Source: a virus
Strand: one strand, 5' to 3'
DNA: 64,000 nt
Virus record (IMG/VR): IMGVR_UViG_3300024348_000025
Span: 1-64,000 of that record
A program made the position numbers and the translations under genes. The first letter of the stretch is position 1; every line of letters begins with the position of its first letter. The notes beneath the pieces were generated by a model. The model was not told the origin of the DNA, searched no databases, and was given only the letters and a program-made list of their open reading frames with translations. Positions 1 through 64,000 of this stretch are shown piece after piece.

Positions 1-1
1 T

Positions 2-220
2 ATAGATTGTGCTATTGTTTCTCATCATATGTTTGAAGTAATTCATCCTTTCATTGATGGTAATGGCAGAACTGGAAGATTATTACTCAATAAAATACTC
101 CACGAGCTAGGAGAAGATCCAATAATTATTTATTTTGATGATCGAATGAAATATTACAATTCAATTCAATCTTTTAGAAATGAATATTGGAATGGTAAAC
201 AGTTTGAATTACCATTATAA
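2..220 (+). CDS. Fic/Doc-family protein, C-terminal part (5' end outside window)
   Basis: The reading frame is open to the first base of the window, so only the last 72 codons are visible. It contains the complete Fic signature [12 protein letters not shown], with the catalytic His and the phosphate-binding GNGR loop. Fic proteins transfer AMP or another phosphate-containing group from a nucleotide to target-protein hydroxyls; Doc toxins are relatives. The remaining tail is short and ends just before a strong hairpin terminator. Target and inhibitory helix cannot be judged because the N-terminus is missing. In a phage this could be a host-modifying effector or half of a toxin-antitoxin pair. 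The family call is secure; the role is not. Confidence 0.85.
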
Positions 221-250
221 AAAAAAGATCCCTTTTGGGATCTTTTTTTT
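221..250. terminator. Bidirectional intrinsic terminator
   Basis: A short stem (GATCCC/GGGATC with flanking A/T pairs) has a TTTT loop, an A-run on the left and a T-run on the right. It sits between the convergent Fic fragment and the minus-strand Gln-rich gene, so it can stop transcription from both sides. Confidence 0.85.
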
Positions 251-255
251 ATATC

Positions 256-1446
256 TTAAAAATTGTTAGTTCTTAAATAACTGTTTTGCATTGGTTGTTG
301 ATAATTTTGCTGATTGTAAGATTGTTGCATTGGCTGTTGCATCATTGGTTGTTGTTGCATTGGCTGTTGCATTTGTTGTTCTTGCATTCCAAAGTTTGCT
401 TGATTCATATATATAGCTAATATTTGATTAGCATCTTGGCCAGGATAGTTTTGAGCAATGTAAGCATTTATTTGTTGTAGTATTTGTTGATACTGCATTC
501 TCAATTGTTCATACATTTGAGGATTCATATAGTAAGCTTGTTTTGCTTGAGAATATATTTGTAATGCGTTAGTAACTGCTTGGGCTAGTTCTGGATCAAG
601 ATTAGAGGAATTAAGTTGTGGCATCCCTCCTTGCTGTTGTCCTTGCTGTTGTGCTTGTTGAGTAGCTTGATCATACTCGTTTTTATAGCTTGCTCCAGAT
701 TTTTTTTCAAATCTAACTTCAATTTCATTCTTAATATCTTTTGCTATTTTTCTAAGCATGGTTGCGAGTTGTGGATTTAATTTTTCAATCTGATCATACA
801 ATGTTTTAATCTTTTCTTCCATTTCGCCAGCTTGCCATGAAGCTTTTTGATAATTATTTTTAAACTGATAAGCAATATCAAATGCAGCAGAACCTAATCC
901 ACCACCTACAGCTCCTATAATAGCGCCTGGAGCAGCACCCACTCCACCAGCTGCAAGACCTGCTATGGCACCAGTTCCAGCCCCTATCAACGCATCTCTA
1001 GCATATTGGCCTGTATTAAATTCGCCTATGTTTGCAAGCCTTGTATTTTTGTTATTGTAAGTTGCTCTTTTTTGGAATAATAGATTGCCTTGTTGAATAG
1101 TTTGCTGTAATTGCTGAATTAGCATATTGATTTTATTATCATTTGGAATCAATTTTTGTATAGCTTGCATATTTTTAAGAATATCTTTGGTTCTCGTTTC
1201 GTACATTTTTTGAGGACCAATTATATGAGCTTCAGCTTCATTTATTAATGGATTTGCAGCAATTCCAACTATCGTGGCTGCAATATTAGCAGTTGGTTTA
1301 GCATTTTTGGCAACATTTTGAACAGCTACTAATCCTGATTTTTTAGCAGCAGCCATTGCAGCTTCATCAGTTAATCCTGTAGCCATACCCAAACCAAAAT
1401 CTTTTACACCATCAAGAGCTTCATTTCTTTGTGATATTTTAATCAT
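256..1446 (-). CDS. Glycine-zipper, Gln-rich hypothetical protein (virion or membrane-active candidate)
   Basis: This 396-residue protein has no family I recognise. Residues about 150-190 form a Gly/Ala-rich glycine-zipper-like stretch (repeats such as GAIAGLAAGG and GAIIGAVGGG), the kind of segment that packs in membranes. It is followed by coiled-coil-like sequence and, from about residue 265, increasing Gln content. The last ~45 residues are mainly Q, M, P, N and Y. There is no clear signal peptide. Upstream on the minus strand are a TATAAT-like box (about 1483-1488) and a modest RBS (AGGT). A role as an internal virion or membrane-penetrating protein is inference from composition only. 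Confidence 0.6.
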   Translation of the reverse strand: MIKISQRNEALDGVKDFGLGMATGLTDEAAMAAAKKSGLVAVQNVAKNAKPTANIAATIVGIAANPLINEAEAHIIGPQKMYETRTKDILKNMQAIQKLIPNDNKINMLIQQLQQTIQQGNLLFQKRATYNNKNTRLANIGEFNTGQYARDALIGAGTGAIAGLAAGGVGAAPGAIIGAVGGGLGSAAFDIAYQFKNNYQKASWQAGEMEEKIKTLYDQIEKLNPQLATMLRKIAKDIKNEIEVRFEKKSGASYKNEYDQATQQAQQQGQQQGGMPQLNSSNLDPELAQAVTNALQIYSQAKQAYYMNPQMYEQLRMQYQQILQQINAYIAQNYPGQDANQILAIYMNQANFGMQEQQMQQPMQQQPMMQQPMQQSYNQQNYQQPMQNSYLRTNNF

Positions 1447-1528
1447 TGAATTACCTAAAAAATATTCTTTCTTATGGAAATAATTATAAACTAAAAGTCG
1501 TTTATCCTTTAAAGGTGAATATTACTGT

Positions 1529-1987
1529 ATGACTCAAGATCAAGCTTACAATGAATTTATTCCTTACATAAATGACACTGGAAAGATATATAGAAAAATA
1601 TCTCCTATTTATGCTCGTATTGCAGTTGAAAATGAATATATAGAAACTTGGACTGAAGATGGTTTAGAAACAACTAATTATGCAAAAATTGGGGATTATG
1701 TTGTTCAAAACTTATATACATCTATGAAGGAAGAGTATATTGTAAGTGCAGATATGATGCTTCAGAGATATGAGTTTGTTTGCAATTTGGATGCTGGTGG
1801 TATTTATAAACCAAAAGGAAGAGTTAAAGCTTCTATTTATTCGGGTGAGGAGATAAAGTTCGTTGCAAAGTGGGGTCGAATGATGACTTTGAAACCTGGA
1901 GATATGATTGTCACTCCGCTTCCTAATTGTAAAGAAGTTTATAGAATTGCTGCTAAGGAGTTTTACGAATCTTATATTTTGGTATAA
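1529..1987 (+). CDS. Hypothetical protein
   Basis: This is a 152-residue acidic protein with no recognised family. The C-terminal part has the pattern LKPGDMIVTP, faintly like small phage proteins with a PGD-type turn, but too weak for a name. The start at 1529 is preceded by an AAAGGTGA Shine-Dalgarno at good spacing. Its stop codon overlaps the -10-like box of the next gene (1983-1988), so the glycosyltransferase downstream can be transcribed separately. Confidence 0.65.
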   Translation: MTQDQAYNEFIPYINDTGKIYRKISPIYARIAVENEYIETWTEDGLETTNYAKIGDYVVQNLYTSMKEEYIVSADMMLQRYEFVCNLDAGGIYKPKGRVKASIYSGEEIKFVAKWGRMMTLKPGDMIVTPLPNCKEVYRIAAKEFYESYILV

Positions 1988-1988
1988 T
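1980..1988 (+). promoter_or_regulatory. Extended -10 promoter for a leaderless gene
   Basis: TGG followed by TATAAT (1983-1988) matches an extended -10 element. Exactly six bases separate it from the ATG at 1995, so the predicted transcription start is the A of the start codon. No Shine-Dalgarno is present. The box overlaps the stop codon of the preceding gene. Confidence 0.55.
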
Positions 1989-1994
1989 AGTTGT

Positions 1995-2645
1995 ATGTAT
2001 GAATGTGTAATTGTAATCCCCACATATAATGCTGGGGATTTTATTTTTAAGAATATTGAGATTTACAAGCAATTAGATAAGACCAAATATAAAGTTTTAT
2101 TAGTTGATAATGGCACTACAGATCCACAATCATTAGAAAGATTAGAAAAGATTAAAAATGAATATGGATTTACTGTGGAGAAAAGCTGTTGTGGTGGCGG
2201 ATATGAGGTTGGAGCTTTATATCACGCTTTTATGAATCATGAAGCAGAATATTATTTTAACACACAAGATTCTATGGAATTGCTTGATATTAATTTCTTA
2301 TATGAAAAGAAAGATCATATTAAATGCTATTCAGTAGAGTATTTGCCAGCTAGATTTTTAAGCTTTTATCAAGTAAATTGGCTTAGAGTCAATTTTGGTG
2401 AAAAAATATATAGGGGATTATTTAAATATTATTCTCTTACTTCTATGTGTTTTTTAGGCAAGCGTGAAGTAGTGAAGCAAATGGTTGATCAAGGATATTT
2501 AAAACCTGGCAGATTCCCAGCGAACAAAGAGGAAGAAGAAGTTTGGGAAAGAGTTATGGGAATTGTCTTAATGATGAATGGGTATCATTTAGCACCATAC
2601 AACAACATGTTCAATAAGACTGTTATGAGACGTGGTGTTAATTAA
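1995..2645 (+). CDS. GT-A type glycosyltransferase (family 2-like)
   Basis: This 216-residue protein starts with the typical GT2 nucleotide-sugar-binding strand and loop: VIVIPTYNAG at residues 5-14, then VLLVDNGTTD around 34-43. Later acidic residues (TQDSMELLD) could supply metal coordination, but a classic DxD is not obvious. Family 2 enzymes move a sugar from an NDP-sugar to a glycan, lipid or protein acceptor. I chose the ATG at 1995 because homology to GT2 begins there; the frame is open further upstream but overlaps the previous gene. Its start is preceded by a -10 box with no RBS. The C-terminus overlaps the convergent nuclease gene by 8 bases. Confidence 0.75.
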   Translation: MYECVIVIPTYNAGDFIFKNIEIYKQLDKTKYKVLLVDNGTTDPQSLERLEKIKNEYGFTVEKSCCGGGYEVGALYHAFMNHEAEYYFNTQDSMELLDINFLYEKKDHIKCYSVEYLPARFLSFYQVNWLRVNFGEKIYRGLFKYYSLTSMCFLGKREVVKQMVDQGYLKPGRFPANKEEEEVWERVMGIVLMMNGYHLAPYNNMFNKTVMRRGVN

Positions 2646-3084
2646 TTCTTGTTGGAAATAAATAACTTATCAATTGTTCTAACATTGGATAAATTTTATT
2701 TTGTTCAGATTCAGTGATATAAAACAAAGGTATATTATTTCTTCTAGCATACAGGGCTTTTATTTGATCATGTTTTGCTGTTGATAAATGTCCATGTAAA
2801 CCGCCCCATCTAGGAACTGGGTGGAAATGTTGATCCCCTTGAAACTCTATAAGTGCGAGGGGATTATTATTTTCATCTAAAATTGCAAAATCATATCTTA
2901 ATTTCTTTATTGCTTTTAAGTTAGGAAATGTATATTCGGATTTAAAGTGTATCTTATGTTTTTTAAGCCATCTAGATATCATTTTTTCACCTTTAGAGCG
3001 ATCAAACTTCACTTTATATTTAGGAAAGTAAGATTCTACTGCTAAAAGTTTATTATCTGAATCGTATGTAAAGTTTTTAGTCAT
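2638..3084 (-). CDS. PD-(D/E)XK-type endonuclease (VSR/homing-like)
   Basis: This protein of about 148 residues has the nuclease core: GEKMISRWLKKH near the N-terminus, then RYDFAIL, then the IEFQGDQHF motif, then a helix with KHDQIK. The order R-x-D-F … I-E-x-x-G-x-Q-H-F is typical of small very-short-patch-repair and phage free-standing nucleases. Conserved D and E/Q residues would bind metal. Four ATGs lie close together (3105, 3096, 3087, 3084). I chose the one overlapping the stop of the upstream 1,460-residue gene by 8 bases, as expected for coupled translation. It could be a homing-type or recombination nuclease. Confidence 0.7.
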   Translation of the reverse strand: MTKNFTYDSDNKLLAVESYFPKYKVKFDRSKGEKMISRWLKKHKIHFKSEYTFPNLKAIKKLRYDFAILDENNNPLALIEFQGDQHFHPVPRWGGLHGHLSTAKHDQIKALYARRNNIPLFYITESEQNKIYPMLEQLISYLFPTRIN

Positions 3085-6000
3085 CATCGTCGTCATCTTC
3101 GTCATTGTATCTATAATTTCCGCCTTCTACATAATTAGAAAGATCTTCTTCCCAATTGTTTCGAGTCATATTTGGCTGAGATAATTTATTTCCTGTCAAT
3201 TGTTTTAAGACTTCATGAGAATTGACATCTGGATATTGTTGCGCATCCTGTCTTGCACTATCTTTACTATTTCTATTGTCAGATATTAAGTATTGTCTAT
3301 CGGAGTCAGCAGAATAAACAGGAAATACACCATTGAATGCTTTGTATGCTATTGCTCTGCCTTCACCTATATTTTTTAAGGCTCCTGTGCTTGGTGCGTT
3401 TTGCATTATATTTTTTAAACCATTACCGCCAGTAATTTTTATATTTCCCATTTGGCTGGTCAATTGCTGGATAATTTGTGCAGCCATTTGTTTTCTTTGT
3501 TCACTATAGAAGAAATCTCTAGAACCAGTTTCAAATGAGTCAAAACAAACATTCCCATTTCTATCTTCCCAAACATAAGATTGAAGGTGGACTTTTTTAG
3601 TAACATCTTCAATTACAAATGTACAAGCCTTAGGAGACAAGATTGCGTCAAATGCTGCTCCATAAGCTGCATTTTCTGGGTGCTGGCAACATCTAGTGTA
3701 TTGACCTAAGAACATTGCCCTAGCATCCTCTCTTGGTAAAAATCTTCCGATATATTTACCAGCTTTTACCGGACTAATTTGAGCCCATTTAGGAAGAGGA
3801 TTTTGTTGAGATAAAAGATACATTTCTTCTAATCTTCTGTATTTTTCATCTGTAAGTTCTTCTATATCAGGTTTATCTTCGTCATAATCTTCTTCAATAG
3901 CATCTTCTTCATCATCATCGTCAACTGTATACCATTTAGCTACTTCATAGGCAAAATCCATACTCTTTGGTGGCTTGTCTCCGAAGAATTTTATAAGGTT
4001 TTGGTATCTAAGGATATTGACTAATGAATTTGGATTTGATTTAAAAGGCTCCATGTAAGCAGCTTCAGCAACTACATATTCTGTGCTGCTTGTTTCATTA
4101 TCAATTTTAACTTTTTTATTCCAGTTAGTTACAATAAACTTTAAATCTTGAGACAAAGCATCTCTATAAAACTGTAATAAATATCTTCCAATTCCTTTGT
4201 TTTTGGAAGTGGTGGCGGATGATGGAATTGGTTGAGATGAATCGTGAATTATCTTGTTTTTTTCTACATCAGTTAATTCACTAAATTTTGTTATATTTTC
4301 TGGATCATCTTTAGTTCTATTTGGATTGAAATGTGCTTGAGTAGTAAATTTATCAAGCCATTTCCATATTTCATTACCAAATACAAGCACGAGTAAATCC
4401 AAGTTTTTATATGATTCTTCAATTTTAACCCAAAAATTTTCATACATGTTAGAGCGAATATGATTTTCATCTAAAATCCCTCCATCTTTTCTATTAGAAA
4501 AGCTCACATCATGTTGGCTTGTATTGAGTTTATAGGCTTCTTTAATATCATGTAAGTCAAGTTCACCAAAATCTACATTACTTTCAACGCCTATCTCAGA
4601 CAAGTATTCTCTTAAAATGTTTTCAATTGCATTTTGAATCTCTGAATCATTTGTAGCTCTATAGAAAGCTTTCATATTAACATTGGTTTTTACAAATTTA
4701 TTGAATTCTGCTTGGATTCTACTAATTAAAGTTCTAACTTCATTGTCGGTTTTTATCTCTTCTTCTGTTCCAACAGGTTCTCCATTTTGATATGGAACCA
4801 TAAAGAAAAATCCTCTAGAAATAATGTCATCAATTGTACTTGAATTATTAAATTTAGAATTTGTCAAAGTATTGAATGATTGAATATAAGAAGAATATAT
4901 ATCTCTTGATTCTTTCAAGTCATTAATAATTCTAAGCCTCATATTGGATCTTCCATTTCTAAGTATTTCTGATAAATCTGTTGTAAGAATTTGTTCAGAA
5001 GTATTACATTTGGAACAATACCATTTTTGAGTCTGAGAATCGAAATTTTTGTTTCCTCCACATGATTTGCAATTTGACTGTAAAAAATTGGCAAAAATGC
5101 TCAAATTTCTTGGAGAAAACATTTCGTAATCTTGGAAGCGTTCATCAGCATCTTTATCTCTGACACTACTTCTTGTCAATTCTAACAATCCAAATAAACC
5201 ATCTAGATTATCAATTCTGGTTCCAGGTGACATATAAAAATGTTTAAGAAGTGAATAATATTTTTCACCCTTCTTTTGATATAGTTCAGGATTTTTTCTT
5301 GCTATAGTTTGAACAGCATTTTCAAATCTTTGTATAGCTTTGTTATTATTTTCAGACAAATATTCGGAATCAAATAATGATACTAAAATCCCTAACTCAT
5401 GGGTATCGTATTTGCTCTTGATCTCTGGTGGAATAAATTTGAATGAGTGTGTAAAGTTTCTAAAAGAATAAATACCTTTTGTTCTCAAATTAAGAAAATC
5501 TTCACCAATTTTTCTATTTTCTTCATCTATGACTGATGGAGTTTTCATTTCCGCAGCTAAATATTTTGCGCTTGGATTATTTCCAAACATTACTACTGCA
5601 TTTTGAGCAATCCATCTTAGAGATTTTTCTTTTCTAGGATCGTCTCTTTTGTCTCTAAAGGAATCAGATATATAAGATAAATAATTATCATCAATCCACT
5701 TATTAATTTCATCTTCTTTAGCTTGTTCTTGCTCTGGGGTTAATATATATTTACCATTGATAATTTGTTCAAATCTTGTCCTATCATATGCATCATTTTG
5801 AACAATCTTAGACATTTGGCCTGGTCTCATTAACATAACATCTTCGCCAAACTCTCTGTGTGCATGATAAAAAAGAGTTGAATATCCTAGTGCTAAAGTT
5901 CTAGTATTTTCAACATCGCCTCTTGAATTCTTAACTAGCCAATCAAGATATGATTTTAAACAGTTGTCTATAATTTTTTTAGCATCAGGAAAATTTTTGA

Positions 6001-7459
6001 ACACCTGATTATCAATAAGACCTTTATTTACATAATCCATAAATAATTGTAGTTGTTCAGGCCTTTGTTCTAAATATTCATATGACAAGTCAGTCATTTG
6101 AAGACTGTATGCTAAATTACCCAAATTGCGTTCATTTTGCACTAAAGTTTCAGTAATTTCTTCAGCAGATTTACCTTGTAATATTAATGAGTATGTTACA
6201 TTGGTGATGTAATCTAAATCATAATTCTTTTCTTTGCCTGAAAAGAATTGCGCTACAAATTCTTGACCAAACTGTTTTAAAATCCTATTCAACTTCTCAT
6301 AATATATATGCCCAGAATTTATTCCAAGACGAATAATATTTTCGTATTTCACTAAAAATGACATTACATTCTTTAGCGCTTCAGGGCTTGGATTTTGTTC
6401 ATATGGTCTGGCTTTTTCTTTTATATGTCTGTCGGAGCTAAACTCTACTTGATTATTTTCATTAGCTAAATAATTATCGTAATTTTCTCTTCCATAATCT
6501 TTAATAAATTCTAGTCTATGAAGAATCTCTTGCAAGGAGATTCCTTCAGAATATCCATCATCTTTTGTTTTGTCATCATCTGCAAAATAAACAGCTAAGA
6601 AATCATCTTTGTCTACACGTAGTTTCTGCTCGTCTTCACCACCAGTCATAAAATAGCCTGGTCTATCCATAATGTGAGAAATCATTGGCATAATTTTTTG
6701 AGGATTTTGCGCAAGTTCTTCTTTGAATAAATCTTTCAAATATGCTAATAATTTTGAGTGACGTTCAGTTTGATTGTCAACTTGTACTGGGCCTCTAAGT
6801 TGCCTGTTAATACTTTCAGAATTATCAACACCCATATAAACATTAGTTGCATACATTTGGGCATAACTTGTAGTTTGATTGCTTATAGATAAAAAGCTAT
6901 TATCTTTGTAGTATGCTGCTAATGCTAAACCTAAACTTTCAGCAAAAAAATTAGAAACTAAATTACCATTTGAGCTAAAAGTATCTTTGAAAGATTTAAT
7001 TAAATCTGTAATTTCATTAAGAGATTGAAGAACGTTCCCATTATTTTTAACAAGCTGATCATAAAAACTTCTAGTTAAAGCATTAGCATTTTGAAAATGA
7101 ATGTCTGTGTAAGAATCTCCATATTTTGGTTGAGTAAGAATCGGTCTTGGGTTTGTAAAATCCATTTTATATCTTGTTGGATATAAATTGTATGCTTCTT
7201 CAAGTTCTGGAGTTACATTTTGATTATGAACTCTTTGCCAATCTACTTCTTCTGAGGTTGGCTTCTTTTCTTCAGTTGGTTCTTCTTGTGCTGTGATGAA
7301 TCTAGCATAACGGCAGGCAAGCTCAAAGAATTCAGAAGAGTTTTTATATGAGCCTTGTTCGTCAAATGCTGAAGAAATATTAATAGCTCTTTGAGCAGTT
7401 TTAACTATTCTTTTTTGATTATTGGAAGTTTTAATTGAAGCAATCTTGATACGAGGCAT
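3077..7459 (-). CDS. Very large hypothetical protein (1,460 aa) with zinc ribbon and CC-motif domain
   Basis: No named family is recognised with confidence. Residues about 20-60 carry a segment resembling N-termini of three other proteins here and ending in FITAQ, followed by an acidic linker. A four-Cys zinc ribbon (CKSCGG … CSKC) lies near residue 800. Around residues 1245-1300 there is a distinct domain with GQYTRCCQH followed by VHLQSYVWED and FDSFE; I recall similar C-C-Q/W/fD-E patterns in large phage proteins, but cannot name the domain. The extreme C-terminus is nearly all Asp/Glu. An RBS (AGGAAA) precedes the ATG. Size and place in the late-looking minus-strand region suggest a virion or injected protein, which is inference. 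Confidence 0.65.
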   Translation of the reverse strand: MPRIKIASIKTSNNQKRIVKTAQRAINISSAFDEQGSYKNSSEFFELACRYARFITAQEEPTEEKKPTSEEVDWQRVHNQNVTPELEEAYNLYPTRYKMDFTNPRPILTQPKYGDSYTDIHFQNANALTRSFYDQLVKNNGNVLQSLNEITDLIKSFKDTFSSNGNLVSNFFAESLGLALAAYYKDNSFLSISNQTTSYAQMYATNVYMGVDNSESINRQLRGPVQVDNQTERHSKLLAYLKDLFKEELAQNPQKIMPMISHIMDRPGYFMTGGEDEQKLRVDKDDFLAVYFADDDKTKDDGYSEGISLQEILHRLEFIKDYGRENYDNYLANENNQVEFSSDRHIKEKARPYEQNPSPEALKNVMSFLVKYENIIRLGINSGHIYYEKLNRILKQFGQEFVAQFFSGKEKNYDLDYITNVTYSLILQGKSAEEITETLVQNERNLGNLAYSLQMTDLSYEYLEQRPEQLQLFMDYVNKGLIDNQVFKNFPDAKKIIDNCLKSYLDWLVKNSRGDVENTRTLALGYSTLFYHAHREFGEDVMLMRPGQMSKIVQNDAYDRTRFEQIINGKYILTPEQEQAKEDEINKWIDDNYLSYISDSFRDKRDDPRKEKSLRWIAQNAVVMFGNNPSAKYLAAEMKTPSVIDEENRKIGEDFLNLRTKGIYSFRNFTHSFKFIPPEIKSKYDTHELGILVSLFDSEYLSENNNKAIQRFENAVQTIARKNPELYQKKGEKYYSLLKHFYMSPGTRIDNLDGLFGLLELTRSSVRDKDADERFQDYEMFSPRNLSIFANFLQSNCKSCGGNKNFDSQTQKWYCSKCNTSEQILTTDLSEILRNGRSNMRLRIINDLKESRDIYSSYIQSFNTLTNSKFNNSSTIDDIISRGFFFMVPYQNGEPVGTEEEIKTDNEVRTLISRIQAEFNKFVKTNVNMKAFYRATNDSEIQNAIENILREYLSEIGVESNVDFGELDLHDIKEAYKLNTSQHDVSFSNRKDGGILDENHIRSNMYENFWVKIEESYKNLDLLVLVFGNEIWKWLDKFTTQAHFNPNRTKDDPENITKFSELTDVEKNKIIHDSSQPIPSSATTSKNKGIGRYLLQFYRDALSQDLKFIVTNWNKKVKIDNETSSTEYVVAEAAYMEPFKSNPNSLVNILRYQNLIKFFGDKPPKSMDFAYEVAKWYTVDDDDEEDAIEEDYDEDKPDIEELTDEKYRRLEEMYLLSQQNPLPKWAQISPVKAGKYIGRFLPREDARAMFLGQYTRCCQHPENAAYGAAFDAILSPKACTFVIEDVTKKVHLQSYVWEDRNGNVCFDSFETGSRDFFYSEQRKQMAAQIIQQLTSQMGNIKITGGNGLKNIMQNAPSTGALKNIGEGRAIAYKAFNGVFPVYSADSDRQYLISDNRNSKDSARQDAQQYPDVNSHEVLKQLTGNKLSQPNMTRNNWEEDLSNYVEGGNYRYNDEDDDDDD

Positions 7460-7519
7460 AATAATTTCCTGAAATAATGTATTACTTTACATTTCTATTA
7501 TAAAAGTAATTCTCCTTTG

Positions 7520-7525
7520 TACAAT
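7520..7525 (+). promoter_or_regulatory. -10 box six bases before an ATG
   Basis: TACAAT at 7520-7525 is followed by six bases and the ATG at 7532, so a transcript would start at the start codon. No convincing -35 is seen at the usual distance. Confidence 0.4.
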
Positions 7526-7531
7526 ATGTTT

Positions 7532-8080
7532 ATGGGATACAGAGTCCTCAAATTTGAGCCTGACATTAAAAACAAAACGCCTAAAGAACATATTCTTTGG
7601 GTTGGGCAACTTGATGATATAGATGCAAATCACAAGAGAGATTTAAAGGCTCTAAAAGAAGTTTGCAGCCATGACCATCGTTTTACTTTAACACAATGGG
7701 AAGAAAAGTTTAATGTTTATGATTACAAAATAGTGAAAAATTATGATCATGACTTTGTAATGGAATATTTGCTTGAAGATGGTGATTTTATAGTTGCTTG
7801 CATTCAACTTTTTGCCTGTGATGTAGAAACCAGTTATTTTTCTTTAGAAGTGCCACAAGATGAAATAATTGGATTACTTTTATTATTAGATCTTAAAAAG
7901 TCAGGTTCTATTTTCCCATTTGTTTTTTTGCAGCAATTAGAATTTATTACAGAAAAAATTAAATTGCAAGAAGATGATAATCGAAACATTTTAGCACAAC
8001 TTCGTATTTTAAAAGAGATAGCCTTACATTGCCAATCTTATGAAGTGGATTTAAAATGGGGTATTGCTGAAATTGAGTAA
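7532..8080 (+). CDS. Hypothetical protein
   Basis: This protein of about 182 residues has no recognised family. It is mixed alpha/beta with an amphipathic C-terminal helical region (residues ~135-175). In-frame alternative starts are TTG 7517 and ATG 7526. I prefer ATG 7532 because a TACAAT box lies exactly six bases upstream, the spacing shared by other leaderless-looking genes here. None of the three starts has a Shine-Dalgarno at normal spacing. It is divergent from the 1,460-residue gene and followed by a separately promoted transferase-like gene. Confidence 0.6.
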   Translation: MGYRVLKFEPDIKNKTPKEHILWVGQLDDIDANHKRDLKALKEVCSHDHRFTLTQWEEKFNVYDYKIVKNYDHDFVMEYLLEDGDFIVACIQLFACDVETSYFSLEVPQDEIIGLLLLLDLKKSGSIFPFVFLQQLEFITEKIKLQEDDNRNILAQLRILKEIALHCQSYEVDLKWGIAEIE

Positions 8081-8092
8081 TTGTTTTATAAT
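8064..8092 (+). promoter_or_regulatory. Sigma70-type promoter
   Basis: TTGCTG (8064-8069) and TATAAT (8087-8092) are separated by 17 bases. The predicted start is near 8099, giving a 13-base leader that contains the GAGGAAG ribosome-binding site of the gene at 8112. Confidence 0.65.
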
Positions 8093-8111
8093 ATATTAGA
8101 GGAAGATTTAT

Positions 8112-9017
8112 ATGAAAATTCTTTATATCGGAACAGATGTAGAAATACCAGTGCATCCACTTGTTGACTACCAGAATGATTGTCTTTTAATTGGCTTAAA
8201 AGAACTTTATGGTGATGACGTAGTTGATGTCAATCGCAGAAAGCACTTATATACAGATTATCCTGAAGAGCTTGTTCCGAATAATTACGGTAAGGGTTTT
8301 ACTGTTACTCGTTGTATTGAAGAAGACAATGCTGACAGAACAGATATTGAAAACAAGATCAAGAGCAAGTATTTTGATTATGTAATTTATGGATCTGTAT
8401 GGCGAAACACTGATTATTTGAAACTTGTTTTAGATAATTATGATCGCAACAAGATTGCTTTTATTGATGGCAATGATCAAACCAAATTTCATCATGTGAT
8501 TAAGCACGGAACATTATATTTCAAGAGAGAGTTAATGTACGAAAACAACATGGAGTTTGAACAGTATTTTGGAAATGTAATTGCTATTGGTTTTGCTTTT
8601 CCTACAAAGAAGCTTAAGTTTGGTGAAAAGAAAACCCAATTTATGTCCCAATCAGTACCTGGCAATCCTAGAACATATGTTTTTGATAAAGAAGAAGATT
8701 ACTTTGCAGATTATCAAAAGTCTCAATTTGGAATTACAGGGGCTAAGGCTGGATGGGATTGTTTGAGACATTATGAGATTATGGGTAATGGTTGTATGCC
8801 ATTGTTCGAAAATATTCATGAATGTCCTAGGCACATTATGATGCATGTACCCAAGGCTCTATTGACAAAGATTATGTTCTGGTATGTAAATGACCAGAAG
8901 TGGTTGATGCGAGAATACAATTATTATCTTGAAGAATTACAAAAGTATGTAGTAAAATTCTGTACTACTGAAGCTGTAGCAAAAAGATTTGTAAGTAAGC
9001 TCGAACTCTACAAGTAA
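8112..9017 (+). CDS. Glycosyltransferase-like protein, paralog of the gene at 9042
   Basis: This 301-residue protein shares most of its length with the convergent neighbour at 9042-9977. Both begin with a Rossmann-like strand (ILYIG/ILYVS), contain LYTDYP(E/D)EL near residue 55, and share AGWDCLRHYEIMGNGC near residue 215. The last motif resembles the donor-binding R-x-x-E/G-x-x-P region of GT-B glycosyltransferases. The sugar and acceptor are unknown. A strong GAGGAAG site precedes the ATG, and its own promoter lies upstream. It probably belongs to the same glycan system as the GT2 and oxygenase genes nearby. The glycosyltransferase call is motif-based and moderate. Confidence 0.55.
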   Translation: MKILYIGTDVEIPVHPLVDYQNDCLLIGLKELYGDDVVDVNRRKHLYTDYPEELVPNNYGKGFTVTRCIEEDNADRTDIENKIKSKYFDYVIYGSVWRNTDYLKLVLDNYDRNKIAFIDGNDQTKFHHVIKHGTLYFKRELMYENNMEFEQYFGNVIAIGFAFPTKKLKFGEKKTQFMSQSVPGNPRTYVFDKEEDYFADYQKSQFGITGAKAGWDCLRHYEIMGNGCMPLFENIHECPRHIMMHVPKALLTKIMFWYVNDQKWLMREYNYYLEELQKYVVKFCTTEAVAKRFVSKLELYK

Positions 9018-9049
9018 AAATAAACCCTCCGAAAGGAGGGTTTATTTTT
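9016..9049. terminator. Strong bidirectional terminator with GAAA loop
   Basis: A perfect 15-bp stem (left arm AAAAATAAACCCTCC) is capped by GAAA between the convergent paralogs. The left arm is A-rich and the right arm ends in a T-run, so it works both ways. It includes the stop codon of the minus-strand gene. Confidence 0.9.
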
Positions 9050-9977
9050 GTGCTTCTTCCATTTCTTTAATGAAATATTCTGCTAATTTAATTGTTGTGT
9101 TATGTTGAATAAAATGTTCGAATAATCTTTCTGAATATTCTTCATAATTATTAATTAAATAATCTTGATTACTTTCCCAAAGAGTTCTTATTTGCAACAA
9201 TAATCTTCTTGGTAAACTACTTATTGTTCCAGGAGGAGCTGATTCTATTCTATGAAATAATGGGATGCAACCATTTCCCATTATTTCATAGTGTCTTAAG
9301 CAATCCCAACCCGCTTTTTGACATGTAATTGCAAAAGAAGAAGTTTGGTATTCATTATAATATTCTTCTTCTGATTTAAAGATATATTCTGATGGATTAT
9401 CTTTTTCAAAATAAGTTGATCTGTCTAAAGGGTTGATAATTGATAGTAATTTACTTTTATTTGTATTTCTCGATATTCTTTTTGTTGGGTATGCGAAAGA
9501 TATCGGCTTAATATTACTAAAGTATCTTGAATATTTAACATTTGATAATCCTAAAAAACATTCTCTTTTGAAAAACATTGTATTGTGAGTAATAGAAGGA
9601 TGTATATTCATCCAATCTCCACCATCTAACAATGCTATTCTATTTTTGGGATAGTATTCATTGACAAGATCAAAATAATCTTGACAATTTTCTATTTTTG
9701 CATACACGACATAATCATAAAAATTATTTTTAATTTTGTTTTCTATATCATCTCTGTCGCATTCATGTGGTTCGATATTTTGAGTAATTGTATATCCTCT
9801 GCCATAAACCCTATGCTTTAATTCATCAGGATAGTCTGTGTAGAGAGAAAGTTTTTTATTAATATCAACAACTTGGTTTCCATATAACTCTTTGAGTCCT
9901 GTAAGTAAACATTCATCAAGGTAGTCTATATGGATAAAACCATTTTCGTCTTTTCTGGAAACATATAAAATATTCAT
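9042..9977 (-). CDS. Glycosyltransferase-like protein, paralog of the gene at 8112
   Basis: This 311-residue protein aligns with the neighbour at 8112-9017 from end to end, including LYTDYPDEL and AGWDCLRHYEIMGNGC. It differs mainly in the centre (residues ~150-195), where it carries extra sequence. The conserved C-terminal motif supports a GT-B-like fold; donor and acceptor are unknown. Translation starts at the ATG whose only good Shine-Dalgarno (GAGGG) lies in the 3' arm of the hairpin just upstream, so expression may depend on whether that hairpin forms. It lies downstream of the oxygenase/GT2 pair on the minus strand. Confidence 0.55.
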   Translation of the reverse strand: MNILYVSRKDENGFIHIDYLDECLLTGLKELYGNQVVDINKKLSLYTDYPDELKHRVYGRGYTITQNIEPHECDRDDIENKIKNNFYDYVVYAKIENCQDYFDLVNEYYPKNRIALLDGGDWMNIHPSITHNTMFFKRECFLGLSNVKYSRYFSNIKPISFAYPTKRISRNTNKSKLLSIINPLDRSTYFEKDNPSEYIFKSEEEYYNEYQTSSFAITCQKAGWDCLRHYEIMGNGCIPLFHRIESAPPGTISSLPRRLLLQIRTLWESNQDYLINNYEEYSERLFEHFIQHNTTIKLAEYFIKEMEEAQK

Positions 9978-9980
9978 AGT

Positions 9981-10005
9981 AAAAAACCCTCAATTAAGAG
10001 GGTTT
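9981..10005 (-). terminator. Hairpin that is both terminator and possible RBS sequestering element
   Basis: On the minus strand AAACCCTC and GAGGGTTT pair around a 6-base loop and are followed by six Ts, then the ATG of the 9042-9977 gene. The GAGGG that would serve as ribosome-binding site is the 3' arm of the stem. The stop codon of the upstream GT2 gene is also within it. Confidence 0.6.
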
Positions 10006-10705
10006 AGTATTTTCCCCATTTGGCTAAGAAGTTTTTTTCCAAACCAAATGTATGTTTGTGATATTCGCCTGTAGCTGCTAAAACTTTGTGAGACTTTTGT
10101 CCAAAGTGATTAACAATAGAACTAGCTACAAGAGCATGACGGCATCCCTTAGACTCTAAGATTTTTGCTACATCATTATCATTGAAAAAGAATGAGAATT
10201 GCTCATCAACAGGGAAAAGCCAATCTCTCACATCCTTTTTAATTACCCAGCACCATCCACAAAAAGTATAAGCAACTGAATAACCTTCCACAACTTTTGT
10301 AACTGGAGTGTAACGATGCTTCATTTCTACAGATGGATTAAGGCCAGTTTGCTGAATCATAGATCTTGGTGAAGCAGAATCTAAATCATGCTCAATCATA
10401 GCTGCTTTCATTTTTGTCCACCATTTAGGGTCAAAATAGGTGTCATTATTTACGATAGCAGTGTATTCTGAAATTGCATGAGAAACACCAATATTGTAGT
10501 ACTTATTGCAGTGATATTGAAATCCTGGCTTTACATAAACATCAACAGAATCATAAGGAGTAGCTTCAGGATTAGATTCTAGAAAAATAATATTAAAATC
10601 TTCTCCACCTTCGCTATCTCTAAGTGACTTCAAAGAGTTTTCTGTCATCTCTCTAATTTCATCATCACCAGTATAACCGGTCATAATTACGTCTAGTTCT
10701 CTCAT
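10004..10705 (-). CDS. GT2-family glycosyltransferase (rhamnosyltransferase-like)
   Basis: This 233-residue GT-A enzyme has NNDTYFDP at residues 86-93, the usual place of the metal-binding D-x-D-like motif. It also has a downstream FFFNDND segment near 172-178 and a C-terminal His (VNHFGQKSH), as in family 2 enzymes acting on glycans or proteins. Its start overlaps the stop of the upstream oxygenase gene (ATGA), so the two are cotranslated and probably act on the same product. A hairpin follows the stop. Donor sugar unknown. Confidence 0.75.
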   Translation of the reverse strand: MRELDVIMTGYTGDDEIREMTENSLKSLRDSEGGEDFNIIFLESNPEATPYDSVDVYVKPGFQYHCNKYYNIGVSHAISEYTAIVNNDTYFDPKWWTKMKAAMIEHDLDSASPRSMIQQTGLNPSVEMKHRYTPVTKVVEGYSVAYTFCGWCWVIKKDVRDWLFPVDEQFSFFFNDNDVAKILESKGCRHALVASSIVNHFGQKSHKVLAATGEYHKHTFGLEKNFLAKWGKY

Positions 10706-11475
10706 TTTTTATAAACCTCTTTTGCGTGTGTCAAACTTGCACGTTTCTTAATCAACTCTGCTATAGCTACATCGCCCTTTTGATTTTCTGTAGGAGCGTA
10801 TAGAGCTTTACCTCTGTTTTCAGTTGCTTCTGGTGCTTCACATAAATAGTACGCAGCCAGTGAATTTCTTGACATACCTTCTGGACATGTAACAGGATCA
10901 GGTAAACCGTGCCAAGAGTTCATAGTTGTATCAAAAATTACTGCTCTATTAAACTTACATGGGATGCTTGTAACTAGTTTTCCGGGCTGATTTGTTGAAT
11001 TATCATGTTCCCAAAGACCTAAATCTCCACCATATTCATCTTTCCAATCTTTAGCAACATAAATTATAATATTTAATTTTCGTTGCATATTAAGTTTAGG
11101 ATGTAAGTTGTAATCTAAGTGAGTGTTTAACTTTCCACCAGGTTTATGGCAATGTAATCCACCACCATTTAAACCAATATCTCCAATTAACTTTTTATCA
11201 GTAAGAGAGCTTAAATAATCTACTACTTTTTGAGAAAATAATTCAATAAAAACTTTGTAAATATCTGAGGGAAATTCATTCCAATTTGAACAAGCTTTTT
11301 TAATTTCTAGTGGGTTTGAGTATTCGTACCAAAAATCACTATCTGCTTGAGGAAATTGTTTTGCCACTTCTTCAGCAATATCTTCTGGCATAAAGTTATC
11401 TATTACAAGATGATTAAAAGGCTTGCCGTTTTGCCACAGAGATTTGCTTTGCTCAATATTGTCAAAATTAAACAT
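10702..11475 (-). CDS. 2-oxoglutarate/Fe(II)-dependent oxygenase (prolyl-hydroxylase-like)
   Basis: This 257-residue protein has the jelly-roll iron site: H119-x-D121 (in NTHLDYNLHP), the distal H189 (NSWHGL) and the 2OG-binding Arg about 14 residues later (MSRNSL). Such enzymes hydroxylate amino-acid side chains, sugars or bases using O2 and 2-oxoglutarate. It is translationally coupled to a GT2 gene, so hydroxylation followed by glycosylation of one target is an attractive but unproven reading. Upstream is a near-consensus promoter with no leader: -35 TAGACA, 17-base spacer, TATAAT, six bases, ATG. Confidence 0.8.
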   Translation of the reverse strand: MFNFDNIEQSKSLWQNGKPFNHLVIDNFMPEDIAEEVAKQFPQADSDFWYEYSNPLEIKKACSNWNEFPSDIYKVFIELFSQKVVDYLSSLTDKKLIGDIGLNGGGLHCHKPGGKLNTHLDYNLHPKLNMQRKLNIIIYVAKDWKDEYGGDLGLWEHDNSTNQPGKLVTSIPCKFNRAVIFDTTMNSWHGLPDPVTCPEGMSRNSLAAYYLCEAPEATENRGKALYAPTENQKGDVAIAELIKKRASLTHAKEVYKK

Positions 11476-11481
11476 AACAAT

Positions 11482-11510
11482 ATTATAACGAATATTAATA
11501 TGCTTGTCTA
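11482..11510 (-). promoter_or_regulatory. Near-consensus promoter for a leaderless oxygenase gene
   Basis: Read on the minus strand: TAGACA (11510-11505), 17 bases, TATAAT (11487-11482), ATTGTT, then ATG at 11475. Five of six -35 positions and all -10 positions match sigma70 consensus. The predicted start is the first base of the coding sequence. Confidence 0.7.
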
Positions 11511-12139
11511 TGTAAGGAAAACTTAATTGGTGAGTAAGGGAGTTTTTTAATTTCTGTATCTAATTCTACACTGGAAATATCTATAAAGAGTTGATTATTT
11601 ACATGATATTTCTTAGCGTTATATTTAATCAACCATTTAATTTGTTGAATAGTTGGTTTGGTAAAAATTGTAATATCTTCATGACATACTTTTATTGCTC
11701 CAGTTAACATGGGCAACAAATTAACATTATAAGTAATAAAATTGGGGTTATATCCAAGTTTAGTTACTACATGTCTTTCAAACTTATAGTGTCTACAAAG
11801 TATTGGAGAAGTTGTTCCATCAGAAAATAAGAAACCTACAAATTTTTTATTCTCTGGTACTAAATTGCTATATTTATTTTTTATTAAAAAAGATTCTTCA
11901 AGAGCTGTAGTTAAGTATCTATTAATATCAATATCTGTTAAAAACTTTTCTAAAGTAATATTTTCTAACTGTGATTGATTAATGTATTCATCTTGCATTA
12001 TTTTGTAGCTTAAGTATTCAATAGATTTATTAATTGAAAGCTCAAGATAGTTATTTTCATACTTTTGAGCTATATCAAATCTATTTAAGCTATCATTTAA
12101 AAAAATGTTACCAAGAATAGCCCCAATAAAGGCATTCAT
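11495..12139 (-). CDS. Hypothetical protein
   Basis: This 214-residue protein has no recognised family. The N-terminus (NAFIGAILGNIFL) is hydrophobic and could be a short membrane or packing helix. The rest is mixed alpha/beta. Its start overlaps the stop of the upstream gene by one base (TAATG), so it is translated from the same mRNA as the 316-residue protein. Confidence 0.6.
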   Translation of the reverse strand: MNAFIGAILGNIFLNDSLNRFDIAQKYENNYLELSINKSIEYLSYKIMQDEYINQSQLENITLEKFLTDIDINRYLTTALEESFLIKNKYSNLVPENKKFVGFLFSDGTTSPILCRHYKFERHVVTKLGYNPNFITYNVNLLPMLTGAIKVCHEDITIFTKPTIQQIKWLIKYNAKKYHVNNQLFIDISSVELDTEIKKLPYSPIKFSLHRQAY

Positions 12140-13089
12140 TAATCACCTACACGCCCTTTGTAATATGGATGTCCTACAGTACCAAAGAAGTTTTTGTAAT
12201 ATTCTTCTGCTACTTGGGGAGGCAACATCTCTCTTATTCCTTGGAGATATTTTGATTGCACTGATCCATTTTCTATATCTTTAAGTGTTATATCATTCAG
12301 AGAAATATGACGAGGTTTAAAAACTTCAATGTTAAACTTTAGCCTATCAGGATTCTCTTGATAACTTGTAATCTCACCTATTGCACTGGAGATATTTTTT
12401 AAGGTTTTTTGATTTAGTTTTTCAAGTTCTAAGTCAACTGTAGAACCTCTTTTGACAACTCTAATCCAACCAAAATTAAATATTGCGTGATTTCTTGGAT
12501 CTTTGAGTCCTGCAATTAATGATTCAGTTTGTTTGTTATATTCTTCATGATTTTCTTGTGGTCTATTTCTATGCCTAAGATAGCGAAGATAAGACTCTAT
12601 ATCATAATCTTCTTTTGTTAAACCATTATCAATTAAATATTTATAGTAGTCTTCAAGAATAGGATCGTCATACAATGAATCAAGCAAATGACCTGCAGTG
12701 TATGAATTGTGATTAAGATCAGCGTCGCCTTGCAAATCATAAGGATCAAATCCTAATCTGCCTAATATTTCTTGTTCAGCTAGTTCTTCGTGACCAACAT
12801 CTCCAACATCGCCATCAGCATATTGAGCATTACCATAATCATCAATCCAATATTCACCAGACTGTGCATGCCAATTCTCATCTTCTTCTTCATCTTCTTG
12901 ATATGCAAAGCGAAGAGATTTATCTAAATTGTCTGCTAAACGAAAGTTCCCAAATCTATCTGCGGATTTTGCTTGGTGAATTTTGACATCTAGCGCAGTT
13001 TTGATAAGCTTGCCATCTATCATCCAATAAGATTTATTTTCTGTTTTATCAAGCATCGTATCAACCATGTCATTAACTGGTTTTGGCAT
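12139..13089 (-). CDS. Hypothetical protein with recurrent N-terminal helix motif
   Basis: This 316-residue protein is not assigned to a family. Residues ~41-64 (SADRFGNFRLADNLDKSLRF and following) align without gaps with N-terminal segments of the proteins at 20687 and 60345. A very acidic stretch follows, then a Tyr/Asp/Gly-rich piece (EYWIDDYGNAQYADGDVGD). The C-terminal half is ordinary alpha/beta. The shared segment hints at a common targeting or processing signal, perhaps for the virion; this is inference. Confidence 0.6.
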   Translation of the reverse strand: MPKPVNDMVDTMLDKTENKSYWMIDGKLIKTALDVKIHQAKSADRFGNFRLADNLDKSLRFAYQEDEEEDENWHAQSGEYWIDDYGNAQYADGDVGDVGHEELAEQEILGRLGFDPYDLQGDADLNHNSYTAGHLLDSLYDDPILEDYYKYLIDNGLTKEDYDIESYLRYLRHRNRPQENHEEYNKQTESLIAGLKDPRNHAIFNFGWIRVVKRGSTVDLELEKLNQKTLKNISSAIGEITSYQENPDRLKFNIEVFKPRHISLNDITLKDIENGSVQSKYLQGIREMLPPQVAEEYYKNFFGTVGHPYYKGRVGD

Positions 13090-13151
13090 TATCTAGTCCT
13101 TATATTAAAATATATAACTTTATTTTCAATTATAAAGAAGCTAATACCTAT

Positions 13152-13178
13152 AAAAAAGGCCAGTTTCCTGGCCTTTTC
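13152..13178. terminator. Intrinsic terminator
   Basis: AAAAGGCCAG/CTGGCCTTTT with a 4-base TTTC loop and T-run lies just after the stop of the minus-strand nuclease gene. The A-rich left arm also allows the opposite direction. Confidence 0.8.
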
Positions 13179-13862
13179 TTACTCTGGAATATATTCAATC
13201 CCTAATTGCTTTAAATAAACCCAACAAGGGTCTGTTTCTTCAGGAATTGGTTCTGGACCAGCTAGTAGAGGAATTACTTCATATTTGATGAAGTTTTCAA
13301 ATTGAATTGGATCAAAGTTAATCTCAACCCATTTAAACACTCCATTTAAAGATGCAGTACTACCTTGATTGACTAAAAACTCATTAGGCTCAAATACAAT
13401 CAAGCCAGTACGATTAATTTCACTCAAAGAAAGGCCATCAGACTTAGCATTTAAAATCGAATAAGCATATGCATTTAATTGAAGCTCATACTTTTTGATC
13501 AAGTACTCTCCAATGTCACAAGTCTTGAAGTCAATGACAGCATATCCAGTTTCAGTTTTTAAAATTGAATCTATCTTACCAATAGTAGAAACTTCAATAT
13601 CAGGAAAATCAGGATTACGAATAGGCTTGCATTTAATCCATGAATCTGAATGAGAGATAACACCAGATGGTAAGTTCTTATCAATAGTAGAAATATCTAC
13701 ATTTTCATAATTCTTTTTAATCAAATTGTCAATGACTGTAAAAATCTTTGGCATTGAAAAAGGAGGGCGCTTAACACCTTGCCTATATTTCTGATAAAAT
13801 CCCCATTTAGATTCTGTATATAAAAATGCAAAATCAGATGGACTAATATTAATTGTCTTCAT
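13179..13862 (-). CDS. Cas4/RecB-like PD-(D/E)XK nuclease
   Basis: This 227-residue protein has the family's order of motifs: N-terminal ISPSDFAFL, GKIDSIL with D98, IDFKT with D111 and K113, and QLNAYAY (about 128-134). These are the metal-binding and catalytic elements of RecB/Cas4/lambda-exonuclease-type nucleases. The Cas4 Fe-S cysteine cluster is absent. It could process DNA ends for recombination or packaging. RBS AGAGG precedes the ATG. It is divergent from the strongly promoted gene at 13985. Confidence 0.8.
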   Translation of the reverse strand: MKTINISPSDFAFLYTESKWGFYQKYRQGVKRPPFSMPKIFTVIDNLIKKNYENVDISTIDKNLPSGVISHSDSWIKCKPIRNPDFPDIEVSTIGKIDSILKTETGYAVIDFKTCDIGEYLIKKYELQLNAYAYSILNAKSDGLSLSEINRTGLIVFEPNEFLVNQGSTASLNGVFKWVEINFDPIQFENFIKYEVIPLLAGPEPIPEETDPCWVYLKQLGIEYIPE

Positions 13863-13908
13863 GATAACCTCTGTATAAGTTTACCATATACGAACACGAT
13901 GCAATACC

Positions 13909-13936
13909 TTGACAAAACAATTTTTGAGTCTATAAT
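13909..13936 (+). promoter_or_regulatory. Consensus sigma70 promoter
   Basis: TTGACA (13909-13914) and TATAAT (13931-13936) with a 16-base spacer form the best promoter in the window. The predicted start is at about 13943, directly before a perfect palindrome. Confidence 0.85.
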
Positions 13937-13943
13937 ATTTGCA

Positions 13944-13957
13944 GATGTTTAAACATC
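13944..13957. promoter_or_regulatory. Perfect 14-bp palindrome at a transcription start
   Basis: GATGTTTAAACATC is fully self-complementary and begins about one base after the predicted start of the promoter above. It could be an operator or a 5' hairpin that stabilises the mRNA. Confidence 0.55.
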
Positions 13958-13984
13958 CAATCAAAAAAGAGGTTATATAACACT

Positions 13985-14341
13985 ATGTCAGATGTAGTTG
14001 ATGTTGTTGCTGACGAGCAACCGACAGTAAGTCATGAGGATTATCTTGAGTTGGTTTCAATGCGACAAGCAGTCCTTGAGCTTAAGGCTCAGAAGGCTGA
14101 TGTCCTTGAGTTTGTAAATGTTGCACAGCAGTACGCTGCTCGTCTTCAGCAAGCACAAGAGCAATTGAATCTTCTCAACGATGGTATCAATGAGAACACC
14201 CAAGCTCTTCAGGATAAGATGAAGTCAGTAGTTGAGCCACTTGGTGTATCCGGTGAGTTTACTATTACCGATACAGAGCCACACTACGTTGTCGCAAACT
14301 CAAATGCGCCAGTTGAAGTTGGTGAAGCAGTCGAAGCATAA
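13985..14341 (+). CDS. Small coiled-coil protein, probably highly expressed
   Basis: This is an acidic 118-residue protein. Residues ~18-80 are predicted to be helical coiled coil with heptad Leu/Val/Ala, followed by a short beta-rich tail. Its base composition is visibly richer in G/C at third positions than its neighbours, as in the SSB gene. It has a consensus promoter, an AGAGG ribosome site and a tight terminator, so high expression is likely. Function is unknown; a structural or nucleic-acid-associated role is possible. Confidence 0.75.
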   Translation: MSDVVDVVADEQPTVSHEDYLELVSMRQAVLELKAQKADVLEFVNVAQQYAARLQQAQEQLNLLNDGINENTQALQDKMKSVVEPLGVSGEFTITDTEPHYVVANSNAPVEVGEAVEA

Positions 14342-14359
14342 TATAAAGCTTCATTTTAA

Positions 14360-14391
14360 ATTAAAAGCAGGTCGAAAGACCTGCTTTTAAT
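14360..14391. terminator. Bidirectional terminator with GAAA loop
   Basis: A 14-bp stem (right arm GACCTGCTTTTAAT) is capped by GAAA after the small coiled-coil gene and covers the stop of the convergent 93-residue gene. Confidence 0.85.
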
Positions 14392-14668
14392 GTTTTATAA
14401 TGGGATAAAAAGATTCTTCAGTAATTATTCCTACTCTATTTGAAGATAGATCTATAGAAACATCCCATAGTTTTGTGAATGAAACTCTTTCTCTTTTGAT
14501 TTGTAAATAATCAGAAACACATTCAACAAAGAAATCATTGAGCTTCCACATTTGAGGCACTTGTTCAATAAAATTAATCATATTTAATGTTTGTTTTAAA
14601 TATGAAATGTAAGGATGATTTGCAAAGTCTTCATCGTCTCTGAAATCAACAATAATAATCCTACTCAT
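14387..14668 (-). CDS. Hypothetical small protein
   Basis: This 93-residue protein has no recognised family. AAGGAA precedes its ATG, which lies a few bases after the stop of the RusA-like gene, so both are probably on one mRNA ending at the shared GAAA-loop terminator. Confidence 0.6.
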   Translation of the reverse strand: MSRIIIVDFRDDEDFANHPYISYLKQTLNMINFIEQVPQMWKLNDFFVECVSDYLQIKRERVSFTKLWDVSIDLSSNRVGIITEESFYPIIKH

Positions 14669-14671
14669 AAG

Positions 14672-15229
14672 CTATTCCTTTTTTGTTTTAGCTTTCTTCT
14701 TTGCTTCCTTTATTGCTTCCTTTTCATTTTTGTCATTTCTGTATGCTTCTTTAGGATGTTTGAATCTTTTTATTTCAACTTCAATTCTTGGATTTTCTTT
14801 ATCGTAATGAATCATATGAGTTCCATTATCAACCCAATGGATCCACATGTCATCTTTGATAATGCCATGACCCTGAATAATATCTCCATTAGCTTGTTGA
14901 TATCCGCATTCATCACCAACAATCCAAGAATCTAAATATACTTTTAATTTAATTGAAACACCAAAGTCCATTGGTTCATAGCCTAAATCTTTCCAAATAG
15001 ACTCACAATAGTATTTGCAATGCTTTTCGTATTTTTCATACAATAAAGATGGCAAAATCCTAGTAAAACCACCTCGTCTTACTACTCTTTGTGATGTTTT
15101 CTTTGTTGATGGACGGCCTGGAATATTAAATGACAAAATTAAAGTCTCATCAGGTAATTCTTCTAAGTGTTTACTACTATTAGAATCTTCATTAAAGGCA
15201 TAAATGAACGTTAAATGCTCTGGTTGCAT
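14672..15229 (-). CDS. rusA: RusA-like Holliday-junction resolvase
   Basis: This 185-residue protein has two RusA hallmarks: FNIPGRPSTKK at residues 34-44 and GIIKDDMWIHW at 122-132, where RusA carries the paired catalytic Asp residues. The upstream D-x-D-N motif of classical RusA is not preserved in the region 106-120, so it is divergent. The Lys-rich C-terminus could bind DNA. RusA enzymes cut four-way junctions before packaging and would fit the RecA/Mre11/RecJ set. The ATG is preceded by TACAAA with six bases between and no RBS, a weak instance of the leaderless pattern. Confidence 0.65.
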   Translation of the reverse strand: MQPEHLTFIYAFNEDSNSSKHLEELPDETLILSFNIPGRPSTKKTSQRVVRRGGFTRILPSLLYEKYEKHCKYYCESIWKDLGYEPMDFGVSIKLKVYLDSWIVGDECGYQQANGDIIQGHGIIKDDMWIHWVDNGTHMIHYDKENPRIEVEIKRFKHPKEAYRNDKNEKEAIKEAKKKAKTKKE

Positions 15230-15244
15230 ACGTTATTTGTACAT

Positions 15245-16153
15245 TTAAATATTGTTTAGTAATCTAGAACTCTTATTGAAGTAAGATGCAAACTCAATAT
15301 TAGCTGTAATAATGTTATTTTGCTGCATACTGAATTCTAATTTTGTAATAACTGAATAGGCCCCAAGAATTAATTTTCTGCCATCTGCAATCTCTAATAC
15401 AGAACCAGCCAAGGAGGTATTAGAATCAGTTAAAAGCGGGGATGTAATCAACTCTCCAGCTATTTGTTCTGAGCCTTCAATTTTAGTAGGATCATCAAGA
15501 ATGTTTGCATACATTTCGGGTGTAAGAGCTACTTTAATGTTACCTGTTGCTGAGTATCCCCTTATAGCAAAATTAGGCGCTTGAGATTGTCCTAAAACAT
15601 ATACTTTGTCAATATCAAATGTGATATTTATTCCGCCTGATAAAACAGCTCCACTAAAATAGGTACTGCCAATTTCACCAATTCTAAAAGTAACATCATA
15701 AAATCTTGCAGTACGAGCATACAAATTAGCTGGAGAATTAACTACATAAGTAGCAATGTCAACTCTCTTATCGCCTTCAAAATTTGCTGTAGCTTTGACA
15801 GCATCAGTGCTTATATCGATGGTCGCACTTTTCATCAAATAAACAATATCAGAATCAACTACAGTATTAGATTGCCCAGTTGTGTAGTATCCTATCAAGT
15901 CAAATACATCCAATATATCTGATGATGAGTATCCAATTAAAACAGGAGCAGAAACTGAGGAGGTGTAATATTTTCCTCCAATGTCCATGATATGTGTTCC
16001 AATATCACCTTGGATAGCAGACTTATTGCTCGCCTCTTGAACTTTAGCTTGAGTAAAAGATTCAGCAATACATATACGTGTACCATCAATTCCTATACCG
16101 TCAAAGCTTAATGTATACCAGTTTGATAAATATTCACTGTTTAATAGTGGCAT
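15245..16153 (-). CDS. Virion protein candidate, tandem paralog (tail-tube-like?)
   Basis: This 302-residue protein is beta-rich and shares its plan with the upstream gene. The N-terminus is MPLLNSEYLSNWYTL, IQGDIGTH is near residue 50, and related strands continue to the C-terminus. Two paralogous, beta-rich, Thr/Ser/Asn-rich proteins side by side in a late-type operon are typical of tail tube or baseplate components, but I see no motif that proves this. RBS GGAGA precedes the ATG. Confidence 0.55.
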   Translation of the reverse strand: MPLLNSEYLSNWYTLSFDGIGIDGTRICIAESFTQAKVQEASNKSAIQGDIGTHIMDIGGKYYTSSVSAPVLIGYSSSDILDVFDLIGYYTTGQSNTVVDSDIVYLMKSATIDISTDAVKATANFEGDKRVDIATYVVNSPANLYARTARFYDVTFRIGEIGSTYFSGAVLSGGINITFDIDKVYVLGQSQAPNFAIRGYSATGNIKVALTPEMYANILDDPTKIEGSEQIAGELITSPLLTDSNTSLAGSVLEIADGRKLILGAYSVITKLEFSMQQNNIITANIEFASYFNKSSRLLNNI

Positions 16154-16162
16154 GCGAATCTC

Positions 16163-17143
16163 CTAAATAACACTAGCAAAAGTTTCAAATTGCATATTAA
16201 CTGTTGCTATACCAGTTTCTGTTCTCATACTAATACTTACTTGAGAACTTAAACTAGCCAGACCTACTTTTATAATTCTTCCATCTGATAAAACAACTGA
16301 AAGATTAATTTTATCTCTTACCAATTGCATAAAATTTTGACCAGGAGTAAGTTTTGTATCATCATTTTTTGTAGGATAAAAAAATGTGTCCAATTTATCA
16401 GGTGGAATAATTAATTCTACTTCACCACTAATTGAATAACCTTTTGGCTCGAAAAATGGAATTGATGTATTGGAATTAATAAAATTAACTGCGTTGTAAT
16501 CAAAAGTAAATTTTAGCTTCGCATTTTTGATAGCGTATTTCTCGCCATTTTCATGAACAAATAAGCTAACATCATAATTCCTTACCGTTCTTGCAATAAA
16601 GCTATTTTCGTCAAGTGATTCTTTAAGCCTTTGAACTCCATATAATCCAGTTGTGTTGTCTTTATAAATTGATTCGCTTAAAGTATCACTTTTGTTTATT
16701 TCAAACTTTTTATCATATTTACAATTATAAGTTAATGAAACTGAACTACCTCGTTCAGTAAAATCTAGCATTGCACTAGAGAGCAAATCTTTTGGCTGTA
16801 ATAATATTTCGCTATTAGGAGCAGCAATAGTAGCTTCGCTAGCATTCAAGTAAAAGTTTTTTAACTTATCATATGATTCAATAAAAATATCTAGAATGTC
16901 TTTAAAATCTTCTTTCTGATTATCATCTTGTGTAATCAGTAAAATTGGAGAAGAGATGTCAGTGCTCCAAACAGTTTGTAGAGAAGCTATGACATGAGTT
17001 CCTCCATCTCCTTGAATATAATCTTTTTTAGATTGGCTTGTAGAGATTGAAGACTTAATAGACTCCAAGACATAGAAATTGTTGTTATCTATGTCTTGAA
17101 CTTTGTACCAATTACTTATGTAATTAGAAGAGAGTATTGGCAT
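16163..17143 (-). CDS. Virion protein candidate, tandem paralog (tail-tube-like?)
   Basis: This 326-residue protein is a paralog of the next gene downstream: MPILSSNYISNWYKV at the N-terminus, IQGDGGTH near residue 42, and matching strands thereafter, with an extra insertion around residues 80-190. It is beta-rich with no catalytic motif. The start follows the stop of the 789-residue gene by two bases without a clear RBS, implying coupled translation. Tail-tube or similar tail function is inference. Confidence 0.55.
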   Translation of the reverse strand: MPILSSNYISNWYKVQDIDNNNFYVLESIKSSISTSQSKKDYIQGDGGTHVIASLQTVWSTDISSPILLITQDDNQKEDFKDILDIFIESYDKLKNFYLNASEATIAAPNSEILLQPKDLLSSAMLDFTERGSSVSLTYNCKYDKKFEINKSDTLSESIYKDNTTGLYGVQRLKESLDENSFIARTVRNYDVSLFVHENGEKYAIKNAKLKFTFDYNAVNFINSNTSIPFFEPKGYSISGEVELIIPPDKLDTFFYPTKNDDTKLTPGQNFMQLVRDKINLSVVLSDGRIIKVGLASLSSQVSISMRTETGIATVNMQFETFASVI

Positions 17144-17145
17144 TA

Positions 17146-19515
17146 TTAAAAACCGATTCTTTTATATCTTCTTACATTAAATGCAGATCTGACAAGTTCA
17201 GGTCTAATTACACCCTTCATAACTTCATTAATAATCAATTTAAGATCCATCATTGATAATTGCATTTTGTCAGTTTGAATATTATCCTTAACTAATTCTA
17301 ATGCATTAATTCTTCTAGAAAACTTTTCACTTCCTAATGTTTGATCTAAAGCTCTTTTAAAATCAGATAAAGGAGAGTTGCGCATTGTGGTGATTTCTTC
17401 ATTTAATTCTTGCAATCTTCTATAAGAGTCTGGTGAAGGATTAGCTAAGAGACTTTTCTTTTCTTCTTCTAATTCTCTCATATATTCCAAGTGATCAAAA
17501 CCAGTCTGTCTATTAAATGTGCCTGAACCGCCATATTGAGACACGGTTGTTTTTAAGCCTTCAGATAATTTAATAAATGTAATATACGCATCAATTACAT
17601 TAATTTGCATTGATTTAGCTGAAGAATATCTCTCTTCAAATAGTTGCTTTGTATTTACATACTCTGCACCAGGACAATCATTAGGATCTTTACATGTAGA
17701 TACAAAGTTTTTAATTAAACCTAGAGCCTTACATGCATTTTCTTGTTTGTCATAATGATAAACAATTGATTTAGTATTTAATTTCTCAGCAACAGAATCA
17801 GTATTATTTAAATCTTCTGGAGTAAAGTGTAATGCTGCTGTATTAAGCATATGTCCAATGATATTTTGAGTAAACACTTTCCATTCAGATCTTAAACTAT
17901 ACATTTGTTTCCCTGATACAATGCTGCCAGGGACAATAGGAGTTTCATCAGATTCAGAAGTTGAGTGGGTTGCTGGAGAGCCGTCTGGAAGATTCCATTC
18001 TATATCTGGATCAAAACCAATTACTGATTCTTCTCCACCAGTCCATCCAAAATATTCACCAACCAAAACAACTTTCTTTTTAATTACTGGTCTTCCTTGC
18101 CCATCAAAGCTTTCTAAAATATCGCATGGAATTGTAAAGTCAACAATGAAAGATTTATTTGTTGGACATCCTAATGGTGTTTTCATTGAGATTGGCATTG
18201 GAATTGCATCTAATTTAAAATCTCTTCTCAATGTTTCAAGCATGGATCCTTCTTGATTTGATAAGATTTTAAAATTAAACTCTTTATATCTTTCATCTAA
18301 TTGTGCTAAGAATGATTGATTGATTATGTCAGATACATAACCTAATCCAGATGCATCTAAATCAGCTGTAAAACTATTTGGTCTTCTTTGAGAAATGTTT
18401 AAAAAGTAAAATTTAATTAACTTTGAAGCAGGGTCGTTCAATTCAGGTTCAATTTTAACTCTATTACCATCTTCGTCCATTTCAAATAATCTTTCAACAA
18501 TTGGTAAGATATGCTCATTGTCATAACCATCAATGACAACTTTTCTCAATTGTCCAACTCTATAGTCGTATGATTCTTTATCTGTCATAGGAGAGCCATC
18601 TGGCTTAGTATTAGGGTTAAAAAATGTCTTTCTATCAATTGCGGCAGAAAAGTCTACTCCTGATTGCTCTAGCATACTTTTCAAATTCCAAACAATAGGC
18701 TGGTCAATTAAATGTGCATATTGTTCCACGCCTTCTTGATTTGGATTTTTTGCTAATATTGCATTCCAAGGTCTTACTTTTGCTTGTCCCAAAGAAGCCA
18801 CTGATTGTTTCATGTTTTTAATTTCATCAGCGAGTTTCATTAAACTAGGCGGAGACAATCTTTCAACTAAAGATCCTCTACTATCTGAAACACCTATGGG
18901 CGAATATGCTTTAATAACAGAATCAAGTTTACTTACATTTGGTACTGATAAAAGCGCTGCTAAAATATCTTCATATTCTAGTCCTGGTATTTCTTTTAAT
19001 AATCTTTCGACATCTTCATTAAAACCAGCTTTAACTTCAGCCCTTTTAACAGCTATTTCTTCTGCAATAAAATGTTTTGCTGCAACTATTTCTTGTTTTG
19101 TTTTTAGGCTAAGTAATGCTGAAATATCAGGGATTGCTCTTGTCTTCTTGGTATATAAAGGAATTAACTTTTCAACAACTACTAATTTTTTTCTTTTTAG
19201 AAGTCTGGCTATAATTCTATTTACAGCTTCTTCTGGTGCAATATTAGAGCCTTCAGCTTGTTGCAATTTCACCATCATTTCTCTTAATGCTGGAATTGTT
19301 TTTGCATATGGAAGTAATCTTTTTTTTGTTTCTTCTGATTCTTTTGAAACATCTCCCCCAATTATTCTATATAATTGTGGGACAGTTAGATCTTTTAATT
19401 CTTTAGTTACATTTTTTTCCAACCATTTAATTTTTTCTTCAATTGTCTCACCAGGTATTTGTTCTGGCTTAAGAGGTTTATTTAATGGTTGAGCAAAGCG
19501 GAAATTATTTTTCAT
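17146..19515 (-). CDS. Large hypothetical protein, first gene of virion-like operon
   Basis: This 789-residue protein has no recognised family. It begins NFRFAQPLNKP, a short form of the A-Q ending seen in other N-termini here. Residues ~150-180 and ~660-700 look helical or coiled. A middle domain contains GEYFGWTGGEE and a Cys pair (CKDPNDC). RBS AAGGTAAG precedes the ATG. It is followed without a gap by the two beta-rich paralogs, so a tail or baseplate role is plausible but unproven. Confidence 0.6.
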   Translation of the reverse strand: MKNNFRFAQPLNKPLKPEQIPGETIEEKIKWLEKNVTKELKDLTVPQLYRIIGGDVSKESEETKKRLLPYAKTIPALREMMVKLQQAEGSNIAPEEAVNRIIARLLKRKKLVVVEKLIPLYTKKTRAIPDISALLSLKTKQEIVAAKHFIAEEIAVKRAEVKAGFNEDVERLLKEIPGLEYEDILAALLSVPNVSKLDSVIKAYSPIGVSDSRGSLVERLSPPSLMKLADEIKNMKQSVASLGQAKVRPWNAILAKNPNQEGVEQYAHLIDQPIVWNLKSMLEQSGVDFSAAIDRKTFFNPNTKPDGSPMTDKESYDYRVGQLRKVVIDGYDNEHILPIVERLFEMDEDGNRVKIEPELNDPASKLIKFYFLNISQRRPNSFTADLDASGLGYVSDIINQSFLAQLDERYKEFNFKILSNQEGSMLETLRRDFKLDAIPMPISMKTPLGCPTNKSFIVDFTIPCDILESFDGQGRPVIKKKVVLVGEYFGWTGGEESVIGFDPDIEWNLPDGSPATHSTSESDETPIVPGSIVSGKQMYSLRSEWKVFTQNIIGHMLNTAALHFTPEDLNNTDSVAEKLNTKSIVYHYDKQENACKALGLIKNFVSTCKDPNDCPGAEYVNTKQLFEERYSSAKSMQINVIDAYITFIKLSEGLKTTVSQYGGSGTFNRQTGFDHLEYMRELEEEKKSLLANPSPDSYRRLQELNEEITTMRNSPLSDFKRALDQTLGSEKFSRRINALELVKDNIQTDKMQLSMMDLKLIINEVMKGVIRPELVRSAFNVRRYKRIGF

Positions 19516-19641
19516 ACAACTTACCTTAATTAAGTTTTACAGTTAATGATAATTTCTTTCATTTTAACATTGCATCCTTTAGTTGCTTATTTAAGATTCT
19601 GAATGTAAAATAAATTAATATACAATATAAGGAGTATATAA

Positions 19642-20433
19642 ATGTCTAATTATAATCTTGAACGTGGACAAGAACTTTATTTCATTGAACTTAACAAATT
19701 AGCCGCATCTAATTCTGATTTGGCCGAAGATATTTTGAAGCTTGGGGCTTTGTTTGGAATTAATGTTGGTGTGATGCAAGAAAAGTCTCATTCAACAACA
19801 TTTAATTTTGATGATGAAACTTGTATGCTTTCATATGATTGGACTCCATCATACAAGAAGCTTTCTTCAGCTGTTTATCATGTTGCTAATTTAAATGCTA
19901 ATGCAGAAGAAAAAATGTCTTATCGTCAAATGATAGAACAAGTATTTGAATATTATCCTAAACATGTTTCATTTAACGAATTAACAAAAGTAAAAACTGA
20001 AAAAGAAATAGTAGATGATTCCTCATATAAAGAGATCTTGTCTAATAGCGAAGAAGTTTTTAATTTAACAGAAGCAGATGATTTAGATGGAATTGCCTAT
20101 GATGATATTGATCTTCTGGAAGACTTAGCTGAATATCTTGATGAAGACGATGAAGCTTTTACTGACGAAGGCAAACGTGCTTTAGGCTTAATTGATTCTG
20201 ATTACGATTCTACAAGTTCTACTCTTTACAATGAAGACGGTGAACCTGTAAAGAAAATTAAAAAAGAATATCAGACAGGTGAGGTATTTATTGACGACCA
20301 AGGCGAGTATGTAATTAAATGTCCATACACGGGAAGTAGCAATGTATACCAAATATCAACTAATTTATTTGCTAGTTACGAGACAGACCAGCCGTTTAAA
20401 GTAAAATTAAGTTTAGCTGATACTGCACAATAA
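19642..20433 (+). CDS. Acidic hypothetical protein
   Basis: This 263-residue protein has no recognised family. The N-terminal ~110 residues look globular. The centre (about 130-185) is strongly acidic and probably disordered. The C-terminus is beta-rich and holds one Cys (IKCPYTGS). A TACAAT box at 19621 and an AAGGAG ribosome site precede the ATG. A bidirectional terminator follows. It is divergent from the virion-like operon. Confidence 0.65.
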   Translation: MSNYNLERGQELYFIELNKLAASNSDLAEDILKLGALFGINVGVMQEKSHSTTFNFDDETCMLSYDWTPSYKKLSSAVYHVANLNANAEEKMSYRQMIEQVFEYYPKHVSFNELTKVKTEKEIVDDSSYKEILSNSEEVFNLTEADDLDGIAYDDIDLLEDLAEYLDEDDEAFTDEGKRALGLIDSDYDSTSSTLYNEDGEPVKKIKKEYQTGEVFIDDQGEYVIKCPYTGSSNVYQISTNLFASYETDQPFKVKLSLADTAQ

Positions 20434-20461
20434 AAAAGGAGGACTTTTTAGTCCTCCTTTT
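20433..20461. terminator. Bidirectional terminator
   Basis: AAAAGGAGGAC/GTCCTCCTTTT with a 6-base loop lies between the convergent genes at 19642 and 20448. A- and T-runs on both sides suit both directions. Confidence 0.88.
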
Positions 20462-20690
20462 CATCTTCTAAAACCGCAGCAAAGACGGGTGAGTTGTTTT
20501 CATATAAAAAATTAACTCTTTGTTCTATACTTTCTAACTTGGTAATAATTCTTGTAAGTAGTTCTTTTATATCTTTTGAATGTTTTGAATTTGATAGTAA
20601 AACTGAACCCACTATTTCAGTTACTTCAGAAAGAGTAGTTTCATTATTTTTTGCATTTTCTAATAAGGAATCTAATCTTGATTGTGTCAT
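20448..20690 (-). CDS. Small coiled-coil protein
   Basis: This 80-residue helical protein has heptad-like Leu/Ile spacing (IKELLTRIITKLESIEQRV). Function unknown. Its start overlaps the stop of the 160-residue gene by four bases (ATGA), making it the third gene of a tightly coupled trio. Confidence 0.6.
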   Translation of the reverse strand: MTQSRLDSLLENAKNNETTLSEVTEIVGSVLLSNSKHSKDIKELLTRIITKLESIEQRVNFLYENNSPVFAAVLEDEKED

Positions 20691-21169
20691 AATGTTGGCT
20701 CTTCTTCCTCTACGCTTTCTGTATTTCCAATCTTCGTTTTTAAATTCATAATATCTTGGGTATTTGTATCAATGTCAGCACTTTGATCTTCATTAGCAGA
20801 AATAATTGGTGGAATCTTATCCATAGTATTTTTAGTTTTTTTGTCAAGTGCTAAATATTTACCAAGAAGATCATTTAATTTTTTTTCTACAGTGCTTTGG
20901 TTTTGATTATTTTGAACCCCTGGTGAAAGAACATTAGTATCATCTGCAGAATCTGATTTCTTTTGCTTTAACATATTTCTAATTTGAGCTGTTTCAAATG
21001 TGTTTAATGGGTCATTATTATCAATAACTGTAGGTAATGTGAAATTAGATCTCAATAAAGATTTTGGCAGTATTTGAGCAATTTTAATTAATTCAGAATC
21101 TAATTTATCAGCTAACTTAAAATATCCTAGCTTTTCTAGTTCTTTAATTTTATATATAATTTCTTTCAT
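20687..21169 (-). CDS. Hypothetical protein with N-terminal AD-LD…KIAQ motif
   Basis: This 160-residue protein's residues 7-32 form an amphipathic helix ending LIKIAQ, with LGYFKLADKLD in the middle. The segment aligns residue for residue with positions 12-37 of the protein at 60345 and with the protein at 12139. The rest is polar and low complexity, with a helical C-terminus. It overlaps both neighbours by 4 bases. The conserved N-terminus may be a targeting or cleavable leader; this is inference. Confidence 0.6.
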   Translation of the reverse strand: MKEIIYKIKELEKLGYFKLADKLDSELIKIAQILPKSLLRSNFTLPTVIDNNDPLNTFETAQIRNMLKQKKSDSADDTNVLSPGVQNNQNQSTVEKKLNDLLGKYLALDKKTKNTMDKIPPIISANEDQSADIDTNTQDIMNLKTKIGNTESVEEEEPTL

Positions 21170-21369
21170 CTTTTTGAGCCACGTATACTAATTTTCGGGA
21201 ATGATTGATTGTTTTCTGCACTTGGTGCTAGTGATATTAAATTGACAATTTCATCTAGCTTTTTTCTAGCTTGCATAGTTTCTTCAGTTTGAACAGATGT
21301 GTCAGTAACTAAAGACCTTAGCTCATATAATTCGACTAACAACATATCCTTGTCAATTTTGATGATCAT
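21166..21369 (-). CDS. Hypothetical small protein
   Basis: This 67-residue helical protein is first of the three-gene minus operon. A TATAAA box lies about eight bases before its ATG on the minus strand with no Shine-Dalgarno, so its leader is at most a few bases. It is divergent from the recombination operon. Confidence 0.55.
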   Translation of the reverse strand: MIIKIDKDMLLVELYELRSLVTDTSVQTEETMQARKKLDEIVNLISLAPSAENNQSFPKISIRGSKR

Positions 21370-21378
21370 ACTTATAAT
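21350..21378 (+). promoter_or_regulatory. Sigma70-type promoter of the recombination operon
   Basis: TTGTCA (21350-21355), a 17-base spacer and TATAAT (21373-21378) precede the plus-strand run of overlapping genes that begins at 21405. It overlaps the start of the divergent minus-strand gene. Confidence 0.65.
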
Positions 21379-21404
21379 TTATACGAGAGTTGAACAAAGT
21401 CCTT

Positions 21405-21905
21405 ATGTATCCAGAATTTGAAAAAACAAAAATAATAGATGATATGGTTTATTGCAATATTGGTAAAGCATATCAAAAAAGTACATTTGGATTTTCTTAT
21501 TCGAATATATATACTGTTAAGATTAGCCAACAATTATCAATAAGTGTCAATGGCATTCATCATCCAAGGGTTTGTTCTCTGGTTCAAGATTTAAATGGTC
21601 ACATATACTTAAGATTTAGAAAAATTACAGATGATTTTCATGAAGATATGCTTTGTCAATTTTATTTTAAATCCAAAGACTTTTCTTGTGCATCTTGTAA
21701 GCATTTTTATCAAGGACAAGATTTAAAACAATCATGCTGCCAAATGAAATCAAACTTAATAATTTTAAATGATTGTGAAATATATAAAGTTGATTTTTTA
21801 AACAAAGACAATTTTGAACATAAGAAAAACAATTCTAAAATAGACTTCCTGAGCTTGCATTTTGGATCTGTAATCGATACAATAATGTTAGGTGATCCTG
21901 TATGA
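21405..21905 (+). CDS. Hypothetical protein with Cys cluster
   Basis: This protein of about 166 residues has a Cys-rich patch (CASCKHFYQGQDLKQSCC) and a further Cys-containing segment that could bind zinc. Family not recognised. I chose ATG 21405 over TTG 21390 because the predicted mRNA starts at about 21385, leaving too little leader for the TTG. The first residues, MYPEF, recur at the start of the unrelated-looking protein at 47410. It overlaps the Rad50-like gene by 4 bases, so it may be part of that complex. Confidence 0.6.
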   Translation: MYPEFEKTKIIDDMVYCNIGKAYQKSTFGFSYSNIYTVKISQQLSISVNGIHHPRVCSLVQDLNGHIYLRFRKITDDFHEDMLCQFYFKSKDFSCASCKHFYQGQDLKQSCCQMKSNLIILNDCEIYKVDFLNKDNFEHKKNNSKIDFLSLHFGSVIDTIMLGDPV

Positions 21906-23095
21906 AGCTTAAAAGACCTACCAAGTTTATTAAAACATTAGAGTTAGAGAACTTTCAATCTCATAAGTATTTAAAACTAAATCTTTCAGAAGGTTTCAAT
22001 GTAATTACTGGCACTAATAATGCTGGAAAAACTGCAATCTGGCGAGCAATTGACTTCATCTTTAACTTTGGTAAAAAGGGGCATGGAAGTTTTGATCCTT
22101 CCTATGTTTCTCACAAGGCATCTTACTGTAAAATTACTGTTCATTTTTATGATGGAACAAAATTAGTCAGAATAAAAAGCGGTCATAAAGGTGATAAAAA
22201 CTCAATTCATATTTACAATGATAAAGATGAATTGATATATGAAAAGCTAAAGGCTGATAAAGCATACGACCAATTTGTAACTGACTTTTTAGGCGACCCT
22301 TCTTATGATGAAGAATTAGGTTCATTGGCGTTTGTTGATCAATCCCAAGCGCCATTTTTGATATCGCTGACAAGTACAAAAATCCCAGAAGTTTTTGCTC
22401 GTCTTATAAAATCTGCTGACTATGACAATGCTGTCAAAATTTTAAAGTCAGAAAATAACTCATATTCATCAACTATCAAATCTAATGAAACTGAAATTGG
22501 AAAGCTTGAAACAGAATTAGAAAAGTATTCTGGTTTAGATGATCAAATTAAAATTGTTGAAGACAATGACAAACTTATTGAAATTAACGATGATATAGAA
22601 AACACAATCACCAATTTATCAAAAATCAGAGAAGATGCAATTGCACTAAAGAAAAGAATCAAAGATCTTAAGACAGAGAATGATAATGACCAAAAGTTTT
22701 TAAATGAACTTGATAACTTAGATGACTATATCACAATCACATCTTCAATTGATGATTTACTAAAAATACATAAACAAATTGAATCTAACAATGAAAAAAT
22801 AAACGTATTAGAGCTTGAAAATGACAAAGATGGGTACTTAATCTCAACAGACTTTTTAAGTATATGGGATGGACTAAGAAAAACTTTTCTATTGATAAAG
22901 GCTCTTGATAATTTAAACACAGATTTGATTGATAAGAATGAAGGTGTTGATTCTTTAACCCAACTTCAAGAATCTGATGAAGCTCTAATTGACAGTATAG
23001 AAATTGAGATTCAGCAATACGAAAGTGAAAACGAAGAATTATCAAAAAAATTAGAGTTCTGTGATACATGTGGACAGAGGAAGAATAATGCATAA
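21902..23095 (+). CDS. Rad50/SbcC-like ATPase, N-terminal half ending at the zinc hook
   Basis: This 397-residue protein has the Rad50/SMC N-terminal ATPase lobe: LENFQSH, Walker A GTNNAGKT (37-44) and a Q-loop region (FVDQSQAPF). About 210 residues of coiled coil follow. The chain stops immediately after a CxxC zinc hook (C387, C390 in FCDTCGQ). Full-length Rad50 continues back through a second coil to the C-terminal ATPase lobe; here that lobe is a separate gene at 24324. The hook would therefore sit at a free chain end. It is overlapped by the Mre11-like gene (8 bases). It should function with Mre11 in DNA end processing. Confidence 0.88.
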   Translation: MKLKRPTKFIKTLELENFQSHKYLKLNLSEGFNVITGTNNAGKTAIWRAIDFIFNFGKKGHGSFDPSYVSHKASYCKITVHFYDGTKLVRIKSGHKGDKNSIHIYNDKDELIYEKLKADKAYDQFVTDFLGDPSYDEELGSLAFVDQSQAPFLISLTSTKIPEVFARLIKSADYDNAVKILKSENNSYSSTIKSNETEIGKLETELEKYSGLDDQIKIVEDNDKLIEINDDIENTITNLSKIREDAIALKKRIKDLKTENDNDQKFLNELDNLDDYITITSSIDDLLKIHKQIESNNEKINVLELENDKDGYLISTDFLSIWDGLRKTFLLIKALDNLNTDLIDKNEGVDSLTQLQESDEALIDSIEIEIQQYESENEELSKKLEFCDTCGQRKNNA

Positions 23096-24059
23096 AAAGA
23101 TTTGCATAGTAGGCGACCCACATATAGATAATAAGCAACCAGGAAGCAGGCTTGATAATTATATGGAAGCATCATTGGCAGATTTAAAATGCACATTGAT
23201 GATTGCAGAAGAGAACAAATGCGATGCAATTGTTTTTCTTGGTGATATGTTTGACAGAATACAAGTTAACGCAGAAGTTACATCAAAGCTTATTCAAACT
23301 TTAAATAAAAATGATTATGGAGAGCCTTGGCCTTTCAAAAAATACACCCTTCTTGGAAATCACGATATAGACAATACAATGTCCAATTTAGACAAATCTT
23401 CATTTTGGACATTGATTGTTTCTGGGTGTGTTGAATATGTTAAAGAAGTGCCTGAATTAGGATTAGTTTTTGAACACTGGAATGGTAGAATTGAGAAAAC
23501 TATTTCAGACGGTATTTTCAAAGACTATGATTATCCTATTGTTTGTGCCCATGCTTACATTGCTAATGAGCCTACTCCTTTCGTTGTCGATGCTATACTT
23601 GTTGATAGCTTTGCTGTCAACCCAAAAACAAGATTGATAGCATCTGGTCATTTTCATTTTGAAATGGATTCTATGAGAGATGACAATACAAGATTTGTTA
23701 ATCCAGGAAGTTTAAGCAGAAGAAACTTTAAAAGTGATGATGCTAATAAAAAAGTTAAGGTTGCTATTGTAGATTATGATTTGGATGGCACTTATTTGGA
23801 TGTGAAATATCAAGATGTTTACACAGCACAATCATATGAGCTTATTTTTGATTTGGAAAAACGAGAAGAAATTAAGGCAATTAAAGAAGAAATTAAAGCT
23901 TTTACCAAATCATTAGTTGAATTTAACTTTGACAAAATGGCATACTTACAAGACCCTATTGATCAAGTTAAAAGTACAGGCATAGAAATGAACCTTGATA
24001 TCGACATTGTTGAAAATGCATGTAGGGCTTTAAATAAATTAAATGCGGAGAAAGTATGA
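23088..24059 (+). CDS. Mre11/SbcD-like nuclease (calcineurin-type phosphoesterase)
   Basis: This protein of about 323 residues has the full metallophosphoesterase set: GDPHID (9-14), GDMFDR (52-57), GNHD (90-93), a CAHA His and SGHFHFE. Mre11/SbcD and T4 gp47 use these residues to bind two metals and cut DNA ends together with Rad50. I chose ATG 23088 because of the GAGGAAGA ribosome site and because the fold begins there. It sits between the two halves of the split Rad50. Confidence 0.9.
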   Translation: MHKKICIVGDPHIDNKQPGSRLDNYMEASLADLKCTLMIAEENKCDAIVFLGDMFDRIQVNAEVTSKLIQTLNKNDYGEPWPFKKYTLLGNHDIDNTMSNLDKSSFWTLIVSGCVEYVKEVPELGLVFEHWNGRIEKTISDGIFKDYDYPIVCAHAYIANEPTPFVVDAILVDSFAVNPKTRLIASGHFHFEMDSMRDDNTRFVNPGSLSRRNFKSDDANKKVKVAIVDYDLDGTYLDVKYQDVYTAQSYELIFDLEKREEIKAIKEEIKAFTKSLVEFNFDKMAYLQDPIDQVKSTGIEMNLDIDIVENACRALNKLNAEKV

Positions 24060-24331
24060 TGACTATTCATGAACAATATAATGAAAACTTAAAGTTTATT
24101 GATAATTTACAGAAACGAAAGTCAAAGACTGAAGGGTCTATTGAAACTAGAAATCAGGAAATAATCAAGATTAGAGAAGAGATCACAAAATTGTCAGAAA
24201 AGCTTAAAGCTGAATACAATTTAGATCCAGCAAATCTTCTAAGCAGAATCGAAGATTTGAGAACTGAGTTTAATGAGAATGCTGAAATTATTAAAAACAA
24301 TTTGGAAAAGTTAGACAATAAAGATGAGTGA
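24056..24331 (+). CDS. Small coiled-coil protein between Mre11 and Rad50 C-terminal half
   Basis: This 91-residue protein is almost wholly predicted coiled coil. It overlaps the Mre11-like gene by 4 bases and the Rad50 C-terminal gene by 8. It could be the missing descending part of the Rad50 coil as a separate chain, or an accessory factor. It lacks Cys, so it does not contribute a second hook. ATG 24059 is an equally good start. Confidence 0.65.
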   Translation: MMTIHEQYNENLKFIDNLQKRKSKTEGSIETRNQEIIKIREEITKLSEKLKAEYNLDPANLLSRIEDLRTEFNENAEIIKNNLEKLDNKDE

Positions 24332-25031
24332 TTACATTTCAAATAAGCGTGATAATGTTTTACGCAAAAATGAATTACTAGAGAAGCGTGGAGTTAGAAA
24401 CACTATTCAGAAAAGTATTGAGGACTATAAAGACAAACTCAAAGAAATTTCTGATATGAGTAAAATGAACTCAAGCTCCATGGATTTACTTAAAAAAATC
24501 TCATCTGAAAGAAGAGTTAACATTGTCACATCTATTGAGAATATAACTAACAAATTCATTCAGCAGATTTATGGAGTTGATCATAAGTTTGTTTTTTCCG
24601 AAGAGGGAGTAACTTTTGATAAGCTTACCCCTCTTATAATTAGCCCATACGAAGGAGAAGAGTTTGCATCTTCTCTAAAAAAAGGCACTGGTGGAGGATT
24701 ACAACAAGTAGCAGGCTTTGGTATTAGACTAGCTGCTTTAGAACTAGAAGATGCCCCACAGCCTTTAGTCATGGATGAACAATTTTCCATGGTTTCATCT
24801 GACTTTAAGATTGACTTACTAAACCAATCTCTAGTTGAATATTTAAAAGCAACTAAGAGACAATCTATTTTTATTACTCACAAAGCTGACATCTTTGGTA
24901 AATATGCTGATAAGATCATAAAGCTAGACAAAATTGATGGAGTAGCTCGTGCAAATGAAGTTACCTATCAAGAAATTATAGAAAATTATACTGCTACTTA
25001 TGATATTAGCGAGGACGAAGATGAGGCGTAA
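24324..25031 (+). CDS. Rad50/SbcC-like ATPase, C-terminal half
   Basis: This 235-residue protein starts with ~80 residues of coiled coil. The C-terminal ABC lobe follows: signature-like GTGGGLQQV (121-129), Walker B with catalytic Glu PLVMDEQFS (147-155), and an H-loop region (IFITHKAD). These complete the ATPase begun in the 21902 gene. No Walker A is present, so it is not an independent ATPase. The stop of the previous gene and this start overlap, and the stop overlaps the next gene, so all pieces are made in concert. Confidence 0.85.
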   Translation: MSDYISNKRDNVLRKNELLEKRGVRNTIQKSIEDYKDKLKEISDMSKMNSSSMDLLKKISSERRVNIVTSIENITNKFIQQIYGVDHKFVFSEEGVTFDKLTPLIISPYEGEEFASSLKKGTGGGLQQVAGFGIRLAALELEDAPQPLVMDEQFSMVSSDFKIDLLNQSLVEYLKATKRQSIFITHKADIFGKYADKIIKLDKIDGVARANEVTYQEIIENYTATYDISEDEDEA

Positions 25032-25884
25032 AATAGAAGAAGATCAAGCTTATGCAATTGTAAATAGGATTATGTCAACTCCTGTTCCCTTGCAATCAGA
25101 GCTTTCCAATCCTTTTAACTCAAATAAGAGAAAGAAGAAAATTGTTCTAAACCCTGAAGATAAAAAAGATAATACTTTGTCTGACGATGTAACTCTTTGG
25201 ACAGCTAAATCTTTTGTTGACTATTTTGCTGATTGTTATTATAAGCAGAACAATGGGTATTACAAGAAAACCTATGCTTCGGACAATAGCATTTTCAATG
25301 AAATTGGCAAGTTTATGTCATCTAATGGACTTCAAAAGCAAGAATGGACCAAACGCTTTATTGATTGGAGTTTTGAAAATTCACAGTCAATAATTAAGAA
25401 AAGTGGTTATTTTTTGCCAACTACTATCAAAAACTATCTAAATCACTTTTATCAAGAGGAAGTTATGCCTAAGGTAGAGGAAAATAGCATTGATAGATCA
25501 TATTTTGAATCTACAATTCTTGAAGATATTAAACTTGCAGATGAAGAGGGTAAGGCAAGCGAAATCTACATAAGATTTGGCATTCCAATTGCTTCAACTT
25601 ACTTTATTCAAATAAGAGGTTTTAGCCCTGAAGTTGTTCAAAAAGGTATTGAAAACTTTTTAAACAAGCTTGCCCAAGGAGACCTCTCATCTAAAGAAAA
25701 GATTGGATTGGTTCTTCAAAAGTCTGTAATGAAGTCCCCTTATCCACAAGAGTTTAGTTTTTTAGATTGGCGATTGAAATTTGAAAAGTTTACAAAGTCG
25801 TATGCTAAAGAGAATTGGTGGAGAGAAAAGGACTATTCTGGAAAACCATTATCAGAATATCAAAGATTAATCAAAAGGGACTAA
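25021..25884 (+). CDS. Hypothetical protein in replication operon
   Basis: This protein of about 287 residues is mainly helical; family not recognised. The N-terminal ~45 residues are polar with a Lys-rich patch (KRKKKIVL). Two helical regions follow. ATG 25021 overlaps the end of the Rad50 C-half, and the next gene starts directly after its stop. Position between recombination ATPase and helicase-loader genes suggests a DNA transaction role, perhaps an adaptor or initiator, which is inference from context. Confidence 0.6.
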   Translation: MRRKIEEDQAYAIVNRIMSTPVPLQSELSNPFNSNKRKKKIVLNPEDKKDNTLSDDVTLWTAKSFVDYFADCYYKQNNGYYKKTYASDNSIFNEIGKFMSSNGLQKQEWTKRFIDWSFENSQSIIKKSGYFLPTTIKNYLNHFYQEEVMPKVEENSIDRSYFESTILEDIKLADEEGKASEIYIRFGIPIASTYFIQIRGFSPEVVQKGIENFLNKLAQGDLSSKEKIGLVLQKSVMKSPYPQEFSFLDWRLKFEKFTKSYAKENWWREKDYSGKPLSEYQRLIKRD

Positions 25885-27537
25885 ATGATAGAAAATGACC
25901 TCAAGAATCAACAACTAGAAATATCCACGTTTAGAAAAACTTTACGTGAAATTGACTGGTTCTTGAGGTCAAAACGTCCCATCCTTTACCTAACCACGCC
26001 TGAAGAGCAAAGAATTGAAGATGGCATTAAACAAATTTGCTCTAAACCTGATCATAAATGGGATCTTATAACTTGGGATTTAATATCAGGTTTACAATCA
26101 ACAAATAGCGCATTCTTGCCTGTAAAAGAGAATGACCGCATTATGGACCAACTAGAAGTATTGACTTGGTTTGATAATCTAGAAATACCAAAAGACAATT
26201 TTTTACTACTAGTTCTTAAAGATTTTTCTAAGTATTTTGGCAATCAGCATACTCAAGGTCAAATAGAGTATAGATTGATTAGAAACATTAAGAATATAGC
26301 TCAAAAATGTGTTACTAAAAACAAAGCTCTTATAATTATTTCTCAGAGTTTTGATCTTCCTAATGAGCTAGATAAATATATTAGTGTTATCGATATTCCC
26401 CTACCTGAAAAAGAACATATCGAATCTAAAATTAAAGATTTATTAGACAAAGCTTCACAAAGAAAAGATTTAGCAGAGAAGTTTAAAACAAAATATTCTA
26501 AAGATGAATTAGAACATATTGTCAATTCATTCAGAGGTTTGACTTTAAATGAATGTGAGCAAGTATGTACCTATTGCATGATAAAACACACGTCTTTAGA
26601 TCCTGAAGCAATATCTCACCAAAAGAGAGATATCATTAGAAAATCTGGTCTTTTAGATTGGATTGAAGTGAATGAAAACCTTGAAAACATTGGTGGTCTA
26701 AACGAATTAAAAGATTGGTTATATAAAAGAACCAAAGCATTCACAAAAGAAGCAGTTGATTATGGTTTACCTCCTAATCCTAAAGGCATTCTTCTTGTTG
26801 GTATTCAAGGTGCTGGTAAATCTTTATTTGCCAGAGGTGTTAGCAGCTTTTGGAACTTCCCTCTTCTTAAACTTGATATGGGCAAAGTGTTTTCAGGAAT
26901 TGTTGGTAGTTCTGAAAATAATATGAGACAGGTTTTTAAAGTTGCTGAATCTGTTGCCCCTTGTATTTTATGGTTAGATGAAATTGATAAGGGTATGTCA
27001 GGTTCTAGGTCTAGTTCTGTTTCTGATGGTGGCACTACATCTAGAGTTTTGGGATCCTGGCTAACTTGGATGCAGGAAAATCAATCTCCTGTTTTCATTG
27101 TCGCTACAGCAAACGATATATCCAATTTACCACCTGAATTAATGAGAAAGGGAAGATTTGATGAAATATTTTTTGTTGATCTTCCAAGCTCCGCAGAACG
27201 TGAAGTAATTTTTAATATTCACTTAAATAAACGAAAAAGAGACATAAACAAATTCGATCTTTCAACATTGGCAGAAGAATCTCACAACTTTACTGGTGCT
27301 GAGATTGAAGCTGCTATTGTATCCGCTATGTATGAAGCTTTTAATGAAAGCAGAGAGTTCAATACAGATGATATAGTGGAATCTCTAAATGAAATTGTAC
27401 CCTTGGCTGTTACAATGAAAGAAGAGATAGATTCGTTGAAATTATGGGCTTCTGAAAGAGCCAGGAATGCATCAAATTCTGGTAAACTAAAGAAATACAT
27501 GATATCAAGGATTCCGAAAGAAGAAGAAGATTTATGA
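25885..27537 (+). CDS. Ycf46-like AAA+ ATPase
   Basis: This 550-residue protein matches the two-part Ycf46 plan. A degenerate N-terminal ATPase-like domain (residues ~15-180; KALIIISQSFDLP and VIDIPLP are characteristic) is followed by a canonical AAA+ module with GIQGAGKS (306-313), ILWLDEID (361-368), and ELMRKGRFDE with the Arg finger region (418-427). Ycf46 proteins occur in cyanobacteria, algal plastids and other bacteria and are poorly understood. Here the gene sits between recombination and helicase-loading genes and overlaps the loader by 4 bases, suggesting remodelling of a replication or recombination complex. Confidence 0.82.
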   Translation: MIENDLKNQQLEISTFRKTLREIDWFLRSKRPILYLTTPEEQRIEDGIKQICSKPDHKWDLITWDLISGLQSTNSAFLPVKENDRIMDQLEVLTWFDNLEIPKDNFLLLVLKDFSKYFGNQHTQGQIEYRLIRNIKNIAQKCVTKNKALIIISQSFDLPNELDKYISVIDIPLPEKEHIESKIKDLLDKASQRKDLAEKFKTKYSKDELEHIVNSFRGLTLNECEQVCTYCMIKHTSLDPEAISHQKRDIIRKSGLLDWIEVNENLENIGGLNELKDWLYKRTKAFTKEAVDYGLPPNPKGILLVGIQGAGKSLFARGVSSFWNFPLLKLDMGKVFSGIVGSSENNMRQVFKVAESVAPCILWLDEIDKGMSGSRSSSVSDGGTTSRVLGSWLTWMQENQSPVFIVATANDISNLPPELMRKGRFDEIFFVDLPSSAEREVIFNIHLNKRKRDINKFDLSTLAEESHNFTGAEIEAAIVSAMYEAFNESREFNTDDIVESLNEIVPLAVTMKEEIDSLKLWASERARNASNSGKLKKYMISRIPKEEEDL

Positions 27538-28346
27538 CAGAGAAACAAACTACCGAAGACGATTTTCTAAAATCTATGAATATCACTGTCAAAGATTTAA
27601 AAGAATCAGCAAAGAGAGTTAGAAAACAATCAGGTGAAGGGTGCGAGTCTTGTGATTATTTAGGCCATGTAATTAACTCATTTGGCAAGGCTACGCTCTG
27701 TTCATGCACTAAGAAAAGATTTTGGGAATCAATGTATGCTGTTGCTGACATACCGCAAGCTTACATATCTAAAGAATTGTTAGATTGGAACACGAACGCA
27801 GATTCTTTAGGTAATGATTTAGGACCACAAAAGAGAGCCAGTGAAAAGGTAAATATTCTTTTATCATTCTATGTGAAACAATTTTCAAACATAGTAAACG
27901 GACATCTTCCTAATTTAAAGCATTCAGAAAGAGAATCAACCAAATTACACTCTTTACTATTTGAAGGTGGTGTTGGTTCAGGAAAAACTTTTATTGCCTC
28001 AGTTATGGTTAAAGAAGCAATAAAATTAAATATGAATGCTAAATATTTTGATTGGTCAGAACTTTGTCAAACACTAGGCGATTTTAATAACAAAGAACAA
28101 ACTGAAGCTATAGTAGAAAAATTCAAAACTTATGATTTTGTAGTAATTGACGGAATAGAAGATTACCCATACTTTGCTCCTTATTTCTATATGCAATTAG
28201 ATAGATTATGTAAGGCAAGAATAAACTCTGGCAAACCATTTATGCTTTTTTCTAATGGCTCTCAATTTAATATAAAAGCAGGCTCGGGTTGGCAATCTTT
28301 GCTTAGACATTGCTTGATAATTCGTCTCCCGCAAACTATAAGGTAA
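27534..28346 (+). CDS. DnaC-like helicase loader
   Basis: This 270-residue protein has an N-terminal zinc-binding set (C37, C40, C56, C58) like many phage and bacterial DnaC/DnaI-type loaders. Its AAA+ domain has Walker A GGVGSGKT (145-152) and Walker B FVVIDGIED. DnaC-type loaders deliver DnaB helicase to DNA. The gene lies directly upstream of a DnaB-like helicase, which supports the role. Confidence 0.85.
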   Translation: MTEKQTTEDDFLKSMNITVKDLKESAKRVRKQSGEGCESCDYLGHVINSFGKATLCSCTKKRFWESMYAVADIPQAYISKELLDWNTNADSLGNDLGPQKRASEKVNILLSFYVKQFSNIVNGHLPNLKHSERESTKLHSLLFEGGVGSGKTFIASVMVKEAIKLNMNAKYFDWSELCQTLGDFNNKEQTEAIVEKFKTYDFVVIDGIEDYPYFAPYFYMQLDRLCKARINSGKPFMLFSNGSQFNIKAGSGWQSLLRHCLIIRLPQTIR

Positions 28347-28351
28347 TTAAC

Positions 28352-29920
28352 ATGAAAAACAATCAAGAAGATTTTGAAATTACTTTATTAGCCCATCTTG
28401 TAAGTGATGCAAAGGCTATAGAAAAATCCTTAACATCTGGAGTAAGTGAAGAACATTTTGTATTTGTTGAAGGCAATTACAAAAACTCCATGACTAAGAA
28501 GATTTTCACTTACATCAAAGATTATTACAAAGCAAGTGGTGGATCTTTATTTACCTCATTTGTCCTGGAGTCTAAGATTGTAGAAGAAGCAATCCCAGAC
28601 AAAGGCAGAGGCAGATTGATGACTTTATGGGCAGATATTGAAAGTATTGACACAGACCCAAACAATTTACATGAAGTCATACATCAAATCAAAAATAGAC
28701 ATTGTTTGAGAATATTAAAAGATATGTTTGCTGACGGTCTCAACGAATTAGAAACCACTGGAGTTTCTGGTGCAGTAAATATTATCCAAGAAAAATTAGA
28801 AAAAATTAATGAACAGATGAATGAGTTTGCATCTGACATTCATAATATTGACGTTTCTGAATCTGCTGAATATTTTAAAGAAGAATATATCAAAAGAGTT
28901 CAACAACCAGAATTGTTTCACGGAATACCTTGCGGATTAGAGAATATTGACAAGAGAACTTTTGGATTCTTACCAGGACAAATTATCGTATTCTTAGCTC
29001 CTTCTTCTGGTGGTAAGTCTGTAATGCTTCTAAATGCTGCTGTTCATGCAAATACAGTGGCAAAGAAGAATGTACTTTACATGTCTTTTGAAATGAACTC
29101 TTGGCTTTGTATGTTGAGGCATATCTCTCTGCAATATGAAATACCTTACAACCAACTTAAAAATGTAGAATTGAGTAAACAAGAATTAAATAAACTTATA
29201 GAAAAGATGCAGTCTAAAAAGGATGGCCCATATTTTGAATATGATGTCAATATGGAAGATCCTACTCCAGATTATATTGATTCTAGAATAAGAGATTTAA
29301 TTGCTACAAAGGGTAAACCAGATCTTCTTGTTGTTGACTATATAGGAAACATGACCGTACGTAATGCTCCTCAAAATGCTAAAGATTATGAATTACAATC
29401 TAAAGCAGTGCAAGAGTTATTCAAAATGGCCAAGAGATATAATATTCCAATCATTACAGCGCAGCAGATTAACCGTGAAACAATTAGAGATGCACGTAAG
29501 GCAAAAGAAGCTAATAAGTTTATGTCTTACGATCAAGCAGCAGTTTCAGGTGGGCAAGTATTGATGCACCTTTGTACTTATGCAATTGCTATGGAACCTA
29601 ATAAAGAGCAAGGATATTGTATTTTTCACCCTGTCAAAATGAGAGACGCTTATTTTACTCCGTTCCCTGTAAGAATGGAACCAGAATATAATAAGGTAAG
29701 AGAGCTTGCAGAAGAAGAACAACTGCAGATTTTAGCTATGCATGCTATGTCTAATGGTCTTCCAGTAAGTTCTACAAAAGATAGCACTCCTCCCAAGAGA
29801 AATGCAATGCCTTCTGTGCCTGTAGAAGAATTGCCAACATCAATTGAAGAAGATGAAGAAATACCTCAAATTGACACCAGCGTAGATATGGAGCTTGATC
29901 TTTCTAGCTGGAGTCTTTGA
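28352..29920 (+). CDS. dnaB: Replicative DNA helicase DnaB
   Basis: This protein of about 522 residues has a DnaB-type N-terminal domain and a RecA-fold motor. HGIPCGLENIDKRTFG leads into Walker A APSSGGKS (216-223), with Walker B LLVVDYIG and IITAQQINRET further on. This is the hexameric 5'-3' helicase at the fork. An acidic tail with Pro follows. ATG 28352 fits the domain; an earlier in-frame start overlaps the loader gene. The stop overlaps the start of the primase zinc-domain gene. Confidence 0.92.
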   Translation: MKNNQEDFEITLLAHLVSDAKAIEKSLTSGVSEEHFVFVEGNYKNSMTKKIFTYIKDYYKASGGSLFTSFVLESKIVEEAIPDKGRGRLMTLWADIESIDTDPNNLHEVIHQIKNRHCLRILKDMFADGLNELETTGVSGAVNIIQEKLEKINEQMNEFASDIHNIDVSESAEYFKEEYIKRVQQPELFHGIPCGLENIDKRTFGFLPGQIIVFLAPSSGGKSVMLLNAAVHANTVAKKNVLYMSFEMNSWLCMLRHISLQYEIPYNQLKNVELSKQELNKLIEKMQSKKDGPYFEYDVNMEDPTPDYIDSRIRDLIATKGKPDLLVVDYIGNMTVRNAPQNAKDYELQSKAVQELFKMAKRYNIPIITAQQINRETIRDARKAKEANKFMSYDQAAVSGGQVLMHLCTYAIAMEPNKEQGYCIFHPVKMRDAYFTPFPVRMEPEYNKVRELAEEEQLQILAMHAMSNGLPVSSTKDSTPPKRNAMPSVPVEELPTSIEEDEEIPQIDTSVDMELDLSSWSL

Positions 29921-30573
29921 TGAAAAAAGTATATTCATCACACTTTAAAGAAGAAACAGGGCTTAGGAAGAAATTTTCCAAAGCCCTTATTAATCAGCTT
30001 ATTGAAGAAGTAAATATGGCTGAGTTTGTTGAGGATGAATATGATCTTATGTTGTATCCATCTGGTAATGGATGGGTAAAGACAAATTGTTTGATGCCTA
30101 ACCACAATGACTCAAGCCCTTCTTTTGGAATAAATACTGAGGGTAATTTTTATAATTGTTTTGCTTGTGGTGCTAGTGGAAATATAGTCAATCTAATTCA
30201 AAATGTAGAAGGCTTAAATTTTTACGAGACTATTCAAAAGTTATGTGTTTACTCTGGAATAGAAACAGAAACTTCAGAATTGGGAATGAAGCAAACACTC
30301 AAGGAAATCAATCTTTCCATTGATGAGTTCTTGAATAGATCTTTAGAAACTAATTTGCCTGGTGGTATGAGTGAAGTAAGGTTTTTATTTTCAATTGCTC
30401 AAAGAATTAAAAACTTTGAGAATAATGTGGAATATGCCCCAAAGCAATTAAAATGGTCAGAATCTATTTATAAAGCTGTGGATGATGCAATGCTAGTAAA
30501 TGATGATAAGAAATTAAACATCATTTGGAAAAATCTAAATAGAAAGATAAAAGAAAGATTACAAAATGGATGA
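29920..30573 (+). CDS. Primase zinc-binding domain protein (DnaG N-terminal part)
   Basis: This protein of about 217 residues carries a CHC2-type zinc finger: C57, H62, C80, C83, with SPSFGI and YNCFACGASGNIVNLI matching DnaG N-termini. After about residue 100 it has no TOPRIM or polymerase core, only a helical region. The catalytic part is a separate gene at 38139. Together they would rebuild a DnaG-type primase that makes RNA primers with DnaB. The ATG overlaps the DnaB stop. Confidence 0.85.
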   Translation: MKKVYSSHFKEETGLRKKFSKALINQLIEEVNMAEFVEDEYDLMLYPSGNGWVKTNCLMPNHNDSSPSFGINTEGNFYNCFACGASGNIVNLIQNVEGLNFYETIQKLCVYSGIETETSELGMKQTLKEINLSIDEFLNRSLETNLPGGMSEVRFLFSIAQRIKNFENNVEYAPKQLKWSESIYKAVDDAMLVNDDKKLNIIWKNLNRKIKERLQNG

Positions 30574-30847
30574 AAAAGATATTTGGGAAAAGCCACCAGT
30601 TTCAGAGATAACAGAACAGTTAAGTAAGGCAATGGAAAACTGCCCCAAAGAAGTGGCTGTCAATGTAATTTTAACTGGTAAAGGTGCTAAAAGATTTTAC
30701 TTTGCAAAATCTTTACTTTCAAATGCCTACCCTAACTTAAGTGAATCTGATATAGTTAAGTTCCTAGTAAGAGCTGGAGCGGAACGAGAGATTGAACGCT
30801 TGGCTTACGTTTGGAACTTAGTGCAAAATGAGAATTCAGACTTGTAA
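30566..30847 (+). CDS. Hypothetical small protein in replication operon
   Basis: This 93-residue helical protein is unrecognised. It overlaps the primase zinc-domain gene by 8 bases and the next gene by 20, so it is certainly part of the operon. Size and position would suit a helicase/primase accessory protein, but nothing in it proves this. Confidence 0.6.
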   Translation: MDEKDIWEKPPVSEITEQLSKAMENCPKEVAVNVILTGKGAKRFYFAKSLLSNAYPNLSESDIVKFLVRAGAEREIERLAYVWNLVQNENSDL

Positions 30848-31664
30848 TTGTTTAATACTTTATCCAGAACTTGCTGCAGAAGCTTTAAAGAATAATGAAT
30901 CAGATATTTTTATTATCTGGAGTATTCTTAAAAAAATAGATTCTTCTGGCTCTGGAATTATATGGATGGGTGATATCTTAAAGCTTTGTGAAAAAGTATT
31001 AGGATTGAAAAGCACTTACGCCTATTCAAAAATTAATAAGGGCATTGGTAAATATTGGAGAGAGCCTAAAGGTAAAAATGGCTGCAAAACTGTTGGTTTA
31101 TTCAGTTTCAAGCAGATAGTACTAAGGCTTTCTCCAAAAATTGCTCGTTCTGAACCTGTTGTTATTCCATTCACTTATTTCAATGCAAATGGATATAAGA
31201 ATAGCAAAAATATCAAAAATCTTCTTATTGGTTGTGTTGCAGGTCGGTATGTAGACCAGAGACCAATTAGCTTAGCCTCAATTCAAGAAAATGTAGGACA
31301 GAGTGAAAATACAGTAAGAAATGCAATTAAAGAGTGTGCATTTTTAGAATATAAAACTAACACTGAAAAAGTTTCCGTGTCTAAAAATATTCTTGGGGTT
31401 ATGGCATCTAAATCAATTCAAGATAATTCAGTTGCATACAAAATTCAAAAGATTGACAACAATTATTTTATGATAAAGCAACTGCCTAATTCTTATATAA
31501 TTAAAGATTTTGATAGATTACCACTTAAATGCCGACCTGATATATTGAGTAAAACAGTTCAGAAGAACTTTGAACTTTTACTTCCAGCAAGGTATCATAA
31601 ACACAAGAATACTGAATGGAAAACTTCAGATTCTAAAAACTTAATAAAATTAAGAACCATTTAA
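30828..31664 (+). CDS. Winged-helix-like replication protein, hypothetical
   Basis: This 278-residue basic protein has a plausible helix-turn-helix (RPISLASIQENVGQSENTVR, near residues 140-160) and an N-terminal helical domain. This resembles phage replication initiator or DnaD-like proteins in general layout, but sequence similarity is not clear to me. It overlaps the upstream gene by 20 bases and is followed by DnaE after a short gap. Confidence 0.5.
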   Translation: MRIQTCNCLILYPELAAEALKNNESDIFIIWSILKKIDSSGSGIIWMGDILKLCEKVLGLKSTYAYSKINKGIGKYWREPKGKNGCKTVGLFSFKQIVLRLSPKIARSEPVVIPFTYFNANGYKNSKNIKNLLIGCVAGRYVDQRPISLASIQENVGQSENTVRNAIKECAFLEYKTNTEKVSVSKNILGVMASKSIQDNSVAYKIQKIDNNYFMIKQLPNSYIIKDFDRLPLKCRPDILSKTVQKNFELLLPARYHKHKNTEWKTSDSKNLIKLRTI

Positions 31665-31711
31665 AACAACTAGTGAATGACTATCTTTGATGGCGCTAGT
31701 AAGGAGTTAAA

Positions 31712-34700
31712 ATGTGTAGTTCAAATAAAGACTTTGTGCATTTACATGCCCATACCCATTTCTCGGTTCAAGATGCTTTGCCATCCCCTACAAATTATGC
31801 CAAAAAAGCAAGAGAAATGGGTTTTCGTGCTACTGCTATTACTGACCATGGAAAAATGTCTGGAACAGTAGAGTTTGTTAATGGCTGCAGAAACCCTATT
31901 GACAATGTAGCTGCAATTAAGCCTATCATTGGAATTGAAGTCTATACCTGTGAAGATAGATTTGATAAGTCTAAAACTGAAGATGGTAAGAGACGAAAAT
32001 TAAACCATCTTACACTTTTAGCACAGAATGAAACTGGCTATAGAAATCTTCTTGCACTTTCAGCTCTTGGCAATGATCCAAATGCATTCTATTACTCTCC
32101 TCGTGTTGATTGGGGATGTATTCAAGAGCATTCGGAAGGTGTTATAGCCCTTTCAGGTTGTTTAGCTTCTGAAGTAAACCAAGCATTAATGAAGCAAGAT
32201 ATAGAACATGCTGAAAATGTTGCGCAAAGATTTAAGAATGTCTTTGGTGATAGATACTTCATGGAGCTTCAATATCATGGAATTGATGAGCAAAAGAATA
32301 ACCTAAACCATTTAATTGATATAGCTAATAAATACGATATCCCCCTATGTGCTTCTAATGATGTTCACTATTTAGATAAGCTTGACTGGAGATTACATGA
32401 TGTCTTAATTCAAATGAGAGATCAGAGAGAAGCTTCTTCAGGTGTTGCAAAAAAGAATGGCAAGAAAGAAGCTTATGGTACACATCAATTCTGGCTAAAA
32501 TCTTATGAGGAAATGAATAAGATTTTTTCCACCGTTCCTGCAGCACTTAAAAATAGTGTTCTTATTTCAGAAATGGTAGATGATTTCTTCAAGATAGATG
32601 TAGAACACATTCTTCCTAAAGCAAACATTCCAATTAATGACCCAGAGTTTAAGACATTTTGGAAGAGCAATTTAGCTTATAACAGTGCAAATGAAGCATA
32701 TTTAGCCTATCGTGCATTTTCTGGTTTAAAGAATCTTGGCCTTGATAAAAACAAAGAATATATGAAAAGGCTCAGGTCTGAATTATCTCAGATCTGGTAC
32801 ATGGGTGTAACTGACTACTTCCTTATCCAAAACGAAATGGTCGCTTTTATGAAGTCCCAAAATATCTACTATGGGATTCGTGGATCTGGAGTTGGTTCGC
32901 TAGTAAATTATTGTTTAGATGTTTCTTCTGTTGATCCAATTCGATGGAACTTGATGTTTGAGCGCTTTTTGAATCCTGGTCGTGGAACTCAATATCAAAT
33001 CGATATCTATGACTATCCATCAAAAATGTGGCTGGCAGATAATGGTAAGCAAGATCAAGTTGCATATTCAAAAGCAATTACGAAAGCATGCAAAACTTGG
33101 CTTAGTGAGAATCCTGAATATGCAAAACATGAGCCAGATATATTAAAAGAGATTTGGGTTTTAGAAAATCAAGGTCTGGCATCATATATTTGCGACTTGG
33201 CTAATAAGGGAATTAAATCAAAGCATAATGACAGTAATCTTTGGACTGCTCATATATTAGGCATTTGCGAAAAAGAGCCAGAAGGTGAGTTAATTATATC
33301 CAAGGTAGCAACTCTTCCTGACGTTGATACTGATATTGATGCTTCACGTAGATCTGAAGTTATTGATTGGGCTGTGGGAAGATTTGGAGCTGATCATGTT
33401 GCTCAAATTGGTGCTTGGGGTACATATGGTGCAAAAGCAGCAGTTGTTGGTGCTTTAAAGACATCTGAAAGATTTATTGAAAAATATGGATCACAAGTAC
33501 ATCATGAAGCTTTAAAAGTGTCTGGCTCTATTCCTAAGGTTCCTGATATTACAATTGATACTGCGCTTAAAGATAGTTCTGAATTTGCTAACCACTATAG
33601 ATTCTGGAAAGAAGAAATTGACATTGCTAAAAAACTTGTTGGCACTATTTCTAACTTCTCTGTTCATGCTGCTGGTGTAATTATTTGTGGAGACCCTGTA
33701 AGTCAACATGCTCCAATTGAAAACTCTAAAGGCAACTTGTGTTCTGGCTTTGATATGTTTAATGTTGAAAGGGTAGGTTTAGTAAAATATGACTACCTTG
33801 GACTTAACACCTTCACACAAATTGCCAATACCATTAAAATGATTAAAGAGCGCAGAGGCGTTGATATTGATGTAAGAAAGGATATCGATTTAGAAGATCC
33901 AAAGATTTACAAAAATATTTATGCTAAAGGCAAAACTGCTTCTGTCTTTCAATTTGCTTCAAGAGGTATGCAAGATGCTCTTAGGAAAGTAAACGCATCA
34001 AGCATGGAAGACTTAATCGCTGTTGTTTCTTTGTATAGACCAGGACCGTTAGAATACATTGACACATATGCTGAAGGCAAAATGAATCCATCTGCAGTTC
34101 ATTATGTTGATCCAATTGTCAAAAAGCACCTAGAAGTTACATACAGCATTATGGTTTATCAAGAACAAGGAATGCAATTAGCTCGTGATATGGCTGGATT
34201 CGATCATAACGAAGTAGATAAACTTCGTAAGGCTATTTCTAAAAAGAATGACAAATTATTTGCTGAAGTAACTGATTTATTTAAACAAAAGTCATTAGCC
34301 AGGGGCGTTGATGAAAAGGCAGTAGATTCTGTTTTGAGCTTGATGTCTAAGTTCGTAGGTTATGCTTTTAATAGATCTCATGCTTGTTCATATGCAATTC
34401 TGTCTTTCTGGACTGCTTGGCTTCGTTATTATTATCCTCATGAGTGGTTAGCTACTTGTATTCATCTGGCAAAAGATGATGAAGATAAAGTTGCTATGCT
34501 TAAAAAAGAATGCTCCATGGAAAGAATTGTTATCAAAAATGCAAATGTAAATGAATCTGGATTGATAACTCTTGTAAATAGTAATAATGAAATTATGCTT
34601 CCTTTATCTTCAATCAAGGGAGTGGGAGCAAGAGCAGAAGATATAATCATCCATCAGCCGTATCTTGACTGTAAAGACCTTTGCATGAGAGCTAGACCTA

Positions 34701-35008
34701 ACAGAGGTATGGTAGATGCTTTAGCTTTTTCAGGAGCACTGTATTGCCTTCCAGACTCTCATGGATATGAATTAGTTGAAGACTTTATGGAATACTACGA
34801 CTCTCTTGTAGCAGAAAGAAGTGAAGAAGATAAAAGAATTGCTAGAGAGGCTAAAAAGAAATTTAAGCCAGCTATTTCTTTAACAGAAGCATTTCAAATT
34901 GATGAAAGTGATGTTATAATTGAGAGAACTAGAACAAATAGAGTTCGTCAACCAATCAAACTTAGAGGCAATATCAAAAGTTTAATTTCTGATGACTTAT
35001 TTGATTGA
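31712..35008 (+). CDS. dnaE: DNA polymerase III alpha subunit (DnaE type)
   Basis: This 1,098-residue C-family polymerase begins with a PHP domain (LHAHTHFS at 11-18, AITDHGKMSG near 43-52). The palm/fingers follow: YGIRGSGVGSLVNY, FERFLNPGR, the catalytic Asp cluster PDVDTDID (D537, D539, D541), GTYGAKAAVV, and KYDYLGL with D694. FVGYAFNRSHACSYA and WTAWLRYYYPHEW close the catalytic core. The C-terminus is shorter than E. coli DnaE (~1,160), so the tau-interaction region may be reduced. RBS AAGGAG precedes the ATG. It works with the phage clamp, loader and exonuclease encoded downstream. Confidence 0.95.
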   Translation: MCSSNKDFVHLHAHTHFSVQDALPSPTNYAKKAREMGFRATAITDHGKMSGTVEFVNGCRNPIDNVAAIKPIIGIEVYTCEDRFDKSKTEDGKRRKLNHLTLLAQNETGYRNLLALSALGNDPNAFYYSPRVDWGCIQEHSEGVIALSGCLASEVNQALMKQDIEHAENVAQRFKNVFGDRYFMELQYHGIDEQKNNLNHLIDIANKYDIPLCASNDVHYLDKLDWRLHDVLIQMRDQREASSGVAKKNGKKEAYGTHQFWLKSYEEMNKIFSTVPAALKNSVLISEMVDDFFKIDVEHILPKANIPINDPEFKTFWKSNLAYNSANEAYLAYRAFSGLKNLGLDKNKEYMKRLRSELSQIWYMGVTDYFLIQNEMVAFMKSQNIYYGIRGSGVGSLVNYCLDVSSVDPIRWNLMFERFLNPGRGTQYQIDIYDYPSKMWLADNGKQDQVAYSKAITKACKTWLSENPEYAKHEPDILKEIWVLENQGLASYICDLANKGIKSKHNDSNLWTAHILGICEKEPEGELIISKVATLPDVDTDIDASRRSEVIDWAVGRFGADHVAQIGAWGTYGAKAAVVGALKTSERFIEKYGSQVHHEALKVSGSIPKVPDITIDTALKDSSEFANHYRFWKEEIDIAKKLVGTISNFSVHAAGVIICGDPVSQHAPIENSKGNLCSGFDMFNVERVGLVKYDYLGLNTFTQIANTIKMIKERRGVDIDVRKDIDLEDPKIYKNIYAKGKTASVFQFASRGMQDALRKVNASSMEDLIAVVSLYRPGPLEYIDTYAEGKMNPSAVHYVDPIVKKHLEVTYSIMVYQEQGMQLARDMAGFDHNEVDKLRKAISKKNDKLFAEVTDLFKQKSLARGVDEKAVDSVLSLMSKFVGYAFNRSHACSYAILSFWTAWLRYYYPHEWLATCIHLAKDDEDKVAMLKKECSMERIVIKNANVNESGLITLVNSNNEIMLPLSSIKGVGARAEDIIIHQPYLDCKDLCMRARPNRGMVDALAFSGALYCLPDSHGYELVEDFMEYYDSLVAERSEEDKRIAREAKKKFKPAISLTEAFQIDESDVIIERTRTNRVRQPIKLRGNIKSLISDDLFD

Positions 35009-35016
35009 GGAATATT

Positions 35017-35742
35017 ATGAGCGATTTTTTTGATGATGAAATAGAAGAGAATAATGACTCACATTTACTTCTAGCTGATATTGAATGGGCTCCACAAAAC
35101 GATCCTTTTGATATAAGTGCAGATAGCTTTTCACATAATATTGTCAATCGTTTAAGTGGAATTGACGAAGACAAGTTTAAAGAAGAAGTAGAAATGTGGC
35201 AGCAAGTAATTGGCAATCTTCCTGCTTTCACTGAATCTAAATTAAAAAATGAAATGAATGCTTGGGATTTTTCAATTCCAAAACATGATAATTTTAGTTT
35301 CGATATGCTGTCAACGTCTTATGCAAGAATGATACAATATAGATCATATTTAGTTCAGTGGATTGATGTAGTAAATGCGCATCATGAATTACTGTCCAAT
35401 GCTCACAAATCGTTAAAAGAAATGGCTGTAAAGTTGGCAAATGGTCCAAAGCATGATAAAGATGCAATTGCTACTTTTACTGTTCAGCCATTTTTGCACA
35501 AGGTAACTGTAGCTAAAAGATGCTTAACATATCTTGAAAATGTCCAAAAGAACATTGACTTCGGTGCTGTTCAATTGGAAAGATTAATGCGTGAAAGACA
35601 AAATCTTGCTCGTATTAATCAAAACTTCAACAGTGAAGGTATGAGTAATTTTTATAACTCTGCTGTTGAATCTGATGGCCCAAAAGGTATGATCAGAAAA
35701 GCCGATCAAGTAGGGATTAAAACCCGAAATAATAGATTATAA
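35017..35742 (+). CDS. Hypothetical helical protein between DnaE and SSB
   Basis: This protein of about 241 residues has an acidic N-terminus and a long helical C-terminal half (residues ~110-210), ending in a basic tail. Not recognised. A GAGGAA ribosome site precedes ATG 35017. Lying between polymerase and SSB-like genes it could be a mediator that loads recombinase or helicase, but this rests on position alone. Confidence 0.6.
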   Translation: MSDFFDDEIEENNDSHLLLADIEWAPQNDPFDISADSFSHNIVNRLSGIDEDKFKEEVEMWQQVIGNLPAFTESKLKNEMNAWDFSIPKHDNFSFDMLSTSYARMIQYRSYLVQWIDVVNAHHELLSNAHKSLKEMAVKLANGPKHDKDAIATFTVQPFLHKVTVAKRCLTYLENVQKNIDFGAVQLERLMRERQNLARINQNFNSEGMSNFYNSAVESDGPKGMIRKADQVGIKTRNNRL

Positions 35743-35797
35743 ATTATTTCAATTAGTCCTTGCGAAATATCAAAAAATACAATAAACTTAAAACAGT

Positions 35798-35814
35798 GGA
35801 GTCAATAGTACTCC
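35798..35814 (+). promoter_or_regulatory. 5' leader hairpin of the SSB-like gene
   Basis: GGAGT pairs with ACTCC around a 7-base loop about 20 bases before the SSB-like ATG and just before its GGAG ribosome site. T4 gp32 and other SSBs bind their own leaders, so an autoregulatory target is possible. The stem itself is short. Confidence 0.35.
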
Positions 35815-35832
35815 CTCTTGGAGAAAATTAAA

Positions 35833-36801
35833 ATGCTTAGACGAATGTCAACTGCCCAGATGATGAATATGAAGCCACCAACTTCTTCATCGTCATTCCC
35901 GAAGCTTGGAGAGATCCTTGTTAATCTGTCTGTTAGAGACAGTCCTAAAGTAGAGCGCAAGCTCCGTCTCGTTGGTGACCCTGTAGTTTTTCTTGAATAT
36001 CAAGACAAGGTCTATGTTCCAGGTCAGAAGGGCAAGACTCAGAAGCTACCTTTTCCTGATGCTGAAATCAATAAGTCTATGACCCGAATTGGTCATGATG
36101 ATCCTGATCAATGCCCTTGGAAGAAGATGGGTTATATCTCTTCACTTCAGTTTGCTCAAAATTGTCTTGAGCAGCAAGAAGATGGCACTTGGGTGCCTAA
36201 GGTCCTTAAGAAGGGCAAGTCTATTTTCCAGGAATTGGCAAAGTGGCAGAATGGTCGCCTTAAGGATATGGAAGACCTTGATGAAGATGAGCGCAATGCT
36301 TTCATTTTCCACCTTGGTACTCGTAATTCTTTCCCAGTTAGAATTACAGCAAATGCCACTGGTCAACCAGCTCCTAAGTCAGTTGAATATGAAGTAAATG
36401 TTTCGTCTGTTAAGACTATCAAGATTACAGACGAAATGCTTGAAATGCTTCGTAAGGCTGGAGAGCCATCTGCTGATGAACTTAAGACTGAGCGTTTTAA
36501 GTACGAAAAGGAAGCTAAGAGCGATCCATCTATGCCACCATGGGAAGACTACTTTGCATATGGCTACGATCTCTCAAAGATCTTCAAGCATACGCCAATT
36601 AGAACAGCTAATTCAAATGAATACTCACGTTCAGAGCCTGAGACCACTACATTTGTGGTTAAGCCTCCTAAGGTTGAGACTTTTGATGATGAAGATGTAG
36701 AAGAGCCAGTAAAGCCTGTTAAGAAGGCAGCTGCTCCTAAGCCAGCACCAGTCTTTGAAGAAGACGCTGATGCTGAAGATGACATCGACAGCTGGTCTTA
36801 A
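35833..36801 (+). CDS. Single-stranded DNA-binding protein (gp32-like organisation)
   Basis: This protein of about 322 residues has a basic start, a globular core and a Pro/Ala/Lys linker. The acidic tail ends DDIDSWS, the layout of SSBs whose acidic tips recruit partners. The core is not an obvious bacterial SSB OB-fold; functional assignment rests on tail, size and the position between DnaE and RecA. Codons are notably G/C-rich at third positions, as expected for an abundant protein. I chose ATG 35833 over TTG 35818 because a TTGGAGA site lies just upstream. It has its own terminator. Confidence 0.65.
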   Translation: MLRRMSTAQMMNMKPPTSSSSFPKLGEILVNLSVRDSPKVERKLRLVGDPVVFLEYQDKVYVPGQKGKTQKLPFPDAEINKSMTRIGHDDPDQCPWKKMGYISSLQFAQNCLEQQEDGTWVPKVLKKGKSIFQELAKWQNGRLKDMEDLDEDERNAFIFHLGTRNSFPVRITANATGQPAPKSVEYEVNVSSVKTIKITDEMLEMLRKAGEPSADELKTERFKYEKEAKSDPSMPPWEDYFAYGYDLSKIFKHTPIRTANSNEYSRSEPETTTFVVKPPKVETFDDEDVEEPVKPVKKAAAPKPAPVFEEDADAEDDIDSWS

Positions 36802-36808
36802 TTTAATC

Positions 36809-36840
36809 AATCAGGATGGCTCAGGCCATCCTGATTTTTA
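36809..36840 (+). terminator. Intrinsic terminator after SSB-like gene
   Basis: A 12-bp stem (AATCAGGATGGC/GCCATCCTGATT) with a TCAG loop is followed by a T-rich run. It separates the abundant SSB-like mRNA from recA. Confidence 0.85.
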
Positions 36841-36849
36841 AGGAATAAA

Positions 36850-38085
36850 ATGGCAAGAAAAAGCGAATCAGACAATTTAAATATGGTTTCTAATGAGCAC
36901 CAAAAGCTTTTAAAGCAAAAGCTCAAGTCATTAGGAATTGATGAAAAAGCCGTTACAAACGGAGAGCAAGAACCAGCTGAATTTATTTCTACTGGTGTTT
37001 TTGAGGTTGATGCCATCTTGGGTGAAGGTATGGGTATTCCTACTGGAACCTTGGTAGAGTTCTGCGGTGAATCTCAATCAGGAAAGACTTGGCTTGCTTA
37101 TAAGCTAATTGCTCAAGCCCAGGAAAAAGGAAAGCCTTGTGCTTTCTTTAACATTGAGAACAGCTATTATCCACCAAGAGCAATTTCTTGTGGAGTTGAC
37201 ATTTCCAAGTTGTTGCTTGTTGAAAATGTTGGCTCTGCTGAAAAGTATGGTGAGTTGATAAAGTTTTTTGTTGAGAGTGGAGAATATGGATTAATCGTAG
37301 TTGACTCCATTTCGGCAATGATTCCTCAGGATGAACTTGCTAAAACTCTTGAACAAGTTCAGACAATTGGTCTTCATGCAAGATTTGTCAAAAGGTTAGC
37401 TAAAGATCTAACTGCAAAAACAGCATCAACTGGAACAATTGTTGTTTTAATCAACCAACTTTATATGGGTGCTGGAGCTATGCCTGGAACAATGGCAAAG
37501 ACAGCTACAGGTGGTAATGCAATGAATTACTTTACCCATATGAGGCTGTGGATTAACAAAATTAATGGTGCAGCTGGCCAAGTAACCAAAAAGGATGCTG
37601 AAGGCAAAGATGTTATCATTGGTGGTAAATCCAAAGTTGTTGTTATGAAAACTCGATATGGACAGCCTGGCCAAATAGGTGAGTTCAAAATTATGTTTAC
37701 TAATGATGAAACAACAAATCTAGTAGACGAGTTTTTATTCAAGGCTAAGGCTAAGGGTTTTGAATACATTAAAGAGATTCGAAAGAAGTTCAGCTATGTC
37801 TGCCCTAACACTGGTGAAGTATTAGAAACTAAAGATCCATATGAGTTTTGTAAACTTCTTCAAAAACAACCAGCTCCTGAAAAGAGAACTCGTGGAGACA
37901 ATTCAGCCACAGCTTTTGAATACATCTGTGGAAGAATTAAAGTAATTGGCAAGCCTCTTGCAGATCTAACGGCTGCAATTATTAAAGGCCCACCAGCAGA
38001 TGAATCTGATCCTGATCTTTTTGAAGATGATGATGACGATGATGATGTTGGACTAAGTTTAGAAGATATTGCAAAGCTAGTTTAA
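36850..38085 (+). CDS. recA: RecA-family recombinase
   Basis: This 411-residue protein has the RecA core: Walker A GESQSGKT (73-80), Walker B LIVVDSIS, and an L2-side pattern around TGGNAMNYF. Walker A differs from the bacterial GPESSGKT. The C-terminus is a poly-Asp tail as in many RecA proteins. It would drive strand exchange with the Mre11/Rad50, RecJ and RusA-like enzymes of the same phage. RBS TAAGGA precedes the ATG. Confidence 0.92.
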   Translation: MARKSESDNLNMVSNEHQKLLKQKLKSLGIDEKAVTNGEQEPAEFISTGVFEVDAILGEGMGIPTGTLVEFCGESQSGKTWLAYKLIAQAQEKGKPCAFFNIENSYYPPRAISCGVDISKLLLVENVGSAEKYGELIKFFVESGEYGLIVVDSISAMIPQDELAKTLEQVQTIGLHARFVKRLAKDLTAKTASTGTIVVLINQLYMGAGAMPGTMAKTATGGNAMNYFTHMRLWINKINGAAGQVTKKDAEGKDVIIGGKSKVVVMKTRYGQPGQIGEFKIMFTNDETTNLVDEFLFKAKAKGFEYIKEIRKKFSYVCPNTGEVLETKDPYEFCKLLQKQPAPEKRTRGDNSATAFEYICGRIKVIGKPLADLTAAIIKGPPADESDPDLFEDDDDDDDVGLSLEDIAKLV

Positions 38086-38087
38086 TA

Positions 38088-38120
38088 AAAGAGGTGTAGA
38101 GAAATCTGCACCTTCTTTTT
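38088..38120 (+). terminator. Intrinsic terminator after recA
   Basis: AAAAGAGGTGTAGA pairs with TCTGCACCTTCTTTT around a GAAA loop and ends in a T-run, immediately before an extended -10 box for the next gene. Confidence 0.75.
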
Positions 38121-38124
38121 TGAA

Positions 38125-38133
38125 TGGTAGAAT
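38125..38133 (+). promoter_or_regulatory. Extended -10 promoter for the primase core gene
   Basis: TGG-TAGAAT (38125-38133) lies directly after a terminator and five bases before ATG 38139, so the transcript would begin at or next to the start codon. No Shine-Dalgarno is visible. Confidence 0.5.
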
Positions 38134-38138
38134 TAACT

Positions 38139-38903
38139 ATGGAAGATTTATCTAGATCTACTAATTTTGATCAATTTGCAAGAGAATTGACTGAAAATGA
38201 AACTGTTAAAAAATATATTAAATCTAGAAACCTTAATCTCTGTCATTTAGAAACTAATGATTTGGGTTTTTGCCCTCCATATTCTAGATATGTTTTTCCA
38301 TTGCTCAGAGGCAGATTAATTGTCCCTATAAGAGATGTTCATGGAAGATTGATAGCTTTAGCAGGGAGGCAATTACCTGATTATATTGAACTAACTATAA
38401 AATCTTTCTGGGACACTTACAGCTACGAACCTTCAAAAGCAGATGATAGGATTTCTAAATGGATGAAAGGTAAGTGGATAAATGAACCCTACCAAAAATC
38501 TAAGCATTTATTCAATTTAGATAAAGCAAAAGAATATATCCGTGAAAGTAATTTTGTTTATATTGTTGAGGGTTATTTTGATGTTTTGGTTCTTAGACAA
38601 AATGGCATAAATAATGTTGTTGCCTTATGTGGAACAGCTTTATCTGATTTTCATTTAGCTTTACTTTATAGATACTGCAACAGAATTGTTTTGTTATTAG
38701 ATGGAGATATAGCTGGTAAATTAGCCACTGACAAGATATTTCAAAAACTTTCAGAAAACAATTTTATTGGGAAGAGTTTATATCTACCTGAAAAGTGTGA
38801 CCCTGATGATTTTGTGATAGAATACGGCCCAGAAAATCTAATAAATGCCACCAAAGAATTGCTTAGCAGTGATTCACCTTATTTGAATATATTAGCGAGT
38901 TAA
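38139..38903 (+). CDS. Primase catalytic core protein (DnaG TOPRIM part)
   Basis: This protein of about 254 residues begins in the DnaG RNA-polymerase domain (RLIVPIRDVHGRLIALAGR, 59-77) and has the TOPRIM residues: VEGYFD with E144 and LLLDGD with D188/D190. No zinc finger is present; that part is the 29920 gene. The C-terminal helicase-binding domain of DnaG is also missing. ATG 38124 is in frame, but would start upstream of the -10 box; I prefer 38139. Confidence 0.85.
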   Translation: MEDLSRSTNFDQFARELTENETVKKYIKSRNLNLCHLETNDLGFCPPYSRYVFPLLRGRLIVPIRDVHGRLIALAGRQLPDYIELTIKSFWDTYSYEPSKADDRISKWMKGKWINEPYQKSKHLFNLDKAKEYIRESNFVYIVEGYFDVLVLRQNGINNVVALCGTALSDFHLALLYRYCNRIVLLLDGDIAGKLATDKIFQKLSENNFIGKSLYLPEKCDPDDFVIEYGPENLINATKELLSSDSPYLNILAS

Positions 38904-38904
38904 A

Positions 38905-40704
38905 ATGCAAGAATTTGAAAATGTTTGGAAGTTAAAAAAGTTTGATAGACAAGTCTCAGCTCAATTGGCAGAAGACTTATCAATAGCCACACCTATATCT
39001 AATATTCTTGCTGGTAGAGGCTTGAAAGATGTAAAAGAAGTTGAGAAGTTTTGTAAGACTGATATAAGTGCTTTACGAAACCCATTCTTACTCCCTGATA
39101 TTCGACCAGTTTTAGCACGTTTGAATAAAGCTATAGATAACAATGAGAAGATATTTGTCTGGGGAGATTATGATGTTGACGGAATTACTGCAACATCAGT
39201 GGTAGTTACTGCTCTTCGCAAAATGAAAGCTAATCTTGTATACAAAGTCCCTCACAGAATGGAAGACGGTTATGACATCAAAGTACATTCTGTTGATGAA
39301 GCAATAAAGGCAGAAGCACAATTATTATTTTCTGTTGACTGTGGGATTGTTGCTTTCGAAACTGCTGAATATGCTAAAACATGTGGACTAGATTTGATTA
39401 TTACAGATCACCACCACCCTTCAGAAGATGGCAAAATTCCTGATTGTATTGGTGTGGTAAATCCTAATAGAGATGATCCAAATTACCCAGGACATTTATT
39501 TACCAATGATTCCAATAAAGATTTTGTAAGATATCCTTTTGATGCTCTTGCTGGTGTTGGAATTGCGTTTAAAGTCATGTTAGCTCTAGCAAAAGAACGT
39601 GGTTATGATGTTAGAGAGATGATTGATGAATTGGTTGAATATGTAGCTTTAGGAACTGTTGCTGACGTTGCTCCTATGCTTGATGAAAATAAGGCTATGG
39701 TTGCTTACGGATGTCAAAGGCTATCCAACACATCGAAACCTGGCATCCAACAGTTACTAAAAATTGCTGGTGTAAAAGAAGTTGATACGTTCAGCATTGG
39801 TTTTCAGTTAGGCCCAAGAATTAATGCTATTGGACGTTTAGCTGATGCAGGAACAGCTTTAGATCTCTTATTAGAAACCAGTCAAACAAGAGCAGAAAAG
39901 CTGGCAAAAGAGCTCGATAATGCAAATAGAAAAAGACAATTAGAGCAAGAAAAAGCTGTCGAAGATGCTATTGCTTATGTAGAACAAAACTTTGATCTGC
40001 CTAACACTTATATCCTTGTTGTTGGTCAAAAAGAATGGCACCCAGGATTGATAGGTTTGATCGCTGGTAAGTTGGTTGAAAAGTTTAATAAGCCAACTCT
40101 TGTATGTTCATTTAAAGATGATGGATATGCTAAAGGTTCTTGTAGATCATTAAGAGATTTCAATATTTTGAATGCTTTAAAGTCTGAGAAGGCTTGGGCA
40201 TTATTCAAGAAGAGATCAGATGGTTCTACTGTATGTGGTGGTCATGCTTTTGCTGCTGGTTTTGAACTTGCAATTGATAATATCCCTGCAATGAGAGAAG
40301 CTTTAAATGAATATGCTTCAGACATTATTGGACAGTTATCAGAAGTAAAAGTCATTGATTTTGATTCAAGAATAGAACCTGGTGATATTAATGAGAAGGT
40401 TTTTGGTCAATTAACTAGGCTCTCACCATTTGGATCAGGAAATGAAACTCCAATTTTTGTCTGTACTAAACTCAAAATTGTAGAAGCTAAAACTCTGACA
40501 AGTGGCAAACATCTTAAATTAAAAGTTTCTGATCCAGACTCAAAACAATGGATCAATGTAAATGCTTGGAGAAAAGGCTATTTAGCTGAACATTTAAAAG
40601 AAGGATCCTTGATTGATTTAGCATTCACTATGTCAATTGATGATTGGCAAGGTAGAAAGAGTTTGACGTTGACAACTGTTGATATTAAACCTCATGTAAA
40701 ATAA
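38905..40704 (+). CDS. recJ: Single-strand exonuclease RecJ
   Basis: This 599-residue DHH-family enzyme is close to bacterial RecJ in length. Motifs: DYDVDG (88-93), VDCG (144-147), TDHHHP with D168-H169-H170, and a DHHA1 motif GGHAFAAGF near residue 445. An OB-like C-terminus follows. RecJ degrades 5'-ended single strands for recombination and repair. The start follows the primase-core stop by one base. Confidence 0.93.
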   Translation: MQEFENVWKLKKFDRQVSAQLAEDLSIATPISNILAGRGLKDVKEVEKFCKTDISALRNPFLLPDIRPVLARLNKAIDNNEKIFVWGDYDVDGITATSVVVTALRKMKANLVYKVPHRMEDGYDIKVHSVDEAIKAEAQLLFSVDCGIVAFETAEYAKTCGLDLIITDHHHPSEDGKIPDCIGVVNPNRDDPNYPGHLFTNDSNKDFVRYPFDALAGVGIAFKVMLALAKERGYDVREMIDELVEYVALGTVADVAPMLDENKAMVAYGCQRLSNTSKPGIQQLLKIAGVKEVDTFSIGFQLGPRINAIGRLADAGTALDLLLETSQTRAEKLAKELDNANRKRQLEQEKAVEDAIAYVEQNFDLPNTYILVVGQKEWHPGLIGLIAGKLVEKFNKPTLVCSFKDDGYAKGSCRSLRDFNILNALKSEKAWALFKKRSDGSTVCGGHAFAAGFELAIDNIPAMREALNEYASDIIGQLSEVKVIDFDSRIEPGDINEKVFGQLTRLSPFGSGNETPIFVCTKLKIVEAKTLTSGKHLKLKVSDPDSKQWINVNAWRKGYLAEHLKEGSLIDLAFTMSIDDWQGRKSLTLTTVDIKPHVK

Positions 40705-40710
40705 ATTATA

Positions 40711-40739
40711 TTTACATTCTAATTGTTGCAAACTATAAT
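40711..40739 (+). promoter_or_regulatory. Sigma70-type promoter
   Basis: TTTACA (40711-40716), 17 bases, TATAAT (40734-40739). The predicted start (about 40746) falls in the left arm of a strong hairpin. Confidence 0.75.
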
Positions 40740-40741
40740 AT

Positions 40742-40769
40742 AGCCACATTAAGTTTATTTAATGTGGCT
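40742..40769 (+). promoter_or_regulatory. 5' leader hairpin without T-run
   Basis: AGCCACATTAA and TTAATGTGGCT form an 11-bp stem around a GTTTAT loop right after the promoter. There is no T-run, so it is not a standard terminator. An AGG ribosome site and ATG 40782 follow. It may protect the mRNA 5' end or bind a regulator. Confidence 0.6.
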
Positions 40770-40781
40770 TATAGGTCTATT

Positions 40782-41771
40782 ATGCAAGAAACTGAAGTTC
40801 AACCAAACAAGAATGTAAAGAGTTATACAGGTCATCAAGAAAAGCTAGAATTTGCTATTCTTAATTATCAAAAAGCTTTAGCAAGTGGCAATGTAAGAAT
40901 TATAGATAATGCTTACAAGAAAGTTATAAAGCTGTATCCCCCAATGATGCACTTGCAAGAATGGTACACCCAATACCATTATTTATATGATGCATTGGAA
41001 GATTTTCAACAAGATTATATAAGAATATTTTGTAATGTTTTATCAGCATGGAAACCTAGAAATGCCAGAAAAATATCTAGATACGATGGCACAGGCGAGT
41101 TTAAGAATTATTTTATTGGAGCATTACAGCACAATTATATTAATTTAGTAAAAGCTGACAATGCTGGTAAGCGCAACCCTTCATGTAAATGCCCTATATG
41201 TGAAAAATGGGTCAATCCTCTATCAACACATTTGAGAAGTAGTCATATCGATTTACTATGGTCTCAATTGAAAATTAATGGACACAATATAGAAACTCTA
41301 ACAAATTGTCCACTCTGTAAATCTCACAAACTACCCAGACAATATAATTGTTTAATTAACCCAGAGGAAATATGTTTCGGTGCGGGAGATTGCGCTGAAT
41401 GTAAACGTGTAGGGATTAATAATGCAATTAGAAAGCATATGTTGTCTAAGCACTCTACACTTCTATTTCAAAGATTCAATGAAACTTATCCAGGGTACCA
41501 AACAGTATCTCCAAGAGCTTTAAGTATTTACACTGGTGAAGACGAAGATGGAGACGAAGGCTGTTATTATGATAAAGTTCAAGAAAGAAATAATTTAAAT
41601 AATTTAATGTCCATGGATCTTAATGAAATTGAAAATAAAATCCTTTCAAACATATTAAATGGATCTACTAGTTTAAAATTTGATGCAGCTTTGTATAATT
41701 GTTCTATCGAAGAGTTTAATGATGCAATTGATGGTTTAAAAGATAAAATGTCACTTGCTGGATTGGAATAA
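40782..41771 (+). CDS. Sigma-like protein with inserted zinc fingers
   Basis: This protein of about 329 residues has a sigma region-2-like part in residues ~45-125 (DFQQDYIRIFCNVLSAW … FKNYFIGALQHNYINLV). Two zinc-finger-like modules follow: C137/C140 with H150/H155, then C176/C179 and C204/C207 with H219/H224. The last ~45 residues resemble a region-4 helix-turn-helix with ENKILSNIL and IEEFNDAI. I see this as a phage transcription factor built on a sigma frame. The sigma resemblance is pattern-based and moderate; the Cys/His pairs are clear. It has its own promoter and leader hairpin. Confidence 0.5.
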   Translation: MQETEVQPNKNVKSYTGHQEKLEFAILNYQKALASGNVRIIDNAYKKVIKLYPPMMHLQEWYTQYHYLYDALEDFQQDYIRIFCNVLSAWKPRNARKISRYDGTGEFKNYFIGALQHNYINLVKADNAGKRNPSCKCPICEKWVNPLSTHLRSSHIDLLWSQLKINGHNIETLTNCPLCKSHKLPRQYNCLINPEEICFGAGDCAECKRVGINNAIRKHMLSKHSTLLFQRFNETYPGYQTVSPRALSIYTGEDEDGDEGCYYDKVQERNNLNNLMSMDLNEIENKILSNILNGSTSLKFDAALYNCSIEEFNDAIDGLKDKMSLAGLE

Positions 41772-41785
41772 TCAAAGGAATTAAA

Positions 41786-42160
41786 ATGGAAGATTTTTCA
41801 AAAGTTGAAGACGCAGAAGTAAAGAAAGTAGGTTTTAATGACGCTAGGACTTTACGTGCAAGGGGAGGAGATGCAAATGACCCTGATCCCCGCAAGCGTC
41901 CTACAGATCCAGTAGGCCTTTCTAGAAGTATTTTGCATGTTCTTAAAGAGAATGAATATGTTAGAGTGTTGTCAGTAGGCCCGACAGCTTTAAACGCTGT
42001 TATGAGTGCTTTTAGACTAGCTTCAAGAGAAGTTGAAAGTTTGACAAATGGTTCTGTTTTAGTTTGCCGTCAATCAGAATATACTGCTGAAATTGGTGGT
42101 AAAAAAGCAAAAGGTATTTCCACAAGAATATTTGCAATCAACATCAAATTTGCGCTATAA
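41786..42160 (+). CDS. SpoVS-domain (Alba-like) protein
   Basis: Residues ~45-124 of this 124-residue protein match the stage V sporulation protein S family: LSRSILHVLKE, VLSVGPTALNAVMSAFRLA, and the final strand TRIFAINIKFAL. SpoVS has an Alba-like fold and is linked to nucleic-acid binding and developmental control in spore formers and other bacteria. The N-terminal 40 residues are an added charged extension. RBS AAGGAA precedes the ATG. Confidence 0.75.
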   Translation: MEDFSKVEDAEVKKVGFNDARTLRARGGDANDPDPRKRPTDPVGLSRSILHVLKENEYVRVLSVGPTALNAVMSAFRLASREVESLTNGSVLVCRQSEYTAEIGGKKAKGISTRIFAINIKFAL

Positions 42161-42161
42161 T
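42132..42161 (+). promoter_or_regulatory. Sigma70-type promoter
   Basis: TTGCAA (42132-42137), 18 bases, TATAAT (42156-42161), overlapping the end of the SpoVS gene. It drives the deaminase gene. Confidence 0.65.
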
Positions 42162-42183
42162 CAAACATAGAACGACTCTGTAG

Positions 42184-42199
42184 TTTAAGTTAACTTAAA
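42184..42199. promoter_or_regulatory. Perfect 16-bp palindrome in leader
   Basis: TTTAAGTTAACTTAAA is fully self-complementary, about 16 bases after the predicted start and 6 bases before the deaminase ATG. It covers the place where a Shine-Dalgarno would be, and none is seen. Confidence 0.6.
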
Positions 42200-42205
42200 T
42201 TACAA

Positions 42206-42673
42206 ATGAATAATATGGAAGAATTAGCAGTAAAAAGAGCCCTAAGATTAATGTCCCAGGAATGGAAACAGGATAAATCTAGGGCTTCTTTTCATTATGC
42301 GTTTGCAATTAAAAAATCTAAAGTTGTTGCAATTGGTAAAAATAATATTTCTGATGGATCTAGAACAGCATTACAAATTGGGAGATCTTTAAATATAGCA
42401 AAATGGAAAGAATACCCATATATTCATGCTGAGTGTGATGCTATATATCAGATTAAAGATAAATACCCGCAAGCAGATATAGAAATTATTAGCGTAAGAA
42501 TTAACAGAAATGGTGAGTTTAGATTAGCAAAACCATGTCCTCATTGCCAAAAGGTGTTGGATATTTTAGGGTATTATAACGTCTGGTGGTCAATTACTTG
42601 TGATGATGGAAGTAATAAACTTACTCTCTCAAATGACAAAGAAAGTATTAATTATAAGTATGCAAAGCTCTGA
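42206..42673 (+). CDS. Zinc-dependent deaminase (cytidine/dCMP deaminase superfamily)
   Basis: This 155-residue protein has HAE (H74, E76) and PCPHC (C111, C114), the zinc and proton-shuttle set of the superfamily. It may act on free dCMP/cytidine to feed dUMP, which fits the neighbouring ribonucleotide reductase and dUTPase. It could instead act on nucleic acid, as AID/APOBEC-like relatives do. The sequence between motifs is too divergent for me to decide. Control appears to involve the leader palindrome. Overlap with the next gene is 14 bases. Confidence 0.75.
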   Translation: MNNMEELAVKRALRLMSQEWKQDKSRASFHYAFAIKKSKVVAIGKNNISDGSRTALQIGRSLNIAKWKEYPYIHAECDAIYQIKDKYPQADIEIISVRINRNGEFRLAKPCPHCQKVLDILGYYNVWWSITCDDGSNKLTLSNDKESINYKYAKL

Positions 42674-43085
42674 TTGGAAGAAAAAGAAAAGGCAATTTTT
42701 AGAAGATTATTTTGCCACAGATGATATTTCTACGAGTGATTTTTTTAAGGTTGACAGTAATGAAAACCAGAATAAAAAATATGCTGCTGGCACTCCGTGG
42801 ACAACGTTGATCAGGGATTCATCACTGGTGAATTCTCGTGTTTTCGTGCGTGACAATTATCATAATCATGATATATTTAGCACAGATAATGATCAAGGTA
42901 ACGCCATACTCAGTTGTGCCGTTAAGAAAGCTACATACATGATAAGTGAAGAAACCGAAAGGGATTATCACGAGATTTATGAAGCAATTAAAAACTATTT
43001 TTCTGATAATGGAATGAGCGGAAAAGAAATAAAAGCTATTATCAAATTATTAAGAGACTTAGATCACGAAGAACTATTTAATTAA
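42660..43085 (+). CDS. Hypothetical protein
   Basis: This protein of about 141 residues has a basic start, a polar centre and a helical C-terminus (YEAIKNYF … KEIKAIIKLLRDLD). Not recognised. ATG 42660 overlaps the deaminase stop by 14 bases; no good Shine-Dalgarno is seen, so translation is probably coupled. The ribonucleotide reductase small subunit follows. Confidence 0.6.
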   Translation: MQSSDWKKKKRQFLEDYFATDDISTSDFFKVDSNENQNKKYAAGTPWTTLIRDSSLVNSRVFVRDNYHNHDIFSTDNDQGNAILSCAVKKATYMISEETERDYHEIYEAIKNYFSDNGMSGKEIKAIIKLLRDLDHEELFN

Positions 43086-43100
43086 GAGAGTAAGACAAAA

Positions 43101-44063
43101 ATGGAAAAGATTTTAGAAGAGAATAAGAATAGGTTTGTTTTGTTTCCACTTCAGTACCATGATATCTGGGAGTTTTATAAGAAGTCCCAAGCATCATTTT
43201 GGACTGCTGAAGAAATTGATTTATCCTCAGACTTGGCAGACTGGGAGAAGCTCAATGCAGGAGAACAACACTTTGTAAAGCATGTACTAGCATTCTTTGC
43301 TGCATCTGATGGAATTGTAAATGAAAACCTTGCAGAAAACTTTGTCTCTGAAGTTCAATATACAGAAGCGAAGTTTTTCTATGGATTCCAAATTATGATG
43401 GAGAATATCCATTCAGAAACTTATTCTTTGCTTATTGATACATACATTAAAGACAAGGATGAACAAAATCATCTTTTTAATGCAATTGATACTGTTCCAG
43501 CCGTTCAAAAGAAAGCTGAATGGGCTCTTAAGTGGATCAGCTCTGAATCATTTGTTGAGCGTCTAATTGCTTTTGCTGCTGTTGAGGGCATTTTCTTCTC
43601 TGGATCTTTCTGTTCAATTTTCTGGTTAAAGAAGCGTGGTTTAATGCCAGGTTTATCCTTCTCCAATGAGTTGATTTCTCGTGATGAGGGATTGCATACA
43701 GATTTTGCAGTTCATCTTTATAATCATCACATTGAGAACAAACTTTCTCGTGAGCGTTTGATTGAAATTATTGATTCTGCTCTTACAATTGAAAAAGAAT
43801 TTATTACTGAAGCTTTGCCTGTATCTTTAATTGGAATGAATTCTGATTTGATGAAACAATATTTAGAGTATGTTTCTGACCGCCTTTTGATTGACTTGGG
43901 CGTAGGAAAAATCTATAATTCTGAAAACCCATTTGATTTCATGAAGAATATTGCAATGGAAAACAAAACAAACTTCTTTGAGAAGCGTGTTGGTGAATAT
44001 TCAAAGCAAGGTGTAGGCACAAAGCCAGACACAATTCAATTCTCCACTGAAGAAGATTTTTAA
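43101..44063 (+). CDS. nrdB: Ribonucleotide reductase class Ia, small subunit
   Basis: This 320-residue R2 protein retains the iron and radical residues: D70, E101, H104, radical Tyr Y108 ([10 protein letters not shown]), E162, E196 and H199. The run [19 protein letters not shown] and the C-terminal EEDF are closer to the eukaryotic/viral type than to E. coli NrdB. It makes the tyrosyl radical used by the large subunit next door. RBS GAGAG precedes the ATG. Confidence 0.95.
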
Positions 44064-44074
44064 GGTAAGCAAAT

Positions 44075-46531
44075 ATGAATGTTGTAAAAAGAGACGGGAC
44101 AGTCGAACAAGTAAAGTTTGACAAGATTTCTTCTAGAATCCGTAAGCAAACATACGGATTAAACGAAGATTATGTAGATTATTTCCAGGTTGCTCAAAAG
44201 GTTATATCTGGTCTTTATGATGGTGTAACAAGCAGTGAACTTGATAAACTCAGTGCTGAAACAGCAGCATCTATGATCACAACTCACCCTGATTATGGTA
44301 AGTTGGCTGCTAGAATTACAATTACATCTCTTTACAAAGATGTTGCAAAAGAGTTTTCAACAGTTGCAAAAGAACTTTATGAATACATCAACCCAGTTAA
44401 TGATGAACCAGCTGGATTGATTTCAGATGAAGTCTATGCAATTATTGAAAAGAATGCTACAGCACTCAATGCAATGATTGTGCATGATCGTGATTTCAAT
44501 TTTGATTATTTTGGATATAAGACATTAGAAAAGTCATACCTTCTGCAACGTCATGGTAAGCCTGCAGAAACTCCTCAACAAATGTACATGAGAGTTTCTG
44601 TTGGTATTTGGCGTGATAATCTTGAAATGGTTCAAAAGACCTATGATCTTCTTTCACAAGGCCTCTTCACCCATGCCACTCCTACTTTATTCAATTCAGG
44701 CACAAAGAGACCACAAATGTCTTCTTGTTTCTTGTTAGATATTGATGATGATTCGATTCCGGGTATTTACAAGACACTTTCTGACTGTGCAAAGATTTCT
44801 CAGTCCGCAGGTGGTATTGGTGTAAATATTCATAAGATTCGTGCCAAGGGTTCCTACATCAAGGGAACAAATGGCTGGTCTAATGGAATTGTGCCTATGC
44901 TTCGTGTCTTTAATGAAACCGCAAGATATGTTGATCAGGGTGGTGGAAAACGTAAGGGTTCAATTGCTGTTTACCTTGAGCCTTGGCACGGTGATGTCTT
45001 TGATTTCTTAGACCTCCGCAAGAACCATGGTAAAGAAGAAATGAGAACAAGAGATCTTTTCCTTGCTCTTTGGATTCCTGACTTGTTCATGAAGCGTGTT
45101 GAAGAAGATGGTGTTTGGACACTCTTTTCTCCTGAAGCTGTTCCTGGTCTTATTGATGCATATGACACTCCTGAAAATAAAGCTTTCACTGAGCTTTATG
45201 AGAAATATGAAGCAGAAGGTAAGGGTTTAAAGACAGTTAAAGCTCGTGAACTTTGGGAGAAGGTTCTTACATCCCAAATTGAAACTGGTACACCTTATAT
45301 GCTTTACAAGGATGCTGCCAATTATAAGAGCAACCAAAAAAATCTTGGCACAATCAAGTCTTCTAATTTGTGTACAGAAATCCTTGAATACACAGACAAG
45401 AATGAGATTGCTGTTTGTAATCTTGCTTCTATTGCACTTCCACGTTATGTAGTTATTCCTACAGGCAAGGTTCGTGAAAAGGATAAGAAGCTAAGAAAAT
45501 TTGATTTCCAAAAATTGTATGAAGTTACTTATCAAGCTACAGTTAATCTTAACCAAGTAATTGACGTAAACTTCTATCCAACAGAAGAAACTCAAAATTC
45601 AAACTTCAAGCATCGACCTATTGGTTTGGGAGTTCAAGGGCTAGCAGATACATTTGCTATGCTGGGAATTGCTTTTGAATCTGATGAAGCAAGAAAGCTT
45701 AATCAAGATATTTTCGAAACAATTTATTTTGCTGCTCTTACTGCATCAAAGGATTTGGCTAAAACTCATGGGGCTTATTCGTCTTTCCAAGGATCTCCAG
45801 CATCTCAAGGTTTATTACAATATAACCTATGGGGACTTAATGAGAACGATCTTTCAGGACTTTGGGATTTCAATGTCCTCAAAGCAGAAATCAAAGAATT
45901 TGGTTTAAGAAACTCATTACTTGTTGCACCAATGCCGACAGCTTCTACAGCTCAAATCCTTGGTAATAATGAATGTTTTGAACCTTTCACTTCTAACCTT
46001 TACAAGAGAAACACACTCTCTGGTGAGTATGCAATTGTTAATAAGCATTTAGTGGAAGATTTAGTCAACAATGGTCTTTGGACAGACAATATCAGAATGA
46101 AGCTATTTATTAATAATGGCTCTGTCCAAGAGATTGAAGAAATCCCAGCTGATATTCGTGAAGTTTATAAAACAGTTTGGGAGATGAAGGGAAAATCTAT
46201 TCTTGAGATGGCTCGTGATCGTAATTATTTTATTGATCAAAGCCAGTCGTTGAATATGTTTATGGCTGAACCTACAATGTCTAAACTTTCTTCTGCTCAC
46301 TTCTATGGATGGAAGCTTGGTCTTAAGACAGGTATGTACTATCTCAGAACAAAACCAAAAGCTTCTGCAATTAAAGGTCTTGGTATTGATACTTCTGGTA
46401 TGCAATCTTTAGATAAAGTACTAGTGGTAGAGACACCCAAACCTGAAATAAATCCAGATTTTAATCCCGATGATTTTAATTCTGCAGTATGCTCGTTGGA
46501 TAATCCAGATTGTGAATCTTGCTCTGGTTAA
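44075..46531 (+). CDS. nrdA: Ribonucleotide reductase class Ia, large subunit
   Basis: This 818-residue R1 protein has an N-terminal ATP-cone (VVKRDGTVEQVKFDKI), the active-site Cys in PQMSSCFLL, NLCTEI, CNLASIALP, APMPTASTAQILGNNECFEP, and a C-terminal Cys pair (CESC) that re-reduces the site. The sequence style is eukaryotic/viral. It converts NDPs to dNDPs and would support high-volume phage DNA synthesis. It ends at a strong terminator. Confidence 0.96.
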   Translation: MNVVKRDGTVEQVKFDKISSRIRKQTYGLNEDYVDYFQVAQKVISGLYDGVTSSELDKLSAETAASMITTHPDYGKLAARITITSLYKDVAKEFSTVAKELYEYINPVNDEPAGLISDEVYAIIEKNATALNAMIVHDRDFNFDYFGYKTLEKSYLLQRHGKPAETPQQMYMRVSVGIWRDNLEMVQKTYDLLSQGLFTHATPTLFNSGTKRPQMSSCFLLDIDDDSIPGIYKTLSDCAKISQSAGGIGVNIHKIRAKGSYIKGTNGWSNGIVPMLRVFNETARYVDQGGGKRKGSIAVYLEPWHGDVFDFLDLRKNHGKEEMRTRDLFLALWIPDLFMKRVEEDGVWTLFSPEAVPGLIDAYDTPENKAFTELYEKYEAEGKGLKTVKARELWEKVLTSQIETGTPYMLYKDAANYKSNQKNLGTIKSSNLCTEILEYTDKNEIAVCNLASIALPRYVVIPTGKVREKDKKLRKFDFQKLYEVTYQATVNLNQVIDVNFYPTEETQNSNFKHRPIGLGVQGLADTFAMLGIAFESDEARKLNQDIFETIYFAALTASKDLAKTHGAYSSFQGSPASQGLLQYNLWGLNENDLSGLWDFNVLKAEIKEFGLRNSLLVAPMPTASTAQILGNNECFEPFTSNLYKRNTLSGEYAIVNKHLVEDLVNNGLWTDNIRMKLFINNGSVQEIEEIPADIREVYKTVWEMKGKSILEMARDRNYFIDQSQSLNMFMAEPTMSKLSSAHFYGWKLGLKTGMYYLRTKPKASAIKGLGIDTSGMQSLDKVLVVETPKPEINPDFNPDDFNSAVCSLDNPDCESCSG

Positions 46532-46533
46532 AT

Positions 46534-46563
46534 GAAAAGAGAGGAGAAATCCTCTCTTTTTTC
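46534..46563 (+). terminator. Intrinsic terminator after nrdA
   Basis: AAAAGAGAGGA/TCCTCTCTTTT with a short GAAA-like loop and six Ts. The next promoter's -35 box begins at once. Confidence 0.88.
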
Positions 46564-46592
46564 TTTACAAGTAGGTTGTTTTGTGGCATAAT
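46564..46592 (+). promoter_or_regulatory. Promoter with extended -10
   Basis: TTTACA (46564-46569), 17 bases, CATAAT (46587-46592) preceded by TGG. A TTGGAG ribosome site follows before ATG 46608. Confidence 0.7.
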
Positions 46593-46607
46593 GAATTGGA
46601 GAAATAA

Positions 46608-46934
46608 ATGGCTAAAGAAAATCAAAATCTGCAAGAGAGAATGGTAAAAATTATCGATGCAGTTGTTAAAGAAGACGAAGGGACTGAAGAAGTTCCTGTG
46701 GTTAAGAAAACTCTTTGGCTAGTATTGCAAGATGTTGAAACACAAGCTATATTTCAATCTCCTTTAAGCTTAGAAGACATAAAAGAAATTACTGGAATGT
46801 CAAGGATTCTTCAAGGAAGAGAGTTATATAATTTTGCTACTAATTTGAGAGCTAGAGTTGATCCAATTAAATTAATTGTTGATTTGAATCAAGCTGAAGT
46901 ATCTCCAGAACAAATTATGAAGGAATCTATCTAA
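46608..46934 (+). CDS. Hypothetical protein
   Basis: This 108-residue helical protein has no recognised family. It is first in a three-gene unit with dUTPase and the 47410 gene; starts and stops overlap by one base. Has its own promoter. Confidence 0.6.
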   Translation: MAKENQNLQERMVKIIDAVVKEDEGTEEVPVVKKTLWLVLQDVETQAIFQSPLSLEDIKEITGMSRILQGRELYNFATNLRARVDPIKLIVDLNQAEVSPEQIMKESI

Positions 46935-47410
46935 TGGATATTGTCGCAAAGGTTGAGATTAAAGCATTTCGTGAAGGGGCTGTAATCCCTAAGAAGGCAA
47001 CTGAAGGAGCAGCAGGTTATGATTTGTGTGCTTGTATTCCAGATTTTACAAGCGGGATGATGATTCACCCTCATAATAGCTTAATTGTTCCAACTGGATT
47101 GAATGTAAATATTCCTGAAGGATATGAAATTCAAATTCGTCCACGCTCTGGGCTGGCTGCAAAGCATGGTGTAACTGTTTTAAATACACCTGGAACAATT
47201 GATTGTGATTATTCTGGTGACGGAGAGGATTTCGAACTTAAGGTTATCCTTTTCAACCATAACAAGATTCCTTTCACAATTAATGATGGTGATCGAATTG
47301 CACAAATGGTCGTAGCAAAGTTAGCTGCGCACGAACTAGTAGAAGTTAGTGAGTTTGGACAAACTGCTAACAAAACTCGCAAGGGCGGACTTGGTAGCAC
47401 AGGAAAGTAA
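46934..47410 (+). CDS. dut: dUTP diphosphatase
   Basis: This 158-residue trimeric-type dUTPase has all five motifs: AAGYDLCA, PRSGLA, NTPGTIDCDY, GDRIAQMVVAKL and the flexible C-terminal RKGGLGSTG. It hydrolyses dUTP to dUMP, keeping uracil out of DNA and feeding dTMP synthesis. The active-site Asp in motif 3 is present. Overlaps both neighbours by one base. Confidence 0.95.
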   Translation: MDIVAKVEIKAFREGAVIPKKATEGAAGYDLCACIPDFTSGMMIHPHNSLIVPTGLNVNIPEGYEIQIRPRSGLAAKHGVTVLNTPGTIDCDYSGDGEDFELKVILFNHNKIPFTINDGDRIAQMVVAKLAAHELVEVSEFGQTANKTRKGGLGSTGK

Positions 47411-47742
47411 TGTATCCAGAATTTAAAAAGTTTGTCAACTTAATTGGACACGACATTACAATTTCAGGGTATGGGACTTTATTTAGGTCTGAACTTCCTT
47501 GCCGTGTTGAAACAAAGCAAAGAATCATAGGTAGTGTTGCAGGTATTCCGATTGCAGAAACTCACTTTGAAAAAATTGCAAACCTTCCAGATCCTGAAGA
47601 CGGTGTTTATTACATCGTAAGCAGAGTAGTAATGGATTTTGTTCCATTTGATCGTGAAGATGTATTTTGTGTAGATACAGGCCCTTCTGCAATTAGAGAT
47701 CAAAGTGGACATGTAGCTGCAGTAACACAGCTCACTTTATAA
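47410..47742 (+). CDS. Conserved-looking hypothetical protein
   Basis: This 110-residue beta-rich protein contains HDITI near the N-terminus, PDPEDGVYYIVS in the centre and DTGPSAIRDQSGHV near the C-terminus. The pattern looks like a small phage protein family I cannot name. It is cotranslated with dUTPase and ends in a bidirectional terminator. Confidence 0.6.
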   Translation: MYPEFKKFVNLIGHDITISGYGTLFRSELPCRVETKQRIIGSVAGIPIAETHFEKIANLPDPEDGVYYIVSRVVMDFVPFDREDVFCVDTGPSAIRDQSGHVAAVTQLTL

Positions 47743-47747
47743 AAGTT

Positions 47748-47776
47748 TAAACCCATCGAAATCGATGGGTTTTTTC
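47748..47776. terminator. Bidirectional terminator
   Basis: AAACCCATCGA/TCGATGGGTTT with a tight loop, A-run left and T-run right, lies between the dUTPase unit and the convergent exonuclease gene. Confidence 0.88.
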
Positions 47777-48366
47777 TATACCAGCCTTACATTTTCAACA
47801 AACTCTTCTAATTTACTTTGCCTTCTTAAGAGTCCAAAAAACAAAGCTAATGTATTAGAAGCATCAATGTCAGCTCTATGTGGAGTGCCTTGGAATTGCA
47901 TTTTGAATCTGCCCATAGCTGATTTCAAGCTGGATGTAGTAGATTTATTTTGAGCAAGCATTAGAAATGTATTTAATGTTTTAACATCAATTTCTCTTCT
48001 GCCAAACTTCTTAAACTCAACATGTCTGTCGCTGAACTCTTTTTTAAGCTCTTCAACATCTCCACCACCCCAAGTTACAGGATTGACGTAGCAACTATAT
48101 TCATCTATCAAATCGGAAATTTCATTTGCCACTTGTTGATGAGATACAGCTAAAGTCAAAATGTCTTCATCGGTAATTCCAGTTAAATTAGTAATGAATG
48201 GATAAATTGGTTCATGTGGGTCGATATACCATTTAGCAAGATAGTATTCAGATTGCTTCTGATGTACATTACCAATTGCTACTCCTACTTGAATGATTTT
48301 TCTTTCAGTAAGATTATTTTCTTCATTATTATTTAGCTCTAGATCTATTGCTAAAAAGTTTTTCAT
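47776..48366 (-). CDS. DnaQ-like 3'-5' exonuclease (Pol III epsilon type)
   Basis: This 196-residue DEDDh exonuclease has the ExoI motif FLAIDLE (D8, E10), a middle Asp in a region with WGGGDVEEL, and ExoIII HRADID with H163 and D168. Such proteins proofread for Pol III as epsilon; the phage alpha subunit has no obvious exonuclease of its own apart from the PHP domain. It is the only minus-strand gene in this part of the window. Its start lies six bases after a perfect TATAAT with no Shine-Dalgarno. Whether it binds alpha cannot be read from sequence. Confidence 0.85.
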   Translation of the reverse strand: MKNFLAIDLELNNNEENNLTERKIIQVGVAIGNVHQKQSEYYLAKWYIDPHEPIYPFITNLTGITDEDILTLAVSHQQVANEISDLIDEYSCYVNPVTWGGGDVEELKKEFSDRHVEFKKFGRREIDVKTLNTFLMLAQNKSTTSSLKSAMGRFKMQFQGTPHRADIDASNTLALFFGLLRRQSKLEEFVENVRLV

Positions 48367-48378
48367 GAAACTATTATA
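48348..48378. promoter_or_regulatory. Overlapping divergent promoters
   Basis: Minus strand: TATAAT (48378-48373), six bases, then ATG of the exonuclease at 48366. Plus strand: TTGCTA (48348-48353), 18 bases, TATTAT (48372-48377) for the gene at 48401. The two -10 boxes share almost the same bases, so use of one should exclude the other. Confidence 0.55.
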
Positions 48379-48400
48379 CTTTACAAGAGAGGGTAAAGCT

Positions 48401-48889
48401 ATGAATAATGTTGTGTTTTTAGAAGCTCCAGAAATTAAATCAATTGCTGAAAAGCTTAAGGAAAGATACTACGTATATATTGGTTACGTAGATTTAGAAC
48501 AAATATATTTTGCTGAAATGGTTGGTCCTACTCCCAAAAAAGCAAAGCCAATTGTTGTTAATGGTCTTGCTCAAAAATGGGTTAGAGATTTACTACTGGG
48601 TGATGTTCAAGACAAGAAGATATATTGTTTAGGGGTTTATGAAGAAAAGTGGGCAGAACTTACAAAGGCTCATAAAGAATGGGCTCTATTTGCTGCTTTG
48701 TATTCAATTAGTCCACAGAACGATGGCTCAATAAGACAATTTGAAGTTCAGGATTATGCTTTTATTTTAGAATACTTTATCAAAAACAATTATGGCGCAA
48801 ACTACATGAATCATAGTATACTGCCTTCATTGTTGGATAGTAAAGATCCACTAGCCATTCCATTACCACCAGACCCAGAGGATAATTAA
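48401..48889 (+). CDS. Phage metallopeptidase-like protein lacking its zinc motif
   Basis: This protein of about 162 residues has the overall outline of small phage putative metallopeptidases: EIKSIAEKLKER at the start, a IYFAEMVG strand, then CLGVYEEKWAELT, and a late FEVQDYAFILEYF. At the place where those proteins carry HExLH-type zinc residues this one reads LFAALYSISP. Both His and Glu are gone, so it should be inactive as a protease. RBS GAGAGGG precedes the ATG. It is coupled to dnaX by a one-base overlap. The homology is from memory of the pattern and is moderate. Confidence 0.45.
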   Translation: MNNVVFLEAPEIKSIAEKLKERYYVYIGYVDLEQIYFAEMVGPTPKKAKPIVVNGLAQKWVRDLLLGDVQDKKIYCLGVYEEKWAELTKAHKEWALFAALYSISPQNDGSIRQFEVQDYAFILEYFIKNNYGANYMNHSILPSLLDSKDPLAIPLPPDPEDN

Positions 48890-49956
48890 TGAGTTTCTAT
48901 AATAAATATCGGCCTAAACAATTTTCTGACTTTTCTGGTGATTTTACAGTCCAAGTTTTAAAAGCACAAATTGAAAAGAATCAAGTACAACATGCTTACT
49001 TATTTTCAGGCCCTCCAGGTACAGGCAAGACATCATTAGCACGTTTGATGGCTATGTCTTTGCTTTGCGAAAATAGAGAAGATGGAACTTCTGAGCCTGA
49101 TATTGACAGTAATTCTTCAAAGATGATATTGGCTGATAAACATAGAGATTTGATTGAAGTTAATTGTGCAGTAAATAATGGTGTTGACAATGTAAGAGAA
49201 AACATTGCAGAAAAGATGAGATTAATGCCAGCTTATGGTAAATATCGCATCTTTATTTTAGATGAATGCCATATGCTTACTACACAGGCACAGAACTCTC
49301 TTTTAAAAATTGTTGAAGAGCCACCAGCCCATATCATTTTCTTTTTTTGCACTACAGATCCAAATAAAGTTCTTCCAGCTATCAAAACAAGATGCCAGCA
49401 CTTTCAATTAAAGAAGCTAAGTGTTAATAACTGCAAACAAATATTAGAAAAAATTGTAAAAGTAGAATTAATTGATTCAGAAAGTAAAGCTTTAGATTTA
49501 ATTGTCAAAGAGTCTAATGGAAGCGTTAGAACTGCTTTGAGTATATTAGAACAGATTAGCACAATAGGTGTTAGTGAGGAGAATGTTCGAAATATATTAG
49601 GTAGAAGTCCAAGGCAACTTTCTGTTGAATTACTAAAAAATATATATAGTAAAAATAGAGGGAAGTCTTATTCGATTCTAGAGTCGTGTCATTTAGAAGG
49701 TAGAGATCTATCTGCAATTTTAGATGAAATGGCCAGATTGTTGATGGAAAGCATTTCTTATCGTTTGCTCAAAGTAAGTCAAGAAGACAGAGCAGAGGAT
49801 ATAGAGTTTTTAATGCAACACAAACCATCAATAATGCTAGAAACGGTGGACGGCCTTTTATTAATTGTAAAGAATATACGGCAAAACGTTTCTGAAGATT
49901 TAATAGTTCAAACAGGAATCTTAAGAATTATTGATTTGATTGCTTCTAAAGAGTAA
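48889..49956 (+). CDS. dnaX: DNA polymerase III clamp-loader ATPase (DnaX gamma/tau-like)
   Basis: This 355-residue AAA+ protein has YRPKQFSDFSG at the start, Walker A GPPGTGKT (41-48), FILDECHML (Walker B) and SLLKIVEEPPAHIIFFFCTT. The sensor/Arg-finger segment is IKTRCQHFQL. It lacks the four-Cys zinc module usually found in bacterial DnaX after the Walker A helix and lacks the long tau C-terminus, so it is gamma-like. It would load the phage clamp together with the delta-like protein at 52827. Confidence 0.92.
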   Translation: MSFYNKYRPKQFSDFSGDFTVQVLKAQIEKNQVQHAYLFSGPPGTGKTSLARLMAMSLLCENREDGTSEPDIDSNSSKMILADKHRDLIEVNCAVNNGVDNVRENIAEKMRLMPAYGKYRIFILDECHMLTTQAQNSLLKIVEEPPAHIIFFFCTTDPNKVLPAIKTRCQHFQLKKLSVNNCKQILEKIVKVELIDSESKALDLIVKESNGSVRTALSILEQISTIGVSEENVRNILGRSPRQLSVELLKNIYSKNRGKSYSILESCHLEGRDLSAILDEMARLLMESISYRLLKVSQEDRAEDIEFLMQHKPSIMLETVDGLLLIVKNIRQNVSEDLIVQTGILRIIDLIASKE

Positions 49957-49995
49957 TAAAGTTGTTTGTTGATTTGTAGCCGTAGAGTGGGGAAA

Positions 49996-50697
49996 ATGGC
50001 TACAGAAGAAGTTAGAATTGTAAATATTGTTAAGAAAGCAAAGAAAGGTGACAAGCGATCATTTAATTTCTTGCTCAAATTAGTCGAGCCAGATTTAAAG
50101 AAAATTGCTAGTCACTTTTTTATTTTAGGTGGAGACAGAGATGATGTCTTACAAGAACTTAGATTAGGAGTTGTCAAAGCTGTCAACTCATATGATCCAA
50201 CAAAAGACACTACATTTAAAAACTTTTGTGTAAATCTAGTTTGCAAAAGACATTTAGCAACTGCAATTTCATCAGCTAAAAGAATGAAAAATTCTATTTT
50301 GAATGACTCCATTTCTCTTGATGCACCAATTATTTTGGGTGATGATGGAAACTTGCAAACTTTAGCTGATTTTATCCCAGATAGATTGAATCCTTTTGAT
50401 GAATCTCCAGAGACCAATTTAGTTGAAGATATTATCATTAGAGAAGAATACGAGCAGACATCAAAATTATTAAAGCAAAAGTTGACACCATTAGAGGAAG
50501 ATATTTTTACAGAATATGGTTTTAATTCATCATATAAAGAAATATCTAATTCTTTACAAGTTCCGCCAAAATGTGTTGATAATGCGCTTACAAGAATTAG
50601 AAAAAAAGCCACTGAAGTATACATAACATATTCTCAGCAGGAAATTATATTAATTCAAAGTAAAGTAAAGAAAGAAAGTCCCGAGCCAGAAGAATAG
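49996..50697 (+). CDS. Sigma factor (SigH-like)
   Basis: This protein of about 233 residues has region 2: DVLQELRLGVVKAVNSYDP and TFKNFCVNLVCKRHL. The spacer SISLDAPI is also found in SigH-type factors, and region 4 is LTPLEEDIFTEYGF with YKEISNSLQVPPKCVDNALTRIRKK. It would direct host RNA polymerase to phage promoters. I chose ATG 49996 with the GTGGGG ribosome site; an upstream TTG is in frame. It is the second of three sigma-like genes in the window. Confidence 0.85.
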   Translation: MATEEVRIVNIVKKAKKGDKRSFNFLLKLVEPDLKKIASHFFILGGDRDDVLQELRLGVVKAVNSYDPTKDTTFKNFCVNLVCKRHLATAISSAKRMKNSILNDSISLDAPIILGDDGNLQTLADFIPDRLNPFDESPETNLVEDIIIREEYEQTSKLLKQKLTPLEEDIFTEYGFNSSYKEISNSLQVPPKCVDNALTRIRKKATEVYITYSQQEIILIQSKVKKESPEPEE

Positions 50698-50726
50698 TTG
50701 CAAATATTTCTACACTGAAGTAGAAT
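50698..50726 (+). promoter_or_regulatory. Promoter of leaderless purA-like gene
   Basis: TTGCAA (50698-50703), a 17-base spacer, TAGAAT (50721-50726), six bases, then ATG 50733. It matches sigma70 spacing exactly and predicts an mRNA beginning at the start codon. Confidence 0.7.
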
Positions 50727-50732
50727 ATATGC

Positions 50733-51728
50733 ATGGATAATTCAGTTGTTGATGTTGTTATTGGCATGCAATATGGCGATGAAGGTAAGGGAAAAATAGC
50801 CAATCAAATGGCTATGTATGGTGATTATGATTATGTATTTCGCTTCAATGGTGGAGGAAATGCTGGTCATACAATTTACCTCAATGGAGAGAAAATTGTT
50901 ACACATCTTGTTCCTTGTGGTATTCTGCATGGCATTCCTAGTGTCATCGGTAATGGTTGTGTTATCAATACGCAAAAATTATTTGACGAACTTGAATATC
51001 TTGAAGGATTTGGGTTTGACACATCAATCCTTAAAATAGCAGAAAACGCACATATAATTACTAAAGAACATATTGACGAAGATTCCAAAGATACTAAAAT
51101 TGGAACTACTCGCACTGGTAATGGCCCTTGTTATAAAGACAAAGTTGGTCGCACAGGCCTTCGTGCCAAAGATGTTCCAGAACTTGCACCATATCTTGTT
51201 GATATGCATAGCCTTATCCATTCATCACCTAAGAAGTTTTTAGCCGAAGGAGCTCAAGGTTACTGGCTTGATGTTGACTTTGGTGATTATCCTTATGTAA
51301 CTTCATCAAACACTGGAGTAGGAGCGGTACTAAACAATGGTTTCAATTTTAAGCAAGTACGGGATGTTGTCGGGGTTATCAAATGTTATTCTACCTATGT
51401 TGGAGCTAAAGGATACCAAAAAGATGACGAACGATTTGAAAAGTTGCGTGAGATTGGTCAAGAATACGGAGCCACTACAGGGCGACCAAGACAAATCGAC
51501 TGGCTAAATATCGACGAAGTTAACACAGCTTGCCAAATGAATGGTGTTACAAAGCTTATCGTCAATAAAATGGATGTTCTTGATCAGATTAATGATAGCT
51601 GGAACTTTTATCAAGATGGTATTTTAAATTGTTGCGCAGATGAAGGCACGTTTATGCTTAAAGTCATAAACTATATTTCACGATACAATCAAGATATTCA
51701 AATTGAGTTCCAGGGGCAATTACATTGA
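50733..51728 (+). CDS. purA: Short adenylosuccinate synthetase (PurA/PurZ family)
   Basis: At 331 residues it is about 100 shorter than bacterial PurA and similar to archaeal PurA and phage PurZ. The GDEGKGK P-loop (15-21) keeps catalytic Asp D16; GNAGHT gives the catalytic His (H46). Next come GTTRTGNGPCYKDK, EGAQG with YPYVTSSNT, the Asp-binding loop ATTGRPRQIDWL, and VNKMDVLD for guanine recognition. PurA joins IMP and aspartate using GTP; PurZ uses dGMP to make the diaminopurine precursor. Retained Asp and NKMD favour PurA-like or the GTP-using PurZ0 type. The TTGA overlap couples it to the clamp gene. Confidence 0.85.
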   Translation: MDNSVVDVVIGMQYGDEGKGKIANQMAMYGDYDYVFRFNGGGNAGHTIYLNGEKIVTHLVPCGILHGIPSVIGNGCVINTQKLFDELEYLEGFGFDTSILKIAENAHIITKEHIDEDSKDTKIGTTRTGNGPCYKDKVGRTGLRAKDVPELAPYLVDMHSLIHSSPKKFLAEGAQGYWLDVDFGDYPYVTSSNTGVGAVLNNGFNFKQVRDVVGVIKCYSTYVGAKGYQKDDERFEKLREIGQEYGATTGRPRQIDWLNIDEVNTACQMNGVTKLIVNKMDVLDQINDSWNFYQDGILNCCADEGTFMLKVINYISRYNQDIQIEFQGQLH

Positions 51729-52840
51729 AAATATCCATAGATACATTTTTAGCAAATAAACTTTTTAAGAAATCTAAACTCACTTGCAATCTTTCAATGA
51801 AAGGAACTGCAGATTCTGAGTTTAACTTTTTTGCTAAAAATAATCAATTACATTTGCAAACAATTAATGATTATTGTCAACAAATAATAAATACCAAAAT
51901 AGATGTTGGAAGTGATTTTGAAACATTTTCCTGTGAAGCTAATTTAACTTCTGATTTTGCTAATATTTACACATCAGATAAACTCAATATGATTTATTCT
52001 GCTGATAAAAACATAGTACATCTTGGAGATAAAAGTGCAAAATGTGTTGTTCTTGCAAATGATGGGTCAGACTTCATACCTTTTAATTTCATACCAAAGT
52101 CTATAGTTTTTGATGTCCCTGGAAATTCTCTTTGGCATGCTTTAAATTACACTGCATTTTCAACTTCTAAAGAAAGCATGATCAATGCAGTTTATCTTAA
52201 CTTTGATTCAGCTTATCTAACCGCATATTCTTTTGATGATAGAAGAATGTCAAGGTTTAGAATTAAGATTGGTGAAAATTGCCCAGAGTTTGAATCGTTT
52301 TTTATTCCTAAAGAAACTGCAGAAATATTAATTAATTTACTTCAAGACAATACAGTTACATTTGAAGTAGGACAAAGACATTTAAAACTATCCTGGGAAG
52401 ACACTATTTTAATTTTATCACTTGTTCAAATTGACAAGAAAACTTACCCAGATTTAAATAAGTTTTTCCGCAAAGATGATAAGGCTGAGTTTAAAGTAAA
52501 TAAATCAGAATTGACTAAGGCTTTAAAATTAGCTGGACTTGTTGCTAAAAACTCTTTCATAAATATAGAGCTTAAAGACAAGACGCTGATTTTTACTGGT
52601 TCTGATAAAGAGCGTGGTTCTACTCAAAATAAGATAGAATGTATTTCAAGTACTAATTCAGGGGAAGTTCAAGTCCTACACAAAGATTTGATGGACTGTA
52701 TTTCCAAAACTGAAGACGAAGAGTTAGTGTTTAAAATTAAAGAAATTGATGAAGATAAGTTGTCATTGTGCTTAATTCATGGTAACTTTAATCATCTACT
52801 AATGCCAATTGTTTCTAAAGATGATAATGAAGAAGAATAA
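51725..52840 (+). CDS. dnaN: DNA polymerase III beta sliding clamp
   Basis: This 371-residue protein has the three-domain DnaN plan: YLTAYSFDDRRMSRFRI in the middle, TYPDLNKFFR at the start of the third domain, and a C-terminal FNHLLMPI like the VMPM end of bacterial beta. The clamp tethers polymerase to DNA. The start is TTG 51725 inside the purA stop (TTGA), supported by an AGGGG ribosome site eight bases upstream. Confidence 0.85.
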   Translation: MKISIDTFLANKLFKKSKLTCNLSMKGTADSEFNFFAKNNQLHLQTINDYCQQIINTKIDVGSDFETFSCEANLTSDFANIYTSDKLNMIYSADKNIVHLGDKSAKCVVLANDGSDFIPFNFIPKSIVFDVPGNSLWHALNYTAFSTSKESMINAVYLNFDSAYLTAYSFDDRRMSRFRIKIGENCPEFESFFIPKETAEILINLLQDNTVTFEVGQRHLKLSWEDTILILSLVQIDKKTYPDLNKFFRKDDKAEFKVNKSELTKALKLAGLVAKNSFINIELKDKTLIFTGSDKERGSTQNKIECISSTNSGEVQVLHKDLMDCISKTEDEELVFKIKEIDEDKLSLCLIHGNFNHLLMPIVSKDDNEEE

Positions 52841-53927
52841 TCCTTATATTGAAGGGAATTGGAAAAAGGTTTACATTTATACGGGGGATGAATACATCTC
52901 CCGTATTTTTTCCTTTGAAGACACGATAGTAGAAAGACTAGATACAAACACTTCTATAAATAAAATTGCTAATACCATTCAGGGTGTTAATATATTTGAA
53001 CAGAAGAAATGCGTCAAAATATATAACCCTAACACAGCTCAAGTTAAAGCAATTTGTGATTCTATTCTTACATCTAAAATTAATGTTGATTATCTTCAAA
53101 TCTATTGCTGTAATGAATCTTTAGATGGTAGATCTGCATTAGCTACAAAAGGCAAAACAGCTGGAAGAATATTCAACTATAGTGCAATTGAATACACTAA
53201 TGCTTCTGGATTTTTAAGATTTCTAAACGATTGGCTTTTACATAGAAAGCTTACAATTACTTATGAAGCGGAAAACTGGATTCAAAACAATTCCCCATCC
53301 ACAATAGTTAAAATGAAATCCGGGGCTACGAAAAAAGAAATAATTGTTTATGATCTTCCTTTGATCTTTAATGAATTATCTAAGCTTGCAGTTCTGGACA
53401 AAAAAGAATTAGATTTAGATGACGTTAAGATTTTTCAATTTCATGATCATAACAAGAATATATTTGATTTCTTTAATTTGTGTATGTATGGCAAAGCCTC
53501 TGAAATATTAAAAAGCTTGATTGATTTAAATGAATCACATGGCCACCAGATGATATTGATGATCTTCTTATCTCAATTATTTTTCTATCTTAAAATTGCA
53601 GAATATAAAGAAAATAAAATAAACAATACTGATATGCTTGAGGACTTAAGCTTATCTAAATACATCAAGAAATATCTGGATGTTGATTTTAAAGAAATCG
53701 AACAAGATATTCCTACGAAGCAAGTTAATCCAATTAGACTTCAAATTGCTTATAATCAAACCTATTTATCCACCGAAGAAGTATCAAGATTTATTCAGTC
53801 TACTTTGAATGTTGTTGTTGACTTAAGAAACAATTTAAGTACAGAAATTGTCTTTCCATACTATTCTTTGTGTTTATCGAACAAGAGATTATATCAAGTC
53901 ATGTCGTATAACTATACTAATGATTGA
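52827..53927 (+). CDS. holA: DNA polymerase III delta subunit (HolA-like)
   Basis: This protein of about 366 residues follows the delta pattern: VYIYTGDEYISR at the N-terminus, a degenerate AAA+ lid with IFNELSKLAVLDKKELDLDDV, then IFDFFNLCMYGKASEILKSLIDL and QMILMIFLSQLFFYLKIAEY in the collar. Delta opens the beta ring, and here it lies directly after the clamp gene. ATG 52821 is also possible; 52827 has better spacing from AAAG. No delta-prime gene is seen in the window. Confidence 0.75.
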   Translation: MKKNNPYIEGNWKKVYIYTGDEYISRIFSFEDTIVERLDTNTSINKIANTIQGVNIFEQKKCVKIYNPNTAQVKAICDSILTSKINVDYLQIYCCNESLDGRSALATKGKTAGRIFNYSAIEYTNASGFLRFLNDWLLHRKLTITYEAENWIQNNSPSTIVKMKSGATKKEIIVYDLPLIFNELSKLAVLDKKELDLDDVKIFQFHDHNKNIFDFFNLCMYGKASEILKSLIDLNESHGHQMILMIFLSQLFFYLKIAEYKENKINNTDMLEDLSLSKYIKKYLDVDFKEIEQDIPTKQVNPIRLQIAYNQTYLSTEEVSRFIQSTLNVVVDLRNNLSTEIVFPYYSLCLSNKRLYQVMSYNYTND

Positions 53928-54474
53928 TGAACATTACATATACATTAATGAATTAGTTAAAAAGATAAAAGAAGATGACAGTCCAGCACTTTTTGAATTG
54001 TTTAGCTTTTATAAACCTTTAATTTTTTCAGCAATAACCAGATGTCTAGCAAAAGATAAAAACTTAGTCTCTTTTAAGGAAGATTTGGTTCACGAGTCTA
54101 TCTTTGTCTTGCAGAAATTAAGTAAGAACTATGACCCCGCCTTGTCTTATTTTTCATATTATTTATCAACCAGAATAGATCATGCTCTTTTATCTCATTT
54201 TAAAAGTACATTTGATGTTAGGACTGAATCAAGTGAATTATTAGTAATTCATTCATATTTTGATCCATTTAACAGGGTCAATAATGAGATTGTAATTGAT
54301 GAAGCGATGGACCAATTAAACGAAAAACAAAGAGAAGCAATAGAACTTTATTTTTTCCAAGAAATGACACAAGAAGAAGCTGCAGAAAAACTTGGCATCC
54401 AGCAAGCGGCATTTAGTAAGAGGCTTGACAGAGCATTAGACAAATTAAGGTCTATTTTGAGTGATTGCTTTTAA
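53920..54474 (+). CDS. Sigma factor (ECF/SigF-like, short)
   Basis: This protein of about 184 residues has a region-2 part (FKEDLVHESIFVLQKLSKNYDP … FSYYLSTRIDHALLSHF) and a clear region 4: LNEKQREAIELYFFQEMTQEEAAEKLGI with KRLDRALDKLRSIL. Its ATG overlaps the delta-gene stop by 8 bases, so a transcription factor is made together with clamp and clamp loader. This suggests a timing link between replication and late transcription, as T4 does by other means. Followed by a strong terminator. Confidence 0.85.
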   Translation: MIDEHYIYINELVKKIKEDDSPALFELFSFYKPLIFSAITRCLAKDKNLVSFKEDLVHESIFVLQKLSKNYDPALSYFSYYLSTRIDHALLSHFKSTFDVRTESSELLVIHSYFDPFNRVNNEIVIDEAMDQLNEKQREAIELYFFQEMTQEEAAEKLGIQQAAFSKRLDRALDKLRSILSDCF

Positions 54475-54529
54475 ACCGATGGAATATTTTTGCTAAGTTT
54501 TTTGTATTATATTGGTATGTTGAACTTTT

Positions 54530-54560
54530 AAAAACCCCTAGTTAATCTTAGGGGTTTTTT
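54530..54560 (+). terminator. Intrinsic terminator
   Basis: AAAAACCCCTA/TAGGGGTTTTTT with an 8-base loop. It ends the purA-dnaN-holA-sigma unit and precedes the packaging module. Confidence 0.88.
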
Positions 54561-54563
54561 ATT

Positions 54564-54591
54564 TTGACATATAAATTTGCAAATTTATTCA
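54564..54591 (+). promoter_or_regulatory. Possible promoter of packaging/virion module
   Basis: TTGACA (54564-54569) is a perfect -35; TATTCA (54586-54591) is a poor -10 at 16 bases. It might be a late promoter read by a phage sigma rather than by the host's main sigma. Confidence 0.4.
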
Positions 54592-54608
54592 TTCAAGGGG
54601 AGTCTAAA

Positions 54609-55328
54609 GTGTCCGAAAAAAATAATGATGACTTTATTTACAATTGGCGCAACGAGCTTAAGCAACACGCAGATGGTGCTTACCTTGTAGCTAAAAGAAT
54701 GGCCTCGAATCTCAAAGAAAAAGGATTAGGCAAGAGCGATGTTATTGAACTCTTGGCTGTAGAGAACTTTGACTTAGATCTCGCTAAGAGAGTTGCTTCC
54801 AAAGTTTTTGATGAGAAAGAAGCAGTAGCTGATAAAAATACAATCGAAGTTTCAGTAGTCCCAACAAAGTATGCCGATTGTGCTCCAATTATTGAAAGAA
54901 GTCTAATAAAATTAAGTGCTAAAGAGTTTGCTAAGAGACTTTGTTCTGGTCCTTATGCAATTGTTAAAGCAGATGAGAAATCATTTGATTCATGGGTTAG
55001 ATTAGCAGAATTAGCTAAAACATCAGCAAATGGTAAAAACAATTTACATACTGAACTTAAACCATGGGTTGAAGAAGCTTTGTTAAACTCAGTTTTAGTA
55101 GCACAAAACGAAAAACCTGTTATTACTGCAGCTGATAAATCAAATAAGATTTTTAAAGTTGCAACCAGAAAAGGTGAAGCCACAGTTAATTTAGCTGCTG
55201 GTATTTCTTCATCAGATAAGTTTACCAAGGGTAATTATGAAACATTCGGTATTGCTGACGAATTTATGATTTCAGCTGCAGATAAAGTTTCCCCTTACCA
55301 AAGATTGAAAAGAGCATTAGACTTTTAA
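54609..55328 (+). CDS. Hypothetical protein, start of packaging/virion module
   Basis: This protein of about 239 residues is helical in its N-terminal half and more beta-rich at the end; not recognised. GTG 54609 has a strong GGGGAG ribosome site seven bases upstream. TTG 54564 is in frame but coincides with the -35 box. It ends at a terminator before the terminase pair. A head-related role would fit the place, without direct evidence. Confidence 0.6.
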   Translation: MSEKNNDDFIYNWRNELKQHADGAYLVAKRMASNLKEKGLGKSDVIELLAVENFDLDLAKRVASKVFDEKEAVADKNTIEVSVVPTKYADCAPIIERSLIKLSAKEFAKRLCSGPYAIVKADEKSFDSWVRLAELAKTSANGKNNLHTELKPWVEEALLNSVLVAQNEKPVITAADKSNKIFKVATRKGEATVNLAAGISSSDKFTKGNYETFGIADEFMISAADKVSPYQRLKRALDF

Positions 55329-55347
55329 TTATATAAATATTAATTTT

Positions 55348-55378
55348 AAACCCGTCGTTTTCGACGGGTTTTTCTTTT
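55348..55378 (+). terminator. Intrinsic terminator
   Basis: AAACCCGTCG/CGACGGGTTT with a TTTT loop and T-rich tail, between the 54609 gene and the terminase pair. Confidence 0.88.
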
Positions 55379-55398
55379 ATCTGTAAAATTATAGTAAT

Positions 55399-56085
55399 AT
55401 GGCTAACTCTAAAGACAACATCATCAATTCATTAGTTCAAGTAGAAGAAAATTTACCAGAAACTTCTACAAGATATTTTAAAGATATCAAAGAAACTGAC
55501 AAACCTTTAATTCCTCTACCAGTTGATCATATGGCAGACATCACTTACCCTCAATTCATAGAAGTAAGATGTGCTATTTGCTCTTCCCATTTAAGAAACT
55601 TAGCAGAACACGTATTTCTTGAAAGCGGAAAAAAATCCCAAGCTGTAATTAAGTTTTTTGAAAGGCATTATGGAGTAAAGTTAAACTGGACACAAGTTTC
55701 AACTCACATGGATCAACATTGTGATTTTAAGAAACTTATGACTTCTGGTTTAAAGAGTTATGAACATCAAGAAGAATTAATTGCACCTTGGATCTTTAGA
55801 GAAAATCAATTAGCCCTTACTGCTTTAATGGTTGAGCTTGATGATGTTAGAGGAATTGATTGTAGTAAAAATAATGATTTAAAATTGAAAAGAGCTGCAA
55901 TGGTTGAAAAACTTATTAGCAAGATATTAGACATCAAAGCAAAAAGAGATGATCAAGGTGTATTTGCAATCAATATTTTTGAGATATTAGCTGAACTTCA
56001 TGACAAGTTTGAAAGCGAACATGACAAAAGACTAGTTAGAGACGAACTTAAAAAGCTTAGAGAAAAGCTTAAGCAAGAAAATTAA
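55399..56085 (+). CDS. Possible small terminase subunit
   Basis: This 228-residue protein has a Cys/His pattern (CAICSSHLRNLAEH) and then WTQVSTHMDQHCDF that could bind zinc or form a helix-turn-helix-like DNA-binding unit. The C-terminal half is long helices with a charged tail, as in oligomeric small terminases. Its stop overlaps the large terminase start by one base. Role inferred from order and helix layout; no decisive motif. TAAAAT lies about nine bases before the ATG and there is no Shine-Dalgarno. Confidence 0.5.
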   Translation: MANSKDNIINSLVQVEENLPETSTRYFKDIKETDKPLIPLPVDHMADITYPQFIEVRCAICSSHLRNLAEHVFLESGKKSQAVIKFFERHYGVKLNWTQVSTHMDQHCDFKKLMTSGLKSYEHQEELIAPWIFRENQLALTALMVELDDVRGIDCSKNNDLKLKRAAMVEKLISKILDIKAKRDDQGVFAINIFEILAELHDKFESEHDKRLVRDELKKLREKLKQEN

Positions 56086-58211
56086 TGAGAAAAAACGCAT
56101 CCAAAGCTACATTGACACAAGCTGAAGTTAGACAACAACTAATTCAACAAGCAAATTTAGCCTCAGAAAAGTTCAAAGACAGTGAATATGCAGAAGAGTT
56201 TGCTGATGAAGTTGCACCCAATGTAAGATCTGAAATTGCTCCTCCGCTAAAACCTGAGAAAACAAGATTTAATCCTGATCAGATTGTTGATATTGTAACT
56301 TTTATTGAACATCCTTACTTTTGTAATCTAAAGCCATATCCTTTACAAAGACTTATTCTAAAATGTTTCTATATGGGGCAAGAAGGTAATACAGATCTAG
56401 TAATTCAAGATATCCCAGAAGAAGAAAGAATTGGATGTAGCGGATGTGTGTGGGACTTTGTAAAGAAAAACGAACATAAATCTGTTGAAATGCATAAACA
56501 AAACAGACCTTTTAAAGCTTCGTTTTCTGTAATTAATTCGCCTTGTTTGACTTGTGATCGTATGGATAAAGATATTATCCAACAAAGATTTGAAAATGAA
56601 ATAGATAACGCAACTAATCCAGATGCATTAAAAAAGATTGAACAACTTAAAGAAAGACCATACATAGACAACTTTCAAACAGAGAAAGATTTATTATATT
56701 CTGAAGAGTTTGATCCAAAATTAAGAATGCAAATTATGGACAAATGCGAAAACAGATATAAGTTTCAAGAATTAGTACTGGTTCTTGGAAGACGTAGTGG
56801 TAAATCCTTCCTTGTTTCTGCAATTGGTTTATATGAACTTTATAGGCTAATTTCTATGGGGCATCCTCAAGCAAGATATGGCTTGATGGAGTTTGATGCA
56901 ATTTATCTCTTGAACGTGGCTAAAAATGAGGAACAGGCTAAAAATGCTATCTTCGCAAAGCTAAAGCAAACTGTTCTAGCTTCACCATTTTTTCAACCTT
57001 ATATTGGAAAAGATACAGAATTAGAAATGCGTTTCTTTACTGAAAACGACCGTAAAGAAAATGAAAGAAGAGAAACTGCGGGTCTTAACTTATTTTCTGG
57101 TTCATTAGTTTTAAAGTGCGGTTCTAGTAGTGCTTCAGGTCTCGTTGGTCTCACTTGTTGGAGTGTGATCATGGACGAAATTGCTGCTATGGCTGGGGAC
57201 AATCCTGATTCTGGTCTTGACTATGATTTATATAATGATCTAAAGCCTTCTCTTGCTACTTTTGGTAGAGATGGAAAGATGATGATGCTTTCCAACCCTA
57301 AAGGCCCAATTGGATTACTTTATGATTTACATGAAAATAGACAAGACGATCCATCCACTCTTGTTATGCGTGGCCCTACTTGGCTTGTAAATCCCAATAT
57401 TGATAGAGATTTCTTAGAGTCTGAAAAGAAGAAAAATCCTACAGAATATCAAATGCAATATGGAGCAGAGTTTGGAGCTTCATCCTCTGACCCTATGTTT
57501 GCTGAAGATGACATTAATAGATTCTTTTCATCTATGTCTATGGTGAAAAGAGTTGAAAAAGGATTTGGAATGCATGATTATTTCTGCCATTTAGACCCTG
57601 CAAGAACATCTGACTACTATGCTTTAGCTGTTGCACACACTGAAGCTATTATTGGACAAATGGGTGCAGATGGAAGAATTATGAGAAGAATTGTTATTGA
57701 TCATATTCATTTCTGGAATCCATTGACAAAGAATCAGCCAATTGAAGAAAAAACTATTGAAGAATATGTTTTAGACTTACACAAAAGATTTAGATTTAGA
57801 CAAGTAAGCATAGACCAATGGAACTCACAATCTTCAGTAATAAAACTTCAAAGCTTAGGTGTGCCAATTGTTGAAAAACAATTTAATAAAAACTACAAAG
57901 AAAGTATCTACACAGAATTGGCTACGTTAATTAGAGAAGACAGAATTGATATTTATGATGTTTCTGGTGGAGCATACTTAGATAAATCAGGAAATAAACA
58001 TCCTTTAAATGAAATTAAAGAAGCTAAATCTCAATTCTTATTTCTTCAAAAAAAATGGAAAGGTAAAAGATTTGCAATTGAAGCATTGTCTGGATATCAC
58101 GATGATATTTGTGATGCAGTAGCAGCTGTAGCTTATGAAGCACTATTTGCTAAGATTGCAAAACAATTACCTAAGTCAAGGACGATTAATATGAGCGGAA
58201 GAATAAGATAA
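56085..58211 (+). CDS. terL: Terminase large subunit
   Basis: This 708-residue packaging motor has Walker A LGRRSGKSF near residues 233-241, Walker B VIMDEIAA near 360-367, and an RNase-H-like nuclease with HLDPARTSD near 500, SIDQWNS near 585 and the final HDDICDA near 672. It cuts and pumps DNA into proheads. An uncommon feature is a four-Cys module before the ATPase (CSGC near residue 110 and CLTC near 155). Longer than most terminases (~450-600 residues) mainly because of that N-terminal region. Confidence 0.92.
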   Translation: MRKNASKATLTQAEVRQQLIQQANLASEKFKDSEYAEEFADEVAPNVRSEIAPPLKPEKTRFNPDQIVDIVTFIEHPYFCNLKPYPLQRLILKCFYMGQEGNTDLVIQDIPEEERIGCSGCVWDFVKKNEHKSVEMHKQNRPFKASFSVINSPCLTCDRMDKDIIQQRFENEIDNATNPDALKKIEQLKERPYIDNFQTEKDLLYSEEFDPKLRMQIMDKCENRYKFQELVLVLGRRSGKSFLVSAIGLYELYRLISMGHPQARYGLMEFDAIYLLNVAKNEEQAKNAIFAKLKQTVLASPFFQPYIGKDTELEMRFFTENDRKENERRETAGLNLFSGSLVLKCGSSSASGLVGLTCWSVIMDEIAAMAGDNPDSGLDYDLYNDLKPSLATFGRDGKMMMLSNPKGPIGLLYDLHENRQDDPSTLVMRGPTWLVNPNIDRDFLESEKKKNPTEYQMQYGAEFGASSSDPMFAEDDINRFFSSMSMVKRVEKGFGMHDYFCHLDPARTSDYYALAVAHTEAIIGQMGADGRIMRRIVIDHIHFWNPLTKNQPIEEKTIEEYVLDLHKRFRFRQVSIDQWNSQSSVIKLQSLGVPIVEKQFNKNYKESIYTELATLIREDRIDIYDVSGGAYLDKSGNKHPLNEIKEAKSQFLFLQKKWKGKRFAIEALSGYHDDICDAVAAVAYEALFAKIAKQLPKSRTINMSGRIR

Positions 58212-58237
58212 TTATCCGTCTTTGAGGTTCTCAACAC

Positions 58238-59191
58238 ATGTCTTCAAAAAAGAATATTAAAATAGCTGCTGGTTTTGGTGGTGTTGGAGGTGCAGGCTCT
58301 GGTGCTTGGTCTCCTGGTGGTAGTCCTGGCGGCGGAAATTATGGTGACTACAACCTGTTCATGACAGACCAAGGCTTTGAATCAATTTTAGCTAGAACCC
58401 ATAACCCGCCAGATGATGATGCAAACAGAAACTTTGAAGCAAGATTAGTGCCTTTTCATACATCAAAAGAAGATGATGTATTAGGAAACATTGACATTCT
58501 TGATCCGGTTGAAAGAGAAAGAATTAAATTAAGAGCTAAATTGAGAGACCATAAGGCTTTAATGGAAGCTGAAGCTAATAAAAGCAAGCAAACTGATAAT
58601 AAAGAATCTTACATCTCAATGGAAGAATCACTTTCCAGTAGAAGAAAATACAAAGAAAAGCAAAAGTTTGATTATGAAGATGAAACTCCTGAACAGATTA
58701 AACCTGAAAGAGTGCATTATTCTTCAAAACAATTTACAAAGATAGCTAAGGATTTTACAACTAGAAGAAGAGACAATATTACCCCTTCTGGTCCTGATGA
58801 TAATCCATTCTATGATGCACAATTTTCAAACGCACACCTTGGTAAAACTCCATTATTAACCGAAGGCGCAGATCTTGATAAATATTTTGCAGAACAAAGA
58901 ACAGAATACACACCTGATCAAGATGGTTTTAGAAATGAACCAACCATCTTAGATACATTGGATCCAGATGCAGCATACCCATCATTCTCAGGTAAAAGTT
59001 CTGCAGAAAATTATGATCCTAATGAAAATGACAAAACAATAGAGCAACAACTACATACACAAGAATATGCATTGAACAATGAATATGATAGACATAAGCA
59101 AGGTGATGAAGAAGTTGGCTTTGATGATAATCCTGGATTGAAAGGACAAGGCAATTTCCCAAGAGTACCATGGGCAGGATCTAATTTGTAA
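58238..59191 (+). CDS. Hypothetical virion/assembly candidate
   Basis: This 317-residue protein has a Gly/Ser-rich flexible start (residues ~12-35) and is otherwise polar and charged; long parts look disordered. No family recognised. Position after the large terminase, where portal or head genes often lie, suggests virion or assembly function. RBS GAGGTT precedes the ATG. Confidence 0.55.
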   Translation: MSSKKNIKIAAGFGGVGGAGSGAWSPGGSPGGGNYGDYNLFMTDQGFESILARTHNPPDDDANRNFEARLVPFHTSKEDDVLGNIDILDPVERERIKLRAKLRDHKALMEAEANKSKQTDNKESYISMEESLSSRRKYKEKQKFDYEDETPEQIKPERVHYSSKQFTKIAKDFTTRRRDNITPSGPDDNPFYDAQFSNAHLGKTPLLTEGADLDKYFAEQRTEYTPDQDGFRNEPTILDTLDPDAAYPSFSGKSSAENYDPNENDKTIEQQLHTQEYALNNEYDRHKQGDEEVGFDDNPGLKGQGNFPRVPWAGSNL

Positions 59192-59194
59192 AAT
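59189..59194 (+). promoter_or_regulatory. -10 box six bases before the UGM start
   Basis: TAAAAT (59189-59194), six bases, ATG 59201. No good -35 and no Shine-Dalgarno. It could give the inserted metabolic gene its own leaderless mRNA. Confidence 0.4.
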
Positions 59195-59200
59195 ATATGT

Positions 59201-60325
59201 ATGGTATATGACTATTTGATTATTGGAGCCGGATTATTCGGCTCCATTTTTGCATATGAAGCAAATAAAACAGGGAAAAAAGTTTTAGTTATTGATCAAA
59301 GAAATCATATCGGCGGAAACTGCTACACAGAGCCGCATGAAGATTATCATATTCACAAATATGGTCCACACATATTTCATACATCCAAAAAATATATTTG
59401 GGACTATTTAAATGAGTTTACAGAATTCAATAATTATTCTCATAGGGTTAAAGCTATAAACAAAGGCAAAACATATTCTTTGCCTGTTAACCTATCAACA
59501 ATTAATCAAATATGGCCGGAAGTAAATACGCCTGATAAAGCCATAGCAAAAATACAATCTGAAATTGTTCCTTGCGAAAATCCTAAAAACTTAGAAGAAC
59601 ATATTTTATCATTTGTTGGCCCCACTATTTATGAAACCTTAATATATGGGTACACGAAAAAACAATGGGGTAAAGAACCTAAATATTTACCATCCTCAAT
59701 CATTAAAAGATTACCAATTAGATATACATATGACGATAGTTATTATCCAGACCAAGATATTTATCAAGGCATACCAGTAAACGGATATACACCAATATTT
59801 GAAAAAATGCTTAAGGGTATCGATATTGAATTAAATGTTGATTTCTTTAGTGACAGATCATATTGGGAATCTAAAGCTCATAAAATAGTGTATACCGGTC
59901 AAATTCAAAGATATTTTGATTATATGTATGGAGATTTAGAATATAGATCTTTAGATTTCAAAAATTATGAAGTTATGACTGATTTTCAAGGATGTTCACA
60001 AATGAATTATCCTGATGAAAATACATCCTGGAATAGAATAATCCAACACAAGCATTTCACAAAAAGTAAATCTAAATACGACTTGATTACTTATGAATAT
60101 TCAAAAAAATATGATTCAAAAGATTTAACTAGTCAACCATATTATGCAGTTAATGATGAAACAAACAATCTAATTTATGAGAGATATAAAGAATATTACC
60201 AAAAGTTTACTAAGAACTTAATTATTGGTGGACGCTTAGGGAATTACAGATATTACGATATGGATATGACTATTGCGAATGCATTGAACGTATGTAAAAG
60301 AGAATTAGCAGGAAATTCAGTTTAA
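59201..60325 (+). CDS. glf: UDP-galactopyranose mutase
   Basis: This 374-residue FAD enzyme is of the usual bacterial length. It has the FAD motif GAGLFGS (9-15), DQRNHIGGN (32-40), KYGPHIFHTS (53-62), and conserved Tyr/Arg-rich parts later (YGYTKKQWG and a C-terminal GGRLGNYRYYDMD). It interconverts UDP-galactopyranose and UDP-galactofuranose, the donor for Galf-containing glycans. It lies among virion-type genes with its own -10 box, like a moron. With the glycosyltransferases at 2-10 kb it suggests a Galf-containing decoration. Confidence 0.93.
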   Translation: MVYDYLIIGAGLFGSIFAYEANKTGKKVLVIDQRNHIGGNCYTEPHEDYHIHKYGPHIFHTSKKYIWDYLNEFTEFNNYSHRVKAINKGKTYSLPVNLSTINQIWPEVNTPDKAIAKIQSEIVPCENPKNLEEHILSFVGPTIYETLIYGYTKKQWGKEPKYLPSSIIKRLPIRYTYDDSYYPDQDIYQGIPVNGYTPIFEKMLKGIDIELNVDFFSDRSYWESKAHKIVYTGQIQRYFDYMYGDLEYRSLDFKNYEVMTDFQGCSQMNYPDENTSWNRIIQHKHFTKSKSKYDLITYEYSKKYDSKDLTSQPYYAVNDETNNLIYERYKEYYQKFTKNLIIGGRLGNYRYYDMDMTIANALNVCKRELAGNSV

Positions 60326-60344
60326 AAATTATAAAACACAAATT

Positions 60345-60803
60345 ATGCATAGAAGTGAAATTGTTAGATTATTAAAACTTGCACACTCATTAGACAAGCG
60401 GGGGAAACTTCGTGAGTCTGACAAAATAACTTTCAAACTTACTAAAATTGCTCAATATTATGGCAACTTCATGTCCACCAGCACAGAAAACAGAGTTGTG
60501 CCTTTCGATGATACAGCAGAAGATGTTGAAATTGACGAAAAAAGACTAGATAAGCAAGATAGATTTAGAGTTCCTGAGTCCAAAGATGATGAAGCTTCTA
60601 ATCCAGAATTATTCAATACAGAAGCACAACTTCATGGTGCTTCTGGGTATGGAATTACTTATGAAGATCCAGCTCCAGAGTCAAAAAATATTGGTTTAGA
60701 TGACAATGTAAGCCGTGGTGATTTAAGTGAATTTTTATTCGAAAATACTTATGAACAAAATGTTTCAGATGGCAATGGTCACTTGAACAGAAACCCAAGA
60801 TAG
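60345..60803 (+). CDS. Hypothetical protein with N-terminal AD-LD…KIAQ-type motif
   Basis: This 152-residue protein's residues 12-37 (LAHSLDKRGKL … LTKIAQ) align without gaps with residues 7-32 of the protein at 20687. The remainder is polar, acidic and probably disordered. It lies in the virion module. I suspect the shared segment is a docking or cleavable leader; function otherwise unknown. Confidence 0.6.
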   Translation: MHRSEIVRLLKLAHSLDKRGKLRESDKITFKLTKIAQYYGNFMSTSTENRVVPFDDTAEDVEIDEKRLDKQDRFRVPESKDDEASNPELFNTEAQLHGASGYGITYEDPAPESKNIGLDDNVSRGDLSEFLFENTYEQNVSDGNGHLNRNPR

Positions 60804-60812
60804 GAGAAAATT

Positions 60813-61289
60813 ATGCCCTTACCGATTCAATCTTTAAACAACTTTCCTGAAGATAATGACAATGTACAAATGTCTTCTTTAGGTCTTTCAGATATGCAAA
60901 TTCAACTTTTAGGTTTTTCCAGTCCTGTTAGAGAAGCAAAAGTAATTGTAAGCCAAAAGCACATTGATTTACTTAAAGAAATTGAGAAGAATCAAAATGA
61001 TGTAGTTACAGCTGCAAATATGATTAATAACCTCAAGGATGCTAAGGTTTGCAATGTTCCAAAAACAATTAATGACAATGATCTTCTTGCTCTTAAAACA
61101 GCTGGATTATTGACAGGAAGTGGTAGAACTGTTGCACTTACTTCTAAAGGCAGAGTTGCTCTTAGAGATGCTTACTTGAAAGATCCAGTTAATGAGTTTA
61201 AGAAAGCTAGAAAGAAAGAAAAGTTTGATTTGACAGAAGCTAAAAATGTTAAAGTTGCTTCCAAAAAATCAACATTCAAGAAGATATGA
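60813..61289 (+). CDS. Hypothetical winged-helix-like protein
   Basis: This 158-residue protein has a central part (residues ~50-125: HIDLLKEIEKNQNDVVTAAN … LLALKTAGLLTGSGRTVALTSKG) with the rhythm of a winged helix, including a wing before TSKGRVAL. The C-terminus is Lys-rich. RBS AGGAGA precedes the ATG. Possibly DNA-binding; place in the virion module also allows a head-related role. Confidence 0.5.
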   Translation: MPLPIQSLNNFPEDNDNVQMSSLGLSDMQIQLLGFSSPVREAKVIVSQKHIDLLKEIEKNQNDVVTAANMINNLKDAKVCNVPKTINDNDLLALKTAGLLTGSGRTVALTSKGRVALRDAYLKDPVNEFKKARKKEKFDLTEAKNVKVASKKSTFKKI

Positions 61290-61667
61290 CTGACAGAAGA
61301 TTTTAAAGGTGAGTTTGAATTAAGACTCTTTGCAGATAATGAAAAATTATTACAAAAGGGTCTAATGCATTCTAAACCTTTAGAAGATTTTGAAGTTGCT
61401 TATTTTATCTTTCCAACAAAAGGCAAGCATTCATTTTGGAATAAGAATGTTTCATATCCATTAACATTAGCATTTTTAAACTCAGATCATGAGATTGTTG
61501 ACTTTAAAGATATGGAAGCAGAACAAACTAAAAGTGTTTCTCCAGACAGTAATTTTGTAAAATATGTAGTTGAAGCTAATAAAGATACATTTGAAAAACT
61601 GGGTATTGAAGTTGGAGATAAATTAGAATACAAGGATAACAAAATAGTTTTCCGTAAAAGTAATTAA
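61290..61667 (+). CDS. DUF192-family protein without a normal start codon
   Basis: The conserved DUF192 pattern is complete only if translation begins upstream of the first in-frame ATG (61365): FELRLFADNEKLLQKGLMHS, then FPTKGKHSFWNKNVSYPLTL, then GIEVGDKLEY. Between the stop at 61287-61289 and 61365 the frame has no ATG, GTG or TTG; its first codon is CTG 61290. An ATG at 61286, overlapping the upstream stop in the common ATGA manner, is one frame off and meets a stop after six codons. So a CTG start, a +1 frameshift, or a sequence error is needed. DUF192 function is poorly known. Start coordinate is provisional. Confidence 0.7.
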   Translation: MTEDFKGEFELRLFADNEKLLQKGLMHSKPLEDFEVAYFIFPTKGKHSFWNKNVSYPLTLAFLNSDHEIVDFKDMEAEQTKSVSPDSNFVKYVVEANKDTFEKLGIEVGDKLEYKDNKIVFRKSN

Positions 61668-61789
61668 TAATGCCTAAAAAGCAGGGTTAAAAGTATTTTT
61701 TATAGAAGGTTTTTAATAAGTATCAATTGCTTACTTAATCACAATCTTTAAAAAGATTAAAAGGATTGAACTTGAGGAGAAATTAAACA

Positions 61790-62770
61790 ATGGCAGATAG
61801 AATTTTCCCAAACAAGTATCAAGAATCTGGATTGGATTCTGAGCTTGTTTTTACGGGCATCAATTGGGATGCATTTGGTCAAAGACTTGCCGCTATGGAA
61901 GAAGGCGAGGATGAAGGCAAAAAGGAAGTCCCAGATGAGCTTATGAAAGCACTTCATGAGAAATATGAAGGCGCATTTGACAATATTGCTGAAGGATCTG
62001 ACCAAGGTCATGACATGAAAAATGCTAAATGGGCTTCAGTTGAGGAAGATGACAAAGAATCTGACGAAGATGACGAAGATGAGTCTGAAGAAGATGAAGA
62101 CGAAGAATCTGAAGAAGATGAAGATTCCGATGTTGACACTGATGAAGATGATGAAATGACAGAAGAATCTGAAATGAAGAAGAAAGCTTCAAAGATTGTT
62201 TTCACAAACCCTTCTCAACTTTCTGCAGAAGCAGTAGAAGCTGCTGTAGCAAATGGTGATGTAAGATTGGCAAAAACAATTCTTGCTGCAAGACATGAAA
62301 GAAGATTAAGATTAGCAAGTCAAATTGAAACTAACATCAAAACTGCACAAGCGCACGATCTTAAGCTTGCACAAAGAAGAGCTTACAGAGAGAATCTTGT
62401 AAAGACTGCTGCAAACACTCAAAAGAAGACTGTTAAGACAGCAAAGACAAATGATTCATTTGCAAAAGCATCACAACTCAACAATAACGCTAAGAAAGCA
62501 TTTGCTGCTAAAGCAATTGCATCTGGCTTCCCAGTTGAATATGTAGAAGCTATGCTTAACACCACTGTTGCAGAAAAGCCAGCTGTTGTTGAAATTAAGC
62601 AAGTTATGGCTTCTAATTTGAATACAAATGTTAAGAAGACAGTTGTAGCAAATATGATTAAAGAATCTGAATTAGATTCAGCAAATATCAATAGATGCAA
62701 AGATTATTGGAAGAATGAGCTCGGTTACGGCGACCCAGAATGGGTAGACGAGTTATTTAAAAATAGTTAA
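61790..62770 (+). CDS. Highly charged protein, scaffold/prohead-core candidate
   Basis: This 326-residue protein has residues ~82-135 almost all Asp/Glu/Ser. A Lys/Ala/Gln-rich helical region follows with repeats such as IKTAQ, LKLAQ, VKTAA. The C-terminus is globular (CKDYWKNELGYGDPEWVDEL). The acidic-then-helical layout resembles phage scaffolding or core proteins that are cut by a prohead protease, and the repeated x-A-Q/A sites would suit cleavage; both points are inference. RBS GAGGAG precedes the ATG after a 120-base leader. Confidence 0.55.
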   Translation: MADRIFPNKYQESGLDSELVFTGINWDAFGQRLAAMEEGEDEGKKEVPDELMKALHEKYEGAFDNIAEGSDQGHDMKNAKWASVEEDDKESDEDDEDESEEDEDEESEEDEDSDVDTDEDDEMTEESEMKKKASKIVFTNPSQLSAEAVEAAVANGDVRLAKTILAARHERRLRLASQIETNIKTAQAHDLKLAQRRAYRENLVKTAANTQKKTVKTAKTNDSFAKASQLNNNAKKAFAAKAIASGFPVEYVEAMLNTTVAEKPAVVEIKQVMASNLNTNVKKTVVANMIKESELDSANINRCKDYWKNELGYGDPEWVDELFKNS

Positions 62771-62790
62771 TTAAAATCCTCAAGTTCAAA

Positions 62791-62818
62791 ATATCCCAGA
62801 GCGAAAGTTCTGGGATAT
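62791..62818 (+). promoter_or_regulatory. Strong intergenic hairpin without T-run
   Basis: ATATCCCAGA/TCTGGGATAT with an 8-base loop (GCGAAAGT) lies between the charged protein and the 270-residue gene. No T-run follows, so it is more likely an mRNA processing or stabilising element than a terminator. Confidence 0.6.
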
Positions 62819-62845
62819 AGACTTGGGAAAGAATAGGATGCAAAA

Positions 62846-63658
62846 ATGAGCAAATTCAGAAAAGTTTCAGAAACAGAAAACATTCCATCATACATGGAAA
62901 AGAAATTCGTTGGCGCTAGTTATGAAGCTTTTGATGATCCATATGCTGAATTGAAGCAAAATTCTACAGAAAATAGAATCAAGATTTCTAAGCAAACAAT
63001 TGGTAATCAAAAAACAGCAGAAAACTTCACAAAGTCATGGGAAAAGATTCAAGGCCCATCTGTATACGAAGAACCAAAATACAACTTCAACAATGAAGAT
63101 CTTTTTGGCACTAATACTATCAGAAGAGCAGGATCTGATTATGATGAAGGCATGAACGCCAGAACCATTACATCAGGTTTGAAGGCTTACTCTGCAGATG
63201 AATATATGAATGCAATGCTCAGCAAAAGCGCTTCTATTTTTAACCCAGATATGATTGCCCTTTCCGAAGAGTTTTTAAATAGCCAAGAAAGCACAAGCCA
63301 ACAAGCTATGGTTAATCATGCTCAAAGAAGAGAAGCACAAGCTACAAAGCATGCTTCATGGGAAGAAAGACAACTCAATCAAATTAGAAAATCTAGTGTC
63401 GTAACAAACAGAGCGCACTCTGTTTTAAGAACTGCTAACGAAGGCCAACATAGTTCACAATTTGGCATGGTTGACTCAGATGCACTAGATAATAGAGAAA
63501 CACAAAGAGTTGCTATGCACGAGAAATCAAGAGAGCAAAGACTTGGATTAAAGAAGAGTCATACAGAAGATCTTGAAAATAGAGCAGTAAATAGAGCTCA
63601 AACAATTCATGACATTTACAATAATGTGAGTATCAATTTAGATATAGACAAAATTTAA
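62846..63658 (+). CDS. Hypothetical virion-module protein
   Basis: This 270-residue protein is polar and Gln/Asn/Ser/Arg-rich, with helical C-terminal half (residues ~160-260). Not recognised. It follows the scaffold-like gene after a strong hairpin, with an AGGA ribosome site. The composition fits an internal or assembly protein; no motif supports more. Confidence 0.55.
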   Translation: MSKFRKVSETENIPSYMEKKFVGASYEAFDDPYAELKQNSTENRIKISKQTIGNQKTAENFTKSWEKIQGPSVYEEPKYNFNNEDLFGTNTIRRAGSDYDEGMNARTITSGLKAYSADEYMNAMLSKSASIFNPDMIALSEEFLNSQESTSQQAMVNHAQRREAQATKHASWEERQLNQIRKSSVVTNRAHSVLRTANEGQHSSQFGMVDSDALDNRETQRVAMHEKSREQRLGLKKSHTEDLENRAVNRAQTIHDIYNNVSINLDIDKI

Positions 63659-63659
63659 T

Positions 63660-64000
63660 ATGGAAAGGAAATATTCTTTATCTGGTCTTGCTTCTAACCC
63701 TGCAATGGGAATTAGCAATCTTGATCTAAATGTAGTAGGAGCTGATGGTTCTCAAGGAAATCCAGAAAGTTCTGATGGCATTTCTATTAAAGATATGCTT
63801 GTAATTTTGGATAAGTTTGAAAATTCAAATAGCCAAAATATAAATGATATCAAAACTGATTTAGAAGAAATATTTCCTCAAATTACAAGAGAAGAATATC
63901 GAAAGATGGTTTCTCAGCTTATGAACTCAATTGATTATGCTAATGATCCAAAGAAGAGAACTAAGAATCCTTCAACTGGTAAATATGACCCAACCCCTCA
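63660..64000 (+). CDS. Hypothetical protein, 3' end outside window
   Basis: An ATG two bases after the previous stop opens a frame with no stop to the window end (113 codons). The translation starts MERKYSLSGLASNPAMG and becomes helical and charged (ISIKDMLVILDKF, IKTDLEEIFPQITREEYRKM). Not recognised. It continues the virion module; AAGGA-type sequence lies inside the first codons rather than before the start, so translation is probably coupled to the upstream gene. Confidence 0.65.
   Translation, partial: MERKYSLSGLASNPAMGISNLDLNVVGADGSQGNPESSDGISIKDMLVILDKFENSNSQNINDIKTDLEEIFPQITREEYRKMVSQLMNSIDYANDPKKRTKNPSTGKYDPTP

Follow-up and report, generated by a model that had tools for sequence, protein, structure and literature searches.

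Rad50 is split between two genes, encoded with Mre11 and a small companion protein, in phages and Bacillota

Four overlapping plus-strand genes of a virus very probably encode a variant of the Mre11-Rad50 (SbcCD) complex, in which a head assembled in trans from separate N and C chains carries a short stub and an extended, partnered arm, with the arm tips joined through zinc. The split Rad50 is a conserved family that we found in many giant phages and many Bacillota. Rad50 and SMC-like proteins are taken to be defined by a single chain that folds back at the hook. On balance, we lean towards the broader view that the loci represent a widespread class, a two-polypeptide Rad50 with a small arm subunit (here called sm) and a rod made of whole units of 44–47 residues, which would replace SbcCD in part of the Bacillota, serve many giant phages and have been re-fused once after joint loss of arm, hook and sm.

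The window, i.e. the whole stretch of DNA that was analyzed, comprises 64,000 nucleotides of IMG/VR record IMGVR_UViG_3300024348_000025. The first gene of the locus (21902..23095, + strand, as are all features below) encodes the 397-residue Rad50 N chain, which contains the N-lobe of the ABC head, the arm and a C-terminal zinc hook and matches Pfam AAA_23 (8.5e-14) and phrog_16465 (1.3e-25). Its sequence has the Walker A motif GTNNAGKT at residues 37–44 (22010..22033) but displayed no ABC signature on inspection, and its sole CxxC is the hook half site C387-D-T-C390 (CDTC, residues 387–390; 23060..23071), seven residues ahead of the stop. The gene for the Mre11/SbcD metallophosphoesterase follows (23088..24059; Metallophos 2.4e-12, phrog_100 2.8e-12), starting with ATG at 23088 or alternatively with GTG at 23061, and the motifs GDPH, GD, GNHD, AHA and GHFH were all found in the alignment. 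The third gene (24056..24331) encodes the 91-residue sm and the fourth (24324..25031) the 235-residue Rad50 C chain, a coil of approximately 60 residues followed by the C-lobe (phrog_15167, 7e-13). The overlaps are 8 nt between N and Mre11, 4 nt between Mre11 and sm and 8 nt between sm and the C chain. In the C chain, the ABC signature GGG was identified from sequence and family alignment at residues 123–125 (24690..24698), Walker B (LVMDE) at residues 148–152 (24765..24779) and the H-loop histidine at residue 186 (24879..24881). The initial annotation had described an N gene with Walker A that stops seven residues past C387/C390, a separate downstream gene with the signature and Walker B, and Mre11 and a 91-residue protein between the halves, with overlaps of 4–8 bases; the frames, motifs and coordinates agree on all of these points. 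Models built without the window recovered its N chain (2.4e-38), C chain (1.2e-16) and sm (2.6e-8; the second-best window ORF reached only 0.033 with the sm model), which indicates that the resemblance is beyond chance.

Comparison of a profile of 63 N chains with solved structures yielded the Rad50 N-lobe (5f3w, 7e-9) and, separately, the Rad50 zinc hooks 6zff (1.8e-4) and 1l8d from Pyrococcus (2.5e-4), confirming the earlier assignment of a Rad50 hook at the end of the chain. Both hook cysteines are invariant in the alignment of the 63 sequences. The top match of this profile, 4u08, was disregarded, since the alignment covered the arm only and looks compositional (leucine-rich repeats). In the AF2 model of the window N chain (mean pLDDT 76.8, pTM 0.36), the head superposed on Rad50 1f2u with an rmsd of 3.0 over 129 columns. 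A GLD motif about 50 residues above the head (residues 211–213; 22532..22540), in which G211 is near-invariant among the 63 N chains, coincides with a helix break in the AF2 model and is the probable top of a stub formed by the N and C coils. An apparent intein is located within Walker A of two N chains, and the inteins observed in the family lie away from the hook end. As judged by eye, an origin of the split by split-intein trans-splicing was rejected, because the N chains end 2–29 residues past the hook and leave no room for an intein half.

Inspection of the window C chain revealed no Walker A, and a Pfam search with this protein alone gave matches at chance level only. The profile of 57 C chains, in which D151 and E152 of Walker B and His186 are invariant, had its best matches among solved structures to the C-terminal chains of P. 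furiosus Rad50 (3qkr_B, 1.1e-12; 1ii8_B, 4.5e-12), and the C-chain relatives match the SbcC family phrog_77 at its C-terminal end. The C gene is therefore not that of an unrelated ABC protein. Since the C profile is that of a Rad50 C chain, and both the N profile and the AF2 head are those of Rad50, the products of the two genes are complementary halves of a single ATPase. The sm proteins are mostly 75–112 residues long, with a near-invariant proline in the turn between two helical stretches of the family alignment. In the window sm, this proline sits in an NLDP turn, and the protein is a probable helical hairpin. The sm of Microcystis phage Mvi-JY20 was only a weak match (0.035) in the leave-window-out test, and no homology was detected between sm and the repeat units of the arm.

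Scans of viral contigs with the single window N or C protein gave no matches, and an alignment of six C sequences was too diverse as a query, but alignments of nearer relatives succeeded and retrieved 131 further loci from IMG/VR. Among 70 distinct complete phage frames of the N family, 67 stop 2–22 residues past a CxxC; of the other three, two are fused proteins, from phages Diva and JWF, and one is the weak outlier L141. No ORF matching N and C together was found among the phage loci collected. Mvi-JY20 has the same overlapping N-Mre11-sm-C arrangement as the window, and Bacillus phage vB_BboS-125 has the order N (ending in CPLC plus nine residues), an AP2 gene, sm, C and an unannotated Mre11. 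In the huge phage LR745208, the N, Mre11, sm and C parts are interspersed with other genes, which we take to be a PD-(D/E)XK-like nuclease and a clamp-like gene (named by eye). The order N-Mre11-sm-C was observed in 59 loci, some contigs being counted twice, and N-sm-C-Mre11 in seven. Thus, the split is no peculiarity of one genome but is widespread in phages and Bacillota, and it recurs in the related phages in all 67 of the distinct complete N chains; the placement of Mre11 between the halves holds for the window and the other N-Mre11-sm-C loci but not for the Bacillus-type order N-sm-C-Mre11.

A scan with a Bacillus-type profile identified the split family on 10 bacterial genome contigs; an earlier scan of genome contigs with a jumbo-phage C profile had found nothing. 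Thermoactinomyces vulgaris has the order Mre11-N-sm-C, with an N stop 29 residues past the CxxC, and is flanked by what we take, by eye, to be recA-recX upstream and rny downstream. In its Bacillota relatives from the 10-contig scan, the N chain stops 18–29 residues past the CxxC, and most of the Bacillota loci examined have the order Mre11-N-sm-C. PHROG 15167 matched 75 of 399 Bacillota genomes at E<=1e-8. In approximately 60 of the 399 (about 15%), the match is a separate C frame of about 150–310 residues with a far stronger E-value, and three of the 75 are frames of about 690 residues (L165–L167). The remainder are weak matches to frames of 231–591 residues, which we presume to be mostly RecN-like and set aside (E 1e-8 to 1e-10, frames mostly 555–590 residues). 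Canonical SbcC, called as full-length TIGR00618 at E<=1e-20 so that divergent SbcC may be missed, was present in 2 of 63 family-positive as compared to 29 of 60 family-negative Bacillota genomes (Fisher 2e-9, a value that overstates certainty because related genomes are non-independent samples). The two exceptions, G103 and G392, have split copies (L181 and L170) in the phage order N-sm-C-Mre11, which suggests that these may be prophage copies.

An uninterrupted Rad50 frame was sought in the relatives, since it would speak against the split, and within the family only L165–L167 were found. These proteins contain Mre11, the N-lobe and the C-lobe in one chain, with about 30–48 residues between the two lobes; CxxC and arm are absent, and no sm was detected beside them within the locus stretches inspected. 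In a quick Mre11 tree, in which the window and Mvi-JY20 are on long branches and unplaced, L165–L167 form one group (100) within the Bacillota split clade. From this nested position, they look like the product of re-fusion following arm loss and do not contradict the split. The occurrence of N, C and Mre11 as one chain supports their function as one complex, and the disappearance of sm together with arm and hook suggests that sm is tied to the arm.

We compared arm lengths using identical anchors for split and fused Rad50s. The ascending and descending arms are comparable in the fused proteins (about 348/378 residues in E. coli SbcC, 176/198 in JWF and 129/95 in Diva), whereas the split loci have an ascending arm of 194–359 residues against a C coil of about 60 and an sm of about 88. 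The slope of coil plus sm on arm length was -0.035 (48 loci). Since the arm is independent of the length of coil plus sm, one copy each of C and sm make no matching descending strand, and a strand composed of the C coil and one sm is ruled out by the lengths. Pooled Bacillota-type arms displayed repeat lags of 47 and 94 residues (z 26.9 and 25.0, again overstated by the relatedness of the genomes). Lag 47 was the best in 28 of 81 individual arms, and lags 43–49 were the best in 48 of 81 versus 13.8 expected; a comparable signal was absent from the fused Rad50 controls. Cut back from the hook, the Bacillota-type arms measure 22–33 residues (about 25) plus 47n, with n = 5, 6 or 7. The arms in jumbo phages group around 200 and 245 residues, with a less sharp lag of 44, and the 229-residue window arm is diverged, with a weak repeat (best lag 49, z 2.5). 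Based on the independence from coil and sm and the runs of whole 47-residue units, we conclude that the arm differs from the usual antiparallel coil. The different architecture that the free-end hook had been taken to imply is thereby upheld, in that the length and repeat tests exclude a normal two-stranded coil.

In the complex that we propose, the N and C chains would associate in trans into one ABC head, and the coil of the C chain would pair with the N arm over its first 50 or so residues, as far as the GLD break, to give a stub to which Mre11 would bind. A pair of these heads, together with a dimer of Mre11, would carry out ATP-controlled cutting and resection of DNA ends, and this processing could feed phage recombination and replication. 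Above the GLD break, the arm would lack a descending strand contributed by its own chain and would form an extended helical rod of units of about 44–47 residues, partnered by sm or by another N chain, with its tip joined to a second N chain via zinc.

For the partner of the arm, three arrangements are considered. Tentatively, two N arms may pair side by side in a parallel rod that extends from the GLD break as far as the hook, with sm at the junction or the tip. A homodimer of this kind does not need to match C or sm in length, in agreement with the measurements, and long-range repeats are known in coils such as tropomyosin (PMC5344682). It is also consistent with the long helices, of 99 and 110 residues and with no obvious internal partner, that AF2 predicted for the N chain of locus L147, but in the fused forms sm is lost along with the arm, which links sm more closely to the arm than to the head. 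That loss, together with the conservation of sm beside N and C and the similar lengths of an sm helix and an arm unit, argues for a different arrangement, which we regard as possible but doubtful: several sm copies would line the arm, about one helix per unit of 44–47 residues, and so replace the descending strand. The lack of detected homology between sm and the units and the weak repeat of the window arm count against it. A zigzag bundle in which the arm folds back on itself, partner-free, is unlikely. It was suggested by the AF2 model of the window N chain, in which the arm is broken into helices of 43–68 residues, but the predicted L147 helices weaken the zigzag, and adding one unit at a time (n = 5, 6, 7) would make the hook of a zigzag point the opposite way. 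The two AF2 models (pTM 0.35–0.36) disagree in helix lengths, and the arm geometry is fixed by neither.

Whichever partner the arm has, we favor a single complex. N and C are encoded separately, and jumbo phages have a gene resembling a sliding clamp between sm and C, which would fit separate complexes or an exchange of partners, perhaps as a controlled switch. The constant co-occurrence of the genes in one cluster, the natural N-C fusions and the complementary halves of the ATP site make this very improbable. The window belongs to a virus record of metagenomic origin, for which a frameshift, a pseudogene, an assembly error or an unrelated ABC gene in the C position should be considered. The split is, however, shared by cultured phages (vB_BboS-125, Mvi-JY20), cultured bacteria (T. 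vulgaris, Baia soyae) and 67 of 67 phage N chains, by which an assembly error is ruled out, and with the conserved motifs and the Rad50 match of the C family the probability of any such artefact is negligible.

Homology places the system with Mre11-Rad50, and its architecture lacks two features that define Rad50. It shares with SbcCD/Mre11-Rad50 of Pyrococcus, Methanocaldococcus and E. coli the ABC head halves (an N-lobe with Walker A and a C-lobe with signature, Walker B and H-loop), the CxxC hook at the tip and an Mre11 with phosphoesterase motifs. Those systems have one Rad50 chain with comparable arms, whereas here there are two chains and a small third subunit, and a repeat-built arm takes the place of the antiparallel intramolecular arm with matched ascending and descending strands. 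Because no single chain bears both lobes, the system is a split variant and not a canonical SbcCD member. T4 gp46/gp47 is likewise a phage Mre11-Rad50 near a sliding-clamp gene, but gp46 is one 560-residue chain with an internal CPTC hook; the T4 genes 46.1 and 46.2, which separate 46 from 47, appear by eye to be unlike sm. In crystals of the recombinant P. furiosus Rad50 catalytic domain (1f2t, 1ii8, 1us8), separate N and C chains form one head. Those chains were engineered without the long arm and hook, both of which the natural N chain has. Mimivirus R555 and other Mre11-Rad50 fusions join the same two proteins as L165–L167, which differ in deriving from the split family and in lacking arm and hook; the parts of that study consulted describe fusions and no split Rad50 (PMC3175470). 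The consulted parts of a jumbo-phage survey report SbcC as nearly universal and do not mention a split (PMC7824862). We found no split Rad50/SbcC in the openly licensed PMC text searched, and an earlier description elsewhere is possible. The N chain, the C chain and the Bacillus-type sm are contained in phrog_16465 ('exonuclease'), phrog_15167 ('ATPase') and phrog_18563 ('unknown'), respectively, which are not grouped as one system.

Whether periodic elements of the arm matter in Rad50 has been described as unclear (PMC5344682). As arm length here varies by whole units of 47 residues and armless relatives exist, signalling between the hook or arm and the head becomes directly testable. For genes that many phages and Bacillota carry under the labels 'exonuclease', 'ATPase' or 'hypothetical', the split family provides a meaning. 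The existence of a large natural class that dispenses with the fold-back suggests that the Rad50 head can be formed in trans and that the arm and hook are a separable module.

A short way downstream of the split-Rad50 cassette, the window encodes an AAA ATPase of the phage family phrog_8638, of unknown function (25885-27537, + strand), which is followed by genes for DnaC, DnaB, DNA polymerase, RecJ, ribonucleotide reductase and terminase. Two ORFs on the minus strand of the window, at 3077-7459 (1460 aa) and 17146-19515 (789 aa), had no PHROG match at E 0.001.

Three Bacillota genomes encode Mre11 and the N- and C-lobes of Rad50 as a single chain without arm or hook (coordinates local to each locus: L165, 4652-6754, - strand; L166, 2264-4318, + strand; L167, 4083-6170, - strand). 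These genes are adjoined by a large gene that looks AddB-like. The split SbcCD cassette of Thermoactinomyces vulgaris (L145, 3526-10401) is flanked by recA-recX and rny. The N chain of one Bacillota genome (L173, 3844-5147) is made up of two frames of 109 and 280 aa, which may reflect a frameshift, a further split or a sequencing error.

Apparent inteins interrupt Walker A in the N chains of loci L049 (1373-3619, 748 aa) and L051 (605-2725, 706 aa), and another is present in the Mre11 of L054 (1500-3827). In Bacillus phage vB_BboS-125 (L001), an AP2-domain gene separates the N chain from the small helical protein, and the Mre11 gene (8250-9230) is not annotated in record MH884509.1. As judged by eye, the jumbo-phage cassettes (L010, 6810-9257, and many IMG/VR loci) include one gene resembling a PD-(D/E)XK nuclease and one resembling a sliding clamp, an arrangement reminiscent of T4, with gp45 near gp46/47.
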